A DNA stretch of 25,327 nucleotides from a virus. The stretch covers positions 1-25,327 of IMG/VR virus record IMGVR_UViG_3300025698_000051. One strand, given 5' to 3'. The notes beneath the pieces were generated by a model that was not told where the DNA came from, searched no databases, and saw only the letters and a list, made by a program, of their open reading frames with translations. Below are positions 1 through 25,327 of the stretch, one piece after another. The number at the start of each line of letters is the position of its first letter. Positions within the stretch are counted from its first letter, which is position 1. The translations under genes were made by a program, and so were the position numbers.

Positions 1-117
1 AAGTGCGATTATATCTGCTTTGTGAATAAGTTTTCAGAGACCAGTAATGCAAATCTTGAGGCGAGTGTCGCTATAGCTTGTGGCATAAAGGAGATAAAAA
101 TTGACGACAGTATATGA
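1..117 (+). CDS. C-terminal end of an unidentified gene (cut by window edge)
   Basis: Frame 1 is open from the first base to a TGA at 115-117 and encodes 38 residues ending KEIKIDDSI. It runs in the same direction as the genes that follow, and its end overlaps the TTG start of the next gene by 17 bases, as other genes in this block overlap. Too little is present to recognise a family. It is probably the tail end of a real gene, but a chance open stretch of this size cannot be excluded. Confidence 0.45.
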   Translation, partial: KCDYICFVNKFSETSNANLEASVAIACGIKEIKIDDSI

Positions 118-451
118 GTTATCAAAACAGCTAAAGATACACAAGAGAAATGTACATGACTTGATAAGAGATCTTAATATCGAGGTTGAGATGGTAGGTG
201 GCAATAACCTATTTCTCATCAGCGATATTGACGCAGAGCTTATACGCTTGCATTGTGTCAAGTATCAAAAGAGCCTTGGTGGGGTTACTATCAGCGATAT
301 AGCAAGCGAATTTAGTGTATCAAGAACTACTGTATGGGCTATAGTCAAGGGTATGGGTATCACCAGTAATACATCGCATACAATTGTATTATCACCACAC
401 GAAGCTGACAGGGTGAGGAGAGTGTTGTATGACAGAAAAGCAAAACAATAA
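101..451 (+). CDS. Helix-turn-helix DNA-binding protein
   Basis: A 116-residue protein with two helix-turn-helix-like segments. The first is at about residues 3-25 (VYELSKQLKIHKRNVHDLIR). The second is at about 60-85 and carries the pattern ISDIASEFSVSRTTVWAIVK, typical of a recognition-helix unit. The start is TTG at 101, chosen because AAGGAG lies at 88-93 with 7 bases of spacing and no ATG fits. It opens the early block and overlaps the nuclease gene by 23 bases, so the two are probably cotranslated. A role as phage transcription regulator or small DNA-binding accessory is inferred; the operator it binds is unknown. Candidate targets are the inverted repeats near 2627-2658 and 6501-6512. 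Confidence 0.7.
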   Translation: MTTVYELSKQLKIHKRNVHDLIRDLNIEVEMVGGNNLFLISDIDAELIRLHCVKYQKSLGGVTISDIASEFSVSRTTVWAIVKGMGITSNTSHTIVLSPHEADRVRRVLYDRKAKQ

Positions 452-854
452 TATCAATATGGCGCTTAGCGAAAAGCAAATCATTGACCTCGTCCTGGTG
501 GCACATCCTATGATGTTCAGGAATGCTGTTGGATATGGTATTGCAACGAACCCCAAGGCGATTCACAAACTCAAAAATGGGGGCTATCTTGTCGACAAGG
601 GTACCCCAATTCGCTTTGGCCTCATCGCTGGTAGCAGTGATATGATAGGATTTGAGCCAGTAGTAATCACACAAGATATGGTAGGCAAGAAGATTGCTAT
701 ATTCCAGAGTATTGAAATAAAGACCGAGCATGACAAATTAAGCAAGGATCAACGCAAGTGGAACAAAGCGGTTATGGATGCTGGTGGTATCATTGAAGTC
801 TGGCATGACAAGGGCGGAGTGGTGGAGATATTAAGAGGGGAGGAGATTGTATGA
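429..854 (+). CDS. VRR-NUC domain nuclease
   Basis: A 141-residue protein matching the small phage VRR-NUC (PD-(D/E)XK-type) nucleases. The core is visible as a GSSDMIGF segment (about residues 69-76, supplying the acidic D) and the EIKTEHDKLSKDQRKW stretch (about 97-112, supplying ExK), followed by the usual AGGIIEV strand. Proteins of this family cut branched or structured DNA and act as resolvase-like or recombination nucleases. Here the gene precedes an annealase candidate, an SbcCD-like nuclease and SSB, which supports a role in DNA recombination or processing. The ATG at 429 has GAGGAG about 8 bases upstream, inside the preceding gene. The stop overlaps the next start (ATGA at 851-854). 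Confidence 0.8.
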   Translation: MTEKQNNNINMALSEKQIIDLVLVAHPMMFRNAVGYGIATNPKAIHKLKNGGYLVDKGTPIRFGLIAGSSDMIGFEPVVITQDMVGKKIAIFQSIEIKTEHDKLSKDQRKWNKAVMDAGGIIEVWHDKGGVVEILRGEEIV

Positions 855-1048
855 ATGAAAAGAAAGCATATATTGAAAAAGATTTATTTGCAGCGTGTAT
901 GTTCGCAAAAAACATGATTGCCGATGGCGAAAGCCCTGGACTAGCTAACTACAAGGCTGGGAAGTATTATGGGTATTCTGCCTCTGAGGTTGGAACAGCA
1001 AGAAACCAGCTAAAGCAAAATTATAAAATAGATAGGGAGCGATCATGA
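851..1048 (+). CDS. Small phage protein of unknown function
   Basis: A 65-residue, basic, soluble protein with no recognised family. Its start overlaps the nuclease stop by ATGA, and its stop overlaps the next gene in the same way at 1045-1048, so translation is likely coupled across all three. The middle has a GYSASEVGTARNQLKQ segment that could form a helix pair, but nothing diagnostic of function. I read it as a real gene from its placement and coupling, not from homology. Confidence 0.6.
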   Translation: MNEKKAYIEKDLFAACMFAKNMIADGESPGLANYKAGKYYGYSASEVGTARNQLKQNYKIDRERS

Positions 1049-1308
1049 GCAAATACAAAGAAATATACGCAGAGGAACTCAAGATCATGGAAGATCACAT
1101 GGATAAGCGTGATCACTTCTTCGAGCTTATGAACACCATGATTAAAGAGCAGAAGCCTATCCCTGCACAGTATCAGAATGATCCAGCTATCATGTTGAAC
1201 CTCACTAACTATCAATCGTTTGGTAGCTGGCGTAATCAGATGCGTGTTGTATTGAGGATAAGAGAGGCAGCGAGAAAGAGCGCTAAAAAGAGGTGTAAGA
1301 AACATTGA
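1045..1308 (+). CDS. Small basic phage protein of unknown function
   Basis: An 87-residue protein, charged and mostly helical by composition. The N-terminal third is acidic (YAEELKIMEDHMDKRD), and the C-terminus is strongly basic (about residues 66-87, rich in R and K), which would suit nucleic-acid binding. It is coupled to the preceding gene by an ATGA overlap. Its TGA stop lies inside the -35 box of the next promoter (TTGACA at 1305-1310). No family is recognised. Confidence 0.6.
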   Translation: MSKYKEIYAEELKIMEDHMDKRDHFFELMNTMIKEQKPIPAQYQNDPAIMLNLTNYQSFGSWRNQMRVVLRIREAARKSAKKRCKKH

Positions 1309-1333
1309 CAATATATCATAGTCGTGATATTAT
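1305..1333 (+). promoter_or_regulatory. Sigma70-type promoter P1
   Basis: A perfect -35 TTGACA at 1305-1310, 17 bases of AT-rich spacer, then TATTAT at 1328-1333 (5 of 6 to consensus). It sits immediately before the 62-residue gene at 1358, leaving a leader of about 20 bases with GGAGG as ribosome binding site. It would start a transcript covering the annealase candidate. Confidence 0.75.
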
Positions 1334-1357
1334 ATATATGTACATGGAGGTACAAAA

Positions 1358-1546
1358 ATGAGTGAAGAAAGAAGCGAACAGACAAGAATCAGAATTAATT
1401 ACAAAGTAAGCGCAAAGGGTTTATTGCAACCCGACATTACCAGCGAAGCTGAGTGTGTCGAGACAGCAATGAAAAATCTGGACAAGGCTACAACTCAAAT
1501 CAAAAAATGGGCTGTGGATTCTGGATACAAAACGGAGGTTGAATGA
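1358..1546 (+). CDS. Small phage protein upstream of the annealase candidate
   Basis: A 62-residue soluble protein. Residues 10-30 (RIRINYKVSAKGLLQPDITS) look like a short beta strand pair, followed by an acidic amphipathic helix (SEAECVETAMKNLDKATTQI). The ATG has GGAGG 7 bases upstream. It is the first gene after promoter P1, and its TGA overlaps the start of the next gene (ATGATG at 1543-1548), so the two form a coupled pair. Small proteins in this position are common before phage recombination genes, but I do not recognise a named family. Confidence 0.6.
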   Translation: MSEERSEQTRIRINYKVSAKGLLQPDITSEAECVETAMKNLDKATTQIKKWAVDSGYKTEVE

Positions 1547-2622
1547 TGAGTAAGGTATATGGTGATAAGAAGAACATAGATGATGCGAGAGCATCCAAGA
1601 GTGGCTCAAAAGAAGCCTACATCAATTGGGATGCAATTAATGATCTCCCAGATGAGTTTGAAGCAATGATTACCGCTGTTGAGTATGACCCTAAAAAGTT
1701 GGATACCAGCTTCATTAACGTGGGCACTCAGAGCAGCCCGTCATGGTATCCAAGAACTGACTTGATGTATAAGATTGCTGAGGCGTGTGGTGTATCTGGC
1801 CAGCAAGAGTCCGACGTTGGGCCTATGATTGAGGAGGTTGACATTAACCCTATGCTATTAAAAGGCATGACGGATGAACCTACATATAGGCGCATGACAG
1901 TTGGCAGACTTGTGAGCAAGCAGTCAAGCCGTCTCATGGAAGATGGCACCAAGATACTATCAAGTAACTGCACCTCGGAATATAACGTATGGGAACGTTG
2001 CGTTGAATCCTGGAGTAAAGAAGAGATGTATACTGACGGCTATGCAAAGCAGGGGAAATTCCCATCAAAATATGATAACCCATATAAGAGGAAAGCACAC
2101 TTTGATGGAGAGATGAAATTTGCTCATGCAAAGGCTGAGACAAAGGCATATGCCAAAACTATCAGAGAGCTTGCAGGAATGCCTACAGGGTTTGCGCCTA
2201 GCGATCTTGTCACTGGAAAGCTATTCTTTGCTCGCATACGCAGGTCTAAAGCAGTATTGAAGATGGAGACTGCAGCTCGCATTGGTGCTATCAGCAGAGG
2301 AGTTGACCCACAAAAAGCACAGAAGGCTTTATTCGGTGCGACATCACATGATGAAGTTGAAGAGGTTACTATAGAGCAAGAAGAGCCAGAAGTGAAAACT
2401 CCGTATCCTCAGCTTGCCATGATATTCAACTCGTATCTTGAACTTGTCGGAAAAGATGATGCTATCAGAGAGAGCATGAATAATATCGTCAAGTGGGTCG
2501 AGAGCGATATTGATCACTTCATGGATAACAAGAAGTTCTATAAGAAGGCTCTTGATATCCTGCGGGAAGTCGAGAAGAGTGTTCCAGAAGCATTCCACAT
2601 CCCCCATACATTATATGAATAG
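1543..2622 (+). CDS. Putative recombination (single-strand annealing) protein
   Basis: A 359-residue phage protein. The most informative stretch is AHAKAETKAYAKTIRELAG (about residues 196-214), resembling the basic helix with an AETxA pattern seen in Rad52/Erf-like annealing proteins. A conserved-looking block, TYRRMTVGRLVSKQSSRLM, lies at about 114-132. The C-terminal third (about 270-359) is acidic and helical and may be a partner-binding tail. Context supports recombination: VRR-NUC nuclease before it, SbcD-SbcC fusion and SSB after it. The annealase role is inference from motif and neighbours, not certain homology. Two ATGs are available; the second (1546) is better spaced from GGAGG at 1534-1538, so the protein may be one residue shorter. 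Confidence 0.55.
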   Translation: MMSKVYGDKKNIDDARASKSGSKEAYINWDAINDLPDEFEAMITAVEYDPKKLDTSFINVGTQSSPSWYPRTDLMYKIAEACGVSGQQESDVGPMIEEVDINPMLLKGMTDEPTYRRMTVGRLVSKQSSRLMEDGTKILSSNCTSEYNVWERCVESWSKEEMYTDGYAKQGKFPSKYDNPYKRKAHFDGEMKFAHAKAETKAYAKTIRELAGMPTGFAPSDLVTGKLFFARIRRSKAVLKMETAARIGAISRGVDPQKAQKALFGATSHDEVEEVTIEQEEPEVKTPYPQLAMIFNSYLELVGKDDAIRESMNNIVKWVESDIDHFMDNKKFYKKALDILREVEKSVPEAFHIPHTLYE

Positions 2623-2626
2623 GTGT

Positions 2627-2658
2627 GATAGGGTGTTGATATTTGTTGACACCCTATC
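2627..2658. promoter_or_regulatory. 10-bp perfect inverted repeat over promoter P2 (operator candidate)
   Basis: GATAGGGTGT at 2627-2636 and its exact reverse complement ACACCCTATC at 2649-2658, separated by 12 bases. The right arm covers the last three bases of the -35 box (2646-2651), so a bound dimer would block RNA polymerase. As RNA it could also form a hairpin after the preceding gene, but only TTT follows, so it would be a weak terminator. An operator is the better reading. Confidence 0.55.
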
Positions 2659-2674
2659 TTTGCAATGGTATACT
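2646..2674 (+). promoter_or_regulatory. Sigma70-type promoter P2
   Basis: TTGACA at 2646-2651, a 17-base spacer, and TATACT at 2669-2674 (5 of 6). It lies 22 bases before the SbcD-SbcC fusion start, with AAGGAG just ahead of the ATG. It shares GTTGACAC and an AATGGT element before the -10 with promoter P3 near 6505, suggesting both belong to one regulated class. Confidence 0.75.
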
Positions 2675-2696
2675 GTTACTAATAAGGAGCTACTAG

Positions 2697-5600
2697 ATGA
2701 AATATTTATCGTGTCCAGATTTCCACTACTCTCCCAAGTGGGGTGACGTTTCCGAGCTTGCAGGAAGAGCAATTAGGCAGGCAGCAATAGATAACAAGGT
2801 TGATTTCATAGCCTTCCCCGGTGATCTCTATGATGCACCGATCATGGTGACAGATAAGGGTGGCATCAATCAGCTACGAAAGATCATCAAGTCACTCTTG
2901 GAGGTCTGTCCTGTAGTCGCTATCCAAGGGACGCCAAGTCATGATGGCCCTGGATGCTATGGACCATTGCAGGACTTAGGGCTTGTGCTATTGGAGCCGG
3001 GGAAGGTGTATGGGCTACAAGATGGTAAGATATCCACAAAGTTCACTAATCCTGATGGCATCCTCTTCGGAATCCCAGAAGTAACTAAGCAGAATATCCA
3101 AGCTACCCTATCAACCTCAGCCGAGAATGCCAACGCTGAGGCTACAAAACTATTAGCAGACTATGTACTTGAGTATATCGCACCCATGCGCCTCAAGTAT
3201 AAAGATGTACCAGCAGTAGCGCTCCTGCATGGCAACGTATCTGACAGCCATCAAGATAATGAATCAGATATTATCCTCAAGGCCTCTGATATTGTGATCC
3301 ATACAGAGGACCTTCTTCCTGCTGGAGTGGACCGTTGGAGTCTAGGACATATCCATACTCCTTGGGAGTCACATATCATCAATGGTGGATACGCTGGCTT
3401 TACTGGGATTGACTCAAACCCTTGGGGGAAGCGTGGATTTGTGCCGGCAATGAATATGATAGAAGTGGGTAAGCCCTTAGTAAGGGTCCCCTACGGTACG
3501 CCAATGAGGGTGAAGATTACTGAGCTTGACGCTACTCCTGTTGATCCATCAGTTGCCTACTGGCTCGACACCAAAGACCCTACAGCTACCCTCCCCTCTG
3601 GTATCCATCCTTGGAGCCGGATTACCTACAATGAGACCAAGGAGCAGACCAGAAGAGTAACCCAAGAAGAGGCTGAATCTGCCAAGACCTTAGGCGACCT
3701 CTTGAGGCTCCTTGATCCATCCGCAACTACTGAGCAAGTAGAAGCTATCAACAGCATCCCAACATCAAGCCACAAATCTGATACCAGAGTTGACCTTGCT
3801 ATGACCTACTTAAAGGTGCAGGGCTGTACATTCTTTAGAGAGCAAACTGTCGAGTTTGACCTGAGTAATCTTTCTGAAGGAGTGACCGCAATCAAGGGTG
3901 GCAACGGTGCTGGCAAATCCAGCCTCCTATCTTTCTGCTCTCCCTATCCGCTGGTAATAGGAAAGGATACGAGTAGCGGAAGGATCTCTGCTATAAAGGA
4001 TTTCTTCTCCGGAAAGGATTCCCTCATAGAGAAGAGATTCCTAGTCAATAACCAGGAGCATATCCATCTGATCACAATCAAGGCAGCACACACGCAGAAT
4101 CCCAAGACGGAATGCTATCTCACCATTGATGGAGTACCTCAGCTTGATAAGGGTTCTTTTGATGAGATGATGACAGAGTGTGAACGGATCTATGGGCCTT
4201 ATAATGATTATCTTTTAACGTCTTTTTATGTCCAACCACTGCAGGGCAAGAGCGGCTCAAGCCTCATGAGCGCTTCTATGACTGATATAAGAAACCTTGT
4301 CCAGAATATCGCAGGGATTGACCGCTCCCAGGAGCAGAGATACTCCCTAGATACTCTTGCCAAGCACAAGGCTGAAGAGACCAGGTTAAACAACTGGATC
4401 GAGGGAGCAGGAGCATTCGCTGATGATATTGAAGAGCTTGAAGCCAAGGTGTCAGAGTCAGAGAATAGCATCAAAGAGCATGAGCAAGCTGTATCTGATA
4501 CCTTGTATCAGGGCCAGATGAACAGTAACAAGCTATCAGAGGTAAATGCTCGCAAGATAGATAGTGATACCGAACAGGTCAAGAAAGACAATAATCTCTC
4601 CAAGATATCAAAACTCAAGTTCGAGCAAGAGTCCCATAAACGGAATATAGAACAACTCAAAGAGTCTGTCCTGGAGATAGCCATCATCAAGGAGAAGCTC
4701 TCCAAGCAGGATAGGGATCAGAAGGTCCTCAGAGATATCCAATCTATTGATCATCGTAACCTTGTGGCTATGCGAGAGTTTACCGACAAGCAAGCAGATG
4801 TCAAGAGGAAAATATCTGACCTTAATAACTCTTGGGCTGATGATATCAACTTGGTAAAGAGGGGCAACACCAAGCGACAAGAGGATTATGAGAGTACCTG
4901 CAGAACCCTTACTAGTGCTATAAAATACCTTGAATCTGAAATATCTGATGCTAAAAAAAGAACCGAAAATCTCAATATTCCCTGTCCTCAGTGTGGCTAC
5001 ATTGATCCAGAGGTCAAGGCTAAGATTGAACAGCTGAATATCGACACCAAGGATAATATCAAAGAGCTTGAAGAGAAAAAACTCAAGTTAGCAAATATAA
5101 TCCAGCCAGAAGATAAACCAATGCCAACCAAGGCAGAGGAGCAGAAAGCCCTTGAGGCTACACTGCAAGGTATGGTAACTCCAACCTATGAGCCAGTAGC
5201 CGACAAGCCCAGCATCCTCTCATCCTACGATGAGGAACAGCTCAGAGCCAAGCTTGAGCAGGCCCAGGGAGCAGGTAATCAGATAGCAATCCTAGAGAGT
5301 CAGATCACCGCAACTGAGCAGGAGATAAGCCAGCTTGAGAGTCAGACATACAGCATTGATGCTACTCTGGCCGGCAAGGTATTAGAGCTGGATCAGAAGA
5401 GAGCTGCCCTACTCCAAGAGTGGCGTGAGGCAAGTGAAAAACTGTCAACAGCGAAGGCTAATCTTGCGAACCTACAAGAGCGCATAAAGACAGCTCAGTC
5501 TCAGCTTGAGGCTGTCAGCAAGGCAAGGGAGGACAGCGAGGCTGAAGGCCTACAGATAGCTCTTTGGGACTATGTATCCTTGATGCTAAGACCTGCCAAG

Positions 5601-6050
5601 ATACCGGCCTTTGAGTTGGAACTCTTGCTTGATAGCATTGACCTAGAAGCTACAAGGATCATTGATCCATACCAGGAGGGGAGGTTCAACTTCTCCACAG
5701 AGACGCAGAGCGATGGAGGAGTTGATCGCTTTGATATCATGATCCATGACAACGAGGTTGGAACCTCAAGAAGCTTCATGAAGTTCAGCCCAGGGCAAAA
5801 GGCTTTCTTCTCAGATGCATACGTCAAGGCTCTGGTAAGACAGCGCAACGAGAGGAGCAACAGAAGTTACAGCCCTGTGATCATGGATGAGTCTGATGGT
5901 CCAATCGAGCCAGGTCTTGTTGGCGCATACTATGAGATGCAAAGAAAGTATTGGAAATGCCCTGTATTGGCTGTCAGCCACAGCCCTGCAAGTCATGAGT
6001 TTATTGAGAATAGCATTGATATAGAATTATTAAAAGGAGATACGAAATGA
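2697..6050 (+). CDS. SbcD-SbcC (Mre11-Rad50) single-chain fusion nuclease/ATPase
   Basis: An 1117-residue protein joining both halves of the SbcCD complex. Residues 1 to about 260 are an SbcD/Mre11 phosphoesterase: DFH at 8-10, GDLYD at 42-46, GTPSHD at 78-83 (the usual GNH(D/E) loop is altered), then an HGN motif and GHIHTP. From about 365 an SbcC/Rad50 ATPase follows: Walker A GNGAGKSS at 402-409, a long coiled coil with zinc-hook CPQC at 763-766, signature SPGQ at 1031-1034 (in place of SGG), Walker B VIMDE at 1061-1065 and a switch His in AVSHSP. The complex trims and opens DNA ends and hairpins for recombination. The coiled coil is short compared with cellular SbcC. The frame is continuous. 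AAGGAG precedes the ATG, and the stop overlaps ssb by four bases. Confidence 0.93.
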   Translation: MKYLSCPDFHYSPKWGDVSELAGRAIRQAAIDNKVDFIAFPGDLYDAPIMVTDKGGINQLRKIIKSLLEVCPVVAIQGTPSHDGPGCYGPLQDLGLVLLEPGKVYGLQDGKISTKFTNPDGILFGIPEVTKQNIQATLSTSAENANAEATKLLADYVLEYIAPMRLKYKDVPAVALLHGNVSDSHQDNESDIILKASDIVIHTEDLLPAGVDRWSLGHIHTPWESHIINGGYAGFTGIDSNPWGKRGFVPAMNMIEVGKPLVRVPYGTPMRVKITELDATPVDPSVAYWLDTKDPTATLPSGIHPWSRITYNETKEQTRRVTQEEAESAKTLGDLLRLLDPSATTEQVEAINSIPTSSHKSDTRVDLAMTYLKVQGCTFFREQTVEFDLSNLSEGVTAIKGGNGAGKSSLLSFCSPYPLVIGKDTSSGRISAIKDFFSGKDSLIEKRFLVNNQEHIHLITIKAAHTQNPKTECYLTIDGVPQLDKGSFDEMMTECERIYGPYNDYLLTSFYVQPLQGKSGSSLMSASMTDIRNLVQNIAGIDRSQEQRYSLDTLAKHKAEETRLNNWIEGAGAFADDIEELEAKVSESENSIKEHEQAVSDTLYQGQMNSNKLSEVNARKIDSDTEQVKKDNNLSKISKLKFEQESHKRNIEQLKESVLEIAIIKEKLSKQDRDQKVLRDIQSIDHRNLVAMREFTDKQADVKRKISDLNNSWADDINLVKRGNTKRQEDYESTCRTLTSAIKYLESEISDAKKRTENLNIPCPQCGYIDPEVKAKIEQLNIDTKDNIKELEEKKLKLANIIQPEDKPMPTKAEEQKALEATLQGMVTPTYEPVADKPSILSSYDEEQLRAKLEQAQGAGNQIAILESQITATEQEISQLESQTYSIDATLAGKVLELDQKRAALLQEWREASEKLSTAKANLANLQERIKTAQSQLEAVSKAREDSEAEGLQIALWDYVSLMLRPAKIPAFELELLLDSIDLEATRIIDPYQEGRFNFSTETQSDGGVDRFDIMIHDNEVGTSRSFMKFSPGQKAFFSDAYVKALVRQRNERSNRSYSPVIMDESDGPIEPGLVGAYYEMQRKYWKCPVLAVSHSPASHEFIENSIDIELLKGDTK

Positions 6051-6433
6051 GAACAGCTTACATCACCGGCCGATTAGGCAAAGACCCTGAGACGTTCGCA
6101 CCACAAGGAAGCGAATATAGCGTATTAAAGTTCAGCGTTGCGAATAACGATGAATCGAAAAAGAACGCCGAAGGTGGTTATGATAATATAACCTCTTGGT
6201 TTGACTGTGAATTTTGGACTAAGAATCCTACCCACTGGCTACAAAAGTTAGCCAAGGGCGTTGAGGTGGCTCTTGAGTGTACTATCAAGCAGGATACATG
6301 GGAGACAGAGGGGCAGAAGCGCAGCAAGGTGAAGTTCCATGTTGTAAGATTCCCTGTGATATGCGGAGGAGCTGTTGAAGTGAAAGCTCCGGTAGCAGGG
6401 CCAGAACAATTTGATGAGGATATCCCATTCTAG
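6047..6433 (+). CDS. ssb: Single-stranded DNA-binding protein
   Basis: A 128-residue SSB. The N-terminal OB-fold (about residues 1-105) shows the usual order: TAYITGRLGKDPE, then SVLKFSVAN, then WFDCEFW, and KGVEVALECTIKQDTWE. The protein ends in DEDIPF, the acidic tip that recruits recombination and repair partners to ssDNA. It is shorter than the typical bacterial SSB because the linker is brief, as in many phages. It overlaps the fusion nuclease by ATGA, so the two are translated together, and it is followed by a terminator that ends this transcription unit. Confidence 0.92.
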   Translation: MRTAYITGRLGKDPETFAPQGSEYSVLKFSVANNDESKKNAEGGYDNITSWFDCEFWTKNPTHWLQKLAKGVEVALECTIKQDTWETEGQKRSKVKFHVVRFPVICGGAVEVKAPVAGPEQFDEDIPF

Positions 6434-6452
6434 ACATCGATAAATCAATTTC

Positions 6453-6483
6453 AAGGCAATGAGTAAAATCATTGCCTTTTCTT
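6453..6483 (+). terminator. Rho-independent terminator after ssb
   Basis: A perfect 10-bp stem, AAGGCAATGA at 6453-6462 pairing with TCATTGCCTT at 6469-6478, a 6-base loop, and a T-rich tail TTTTCTT. It lies 20 bases after the ssb stop. Confidence 0.85.
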
Positions 6484-6504
6484 ATAATAAAACTAATTTT
6501 AGTG

Positions 6505-6533
6505 TTGACACTCCACTAGTAATGGTGTAAACT
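6505..6533 (+). promoter_or_regulatory. Sigma70-type promoter P3
   Basis: TTGACA at 6505-6510, 17 bases, then TAAACT at 6528-6533 (4 of 6, followed by GT as in P2). The -35 sits inside AGTGTTGACACT (6501-6512), which has 5-bp inverted arms and could be an operator. It restarts transcription after the ssb terminator for four small ORFs. Confidence 0.65.
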
Positions 6534-6566
6534 GTATTTAGATAGAGAAAGAAAAGGAGATACAAG

Positions 6567-6725
6567 ATGAAAGTTACAGAAAAAATGATTCAAAAAAGGA
6601 TTATTGACTGGGGTTTAGACCCTGATGATGACGAGGATTACTACTGTGCTCAAGACAGCTTATATATCGAGCAGAATCCAAATGCTCAAATGATGTATGA
6701 TGCCATGAATGATGGTGTCATATAA
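6567..6725 (+). CDS. Small acidic protein, 52 residues, unknown function
   Basis: ATG at 6567 with AAGGAG about 7 bases upstream, and a clean frame to TAA at 6723-6725. It reads MKVTEKMIQK, then a very acidic middle (DPDDDEDYY), and ends MNDGVI. It is the first ORF after promoter P3, which is the strongest support for it being real. The acidity is reminiscent of DNA-mimic or host-takeover peptides, but that is only a compositional remark; no family is recognised. Confidence 0.55.
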   Translation: MKVTEKMIQKRIIDWGLDPDDDEDYYCAQDSLYIEQNPNAQMMYDAMNDGVI

Positions 6726-6738
6726 ATTAGACTATACA

Positions 6739-6753
6739 GCCCCCTTCGGGGGC
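6739..6753 (+). other. GC-rich hairpin with TTCG loop between two small genes
   Basis: GCCCCC, TTC(G) and GGGGC form a stable stem directly upstream of the AAAGGAG ribosome binding site of the next gene. No T-run follows, so it is not a terminator. It may shield the mRNA or tune translation of the Cys-rich protein. Similar GGGGGC hairpins occur at 20478-20493 and 10434-10452. Confidence 0.5.
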
Positions 6754-6768
6754 AAAGGAGAATTGAAG

Positions 6769-6942
6769 ATGAAAAGGACAACAAAAGTTATCAATGGCAC
6801 TTGTACAGAATGGTGCAAATATGGTCAATGTTTTATAGGTTCTTACACTTGTACAAAATGCAATATGTTCAATGGCAAAGAAAAAAACAGTGTAAGGTCC
6901 CACGTTATTGTTGATTGTAAATTTATGGAGGAATTAAAATGA
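6769..6942 (+). CDS. Small Cys-rich putative zinc-binding protein
   Basis: A 57-residue protein with CTEWCKYGQC and YTCTKCNMF (six cysteines within about 25 residues, two CxxC/CxxxC-like pairs) and a further Cys near the end. This is compatible with a treble-clef-like or rubredoxin-type zinc site. The ATG at 6769 is preferred over an in-frame ATG at 6709 because AAAGGAG lies 8 bases before it, while the upstream one lies inside the preceding gene with no ribosome binding site. Its stop overlaps the next start by ATGA. Function unknown. Confidence 0.6.
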   Translation: MKRTTKVINGTCTEWCKYGQCFIGSYTCTKCNMFNGKEKNSVRSHVIVDCKFMEELK

Positions 6943-7142
6943 CCTATTATATGACCGAAGTGACTAGTAAAAACTCCCGCAAAAGGAGACCTGACCACGA
7001 AATTAATACAAAGACGCTCTCTCAAGCAAAGAGAGAGGCGACGAAACTACAGTATTTTTATCACACTGTACTGAACTTGTGGTTCGACAAAGAGATGACA
7101 GAGATTGCTGCTCAAAAGATAGGCAAGGAGTGGGTATTATGA
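6939..7142 (+). CDS. Small basic phage protein, unknown function
   Basis: A 67-residue protein with a basic N-terminal half (SKNSRKRRPDHE) and a helical second half (AKREATKLQYFYHTVLNLWF). It is coupled to its neighbours on both sides by ATGA overlaps (6939-6942 and 7139-7142), so it belongs to the same small operon. No recognised family. Confidence 0.55.
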   Translation: MTYYMTEVTSKNSRKRRPDHEINTKTLSQAKREATKLQYFYHTVLNLWFDKEMTEIAAQKIGKEWVL

Positions 7143-7441
7143 AACGTATAATATCGGGGTATATATTCGATACCCACACTGCAGAGCTTGTATGCGATGT
7201 TGTTGAGAATAAAAAAAATAATTCTCTCTACATCAATGCCCAACTCTTCGCAAAACCAAGGGCAAATGAAGCGAGGCGTTTCTTCCTTGCAGGTTTTGGT
7301 GGTTCGCTTACTGCTTTTGCAAAAAGCAATCATGACGGATCAATGAGGGAGAGTGAGAAGATTATTGTTATCACAGAGGAAGAGGCGTATAATTTTGCAA
7401 AGAAATATGCAACACAGGAGGCTATATTCAAGTACTTCTAA
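7139..7441 (+). CDS. Phage protein of unknown function, last gene of the + strand block
   Basis: A 100-residue soluble protein. The start is ATG at 7139 because AAGGAG lies 8 bases before it at 7125-7130 and its start overlaps the preceding stop; a longer in-frame version would sit inside the preceding gene. It has a strand-rich N-terminus (ISGYIFDTHTAELV), a central KPRANEARRFFLAGFGGSL segment and an acidic helix near the end (EEEAYNFAKKYA). No family recognised. A terminator follows within ten bases. Confidence 0.6.
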   Translation: MKRIISGYIFDTHTAELVCDVVENKKNNSLYINAQLFAKPRANEARRFFLAGFGGSLTAFAKSNHDGSMRESEKIIVITEEEAYNFAKKYATQEAIFKYF

Positions 7442-7479
7442 AAATTAAGGGTTGATAGAAATATCAGCCCTTTTAATTT
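7441..7479. terminator. Bidirectional terminator between convergent blocks
   Basis: AAGGGTTGAT at 7447-7456 pairs with ATCAGCCCTT at 7463-7472 (one G-T wobble). T-rich tails lie on both sides: TTTTAATTT on + and TTAATTTT on -. It sits in the 36-base gap where the + strand early genes meet the - strand lysis genes and can serve both. Confidence 0.8.
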
Positions 7480-7750
7480 ATTGATTCAATATTTCAATGA
7501 TTGCTTGATAATATTCGCTCTTAACATCGATATAAAAATTTAATTGTTTACCCCACGATATAAGGTCGCTCATGTTTGACGTGAGTGCCTTTATTGCGCC
7601 TAGGCTATCACTCGGTACATTCTCCAAACTAGGTTGCTCAGGTCGTCCAATGGTGAATGGTTTAATATCAATGCTATGTGGAGGTTTTGTCGTCTGACAA
7701 CTTGTTAAAGTTATCAACAATATCATTAGCAATATCAATAATCTCTTCAT
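7478..7750 (-). CDS. Outer-membrane spanin lipoprotein (Rz1-like)
   Basis: A 90-residue protein beginning MKRLLILLMILLITLTSC: a short basic start, a hydrophobic stretch and a lipobox LTSC, with Cys18 as the lipidated residue. The mature part begins with a Pro/Thr-containing segment (TTKPP), as in o-spanins, and ends in a helical region. AAGGAGG is 8 bases before the ATG. The gene starts inside the i-spanin gene in another frame (77-base overlap), the classic Rz/Rz1 arrangement. O-spanins bridge to the i-spanin across the periplasm to fuse the two membranes at lysis. It implies a host with an outer membrane. Confidence 0.8.
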   Translation of the reverse strand: MKRLLILLMILLITLTSCQTTKPPHSIDIKPFTIGRPEQPSLENVPSDSLGAIKALTSNMSDLISWGKQLNFYIDVKSEYYQAIIEILNQ

Positions 7751-8000
7751 CAGTTTCTGCCTCCTTTATCTCAGTTTTTTGTTCATCGTTTGCCTTATCT
7801 TTTTTCTTCTCTTCCTGAACAATCTTAGTTGATAACTCATCATGTTTTTGAATGATATCTTTTTCCTTTTTGACCTTGAGAATCTGAGTCTTTGCTTCCT
7901 CAACGTCTTTTTCTAAGTTATCCTTTTGCTTCTTTTGTATCCCAAGAAGGGCGAGTAGAAGCGTGAACACTCCAACTATGATAGATATAATTGTTGTCAT
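7674..8000 (-). CDS. Inner-membrane spanin (Rz-like)
   Basis: A 108-residue protein with one N-terminal membrane segment (ISIIVGVFTLLLALLGI) followed by a highly charged coiled coil over most of its length (from about residue 22). This is the i-spanin layout. The ATG at 8000 shares its A with the TGA of the holin candidate; a GTG one codon earlier is too close to AAGGAG. The 3' end overlaps the lipoprotein gene out of frame. Function as spanin is inferred from topology and overlap, since spanins are poorly conserved in sequence. Confidence 0.8.
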   Translation of the reverse strand: MTTIISIIVGVFTLLLALLGIQKKQKDNLEKDVEEAKTQILKVKKEKDIIQKHDELSTKIVQEEKKKDKANDEQKTEIKEAETDEEIIDIANDIVDNFNKLSDDKTST

Positions 8001-8236
8001 CACGACTCCTTATATTTCTTAACAGCTGAGTTAGCACCAATAGAAGCTATAAGAGAGATATACAATGGTGCAAAGCCTTTTAAGAAGGTCGTGTAGCCAC
8101 TCATGTTGAAACTCGGTACGAACGCACCTACAACGCCTGTCAAGAATGCTAAGATAAGCATCCATAGCGTGAGGCTCTTAGCTATGCCTGTAGACTCCTT
8201 GCTTTTTGTTGCCGTCTTACAATTAAATTCTTCCAT
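8000..8236 (-). CDS. Holin candidate with two membrane segments
   Basis: A 78-residue protein with a hydrophilic N-terminus, then two membrane helices (about 22-44, LWMLILAFLTGVVGAFV, and about 52-70, APLYISLIASIGA) and a short charged tail (KKYKES). This fits a class II holin. Its position directly before the spanin pair, with coupled stop/start, supports a lysis role: forming the inner-membrane lesion. No endolysin is found beside it, so that gene must lie elsewhere or be unrecognised. Confidence 0.65.
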   Translation of the reverse strand: MEEFNCKTATKSKESTGIAKSLTLWMLILAFLTGVVGAFVPSFNMSGYTTFLKGFAPLYISLIASIGANSAVKKYKES

Positions 8237-8245
8237 AATTTTCTC

Positions 8246-8542
8246 CTATTGTATCACTAGATATACCATACCAATAATCGTGGATATCATGCCAACGCCC
8301 ATCGCTATTTCCTTCCATACCGCACCTTTCGATAACAATCGTGTCTCAATTTTAATGACCTTTTCTCTTACTTCTGTAACAGATCGTGTGAGTTCTTTCC
8401 AATCGCCATTCATGATTCGCTTGTCGTGTGCGCTCACCATAGCACGTATGCTCTCCGATTCGATAAGGTGTTTATCTAAAGCCCTGTCGGTTTTATCCAC
8501 TGTCTTTTCAATCTGTGTAAGTCGTTGTTCCATAATTTCCAT
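8246..8542 (-). CDS. Coiled-coil, C-tail-anchored membrane protein (XhlA-like)
   Basis: A 98-residue protein: an N-terminal coiled coil (QRLTQIEKTVDKTDRALDKH and on to about residue 70) and a single C-terminal membrane helix (IAMGVGMISTIIGMVYLVI). The topology matches haemolysin XhlA-type phage proteins that accompany holins. The ATG at 8542 has AAGGA 8 bases upstream; an earlier in-frame TTG has none. It lies between two other membrane-protein genes in the lysis cassette. Role in lysis inferred from topology and context. Confidence 0.6.
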   Translation of the reverse strand: MEIMEQRLTQIEKTVDKTDRALDKHLIESESIRAMVSAHDKRIMNGDWKELTRSVTEVREKVIKIETRLLSKGAVWKEIAMGVGMISTIIGMVYLVIQ

Positions 8543-8553
8543 GCGATATTCCT

Positions 8554-8775
8554 TTATATGAGTAACAGAATGCAAGCCAAAGCAATTCCAAGAATGTCAG
8601 CTACCAAATCGTAAACATTATCCCGACTGAAACCCCTCTTCTTGATGTCGTATGCTTCTTTGCCTAAAGCTAACACTACAGCAAGTGGCAGATAAATAGT
8701 TGTGAGGAAGTAGCAGTAGAGGAAGTGGATGGCTTTGTCAGATGTTAGGAGTTTAAGGAGTTTGTTCGTATTCAC
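8554..8775 (-). CDS. Small phage membrane protein
   Basis: A 73-residue protein with a DKAIHF start motif, a first membrane segment (about 18-36), a GKEAYDIKKRG loop, DLVADILG and a second membrane segment to the C-terminus. The pattern DKxxHF ... GKExYD ... DxxADxxG is a recurring one in small phage and bacterial membrane proteins. The GTG start at 8775 is supported by AGGAGG 7 bases upstream and overlaps the preceding gene by 23 bases. It may act with the holin, but function is not established. Confidence 0.6.
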   Translation of the reverse strand: MNTNKLLKLLTSDKAIHFLYCYFLTTIYLPLAVVLALGKEAYDIKKRGFSRDNVYDLVADILGIALACILLLI

Positions 8776-9082
8776 GTATCAACCTCCTTGCCTCTTTTCT
8801 ATCCGCTACAAGGTTACGATATTCAACTTCTGCATCAAGCCCTAACTCTGCACACTTAGCATATACCCAATCTGTGCTGTCGAGCAGTTGATGTAGTTGA
8901 ATAAGCAAATCCTTCTCATTAAGTTGTTTGAATGTGGCGTTAGGATTTGTCGTCCTGTAGCAATCACATTCGTAAGAAGTGTCGCCATCTTCGGTTGCGG
9001 GTATCTCAACGAAATTTCCCCTGAGTTCGATGATGTTTCCCATTTCCAAGCGTTCTGTTTTATTTAATACATTTTGTTTCAT
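8753..9082 (-). CDS. Gene coupled to the RT; possible tail-fibre-assembly-like protein
   Basis: A 109-residue protein. The N-terminal half is strand-rich with an acidic loop (ATEDGDTSYECD). The C-terminal half carries LLDSTDWVYAKCAELG followed by VADRKEARRLIREYE, a pattern like the LLxxTDW ... R ... R helix pair of phage tail-fibre assembly and XkdW-like proteins. It starts by an ATGA overlap with the reverse transcriptase stop and has AAAGGAG before it, so it is cotranslated with the RT. Two roles are possible: chaperone for the diversified fibre, or an unrecognised DGR accessory factor. It does not look like Avd. Assignment tentative. Confidence 0.5.
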   Translation of the reverse strand: MKQNVLNKTERLEMGNIIELRGNFVEIPATEDGDTSYECDCYRTTNPNATFKQLNEKDLLIQLHQLLDSTDWVYAKCAELGLDAEVEYRNLVADRKEARRLIREYEQTP

Positions 9083-10173
9083 GCTATCTCCTTTAATTTT
9101 AATTTTTCTATCATACGTTGCCTAATTTGGTTTTCATAATCAGTACCATTTATAACTTCTTTAAGGTGCAAATCTTTGATTACATGTTCTATCTCTTGAT
9201 GAAAGAATAGACAATCTGAATGTTGTGCCATACCTTTATATGATAGCACACTTCTTGCTAAATGGGGGGTTGGATCTTTCTTTACTTGAGTAATCCTCCG
9301 TCTAATATTAAGATATGTTTTACCTCTTAATACTTGTTTATTCCGATATGTTTTCATACCCAACATATCTATAAACCTATTTCTGCTCCACTTGTAAATC
9401 TTTATTTTACCTTTACCACTTTCTTTAATTTCTAAACCAATAGTAGGTAGATATTCCCTAATAAAATCAGCTACTTTCTGGGCTTTTCTTTTTGTTTTAG
9501 TAAGAACTAATATATCGTCCACATAACGAATATAGAATTTTAGTTTGAACTTCTCTTTCATAATATGGTCGAGTTCGTCAAAATAAAATAAAGCCAACCA
9601 CAAGTTCAAATAACTACCGAGAGTCACTCCTACACCATTAGGTGATTCTTTATAAAGCATCTTTTCTATAAGAGATATTATTTTCTTATCCCTTATTTTT
9701 AACTTCAATTTATCGATTAGAATTGATATAGGAATGCTTGGGTAGTATTTTCGTACGTCCATTTTTAGGACATATTTTGTACCACGTTGCTGAGACCAAT
9801 GTTTAATGAGTTTGTTACCATAACTCAATCCACGGTTTGGGATATTTGCTACGTTATGTTGTATAAACGTTGCTTCAAAATGGGGCTTCATGAGAGTCAC
9901 TAAAGCCCAATGCACCATTTGGTCACGAAATGCAGGACAGGAAATATCACGCATCTTCTTAGCGTTCTTATCCCACTTTGTCATATTTCTACATAACTGG
10001 GGTTCATATGTTTCATTGCATAATTCTTCAATAAGTTTAGCTTGTGTTTCAGAGTTATTCATCTTTTGTACAGATGCTCTTTTACGTTTGCCTTTGCTTG
10101 CGTTATGCCAACAATAAGCCATGAGTTCAGGGTCAAGTAGTTTATCATAAGTGATATCTTTCCATGTTTTCAT
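9079..10173 (-). CDS. Diversity-generating retroelement reverse transcriptase
   Basis: A 364-residue RT, usual DGR size. Visible elements: RDISCPAFRDQMVHWAL (about 75-91), PNRGLSYG (112-119), motif A KMDVRKYYPSI with catalytic D139, the motif-4 region LGSYLNLWLA (185-194), and YVDD at 217-220. The hydrophobic L185 stands where processive RTs have Gln, as in DGR enzymes. However, the usual SQ of (I/V/L)GxxxSQ is N190-L191. It copies TR RNA into cDNA with errors at adenines, and the cDNA replaces VR in the fibre gene. AAAGGAT precedes the ATG. It lies 3' of the fibre gene and TR, in the same direction. The adjacent TR/VR pair makes the DGR assignment secure. Confidence 0.93.
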   Translation of the reverse strand: MKTWKDITYDKLLDPELMAYCWHNASKGKRKRASVQKMNNSETQAKLIEELCNETYEPQLCRNMTKWDKNAKKMRDISCPAFRDQMVHWALVTLMKPHFEATFIQHNVANIPNRGLSYGNKLIKHWSQQRGTKYVLKMDVRKYYPSIPISILIDKLKLKIRDKKIISLIEKMLYKESPNGVGVTLGSYLNLWLALFYFDELDHIMKEKFKLKFYIRYVDDILVLTKTKRKAQKVADFIREYLPTIGLEIKESGKGKIKIYKWSRNRFIDMLGMKTYRNKQVLRGKTYLNIRRRITQVKKDPTPHLARSVLSYKGMAQHSDCLFFHQEIEHVIKDLHLKEVINGTDYENQIRQRMIEKLKLKEIA

Positions 10174-10433
10174 ATTTTATCCTTTACAATCAACGATGTT
10201 CGCATTATTTCAGCTACCAACCATTTTTTAGTTATTGTATTTTCCAAAAGGAGGACTAAAGATATGTTAAGAAACGTAAGGATAAGGCGAGAGCCGTTGT
10301 TAATGTTCGTGTTAGTAGGAGAGTTGTTACCATTAGAATACACTAGTGAGACGTTAGTACCATTGTTCCAATTACCACCTAAGTGAAGCACTCGCTTATA
10401 CCTTTAACCCTTTTTATAATTTTATTGCTACAT
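10174..10433 (-). ncRNA. TR-containing template RNA region
   Basis: The interval between the VR-side hairpin and the RT start holds the template repeat and about 105 bases of downstream spacer. In the Bordetella phage DGR the TR plus spacer RNA is the template and priming scaffold; here the same role is inferred. The ends of the RNA are not determined. The 5' part (10398-10433) is AT-rich on the coding strand and could hold a promoter, but no convincing -35/-10 pair is seen, so processing from the fibre transcript is also possible. Confidence 0.6.
10280..10397 (-). repeat. DGR template repeat (TR)
   Basis: 118 bases matching the 3' end of the fibre gene without gaps. Read on the - strand it is rich in AAC/AAT triplets (11 Asn codons in the frame matching the fibre). 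All 17 mismatches to VR are at TR adenines (positions 10298, 10300, 10310, 10312, 10316, 10325, 10327, 10339, 10344, 10354, 10355, 10366, 10367, 10373, 10380, 10384, 10396). The - strand changes are A to T nine times, A to G six, A to C two. By my count TR has about 35 adenines here, so about half differ. Homology breaks at non-adenine mismatches at both ends (10279 and 10398). Confidence 0.97.
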
Positions 10434-10452
10434 GGGGGCTTGCACAGCCCCC
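10434..10452 (-). other. Hairpin just downstream of VR (DGR target-site candidate)
   Basis: A perfect 7-bp inverted repeat GGGGGCT / AGCCCCC with a 5-base loop, 13 bases after the fibre stop and about 21 bases beyond the 3' edge of VR. Many phage DGRs carry a hairpin or cruciform at this place that aids target recognition. No T-run follows on the - strand, so a terminator is less likely. Caveat: related GGGGGC hairpins occur elsewhere in the window without any VR. Confidence 0.65.
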
Positions 10453-10465
10453 AAACCCCTGTGAA

Positions 10466-12310
10466 CTAAGAACGGATAAGGCGAGAGCCGTAGCTAATGT
10501 TCGAGATAGAAGGAGAGTAGATACCATTAGAACACACCAGTGAGACGCCAGTACCATTGAGCCAATAACCACCAAAGCGAAGCACTCGCGTTCCAGTTCT
10601 TGCTGAATCAAAGTAATACAAATATGCACTATAGAATGTCACACTACCTGCTACAGCACCCCAGAGAATCGGTACATCAATCATACCTCCTTCTACCTCG
10701 ATGCCTTCTCTTATCTGCTGATATCCATTAGCCGCATAATCTCCTATTCCCAAGTCAACCCAGCCGTCTGCACCTCTAGGGTCTGTGATGTTATACTTTG
10801 TGGGGTCTGCACATCCGTAGTACCGCCCATCGTAACGCATGAATCCTGCGTTGAATTGCCAGACGTTACCCCACAAATCCCAGATTCCTCTGTATGCGAC
10901 GTGGCTCATATTTGCACTACTATATTGCTCTATGTACCCACTCCCATCACCAATTGTATCGAAGATGGTCTGAGGTACTGACTGACCCCATGAAACTATT
11001 GTATTACCAATTGCAATGTTGAAAACAGCACCGTCAATAGTTATTGTCTGAGTGCCATCGCCATTGTCTGTTACATCGGTAATGAGTCTGTTTTGAGCTA
11101 TGCTGTTATTTGTGTATGATGTACCAATTTGTACGGTCATGCCAACATGAAAATTAGTTAAAGTATCTGGGATGGTTATCGTGTTGCCATCAGTTGATAT
11201 TGCAACAGCTTCATAGCTAGCTCCTGAACCGTATGGCATCCCAGAGTTTATACCCTGTCCGTACATACCCTTGTGATTGAGAGAGCCACCTTCTATAGTC
11301 GATAACATAAATATAGAGTGCATGGTGTTGCTATCGTACATGCTCCACTCGCTATCACCCTGCGCGTACATGCCCGTAATAAAATTAGTGTAACTTATAT
11401 TCGTTTCTGGTGCTTCACCAACTCTTGACCTGTATTCACTACCAACTTTTGATGCTGGCATGGAAGCAATGAGTTGTTCTGCTTTCTGCTTGAAACCAAG
11501 ACGCTTTTTTCTAGAGATATACAAATATCTGTGACCACCAGAGCGATAGTCCTTGTACCAAAATTCTGGAATGCGTGTCATTAGTTCACCGTCGAAAGCA
11601 TCGTACCCTGCATCAGTCTGAAGTATTTTCACCCCAGCCACAGAGACTTTCACGTGCTTCATCTCAGACCAAGGATACACCGAGTCGAAACTTGAAGTGA
11701 TAGCTTTTGTACCATCTGGAGCAGTTACTGTCATTCCTACAGCATCAAGCAATCTGGTGTTCGCACCTGTAGTTTCGTTGATATCCAATCCGTAAACTCG
11801 TGTATCTATGAGTTCGTACAATTCCTTGGCATCATTGGCACTGGCAATTTTACCGAGTCCACCGATAAAGTCGTCTACAATGTCGTCTTTTACTGCTTTC
11901 TTCGTATCCAACTCCTCCAACGCTCCACCAATCGTAACAGCATCAATCCCACCAACAGGAGTAAATACTGCACCTTCGGAATTGTCCTTTATAGATTTGA
12001 GTACTGAGCCAGCAGTGTTTACATCAGCTTCAAGAGTTGCTATCGCATCCGCATTATCTTTGACCGTTTCGTCAGTCCAGCCTACGCCCTTGATTTCATC
12101 ATTAATGAGGTCCTGTGCATCACTGACAGGCTTATCAGCATCACTTACATTATCAACATTCCCAAGCCCCACATTAGCCTTGGTCATCAAGGTTTCCGCA
12201 GCTATCTTCTTAGCTACGCCATTCTGATCAAGCCCTATCTTTTCAGTGCCATTCTTCAATAATTCTGTTGCTTCTGTTGGATTTTCTCCAAACTTCTTAG
12301 GTGCTGTCAT
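10466..12310 (-). CDS. DGR-diversified receptor-binding tail protein (C-type-lectin fold C-terminus)
   Basis: A 614-residue protein. The N-terminal part has the tail-fibre motif NVGLGNVDNVSDADKPVSDA (about 45-64) and helical trimer-like repeats, so it probably attaches to the tail. From about residue 215 a formylglycine-generating-enzyme/C-type-lectin-like domain follows, with GIWDLWGNVWQF (about 485-496), and it is interrupted by a strand-rich insert near 375-440. The last 40 residues (about 574-614) are the VR and end FGGYWLNGTG...YGSRLIRS. This matches the variable proteins of phage and Treponema DGRs, which display variable residues on the ligand-binding face. ATG 12310 has GGAGG nearby; an in-frame TTG upstream does not. 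One base separates it from the preceding stop. Confidence 0.9.
   Translation of the reverse strand: MTAPKKFGENPTEATELLKNGTEKIGLDQNGVAKKIAAETLMTKANVGLGNVDNVSDADKPVSDAQDLINDEIKGVGWTDETVKDNADAIATLEADVNTAGSVLKSIKDNSEGAVFTPVGGIDAVTIGGALEELDTKKAVKDDIVDDFIGGLGKIASANDAKELYELIDTRVYGLDINETTGANTRLLDAVGMTVTAPDGTKAITSSFDSVYPWSEMKHVKVSVAGVKILQTDAGYDAFDGELMTRIPEFWYKDYRSGGHRYLYISRKKRLGFKQKAEQLIASMPASKVGSEYRSRVGEAPETNISYTNFITGMYAQGDSEWSMYDSNTMHSIFMLSTIEGGSLNHKGMYGQGINSGMPYGSGASYEAVAISTDGNTITIPDTLTNFHVGMTVQIGTSYTNNSIAQNRLITDVTDNGDGTQTITIDGAVFNIAIGNTIVSWGQSVPQTIFDTIGDGSGYIEQYSSANMSHVAYRGIWDLWGNVWQFNAGFMRYDGRYYGCADPTKYNITDPRGADGWVDLGIGDYAANGYQQIREGIEVEGGMIDVPILWGAVAGSVTFYSAYLYYFDSARTGTRVLRFGGYWLNGTGVSLVCSNGIYSPSISNISYGSRLIRS
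10474..10591 (-). repeat. DGR variable repeat (VR) at the 3' end of the fibre gene
   Basis: The target copy, offset 194 bases from TR. The shared 17 bases at its 3' side (10474-10490, containing GGCTCTCGCC on the - strand) are the likely initiation of mutagenic homing (IMH). The 17 nucleotide differences from TR produce 13 amino-acid changes (for example TR-encoded NWNNGTN becomes YWLNGTG) and one silent change. No stop codon arises, since AAC/AAT templates cannot give one by A substitution alone. Confidence 0.97.
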
Positions 12311-12311
12311 A

Positions 12312-12611
12312 TTAAGCCTCCACTCTTGCAAGACACTTCCATATCATGCGTTTTTGCACATATATCTTTTCGCTTACAATATAGTCAATCTCGACATCAT
12401 ACATGCCAGCCGGCACAGTAAAATCACATTGTAAGATTGCTATACCTGTCTCGCCACTTGTGGTAACATCAGCATCAATACTCTGGCTTGCATCACCAGT
12501 AGTACTGTGCAATATTAAAGCAACTCCGTTATCTCTGATATCAATAGCATTACCATCTTGAGTAATGGTCACTCTATATATCTTGCTCGCCCCTGTGTAA
12601 AATTCATACAT
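12312..12611 (-). CDS. Small beta-rich tail protein
   Basis: A 99-residue protein, mostly predicted strands: YEFYTGASKIYRVTITQDGN, then VALILHSTTGD, then a PAGMYDVEIDYIVSEK segment. This resembles small immunoglobulin-like or BppU-N-like domains that sit in baseplates and connect receptor-binding proteins. The ATG at 12611 overlaps the TAA of the preceding gene (TAATG), so it is chosen over an in-frame TTG 24 bases upstream that lacks a ribosome binding site. It lies directly upstream of the fibre gene and may be its adaptor. Function inferred from fold type and position. Confidence 0.6.
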   Translation of the reverse strand: MYEFYTGASKIYRVTITQDGNAIDIRDNGVALILHSTTGDASQSIDADVTTSGETGIAILQCDFTVPAGMYDVEIDYIVSEKIYVQKRMIWKCLARVEA

Positions 12612-12817
12612 TAAAATACCCTCATGTCTTGCCAATATCCATAATATACCCCATCAAACCCATAGTAGCTATCACCATATCCATAATATCTTGGCTCGCT
12701 TATCATAGAGCCTTCCTCAAGGGTAGATACAGGAGATATATCAGCAAGAGTTGCCAACGGTGTTATCTCTGTTTTTACACTCTCTATCCCGCCATTCTCT
12801 AATCGTAGCCTTACCAT
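12611..12817 (-). CDS. Small tail-tip protein with YYG repeats
   Basis: A 68-residue protein. The first half is soluble and strand-like (RLRLENGGIESVKTEI). The second half has three xYYGx repeats spaced about seven residues apart (RYYGYGD, SYYGFDG, VYYGYWQ). It is coupled by TAATG overlaps to genes on both sides. The same repeat type occurs in the distal tail gene at 15678-16475. No named family is recognised; a structural tail-tip role is inferred from position. Confidence 0.55.
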   Translation of the reverse strand: MVRLRLENGGIESVKTEITPLATLADISPVSTLEEGSMISEPRYYGYGDSYYGFDGVYYGYWQDMRVF

Positions 12818-14502
12818 TATATTATCCTCTCAATCAGCACTGCCTCAATATTCGTATACAGACTCCCTAGTGCCGGATTAACCGCTATTATCTGAGCCTT
12901 CCATGTTCCAAAGTATTCTCTACCGGGTATCATCAGCTCTACGCTGATTATATCATAGATTTGTACGCTGTACCATTGTAATCCATGAAGCTGACATTCT
13001 AACACTCTTGGTATGATAGAGAACCTATCGCCCTCATGCTCTGCCCTCTCTACGGCAAGGGCTTCTGTGAGTAAATATGTTTCTACTTCCAATGTTGGAG
13101 CCTGCCTGTAGCGCTCATAGACTGCATCGTATAAGGTATCATATGTATACGTGGAATCGGTATCATATTTTACAATCACTTTTGCTGCAAGGAGTGAAGA
13201 GTCGGAGGCTACCTTGAGTGTCAAGTTGTCCTTGATGTCATGCCAGCTTATATAATGCTGGATAGGGAGTGACCAGTCATCAATCTTGATGGTCCTCTTA
13301 CCTGTGGGATTGATCTCATATCTGAAGCCTATATTACAGCCAGACTGGATTTTCTTGATAGCTTCAAAGGTTTTCTGCTGGTCAGTGAGTGCTATGCCTA
13401 TGGGGGAGATAAGAGCCTCTGATGCCTCCCATTTGGTTGTATCATAGTTACTGCTGTTATATTCTACCCCAAGGGTCCTTGTATTGATATCCTTGATGAT
13501 ACCCAAAGCGCTTGTGTTGGGATAACCGATAAGATTGCGCACCCTTGTGGGTAGGATTGAGCCTGTATCTTCACCCAAGCCATTCCCTGGGGATCTAGCA
13601 TAAGTAGCAGATAGGACAAAGGTCCCTGTGGTAAGGTCAACACTAATAGGAGTTACATCCTGCCATCCAAAATCACCCTTGCACTCTACTATCCCGATAT
13701 CTGTGAGATATGAAGCTACCCTGAAAGTAGGAGCTACTCCCTCTGCTGTCACAGTGGCCTCAATAGATTTCACCTGTCCATATATAAGAGGGACAGGGTC
13801 TCCTCCCTCATAGAAGTCTGATATGATATTTATATTCTGGCTTTTGCGCTTGTCTTGGACAGCTATAGAGAGCTCTGCAAGGGTAAAGGTAAAGTTTTCG
13901 ATATAGAAGCTGTTCAGAGGTATAAGCTCATTCCTAAGATAATCTCCCTCATGCTCGGGTAGATGGTAGATAAGAAGATCATTCCCATACGTGTCATCAT
14001 CTATAATATCATCAAAGCTAGCATCAACATTATCCATTACAACTGATCCTGATACAAAGGCCATCTGGTCATACTGCTGGAGGTCCGCCTGCTGTGAGAG
14101 AGAAGGGATGCTCTTGATAAGGGGAAGGTAAGGAATGTCCTCTATGTAGATAAGGTCCTTGTCGGTGTAACCAAAGGACTTGCCGATAGCAACATTTTGT
14201 ATGGTAGGTATGGTATCTGGTGAGACATGGAAATAAAGGATTTGGTTTGGAAAGTCAAAGAAGAAGCTTTTTTCATCCGCTTGGCAGTCAAGGATTGAAT
14301 CTACTGAGGAGTAGTTGTCTGTGCTATTTATCACCAATGATTGGATATTGATTATCTCTTCTGAGTTGTCACCGAGCGCACCAAAGATAGTTGTCCAATA
14401 ATCTGCTGTCTGTCTAAGTGCAGGATAGCATATAAATGTAAAGGCTGAGTATGGGGTGAATGCTCTTAGGCTTTTGAAGCGGGTTATTTCGAGTATGGTC
14501 AA
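12817..14502 (-). CDS. Large tail-tip / baseplate hub-like protein
   Basis: A 561-residue protein placed after the distal tail gene and the repeat protein, where siphophages encode the hub or tail-associated protein. It is strand-rich with no membrane segment. The N-terminal part (to about 200) has a segment VSGSVVMDNVDASFDDIIDDD (about 150-170), like proteins with gp27-type or phage-tail-protein domains. The middle includes PVPLIYGQVKSIEATV (about 233-248), and the C-terminal part reads like a second beta domain. The start is TTG (14500-14502), with AGAGG about ten bases upstream and no alternative ATG nearby. Hub assignment is contextual. Confidence 0.6.
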   Translation of the reverse strand: MTILEITRFKSLRAFTPYSAFTFICYPALRQTADYWTTIFGALGDNSEEIINIQSLVINSTDNYSSVDSILDCQADEKSFFFDFPNQILYFHVSPDTIPTIQNVAIGKSFGYTDKDLIYIEDIPYLPLIKSIPSLSQQADLQQYDQMAFVSGSVVMDNVDASFDDIIDDDTYGNDLLIYHLPEHEGDYLRNELIPLNSFYIENFTFTLAELSIAVQDKRKSQNINIISDFYEGGDPVPLIYGQVKSIEATVTAEGVAPTFRVASYLTDIGIVECKGDFGWQDVTPISVDLTTGTFVLSATYARSPGNGLGEDTGSILPTRVRNLIGYPNTSALGIIKDINTRTLGVEYNSSNYDTTKWEASEALISPIGIALTDQQKTFEAIKKIQSGCNIGFRYEINPTGKRTIKIDDWSLPIQHYISWHDIKDNLTLKVASDSSLLAAKVIVKYDTDSTYTYDTLYDAVYERYRQAPTLEVETYLLTEALAVERAEHEGDRFSIIPRVLECQLHGLQWYSVQIYDIISVELMIPGREYFGTWKAQIIAVNPALGSLYTNIEAVLIERII

Positions 14503-14516
14503 TGTATTGTTACCTC

Positions 14517-15674
14517 TTATCCTATGAACTCAAGCTTGCTGTTGTGAATATATATTAAATCAGAATCAGTATCACAACTTATTAGATTTGTTCCGTCGAA
14601 TGTTAGCCCGTGTGGGTCTGGGCTCGCAAAGATAGATAATATTGTTGAAGTAACTCCTGAATGGACATATATTAAATTAGAACCAATATCACAACTTATT
14701 AGATTTGTTCCGTCGAATGTTAGCCCGTATGGGGCTATTGATGGGCTCGCAAAGCTAGAAAGAATTGTGGACGAGATACCATCATGAATATAAATCCTAT
14801 CACTATCAGCATCACAACTTATTAGATTTGTTCCATCGAATGTAAGACCGGTTGGGACTATTGATGGGCTCGCAAAGCTAGAAAGAATTGTGGACGAGAT
14901 ACCATCATGAATATAAATCCTATCACTATCAGCATCACAACTTATTAGATTTGTTCCATCGAATGTAAGACCACTTGGGTATGTAGACGGACTTGCAAAG
15001 CTAGATGATATTGTATCTGTTATTCCGTCGTAGATATATATCAAATCAGAATCAGCATCACAACTTATTAGATTTCCGTTTATACTATCATATGCTAAGC
15101 CTGTTGGCTTTGTAGACGGACCTGCAAAAAGAGTTGACATACTGCTACCCGGTAATTTATAACTCTGGAATCCATTAAATGTTGGCGAGGTCAATCCTGC
15201 AACACTAACTCCCCCCTCCCTATCCACAGTCTGAAACCCACTCCCCTGCCAGAGGTTCATAATCTTCCTCTTGGTCAGTACAGCACCAGCCTTGACAAGC
15301 TGATATGGCAATACTTGATATGATCCATTATACAGCCCATTATTAACAGCATTCCAAGCATACCCACTCAAGTCATTTATCCAAGTTGCTATAAGCGTAT
15401 CCCCTGAAGCCTCAAGCCTGATATACCAAGTCCCATCTGTTGGCGTACCACTTATCACATAATCCTCAGTGTCAACCCTGTACAGATACCCACCATGCGA
15501 TAGGTACGTACCCAAGGCCAGAGCTGGTATAGTGGTACTATTCTCCCACTCCGTCAGCGCCATACTAGGCCCTGCAAGCTGTCTTGTAAATCCTGCTATA
15601 TGTGCATTCTGAGCGTCATAATCCCCTATATTTTCCGGTGGTGTTACAAATTGTGCTACTTTACTTATACTCAT
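14517..15674 (-). CDS. Tail protein with beta-propeller-like tandem repeats
   Basis: A 385-residue protein. The first 170 residues are an unrelated strand-rich region, probably the attachment module. From about residue 185 five repeats of 39-41 residues follow, each with GLTFDGTNLISCDADSD, then (R/L)IYIHDG and FASPS. The repeat has the look of NHL or TolB-type propeller blades, which often bind carbohydrate or protein. Five blades would make a small or incomplete propeller, or a trimer could close it. Its place between distal tail and hub genes suggests an accessory host-contact protein. ATG 15674 has GGGAGG upstream. Confidence 0.65.
   Translation of the reverse strand: MSISKVAQFVTPPENIGDYDAQNAHIAGFTRQLAGPSMALTEWENSTTIPALALGTYLSHGGYLYRVDTEDYVISGTPTDGTWYIRLEASGDTLIATWINDLSGYAWNAVNNGLYNGSYQVLPYQLVKAGAVLTKRKIMNLWQGSGFQTVDREGGVSVAGLTSPTFNGFQSYKLPGSSMSTLFAGPSTKPTGLAYDSINGNLISCDADSDLIYIYDGITDTISSSFASPSTYPSGLTFDGTNLISCDADSDRIYIHDGISSTILSSFASPSIVPTGLTFDGTNLISCDADSDRIYIHDGISSTILSSFASPSIAPYGLTFDGTNLISCDIGSNLIYVHSGVTSTILSIFASPDPHGLTFDGTNLISCDTDSDLIYIHNSKLEFIG
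14526..15126 (-). repeat. Tandem repeats of about 123 bp within the tail gene
   Basis: The motif ATCACAACTTATTAGATTT (+ strand) recurs at 14571, 14688, 14811, 14934 and 15057, giving periods of 117, 123, 123 and 123 bases. Segments 14735-14849 and 14858-14972 are identical over 115 bases, pointing to a recent unit duplication. The period is in frame throughout. Confidence 0.95.
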
Positions 15675-15677
15675 ATA

Positions 15678-16475
15678 TTACCTCGCCTCCCTTATTCCAA
15701 TGTCAAAATCATATTCATGCCCATTCTTTTTAGGTTCCCATGGTGCTGTCAGTACAGCATACAGTGGTTCCATAAAGTCATGGTTCTCTTCGAACGGGTC
15801 TACCCATACATGATAACCCACGCCAGCCGTTTTGTATATGTTTTTATAGGTATTCATATCTGCCCTGCTTACTGCCCTTATAGTCCACTCGTGCTTTCGC
15901 ATGGGCTCGATATACTGTTGGAGAACTTGGCCACCCTCTGCTTCTGATACAAGGCTAACATCCTTGTACTCTTCCTTCCACGTATTTATTGGGTCCGGCA
16001 GAGTGAGACTATCACCTATGCCAAGGCCACCGAGATAGAACCCAGAAGGTCCCTCAATATCAATAATCACCGTCTTGATCTGCATCACTGGGAAGTGCCA
16101 CCCTACAGGGTCATAGACATGGTTGCTCAACCGGTCATAGTAGCCATAGTACTCAGTATCCCAGCCATAATAATGCTCGATCGGATAGCCATAATAGTGG
16201 CCAACATCTCCATCCTCAAAGTAGATATAATCCAATATATCATCTGCATCATTCTTAAATGTCACGCTCATCTTGGTGAGGTTAGTATATCCCCAGAAGA
16301 AGGATGACACTGGTTTCTCAGCATCAAATACCAAAGTAATGGTATCTGTTATCGCTGTGCTCTGATATCTCTTTCTCAAGTATGGACTCTTGAGATTAGC
16401 TACAGGATAGTTACTTGAGCTGTTTATTGTTGTTATATCAGCATCAAGTACCTGGTTATCAAATAATATCTTCAT
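15678..16475 (-). CDS. Distal tail-like protein with YYG repeats
   Basis: A 265-residue protein located right after the tape measure gene, the standard position of the distal tail protein. The N-terminal part (SSNYPVANLKSPYLRKRYQS at about 20-39, then ITLVFDAEKPVSSFFWGYTN) resembles discoidin-like phage proteins that open with a YPxxNL segment. An insert at about 90-120 has HYYGYP, HYYGWD and EYYGYY repeats. The C-terminus includes KHEWTIRAVSRADMNTYKN, typical of distal tail proteins. The ATG at 16475 is preferred (AGG upstream; its start overlaps the mini-ORF stop by ATGA). A TTG two codons earlier is possible. Confidence 0.65.
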   Translation of the reverse strand: MKILFDNQVLDADITTINSSSNYPVANLKSPYLRKRYQSTAITDTITLVFDAEKPVSSFFWGYTNLTKMSVTFKNDADDILDYIYFEDGDVGHYYGYPIEHYYGWDTEYYGYYDRLSNHVYDPVGWHFPVMQIKTVIIDIEGPSGFYLGGLGIGDSLTLPDPINTWKEEYKDVSLVSEAEGGQVLQQYIEPMRKHEWTIRAVSRADMNTYKNIYKTAGVGYHVWVDPFEENHDFMEPLYAVLTAPWEPKKNGHEYDFDIGIREAR

Positions 16476-16513
16476 AAGCAAAAACCTGCCTTTGTATCAA
16501 ATAATATTTTCAT
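16472..16513 (-). CDS. 13-codon mini-ORF from a duplicated start region (relay B)
   Basis: Reads MKILFDTKAGFCL. Its ATG overlaps the tape measure stop (ATGA, 16510-16513), and its TGA overlaps the start of the distal tail gene (ATGA, 16472-16475). Its first 19 bases (ATGAAAATATTATTTGATA) match the first 19 of the downstream gene with one mismatch, 38 bases apart. GAGG lies 8 bases upstream of its start. Whether it is translated is unproven; the double coupling is the argument for it. Confidence 0.5.
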   Translation of the reverse strand: MKILFDTKAGFCL

Positions 16514-19500
16514 CTTGTCAACCTCACTCGACCGTCATTGAATTCTTTCGCTATTACAGTTGCAAGTTCTTTCCCATCAACTTCGATAGTGGTTTTTATA
16601 TTGATATTTCTATTCCCTCCAAGCGCATCATTAATTCTCTCTGCAATCTTATCAGCAAAGTCATTCATGAATGGCATACCACTCTCACCTGCATTGAATG
16701 ATATCTCTGGGAATCCATTCTCGGCTTGTGTTGTCTGAACTCCACCTGCCTGTGGTAGTATAACTCCACCTGTGGCTAGTTTTGGTGCTGGTGGTTCTGA
16801 GGCTATGACTGCAGCAACTTGCAATCCACCAATTGTCGTCGCAAGCGCTCCCATAGCAAGTCCTAACGGTAAGAATGGTTTTGTCATAAATCCATTCAAT
16901 ATTGCTTGTGCTGCGCTTGCGGTTGCTGATGCGATATTCAATTTCCAGGATATCATAGCTGATTCATATTCAAGTTTTGCCTTCTTCTTAGCATACTTCT
17001 CTTCAATAATAGCCTTTTCAACTATAGCCTGTTTCTCTGCTTCATCCTTATCAAGAGTAGATTGCAGTTCATCCTTATCATTTTTGAGCTTATTAGCTGA
17101 GGCGATATCACCGGCATTTGTTGCAGCATCAATCCTATCTTGGATAGCCTTTAGTTGTTTCTTGTTGCTATCCTGTACATCTTCAAGCTCAGTCTGTGCT
17201 TTCTCTGTAGCACTCTCTTCGGCTAGACCAGCCGCCTCAAGCTCTGCCCTCATAGCCGCATCAATGCCATCAATCTTGTTATCATAGATGACAGAGAAGA
17301 GATTGCTCATAGCACCAAGAGCGCTACCTATTTCTGATATAACAGCCTTGGCATTATCAGCAAATGTCTCCCACTTCGTCTTATCTTTAAGAGCGTCGTA
17401 ATATTCGTTGATAGCAATTATCAGATCTTCTGCATCGTGAATGGCCATTTTTGTAAAATCGTGAGAAGCAAGCTCCCTTCTTTTTTCTATATCTATCATT
17501 TCGAGAGATGTCTTACCAATATCTTCAAGTTTATTCTGATATCCCTCAAGGCTAGAAGCGAGGGATGAATTGGCTTGTGCTAGATCATCTGTAGAATCCG
17601 TTGCATTATCTATAGATTCTACTTCATCATCAAAAGACCCTCCTAACGCTATAACCTTTGCTTTCAAATCTTGAACTTCTCTAGATGCAGGGATAAACCC
17701 TTGTGATATGAGGTCTTGGATAGCACCTTTATAAGCAAGTATCTTCTGTGATGTAGCATCATAACTATCAGCATGAGTAGCTTCGATTGCATTTATTTCT
17801 CTAATTCTAGTAGTTAAATCATCGAGCGTCCCTTTTGCTGATTCTTGTGCTTCTGTACTTTTCTTTGTGGCTTCTGTGCCATCTTCTGTAGCCTTTGTAT
17901 TCTTACCAAGAAGCTCATTTTCTATTTCTAGAAGTCCAGCAAGTACCTTTCGCTTTGTCGATTCATTAGTAATTGCATTAGCTGTTGCCCTAATTGTATC
18001 AATATTATCAAGTGTAATATCATTGTATTGACTTAAGAACTTTGATGCATCTTCCGTTGCTTTATTCTCTGCTTTAACAGCATCGACATTATCTAATACT
18101 ACTTGTTTCAATTCAGGATATGCTTGTAAAATCTGCTCTGTTGCTAATTCATTATCAATGTAACTTTGAGTAAGGGTATTTACAAATTGGGCTTCTGTGG
18201 ATTCTGCTTGGGTTAGTTTTGATGTGGCTTCGTTCAGGTCTTCTGCTGCCTTTTTCCTTTTCCATAACTTCCCTTCGTATACAGAGGACGCAGTTACCAA
18301 TTTCCCATTTACTCGAATCATTTCTTTTTGAGATAATATACTTCTGCGTTCAGCTTGAGTTTTTATGTTCAACTCATCAGCAGTATGGCCAGTTCCCTCT
18401 GCCAAATCAGTTAATTCTAAGTCATACTCTTCAATCAATTTTGTTGATTTCTCTATTGTGCTACCATAATCATCAATCTGCTTATTACTCTCGCTATAAG
18501 CTTTTCCAAGTTGTTGTAAAGCTAAATCTCTAGTTGCTTTTGATTGGCTCACCATCGCTTGAGTTAACGCATCGGTCTTTCCAGCAGATTCATCTAATAT
18601 TGTATTATACTCTTTGTTCGCTTGTTTAAGGTCGTCAAGCTTTCCTTCAAGTGTGCCTGCGACAATGCCACTCCCTGACAGCTTTGTGATAAATGTCGTA
18701 ACAGCATCAATAGCATTTCTTATTGCTGGCGTGAATCCTGTTATAAATTTTATCTTAGCGCTCTCTGTTGCACTCTTGAGCCTATCCATTGATCCTTTCA
18801 ATGTATCATTCTGGATTGCATACATTTCAGCTGCCGCATTAGTATCAGTTATAGCTTCGGTATAATCCTCTATTCCCTCTCTACCTGCACTCATAAGAGC
18901 CAGTATCTGGCCTCCTGCTTCCTGTCCAAAGGCTCCCATTACCTCACCTGTTGATAGGCCGGCTTCTGAGAGCGTGCCAAATACATTGGCAAGGGAATTT
19001 GATGATGTGTCAATATCTTCAAAAGATAGCCCAAGAGCAACTAGCTTTTTTGTAGTTGGATCTGTCTCTGCTGCGAGCTTGCCTAATATTGCTTTTAATG
19101 CAGTACCTGCCTGCTCCCCACGATATCCTGCATCATAGAGCGCTTCAAGCGATCCTACGGTCTCCTCAAGGCTTACTCCAAGAGCTGAGGCAACAGGGCC
19201 GACCTGCGTCATGGAGCTTGTCAGCTTACCCATGTTTGCCATCGAGTTGCCGATAGCGGCCGCAAAGACGTTGGAGACCCTAGTAGATTCTGATGCGTCA
19301 AGATTGTATTGCCTAAGAGTGGCCACCATTGATGCGCTTGTTGTAGCGAGGTCGCTCTGGGTTGATCCTGCAAGCATGAGCACACCATCAAGAGCTTTCA
19401 CACTCTCTGTTGCGCTCATACCAGCAGAGGCCAAACTATATAAAGCGTCTGCTGCCTGGCTTGCTGTAAATCTTGTTGTCTCACCAGCTTCCATTGCAGC

Positions 19501-19809
19501 ATTATTTAATGCTTGAAATTCAGCCTCAGTACTTTTTGAAACTGATGCAACATTGGCCATGCTCTGTTCAAACGTCCCTGCGATATCGATAGCACCCTTG
19601 ATAGCCATCGTTATTGCAGCAAAGGCGGCTACTCCTGCGAGTTTGGCTATATTAAAGCCTTTAGAGAGTGACTTACTAGAGGTATTTGATACCTCTTTAC
19701 TCTTATTTCCAATCTGGTCAAGTTTTGTTTTTACCGATTGAACATCGCCATTGAGCTTGTCGAGTTTTATACGTACTTCAGAATATATTGAACCAGCATC
19801 AATTGCCAT
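16510..19809 (-). CDS. Tail tape measure protein
   Basis: A 1099-residue protein, the longest in the late block. The N-terminal region begins with a coiled coil (DKLNGDVQSVKTKLDQIGNK) and a hydrophobic segment (AGVAAFAAITMAIKGAI). The conserved TP901-type tape measure core follows (FEQSMANVASVSKSTEAEF ... LYSLASAGMSA ... LVALGLSFEDI, about 78-330). A long helical region comes next, with a charged coiled coil at about 870-970 and a hydrophobic stretch near 985-1030 (PFLPLGLAMGALATTIGGLQ). Such proteins set tail length and are ejected into the host envelope. By the usual rule of about 1.5 Angstrom per residue the tail would be near 160 nm. The start overlaps the chaperone stop (TAATG). Confidence 0.92.
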   Translation of the reverse strand: MAIDAGSIYSEVRIKLDKLNGDVQSVKTKLDQIGNKSKEVSNTSSKSLSKGFNIAKLAGVAAFAAITMAIKGAIDIAGTFEQSMANVASVSKSTEAEFQALNNAAMEAGETTRFTASQAADALYSLASAGMSATESVKALDGVLMLAGSTQSDLATTSASMVATLRQYNLDASESTRVSNVFAAAIGNSMANMGKLTSSMTQVGPVASALGVSLEETVGSLEALYDAGYRGEQAGTALKAILGKLAAETDPTTKKLVALGLSFEDIDTSSNSLANVFGTLSEAGLSTGEVMGAFGQEAGGQILALMSAGREGIEDYTEAITDTNAAAEMYAIQNDTLKGSMDRLKSATESAKIKFITGFTPAIRNAIDAVTTFITKLSGSGIVAGTLEGKLDDLKQANKEYNTILDESAGKTDALTQAMVSQSKATRDLALQQLGKAYSESNKQIDDYGSTIEKSTKLIEEYDLELTDLAEGTGHTADELNIKTQAERRSILSQKEMIRVNGKLVTASSVYEGKLWKRKKAAEDLNEATSKLTQAESTEAQFVNTLTQSYIDNELATEQILQAYPELKQVVLDNVDAVKAENKATEDASKFLSQYNDITLDNIDTIRATANAITNESTKRKVLAGLLEIENELLGKNTKATEDGTEATKKSTEAQESAKGTLDDLTTRIREINAIEATHADSYDATSQKILAYKGAIQDLISQGFIPASREVQDLKAKVIALGGSFDDEVESIDNATDSTDDLAQANSSLASSLEGYQNKLEDIGKTSLEMIDIEKRRELASHDFTKMAIHDAEDLIIAINEYYDALKDKTKWETFADNAKAVISEIGSALGAMSNLFSVIYDNKIDGIDAAMRAELEAAGLAEESATEKAQTELEDVQDSNKKQLKAIQDRIDAATNAGDIASANKLKNDKDELQSTLDKDEAEKQAIVEKAIIEEKYAKKKAKLEYESAMISWKLNIASATASAAQAILNGFMTKPFLPLGLAMGALATTIGGLQVAAVIASEPPAPKLATGGVILPQAGGVQTTQAENGFPEISFNAGESGMPFMNDFADKIAERINDALGGNRNINIKTTIEVDGKELATVIAKEFNDGRVRLTR

Positions 19810-20459
19810 TATTTGTTATCCTTTTTACGCTCCGCATAGGTCATCCAAGCACGTCGATTGAAATCCTCTTTCTGGAATGCGTTTAGATTCCCATCAAAAT
19901 GGTCTGACGGATTATCATGTCCCAACTTTGCAGATATGGAAGCATTATATAAGTATTCATCTGTCACCAATTTTATATCACTCTTATCTACACCAAGCGC
20001 ATAGGATGTAATATATGACAGGAAGTCATCAGGTAGCACGAGATTCATACTGATACGCTTCACAACAAGATCATTCTCAAGCTCTGTCTTTTTAGGTCCA
20101 TTAGGTAATGATGCAATTAACTTCACGACCTCTTTAATCTCAGCATGTATCGCATCTATCTTTTCCTTGCCACTACCACATATATCAAATATCTCATCAT
20201 ATGTTGGGCTCACGAGAGATATCTTTGCTATCTTGTGCATCATCAATGAGTAATCATATATCTCACGTAATGATGGCTTTTTCTTCATGCGTATCTTATC
20301 TTGAAATGTCTCAATCAATGACATATCAGTTCCACCACATGAGTATGCCTGAGCCTGTGTTATCTCACGTAGAGTGACTGATATCATCCTACCGTTAAAT
20401 GGTACGACGATAAGAGGATATTGGATATCCTTAATTTCTTGCAAGGTGACTTGTTTCAT
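19809..20459 (-). CDS. Tail assembly chaperone
   Basis: A 216-residue protein directly before the tape measure gene, the standard position of the gpG-type chaperone that coats the tape measure during assembly. The C-terminal part DEYLYNASISAKLGHDNPSDHFDG followed by FNRRAWMTYAERKK is recognisable from siphophage chaperones. The ATG at 20459 (AAAGGT upstream) is chosen over an in-frame GTG at 20495, which lies inside a hairpin and has no ribosome binding site. Many phages make a longer form by frameshift, but here there is no second ORF before the tape measure gene, so a single product is likely. Confidence 0.7.
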   Translation of the reverse strand: MKQVTLQEIKDIQYPLIVVPFNGRMISVTLREITQAQAYSCGGTDMSLIETFQDKIRMKKKPSLREIYDYSLMMHKIAKISLVSPTYDEIFDICGSGKEKIDAIHAEIKEVVKLIASLPNGPKKTELENDLVVKRISMNLVLPDDFLSYITSYALGVDKSDIKLVTDEYLYNASISAKLGHDNPSDHFDGNLNAFQKEDFNRRAWMTYAERKKDNK

Positions 20460-20477
20460 AGCAGTACCTTTTACAAT

Positions 20478-20493
20478 GGGGGCTTTCGCCCCC
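20478..20493 (-). other. Strong hairpin between tail tube and chaperone genes
   Basis: GGGGGC / GCCCCC, a perfect 6-bp GC stem. Read on the - strand the loop is GAAA, a stable GNRA tetraloop. It lies 6 bases after the tail tube stop and is followed by ATTGTAAAAGG, not by a T-run. It probably protects the 3' end of the abundant tail tube mRNA or lowers read-through to the chaperone. Confidence 0.6.
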
Positions 20494-20499
20494 ACTATG

Positions 20500-21435
20500 T
20501 TATATTGAATCGACTTTCAAAGCATTGAACTCATTTACGCTCAACTCATATCTAATCCATGCAGGCATGAGAACTTTAGTTGTAGCATCACGATGAGTCA
20601 TCCCCTCAAGATTATATGTGCTATCTGCAAATGCTCTTTCGTGGGTTGCGTCTCCGCCCAAGCCTTTACAATATGGGTACACAACTTGTCTGTAACCAAC
20701 CAATTCTGATTCTCGATTCTCGCCCTGGAGATACTTTCGATAAAACAATTCGATACCAATCATAGGACGTTTTGTTTCAGCTGTAGGGCTTGATATCCCA
20801 CCACTTGCATTGATGATAAGTCCTTCACATAATGCGAATATTTCCCAATCTTCGGCGGTATCTACGACAGGAGCAGTGAAGCCCTTATAGTAGCCATCGG
20901 TTACGACTGTGGTATCAACACCCCATGCGTCAGTAGTTGCGATGGTCTCACCTGCTTTACGCACAGCAGTCTCAGTCATGCTTCTAACAGTATCGCTCTT
21001 GAGATACTTGACCCCAAAACCTTGCCCGATCATACATAACTCTGCGAGCTCACCATATACTTGTAATACAAGACCTGTTGCGGCATTATCATCAGCAAGA
21101 ACTAATCTCCCACTTGTTGCATGATCCTCTGCCGTAATTTCAACAGCAGGGTCCTCAGCTGCAAAAGCGGTTGTGAGTGCTGTCACAATCTCTGCAACAG
21201 TTACCGCTGTCTGGATAGCTGCTGCAGTGAGATCTACCTCTACAGTGATCGCATCTGCATCGTCAATCTTAACAGTAATTGGTACCGCTCCTATCGTATC
21301 CACCCCACCGAAATTGAAGGGTCCTTTTCCACCAACGATATTATCGTTTGATGGTAATGTATTATCATCATTAAGTGCGAAAAAACGCACCCAATCCAAT
21401 CCGTAACCGTAAATCGCACTTTGTTTATCAGCCAT
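20500..21435 (-). CDS. Major tail tube protein
   Basis: A 311-residue protein two genes upstream of the tape measure, where the tube protein sits. It starts with the short motif MADKQSAIYGYGLDW. A separate domain is inserted at about 36-140, with AITVEVDLTAAAIQTAVTVA and ATSGRLVLADDNAATG segments. That pattern is seen in phage tail and sheath proteins as a strand-helix-strand decoration. The rest (about 150-311) carries the tube fold, with the strand-rich KRPMIGIELFYRKYLQGE and a C-terminal PAWIRYELSV. GAGGAG lies just before the ATG. Likely one of the most expressed genes. Confidence 0.75.
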   Translation of the reverse strand: MADKQSAIYGYGLDWVRFFALNDDNTLPSNDNIVGGKGPFNFGGVDTIGAVPITVKIDDADAITVEVDLTAAAIQTAVTVAEIVTALTTAFAAEDPAVEITAEDHATSGRLVLADDNAATGLVLQVYGELAELCMIGQGFGVKYLKSDTVRSMTETAVRKAGETIATTDAWGVDTTVVTDGYYKGFTAPVVDTAEDWEIFALCEGLIINASGGISSPTAETKRPMIGIELFYRKYLQGENRESELVGYRQVVYPYCKGLGGDATHERAFADSTYNLEGMTHRDATTKVLMPAWIRYELSVNEFNALKVDSI

Positions 21436-21447
21436 AATTTGCTCCTC

Positions 21448-21804
21448 TTAATATAATATTCCTGCGACCAGGAATTGTCTTTCCATAGAAATGGTGTTGT
21501 CGTCATTCTCTGTGACAATCCCCGACCATTCGTCCAATAAATCAATTTTTTGATAATTCCCATGCCTCTCTGTTGCTGTAAATCCATCTAGCAAATCAGG
21601 CACGTTTTTCTTCATATAATCCTCAAGAAATAATACTTGTCCTGGGGAGTAATGTCCTATAATTCTATACACAGTACCTCTTCCAATAGGGTCTTTCTCC
21701 ATCTTCACGACAAGATACGGAGGGGCAGGCAATGATGATGACCCAAACGGTACCACATTATTCACGAGTCCTGTTTTTAATTGTTCAACAATTTTACTTA
21801 TCAT
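21448..21804 (-). CDS. Tail terminator / neck protein
   Basis: A 118-residue protein just upstream of the tail tube in transcription order, overlapping the preceding gene by ATGA (21801-21804). It has a helical start (ISKIVEQLKTGLV), a PPYLVVKMEKD strand and a central RGTVYRIIGHYSPGQ strand pair, consistent with tail terminator proteins that cap the tube and join it to the head. The assignment rests on size and gene order more than on sequence. Confidence 0.6.
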   Translation of the reverse strand: MISKIVEQLKTGLVNNVVPFGSSSLPAPPYLVVKMEKDPIGRGTVYRIIGHYSPGQVLFLEDYMKKNVPDLLDGFTATERHGNYQKIDLLDEWSGIVTENDDNTISMERQFLVAGILY

Positions 21805-22151
21805 GATGCACCATATAACTTTTTCAAATCTGCTTGAAATAATGGAAGCATTTCATTGATAACAGGACGTATTGCTTCATTCCGCCTGTCATTTTCTAGC
21901 TCAAGACTTATCCCATATTGCTGAGTATGTGCCAAGAAAAATCCCACCACGTCACCGTCTTTGAAGGCCTTGCTGAATACTGTATCCTTTGCAATTCCAG
22001 TTCTGTTTTGCCAAAACTCATTATTCATCTGTCTAACTTGAAAAGATTGAAGAGCCTTGGCAGAGTATAAAAGACAGAGAGCATACACTTGTACACGCCT
22101 TCTCTCATATATACTCGCTATATTTCTACCAACATTATGTGCGGTTGCCAT
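21801..22151 (-). CDS. HK97 gp10-like head-tail connector (neck/tail completion) protein
   Basis: A 116-residue protein with the family's recognisable middle: FWQNRTGIAKDTVFSKAFKD, then DVVGFFLAHTQQYGISLELEND, then RRNEAIRPVINE. This is the HK97-gp10/minor capsid pattern (W-x-N-x-T ... HxxxYGxxLE ... IxP). Such proteins help complete the neck or tail. The ATG at 22151 lies inside the preceding 56-residue gene (17-base overlap). Confidence 0.75.
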   Translation of the reverse strand: MATAHNVGRNIASIYERRRVQVYALCLLYSAKALQSFQVRQMNNEFWQNRTGIAKDTVFSKAFKDGDVVGFFLAHTQQYGISLELENDRRNEAIRPVINEMLPLFQADLKKLYGAS

Positions 22152-22305
22152 CTGCTATTAACTCCCCTGTGATAATATTCAACAAGTCTAATGATTCTTG
22201 AAATGTTAAATACTCTTTCTCGAAATACGGATTAATGATATATGCATCAGTCCTTTGAGGCTTATCATCGGGTCCCTCATCAGAGGCACTCATTGGTATT
22301 TTCAT
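22135..22305 (-). CDS. Small coupled protein, 56 residues, between neck genes
   Basis: Reads MKIPMSASDEGPDDKPQRTD and continues with YFEKEYLTFQESLDLLNIITGE to ADGNRT. AAGGAG lies about 10 bases before the ATG, and its start overlaps the TGA of the preceding mini-ORF (ATGA at 22302-22305). Function unknown. The gene is real-looking because it fills the gap between the head stopper and gp10-like genes without a break and is coupled at both ends. Confidence 0.6.
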   Translation of the reverse strand: MKIPMSASDEGPDDKPQRTDAYIINPYFEKEYLTFQESLDLLNIITGELIADGNRT

Positions 22306-22350
22306 AAGAATAAAACTCCTTGTCTTATTTCACTCATTGGTATTTTCATA
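22287..22350 (-). repeat. 20-bp direct repeat carrying a duplicated start codon
   Basis: TATGAAAATACCAATGAGTG (- strand) occurs exactly twice, at 22331-22350 and 22287-22306, 44 bases apart. Each copy contains a start codon followed by Lys-Ile-Pro-Met-Ser. The bases flanking each copy differ, so the exact match is limited to 20. Confidence 0.95.
22302..22349 (-). CDS. 15-codon mini-ORF from a duplicated start region (relay A)
   Basis: Reads MKIPMSEIRQGVLFL. Its ATG overlaps the stop of the head stopper gene (ATGA, 22346-22349), and its TGA overlaps the start of the 56-residue gene (ATGA, 22302-22305). AAGGAGG lies 4 bases before its start, and the AAGGAG of the next gene lies inside it. Its first six codons copy those of the downstream gene exactly. 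Translation is inferred from coupling, not proven. Confidence 0.5.
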   Translation of the reverse strand: MKIPMSEIRQGVLFL

Positions 22351-22729
22351 CAGCCTCCTTCAATGGTGCTTGATACCCGATAATCTTACCACTCATGGTA
22401 AGTGGGTCGACTACGCCTACTGCGTATTTCTTGTCTCTCCATGAAAAAGTCTCGCCCTCATTGATACCGCCCTTATAGTCCATAATTATGAACCGATATA
22501 GATTTGATGTAAACCCTGCTGGGCTTGACTCTAGGCTAGATGGACCCTTTTTATCATGACTTAATCTCACATTATATACGTATGGCATTGAATCACCATA
22601 AGGATCTTCAATCATATTTCCAAAGCCATCATTAATAATTGGTTTTCTCATTATCGTTATTTTTGATTTGTCAAGTTTTATTTGTGCTAATATTGATAAT
22701 CTTGCTTGTGAAACCATTCCTCTGCTCAT
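22346..22729 (-). CDS. Head closure / head-tail stopper protein
   Basis: A 127-residue strand-rich protein: SKITIMRKPIINDGFGNMIED, then RLSHDKKG, then FIIMDYKGGINEGETFSWRDKKYAVG. This fits small SPP1 gp16-like stopper proteins, which have an ITIxR start and a G(D/E)xFxWxxKKY end. It overlaps the preceding gene by ATGA at 22726-22729. The function is inferred from this pattern and gene order (after the connector, before the gp10-like gene). Confidence 0.65.
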   Translation of the reverse strand: MSRGMVSQARLSILAQIKLDKSKITIMRKPIINDGFGNMIEDPYGDSMPYVYNVRLSHDKKGPSSLESSPAGFTSNLYRFIIMDYKGGINEGETFSWRDKKYAVGVVDPLTMSGKIIGYQAPLKEAV

Positions 22730-23193
22730 AAGTTTCCACCACCAATAATGGGTTGAATAGATTGACCCATTCTGCCTGAGTTATTCCCATTCGTACTAGC
22801 TACCTTCTCCTTGCAGTCATTCTCAAGATTCTTGTAGTACTGATACTTTTCAGCAAGGGAGATGAACTCTGTGCTGTCTGCTCCTGCAGAGAGCTTCTTG
22901 ATGGAGAGTTGGCTTCCTAGTTGTTGTCTAATCTTGGAATAGCTATAGCACTGGGCCTTATCTATCCCATATGTGGTGATCAAGGCATCAAGCGCCCCAT
23001 CAGATATGATGAGATCTATTCTCTCTCCATCGCTATCTAGGTATGTGTTATCAGCTACCCTATAGGCAGTCTGCTCATCAGGGCTTGAAGGTAGGCTAAC
23101 AACACTCACTATCTCAATGAAACCGGCTGGGTCTGCTATGCGTTCTCTGATATCAATAATACTCTCTATATTCATATTCTTATTATCAGTCAT
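22726..23193 (-). CDS. Head-tail connector adaptor (gp6-like)
   Basis: A 155-residue protein, first of the neck genes after the capsid leader. The N-terminal half holds IIDIRERIADPAGFIEIV and a YRVADNTYLDSD segment. The helical part has DGALDALITTYGIDKAQCYSYSKIRQQLG and SAGADSTEFISLAEKYQYYKN, the arrangement seen in gp6-like adaptors (helical bundle then SxGxxS). A low-complexity tail (about 133-155) is rich in Gly, Asn and Ser. AAGAGGA precedes the ATG. Confidence 0.6.
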   Translation of the reverse strand: MTDNKNMNIESIIDIRERIADPAGFIEIVSVVSLPSSPDEQTAYRVADNTYLDSDGERIDLIISDGALDALITTYGIDKAQCYSYSKIRQQLGSQLSIKKLSAGADSTEFISLAEKYQYYKNLENDCKEKVASTNGNNSGRMGQSIQPIIGGGNL

Positions 23194-23263
23194 AAATCCT
23201 CTTATGTCAATGTTGTGCTTGACATAATCTTAATCTTAGGTGTATCATTACTTATCTAGTTCT

Positions 23264-23287
23264 TTATTTCATCTCATACCTCCTTTC
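23264..23287 (-). promoter_or_regulatory. Stand-alone strong Shine-Dalgarno with a two-codon ORF (leader element)
   Basis: GAAAGGAGG at 23287-23279, then ATG AAA TAA at 23272-23264 after 6 bases; a second frame gives ATG AGA TGA. No gene starts here. GAAAGGAGG equals the STAB-SD element known from Bacillus cry leaders, where bound 30S subunits protect mRNA from 5' decay. A similar stabilising role is inference. Confidence 0.4.
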
Positions 23288-23314
23288 CCCCTGTTCATCG
23301 CAGGGGGTTTTTTT
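23287..23314 (+). terminator. Hairpin with T-run, oriented against the local genes
   Basis: CCCCCTG / CAGGGGG with a 7-base loop and TTTTTTT at 23308-23314 is a textbook terminator on the + strand, yet all surrounding genes are on the - strand. It could stop antisense transcription toward the capsid gene. On the - strand the same hairpin would cap the 5' side of the GAAAGGAGG leader element. Confidence 0.7.
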
Positions 23315-23360
23315 GTGCATAAAAATAAAACATACATTATCAAATTCTTTTTTTTGCATA

Positions 23361-23388
23361 AAAAAAGAGGAGCAACTTAATGCTCCTC
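23361..23388 (-). terminator. Rho-independent terminator after the capsid gene
   Basis: On the - strand, GAGGAGCA and TGCTCCTC form a perfect 8-bp stem with a 6-base loop, followed by T6 or more. It lies about 20 bases after the capsid stop and should end most capsid transcripts. The gap 23194-23409 (216 bases) holds this, the opposing hairpin and the leader element, and no convincing promoter. Confidence 0.85.
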
Positions 23389-23409
23389 GTATAATCTCGT
23401 AAATCTTGC

Positions 23410-24624
23410 TTAACTTTCGGTAGGTAGTGTAATCTCGATGATTGCTCCGTATCCAGCGCCAACGGAAGTCGAAGGGAAAGATGATCCCAAGAAAACCTTG
23501 GTATACTCACCCTGGACACCATACCAAGCACGTTCCTCTGTAGAAAGTTGGAGAACTGATCCTCGGCCTGTTTCCATAGTCAGAGGTCGCTTGTTCCCAA
23601 CCCAGAGATATTCTTTAGGTACGAATAGGTAAGCCTTTCCAGCAGTTACGCCAGGGAAGGAGAGAGTCTCTTTCCCCCAAGTAAAGCCATCAGTAATACC
23701 ACGATCATACTCAACGATACTAGCGATAGGCAGAGCCTGGCGGTTATTACCACGAGCACCTGCGGCACCATTAAGATCAAGCTGGCCATTGACGACACGC
23801 TCGATATCCCATGTATTTGCGCTATTACACAAGAGCATCATGGAAGGTACAGAGATAGGTCTATCTGTTTGAATATCTTTGAGACCTTTCAATTTCTTGA
23901 CTGCCTTTCTCAAAGTTGTATACATTTTCTCGTCAAAGGTTGTGCTCGCTGTAGCATCGGCTGCTTGGCTTTGAGTCGCAACATAGGTTGCCCCAACGAT
24001 CATCCCCACAGTCTTACTATTACGTGCATCGGTGTGAGCATCAACAACAGCTTCCAAAACCTTCTGCATATTGTGCAAGGTGTTGTAAAGCATATTCTTA
24101 ATGCTATCTTTCCAACCAAGAGCCAAGATTTCCATAGGGAATGTATCCACATTGGCAAGATTCTGTTCGATGAGGGGGACACTGTCATTAGTCCCACTAA
24201 TCTTCATAAACTTACCACGATATTTCATGATGTCTCTGAGGGTTACATTCTCAGGGAAGTCAAAGTTAGTAATCTCGGTTGCTATCATGCTAGTCAAGTC
24301 AGGTGATTCCTGAGCACGTCTAGTCATGTCGATAAAGATCTTCGACACGAGAGCAGCGAGGGTCTCAGCATCAGGAGCTTGTGCAGCATTCTCGGCAACG
24401 AACTTCTTCTGTAGAACTTTGATTTCATCCCAGAGTTTGACATTACCAGCAGAGCCAACCCAGTGATTATTGGTCATTTCAACAATTGCTTGATTCAAGA
24501 CAGTTGGGTTTGCGGCAGTAAGGTTCTCAGTGGCGTTTCCACTAAATACTACTGCATGAGTAGCAGTTTTATTTTTGAGACGCTCTTCGATGAGTGCGTC
24601 ACGATTCATAATTTTAATAGGCAT
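23410..24624 (-). CDS. Major capsid protein
   Basis: A 404-residue protein with no membrane segment or signal. It is followed by its own terminator and by neck genes, the usual place for the capsid gene. Segments such as IKNMLYNTLHNMQKVLEAVVDAH (spine-helix-like) and the C-terminal VEYDRGITDGFTWGKETLSF with KAYLFVPKEYLWVGNKRPLT fit an HK97-fold coat protein whose last third holds strand-rich P-domain pieces. The start MPIKIMNRDALIEERL has AAGGGG upstream. The N-terminal 100 residues are helical and may act as a scaffold-like delta domain or remain uncleaved. Assigned from size, order and expression signals as well as sequence. Confidence 0.75.
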   Translation of the reverse strand: MPIKIMNRDALIEERLKNKTATHAVVFSGNATENLTAANPTVLNQAIVEMTNNHWVGSAGNVKLWDEIKVLQKKFVAENAAQAPDAETLAALVSKIFIDMTRRAQESPDLTSMIATEITNFDFPENVTLRDIMKYRGKFMKISGTNDSVPLIEQNLANVDTFPMEILALGWKDSIKNMLYNTLHNMQKVLEAVVDAHTDARNSKTVGMIVGATYVATQSQAADATASTTFDEKMYTTLRKAVKKLKGLKDIQTDRPISVPSMMLLCNSANTWDIERVVNGQLDLNGAAGARGNNRQALPIASIVEYDRGITDGFTWGKETLSFPGVTAGKAYLFVPKEYLWVGNKRPLTMETGRGSVLQLSTEERAWYGVQGEYTKVFLGSSFPSTSVGAGYGAIIEITLPTES

Positions 24625-24639
24625 AGTTTTTCCCCTTCC

Positions 24640-25327
24640 TTATGCGATATAACCGGTAAGGGTTACAACGATATCACTTCCGCCAGTGGCAAAAGCGCCA
24701 TCAGCCAAGATTACCAAACCATTAGCGGCGGTAAATCCAGTACCCAGAGAAACAGCAACGCCAAGAGTAACCCCAGTAGCAAGCAGATCAAGCAGAGCCT
24801 GTGAGGTAAGTTGGGCCTTAGCAAGAGTGATGCCAACAACATTGCTGTCATCCTGAATAGTTACAATAGTTCCTTCACCTTCCCATGCGACAACACCATT
24901 GACCTTAGCCAAGAAGCTGGTGATGTAGGCAGTCTTGCCGGCACCGACTTCTGCAGCAGTCAGGATATCCACAGGAGTGGCGGCAGCAACACTGGTCAAG
25001 GTTGCTACTTTTCTGAAAGGTTTCCCAGAGAGTTCGGTAACAGCGGTGATCAATGCAACAAGGCTTGCAGTGACTACAACAGCATAGCGCTCTTTCTCGA
25101 AGAGGATCACGCCATCAGAGTCTTTGACAGTCAGCAGGTGACCTACAAGATAGTAGTCAACAGTGAGAGTATCACTGAACTTGCCGGTTGCTGTGTCAAA
25201 ATAGACCTTCTGACCTATGGTAGCGAAAGTATCCTCTGTATCTGTCAGGTTACTAGATTGTACCTGAATCCCTTCCTCAACGTGAAATGAACCGACTGCA
25301 CCGCTGGCAATCACTTCATCCGCAACA
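24640..25327 (-). CDS. Head decoration-like protein (5' end beyond the window)
   Basis: The frame is open to the right edge of the window (residues VADE precede the GTG at 25314), so the gene is cut and its true start is not visible. The first visible part has the GQKVYFDTATGKFSDT ... YYLVGHLL pattern of DUF2190-type capsid decoration proteins. The second part (after about residue 115) is a Gly/Ala/Val-rich beta domain. It lies 15 bases before the capsid start and is probably cotranslated with it. A decoration or head-fibre role is inferred. Confidence 0.6.
   Translation of the reverse strand, partial: VADEVIASGAVGSFHVEEGIQVQSSNLTDTEDTFATIGQKVYFDTATGKFSDTLTVDYYLVGHLLTVKDSDGVILFEKERYAVVVTASLVALITAVTELSGKPFRKVATLTSVAAATPVDILTAAEVGAGKTAYITSFLAKVNGVVAWEGEGTIVTIQDDSNVVGITLAKAQLTSQALLDLLATGVTLGVAVSLGTGFTAANGLVILADGAFATGGSDIVVTLTGYIA

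Follow-up and report, generated by a model that had tools for sequence, protein, structure and literature searches.

A compact, probably recently active diversity-generating retroelement in a tailed-phage genome fragment, without an Avd gene in its cassette and with an altered motif 4 in its reverse transcriptase

In the stretch of viral DNA analysed here (the window, a 25-kb fragment of 25,327 nucleotides), a reverse transcriptase (RT) gene adjoins a pair of similar repeats, one of which ends a tail-fibre gene. In principle, this is the anatomy of a diversity-generating retroelement (DGR), in which a template repeat (TR) serves to diversify a variable repeat (VR). The question is whether the locus is a working element of this kind, and whether its RT, which departs from the usual DGR signature, can be the enzyme behind the variation. 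Our reading, to which we assign a probability of about 95%, is that the window carries an intact, recently active tailed-phage DGR with the compact order target(VR)-TR-RT and no Avd gene in the cassette. The features are collected in Table 1.

Table 1. Features of the DGR cassette and its neighbourhood in the window.
Feature	Position	Strand	Remarks
Target tail fibre/collar gene	10466-12310	minus	614 aa from ATG at 12310; ORF with TTG start from 12331
VR	10474-10591	minus	final ~39 codons of the target, apart from the two codons preceding the stop
IMH-like invariant 3' end of VR	10474-10491	minus	ends ...GGCTCTCGCCTTATCC; putative IMH, assigned by position
Hairpin/cruciform	10433-10453	minus	TGGGGGCT-GTGCA-AGCCCCCA; 8-bp stem, 5-nt loop; DNA fold
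TR	10280-10397	minus	between target and RT
IMH* counterpart in TR	10280-10297	minus	assigned by position
TR-RT spacer	10174-10279	minus	106 bp; position matches the BPP-1 spacer
DGR RT	9079-10173	minus	364 aa; catalytic YVDD (D219, D220); motif 4 LGSYLNL (residues 185-191)
Small ORF	8753-9082	minus	109 aa; overlaps the RT stop by 4 bp

Read along the minus strand, the target gene is followed by the hairpin, TR, the spacer, the RT gene and the 109-aa ORF, with VR forming the end of the target; the gaps are 76 bp between VR and TR and 106 bp between TR and RT. A sequence-only reading had already placed the two repeats, the RT gene and the target start, and all of these coordinates proved correct. 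Realignment gives the same gap-free match of 118 bp with 17 mismatches (9 A>T, 6 A>G and 2 A>C, from TR to VR). As that reading had also held, the differences fall solely at adenines of the TR coding strand: 17 of the 35 TR adenines are exchanged, against 0 of 83 other positions, and the probability that all 17 would land on A by chance is 3.2e-11. For comparison, one catalogue sets its threshold at 75% or more of TR/VR differences at TR adenines (PMC8144416); the proportion is 17/17 in the window, and 5/5 in a second contig of the same virus that is described below. With blastn, the match is 116 bp with 16 differences, and the first two of the 118 bases are not firm; the outermost difference, a K>T exchange, may therefore belong to the flank.

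At the protein level, 15 codons differ, which on recounting corresponds to 14 amino-acid changes plus one silent exchange (CTA>CTG), rather than to the 13 changes first reported. AAC and AAT codons account for 8 of the 14. The TR adenines are distributed as 17, 14 and 4 over codon positions 1, 2 and 3, respectively; 20 TR codons are able to vary, and a stop can arise at one only, an AAG at the edge. This layout is the usual DGR design. Beyond the last mutated adenine, TR and VR share 18 bp unchanged. That the repeats might be an ordinary duplication with chance differences at A, or the product of A-targeted DNA damage or editing in which no RT takes part, draws on nothing except the presence of a repeat, and can practically be dismissed: the adenine pattern is too improbable (p=3e-11), a DGR RT adjoins the repeats, and the hairpin and architecture are conserved.

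Several comparisons bear on the identity of the RT. The protein matches PF00078 (E=2e-18) and phrog_1423 (E=1e-74), and its best match in the PDB is 8ub7 (E=8e-18), a chain that is, by its sequence, BPP-1 Brt. Against NCBIfam, scores for group II intron, retron and Drt RTs remain far below the curated cut-offs (group_II_RT_mat, 112 bits versus 300; Drt3a, 62 versus 200; retron, 50 versus 235). A quickly built tree places the window RT with the DGR RTs and separates these from two group II intron RTs with support 100; because of the nature of the tree, only this split is used. In the same tree, the window RT sits on a long branch, with its own population as sole close kin. A scan of IMG/VR for related RTs, with a profile made from a two-sequence alignment, yielded 80 loci. 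An RT scan of genome contigs returned no relatives.

These relatives provide the context for the cassette. Among some 80 related viral RTs, around 55 belong to cassettes with the same compact VR-TR-RT order and no Avd, in which VR lies about 420-310 and TR about 220-110 bases ahead of the RT ORF, a spacing that leaves no space for an Avd gene. In the window, too, no avd lies between VR and RT as it does in BPP-1, and searches of the nearby ORFs with Pfam, PHROGs and NCBIfam found no Avd. The 109-aa ORF has no Pfam, PHROG or NCBIfam match, is by eye unlike the Avd of ACA1 and is not recognisable as an Avd; it is probably a tail gene of the same operon. The element had been described as complete, and this stands for TR, VR, RT, target and hairpin, with the qualification that an Avd gene is absent from the cassette.

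The conserved position of the RT also bears on whether it is the enzyme at work. VR could have been diversified in trans by another RT, from a second DGR in the phage or its host, the local RT being a bystander. Such action fits general DGR mechanics, and a second RT could lie beyond the 25 kb of the virus that is covered. However, a single RT is found within the window, and it occupies a position and spacing that are conserved in ~55 relatives, so that we regard action in trans as very improbable.

Beginning 20 bp beyond VR, just outside the target ORF, lies the hairpin. Within 60 bp after VR, 43 of 65 cassettes have a perfectly paired stem (7 bp or longer, with a 3-6-nt loop), compared with 0.5 expected from shuffles; most of these hairpins follow the pattern (T)GGGGG...CCCCC(A). 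The equivalent stem-loop in BPP-1 strongly raises retrohoming (PMC12875486). The window has both a hairpin and an IMH/IMH* pair, the latter designated by position only. A role of the hairpin as a terminator was considered and rejected; there is no T-run, and a terminator scan was empty there. The scan for promoters and terminators gave nothing beyond chance near the cassette. Given that ~55 relatives share the compact order and 43/65 cassettes the hairpin, the element is an ordinary Avd-less phage DGR. By analogy with the role of the corresponding BPP-1 spacer (PMC12875486), the stretch between TR and RT is probably where the RT is recruited and cDNA synthesis is primed.

Whether the element has been active recently can be judged from other members of its population. 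Three further IMG/VR contigs derive from the same virus (L002, L003 and L004), and TR is identical in all of them and the window. L002 and L003 also have the VR of the window. L004 starts within VR, leaving 33 bp of it readable; over these, five positions of its VR depart from TR, each of them a TR adenine, and the pattern of changes is unlike that of the window VR. Between the window and L004, 7 of 33 VR positions differ, compared with ~8 of 1,700 outside (p=2.6e-9). The pairing of an unchanged TR with a different VR indicates that the DGR was recently active, and represents natural turnover of VR against a fixed template. Since L002 and L003 are identical to the window in VR, the population-level variation of VR against a constant TR comes from one partial VR of 33 bp. 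A scan for the flank preceding VR, carried out for additional variants, returned just the contigs already known.

The wider family behaves in the same way. In each of three pairs of related loci, the TRs are identical, and the VRs differ at TR adenines throughout: 20/20 positions for L016/L017, 20/20 for L086/L089 and 16/16 for L041/L049. The expectation of the sequence-only reading that relatives would combine the same TR with diverged VRs is borne out in part, by the 33 bp of L004 and by these three pairs.

This relatively clear picture is complicated by motif 4 of the RT. The usual signature of DGR RTs in this region is (I/V/L)GxxxSQ, with exceptions listed in PMC3521204. The window RT keeps LG and has NL in place of SQ, a departure that the sequence-only reading had passed over, as it had the lack of Avd. 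Among 85 related RTs in the alignment, excluding the population of the window, 82 have SQ and the remaining three SV, CQ and SA; by a stricter count over 81 relatives, 80 retain the S and 79 the Q. Other departures of the window RT lie nearby (P184T, N195L and L198F). A recently dead DGR has to be weighed, its RT disabled or changed by the NL replacement and its VR merely preserving the differences of an earlier, active phase. The near-invariance of SQ (82/85), the neighbouring P->T, N->L and L->F exchanges and the occurrence of the same VR in three of four contigs all speak for it. Against this, all four contigs encode a full-length RT with an intact YVDD, and L004, whose RT is 99% identical and has NL as well, differs in VR while its TR is unchanged. 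Moreover, non-SQ dipeptides (SP, SH, NQ, PA, AQ, VQ) are found in 15 of the 155 DGRs in DiGReF, with adenine exchanges retained (PMC3521204); NL is absent from that list, and yet the existence of such elements means that the missing SQ is not decisive against a DGR. On balance, we consider a dead element unlikely.

The NL motif is the sole unusual point of this locus, and is of specialist interest. We lean, with some reserve, towards the view that this RT, despite having NL for SQ, is in nature an active DGR enzyme that selects adenines and works without Avd. In bRT, residues R74 and I181 are important for adenine selectivity; the window residues aligned to them are R (R75) and L (L185). If the view holds, the SQ dipeptide would not be the source of adenine selectivity, and R75 together with L185 may suffice. 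As adenine-only errors persist with NL, the enzyme offers a ready comparison for the residues that set selectivity.

The remaining component is the target. Its residues 99-619 match phrog_5302, a tail protein (E=1.5e-29), and ~30 relatives have homologous DGR targets; Pfam gave no match for the target or its homologues. A profile of 33 homologues matches PDB 5vf4 with E=4e-8, the variable region included. This entry is TaqVP, a DGR variable protein of the FGE-type C-type-lectin class (PMC6328139). An AF2 model of the target, built on the 33-row alignment of homologous targets, has a pLDDT of 81 and a pTM of 0.86, and in a Foldseek search with this model the 5vf4 chains are the only significant PDB matches (best E=2.6e-10); among viral structures, most of the matches are tail collar fibre proteins. 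In parts of the final 100 residues, pLDDT falls to 45-67, and the fold of the VR portion therefore rests partly on the profile match. Taken together, profile and predicted fold support an FGE-type C-type-lectin domain in the C-terminal part of the target, ending in VR, which agrees with the earlier proposal that VR closes a tail-fibre gene with a C-type-lectin-like C-terminus. VR thus lies within the coding region of its target, in the fold that is usual for such proteins. The DGR interpretation as a whole is upheld by the homology of the RT, the anatomy of the two repeats, the specificity for adenine, the conservation of the hairpin after VR and the fold of the variable protein.

The way in which the element would work follows the general scheme for DGRs. 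TR would be transcribed, and the RT would make a cDNA from the transcript, misincorporating opposite adenines, with priming presumably taking place in the spacer. The mutated cDNA would then replace VR at the 3' end of the tail-fibre gene, the identical IMH/IMH* 3' ends and the hairpin beyond VR marking the target. The outcome would be a C-type-lectin binding surface variable at ~20 residues, corresponding to ~4e18 protein variants, and receptor binding would be altered in this way. A change of host range, which the sequence-only reading had stated more firmly, is plausible, from the homology to tail collar fibres and the precedent of BPP-1. An attempt at host assignment was unsuccessful, the tape-measure domain matching phages and genomes across many phyla. 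Four points were counted against the overall reading: NL in motif 4, the missing Avd, the VR shared by L002 and L003, and the limited extent of the 25-kb fragment.

With ~31,000 DGR RTs catalogued from IMG metagenomes (PMC8144416), the element is, as a DGR, one further phage in a very large catalogue of a well-known system. Among individual systems, TaqVP of Thermus aquaticus (5vf4) resembles the target in having an FGE-type C-type-lectin domain whose variable region sits at the extreme C-terminus. Identity between the two is 13%, and TaqVP is a bacterial, single-domain protein, whereas the window target is a phage tail fibre with an additional N-terminal part. The DGR of the archaeal virus ANMV-1 (adtA) has the same target-TR-RT order and short spacing, and in its best repeat block 17/17 differences lie at adenines. 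Its target differs, being without sequence-level homology (blastp E=5.5), and a small ORF between VR and RT has been marked as Avd (PMC4372165). Another ANMV-1 repeat pair with differences at adenines only was discarded as a near-exact duplication whose apparent A differences are bunched at one edge.

The tropism-switching DGR of Bordetella phage BPP-1, with the order mtd-avd-TR-brt, likewise has a tail receptor-binding gene that ends in VR, a TR that precedes the RT gene on the same strand, variation at adenines only and a hairpin beyond VR, and bRT is the closest solved RT to that of the window. The two differ in that avd, which is essential in BPP-1 (PMC12875486), sits between mtd and TR, whereas VR and TR of the window are close together without an Avd, and in motif 4, which is IGSLTSQ in bRT. 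Close parallels are also the compact Avd-less viral DGRs, among them those of Butyrivibrio phage Arawn, Lactobacillus phage LBR48, Methanomassiliicoccales virus vir215 and the IMG/VR loci L016-L092. Their RTs are 25-38% identical to the window RT, nearly all of them, unlike it, keeping SQ in motif 4; for LBR48, a VR/TR pair was not found, the record beginning too near the RT. Most share the VR/TR spacing and a G-rich hairpin after VR, and ~30 have a homologous target. Like those of its ~55 relatives, the compact Avd-less cassette of the window provides a small system for asking whether Avd is needed.

The tail genes of this virus differ between contigs outside the variable repeat (VR) as well. 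The window and L002, another contig of the same virus with the same template repeat (TR) and VR, are identical apart from dense patches at 13321-13447 (22 substitutions) and 11252-11275 (5 substitutions). These patches suggest short recombination tracts in tail genes, not activity of the diversity-generating retroelement (DGR). In L003, a further contig of this virus, substitutions and small indels cluster at window positions 10886-11002, again outside the VR, altering about 12 residues of the target, the tail fibre/collar protein. At several of these residues the cluster matches L005, a pattern that resembles homologous exchange between this virus and a relative.

Other features of the window
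Feature	Position	Strand	Remark
VRR-NUC protein	429-854	+	Close to the left end
Single ORF, 1,117 aa	2697-6050	+	N-terminal part nuclease-like (by eye); SbcC/Rad50-like part (phrog_77)
SSB	6047-6433	+	Follows the 1,117-aa ORF
Tail-region protein	14517-15674	-	Near-identical repeats (DGTNLISCDADSDRIYIHDGISSTILSSFASPS)
Tape-measure domain protein	16510-19809	-	

The repeat-bearing tail-region protein, which has no match in Pfam, is probably a beta-propeller. The top phage match to the tape-measure domain, vir515 (44%), is assigned to Methanosarcinales; this leaves the host unfixed, since similar domains are present in genomes from many bacterial phyla.

The archaeal virus ANMV-1, which has its own DGR, contains a second, seemingly adenine-only repeat pair (980-1095/5909-6024). 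This was rejected as a DGR pair; it is a near-exact duplication with the differences bunched at one edge. The window's reverse transcriptase (RT) is not alone in lacking SQ in motif 4: three related RTs, with SV (L079), CQ (L088) and SA (L013) instead, keep their TR/VR differences at adenines (20/20, 12/13 and 9/10, respectively).

Follow-up and report, generated by a model that had tools for sequence, protein, structure and literature searches.

Why should two late genes of a phage, which overlap directly in most relatives, be held apart by a short open frame that begins with a copy of the next gene's start? The question was raised by the junction between the tape measure gene and the gene that follows it (junction B) in the window, a 25,327-base IMG/VR record analyzed here over its whole length, in which the late genes lie on the minus strand. 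Junction B was checked on that strand and the earlier description of it was confirmed. The tape measure stop (TGA, 16512-16510) lies inside an ATGA beginning at 16513, and from this ATG the predicted 13-codon frame runs to the start of the next gene (16513-16472), where its own TGA (16474-16472) again shares an ATGA, in this case with the downstream ATG at 16475. The 19-base near-repeat with one mismatch and a period of 38 was also found as described, with 18 of 19 bases equal between 16513-16495 and 16475-16457, and the sole mismatch is AAA in copy 1 against AAG in copy 2, both of which encode Lys. The start at copy 2 is 34 nt from the tape measure stop and is preceded, at a distance of 8 nt, by a Shine-Dalgarno (SD)-like sequence with a duplex energy of −8.1 kcal/mol. 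Identification of the upstream gene was based on matches to Pfam PF10145 (E 1.2e-35) and PHROG 1533 (tail length tape measure; E 7.6e-78).

Table 1. Coordinates of the two junctions, their flanking genes and one further ORF of the window.
Feature	Position	Strand	Remarks
Junction A, upstream gene, 127 aa	22346..22729	-	ORF list; relatives
Junction A, copy 1 of start	22350-22331	-	20/20 equal to copy 2
Junction A, mini-ORF A MKIPMSEIRQGVLFL, 15 codons	22302..22349	-	Same layout as junction B
Junction A, SD-like ACAAGGAGT in spacer A	22323-22315	-	−8.0 kcal/mol, 9 bases before new ATG
Junction A, copy 2 of start	22306-22287	-	20/20 equal to copy 1
Junction A, downstream gene, 56 aa, MKIPMSASDEG...	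22135..22305	-	Homologues in 7 relatives
Junction B, upstream gene, tape measure protein, 1099 aa	16510..19809	-	PF10145, PHROG 1533
Junction B, copy 1 of downstream gene start, 19 nt	16495..16513	-	Overlaps tape measure stop as ATGA
Junction B, mini-ORF B MKILFDTKAGFCL, 13 codons	16472..16513	-	ATG at 16513 overlaps tape measure stop
Junction B, spacer B, 19 nt	16476..16494	-	SD-like AAGGCAGGT at 16492-16484
Junction B, copy 2 of gene start, in frame with downstream gene	16457..16475	-	18/19 equal to copy 1
Junction B, downstream gene, 265 aa from ATG at 16475, starts MKILFDNQVLDAD...	15678..16475	-	Distal tail gene position; beta-sandwich model
RT-like ORF	9079-10173	-	Layout

The same layout is present at a second junction in the window (junction A). 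Here the stop of the upstream ORF is at 22348-22346, the repeat is perfect (20/20) with a period of 44, the spacer is 24-25 bases, and the ATG of the next gene, at 22305, is 40 nt from the upstream stop. At both ends of both mini-ORFs the stop and the start overlap by four bases as ATGA, giving a −4 spacing at each step.

The gene downstream of junction B had been labeled as a distal tail gene. This label was not borne out by the sequence, since the 265-aa protein has no match in Pfam or PHROG, and it rests on the position of the gene after the tape measure gene. No matches were obtained by blastn of the region against INPHARED or by tblastn with the same protein. A structure model (pLDDT 79.8) was prepared from a 12-sequence homologue alignment, and CBM32/galactose-binding-like folds were among its best PDB matches in Foldseek, with query TM-scores that did not exceed about 0.4; the predicted fold thus resembles CBM32/galactose-binding beta-sandwich domains. 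In four sequences of the downstream protein family, residues M1, K2, F5, D6, and N7 are invariant. The 385-aa ORF directly after this gene contains four tandem repeats of 117-123 nt (14545-15075, minus strand), which translate to repeated NLISCDADSDRIYIHDG-like units.

The possibility that the doubled starts are chance repeats was assessed in a sample of 143 non-redundant loci totaling 2.07 Mb, with 2833 genes called as ORFs. Most of the loci share the tape measure family, so that the sample does not stand for all phages. A single-protein scan added one locus only. Twenty-nine of the loci had been found by a repeat pattern and were dropped, leaving 114, and starts within 200 bases were excluded from the control draws. 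In the 114 loci, start doubling of at least 15/16 bases was observed in 2 of 4324 pairs of a stop-overlapping start and a downstream start, both of them in the window, while none of 86,260 control draws reached this level. A chance repeat was therefore ruled out and, as the original prediction had it, junctions with doubled starts are commoner than in the control. Over all 143 loci the corresponding values were 2/4771 start pairs and 0/95,100 control draws. A relay was defined as a stop overlap of the ATGA type (NTGA, where N is A, G, or T) leading into a frame of 6-40 codons that overlaps the start of a longer ORF. There were 28 such stop/mini-ORF/start relays in the 143 loci; the starts are equal at 16/16 and 15/16 bases in the two relays of the window and at no more than 10/16 in the other 26, which are spread over the 142 other loci and lack a doubled start. 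Direct repeats of at least 18/19 bases with a period of 25-99 numbered 23 in 1.75 Mb of the other loci, 20 of them with periods divisible by three, and the remaining three were at no such gene junction. Taken together, the doubling tests indicate that the repeats are real events, clustered in one phage.

The ancestral state of the junctions was studied in relatives, that is, related loci including prophages, of which 13 contain both junction B genes and 7 contain the junction A pair. In 12 of the 13 the downstream start is formed by the NTGA of the tape measure stop, and in the remaining one (L021) it directly abuts a TAA stop; the junction B insert was present in none of them. Copy 1 is therefore the ancestral start and copy 2 the new one. 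The AAA codon of copy 1 is also that of the L018 start, ATGAAAATATTATTTGATAAT. The earlier argument that two cases in one late operon point to a mechanism or a selected outcome thus held in part: as repeats they are far beyond chance and absent from the 142 other loci, but a recurring relay device was not supported, being absent from the relatives at junction B (0 of 13), with two spacers whose likeness is no greater than that of other upstream regions of the phage. At junction A the start is −14 to +2 bases from the upstream stop in five of seven relatives, and in the other two, L018 and L006, other sequence lies between the two genes, 177 bases of it in the first (L018:6369-6549) and 945 in the second (L006:6528-7476), indicating that junction A takes insertions and is a recurrent insertion point. 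An assembly artefact was considered unlikely, as both inserts are also present in a second contig (L002/L014) from another IMG/VR record, 99.92% identical over 10,051 bases. When the doubled MKILFD pattern was sought IMG/VR-wide, L014 alone was found; a doubled ATGAARATHCC start was found in 39 contigs, and only in L014 was it at a stop-ATGA/gene-start junction. In the data searched, the inserts are thus private to one phage lineage, a real and rare arrangement.

The construction of the inserts was analyzed further. Only 19-20 bases are repeated, with the rest of the 38- or 44-base period unrepeated. A simple tandem duplication of the whole period was not observed, and comparison of the spacers with their upstream and downstream flanks gave P values of 0.07-0.96 over three scores. 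The spacers have no match of more than 9 bases elsewhere in the window and, searched alone, no match beyond 14 bases to any other locus. Compared with one another, spacers A and B gave a likeness score of 7.0 (shuffle P 0.0096) and, when ranked among the upstream regions of 16 window genes, a tied rank of 7 among 120 pairs. This likeness is ordinary for upstream regions of the phage, and a common inserted element was rejected. Nothing is shared by inserts A and B beyond SD and AT-rich likeness, and no other copy of either insert was detected by an IMG/VR-wide pattern search or by blastn-short, nor was any dispersed repeat family found.

The spacers can form small hairpins that include the new SD, and the proportions of shuffled sequences folding as well were 0.02 and 0.07, which is at most suggestive. 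None of 200 shuffles folded as well as the RNA around junction A (22250-22385, minus strand; z −2.96), whereas the RNA around junction B is unremarkable (z −0.02), and an RNA structure consistent between both junctions was therefore rejected. In the junction A RNA, the new SD lies partly in a hairpin loop and partly at the edge of that loop.

Other features of the window were recorded. On the minus strand, a terminator-like hairpin and a second GC-rich hairpin follow the 404-aa ORF in the capsid position (23260-23410); the same region contains a 17-nt near-repeat that includes an ATG (23348-23364 and 23309-23325, period 39) and an isolated AAAGGAGGTATGAGATGA without an obvious gene. A 116-nt repeat pair, 86% alike, is located at 10280-10395 and 10474-10589 (minus strand), and a 621-aa ORF (10466-12331, minus strand) carries the second copy at its 3′ end. 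From its layout, the region of 9079-10589 together with 10466-12331 (minus strand), which includes the RT-like ORF, is a candidate diversity-generating retroelement.

Several of the coincidences on which the original prediction drew do not count as evidence of their own. Both periods are indeed 2 modulo 3, but with a period of any other phase a mini-ORF could not close in the ATGA of the following start. Both mini-peptides do begin Met-Lys-Ile, though this is the copied N terminus of the downstream families (mostly MKILFDN and MKIP/MKLP), and the final Leu before TGA, also present in both, needs only TT before ATGA. The phase, the Met-Lys-Ile, and the final Leu are therefore not separate coincidences and are for the most part consequences of the duplication. 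The one observation left in favor of selection is that both frames close in ATGA: random spacers do so with a probability of ~ 0.19-0.20 each, and both together with P ~ 0.04, which gives modest support.

The overlap in the relatives, the insertion, the duplication, the open frame, and the ATGA at both ends are established here. One interpretation of these data, to which we incline at slightly better than an even chance, is that two private insertions separated the genes and were tolerated because the mini-ORF would keep termination-reinitiation coupling intact. In the ancestor, the two genes at each junction would have overlapped as ATGA, and ribosomes would have reached the second gene by termination-reinitiation. 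The inserted 38 or 44 bases, made up of a second copy of the downstream gene's opening 19-20 bases and of 19-24 bases of new spacer, would then have shifted the working start downstream and supplied a new SD-like site, while the old start would have remained at the upstream stop and opened a 13- or 15-codon frame whose stop shares an ATGA with the new start. After finishing the upstream gene, a ribosome could restart, translate the mini-ORF, and restart once more at the downstream gene, and the insert could be tolerated since the frame would bridge a gap too wide for direct coupling and the duplicated start would restore the N terminus of the protein. The DNA event itself was probably an illegitimate duplication or a template switch with filler, and because the spacers match neither the flanks nor the window beyond 9 bases, no template for it is visible.

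It is from these sequence features that we infer the coupling and its part in keeping the inserts. One study of six E. coli and Haloferax gene pairs describes near abolition of termination-reinitiation coupling by gaps of ~ 20 nt, and states that reinitiation may need no more of an upstream gene than its last 15 nt (PMC10666635). By that limit, the gaps of 34 and 40 nt at the phage junctions would be too wide for direct coupling. Note, however, that copy 2 has an adequate SD of its own at both junctions and could start without coupling, and that, with a joint chance of ~ 0.04 that both frames close by luck, the mini-ORF may be incidental. The copy 1 starts still have a good SD (−8.5 and −11.7 kcal/mol), but this would be equally expected of an unselected leftover. 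The coupling interpretation also leaves the occurrence of two inserts in a single phage without explanation.

The main rival to coupling-preserving insertions is a pair of neutral scars, that is, two small duplications with filler in which the duplicated start rescued the gene, the frame and its ATGA end were luck, and the mini-ORF is inert. We regard this as possible but rather doubtful. That both frames should close by luck is not a negligible chance, the new starts carry their own SD, the arrangement is absent from the relatives examined, and the 26 relays without doubled starts in the 142 other loci make the frame alone commonplace; against this, the frame and the ATGA on either side of it are kept in both inserts, and copy 1 has hardly changed (20/20 and 18/19) even though, in a scar, it would be free to drift. 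It could also be that the junctions are recombination joints between two relatives, formed by unequal modular exchange, with the spacer representing the natural leader of the second parent. Such an exchange would account for the SD within the spacer and for a similarity that sets in exactly at the start codon, with 0-1 bases before it, and the extra sequence of L018 and L006 at junction A means that other leaders do exist there. We consider it unlikely, however, given that a separate leader is present at junction B in 0/13 relatives, that no match of more than 14 bases to another locus was obtained with the spacers by themselves, and that gene-by-gene similarity to 15 relatives, which is not a full phylogenetic test, displayed no visible shift of affinity at A or B.

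A dedicated device or a mobile element, with the insert either under selection for a relaying or attenuating role in translation or spreading by targeting ATGA overlaps, as proposed for mycobacterial interspersed repetitive units (MIRUs), is very improbable. The presence of two cases at ATGA overlaps within one operon would fit this explanation, as would the spacer hairpins that include the new SD and the folding of the RNA around junction A. However, the RNA around junction B is unremarkable in its folding, the likeness of the spacers is ordinary (rank 7 of 120), each insert duplicates its own gene, so that there is no common element, and the pattern search of IMG/VR yielded no other copy. 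There is a similarly slight prospect that the doubled start serves as a reversible switch, in which recombination or slippage between the repeats deletes exactly one period and restores the ancestral ATGA overlap. Were this the case, the population could hold both a directly coupled and a relayed, separately initiated form of the tail gene, and could vary the ratios of the tail proteins in this way.

Coupling-preserving insertions would be of wider interest because evolution cannot easily part genes that overlap, as an insertion both breaks the coupling and cuts off the start. The phage junctions would represent a way around this problem, by duplicating the start and bridging the gap with a short frame. 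They would supply a natural system in which a two-step hand-over of ribosomes can be tested, and phages might insert genes at tight junctions in this way. In the open-licence literature, as covered by titles and the starts of abstracts, no report of doubled gene starts in phages was found. The closest known parallel in working is the MIRUs, described in PMC12548453 as start-codon insertions with an ORF of their own that is coupled to the gene at −4, an arrangement that probably makes the insertion less harmful. Like these, the phage inserts are short insertions at a start codon; they lie at start/stop overlaps with relatives lacking them (12/13 overlapping and one abutting at junction B), and the ORF of each insert overlaps the gene start at −4 at both junctions. 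However, MIRUs form a repeated family, whereas each phage insert copies the start of the gene that it precedes, the two spacers bear no relation to one another, and no more than two copies were found, both in one phage; no repeat family was found, and the inserts are not MIRUs. The ATGA at both mini-ORF ends and the SD-like sites upstream recall the termination-reinitiation pairs described in PMC6728339 and PMC10666635, although in the phage a 13- or 15-codon frame stands between genes that overlap directly in most relatives. A short ORF that would serve only to drive the next gene is likewise familiar from uORF coupling, as outlined in PMC12548453, but the phage mini-ORF follows another gene within an operon and copies a gene start. 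The start-associated sequences (SAS) of cluster K mycobacteriophages also place a Shine-Dalgarno core directly ahead of start codons (PMC3203893); these, however, are one conserved 13-bp repeat at many genes, whereas the phage junctions share only ordinary SD and AT-rich sequence, and among the upstream regions of the 16 window genes the A/B likeness does not stand out. Set beside these systems, the arrangement looks like a small, rare variation on known translational coupling rather than a new mechanism.
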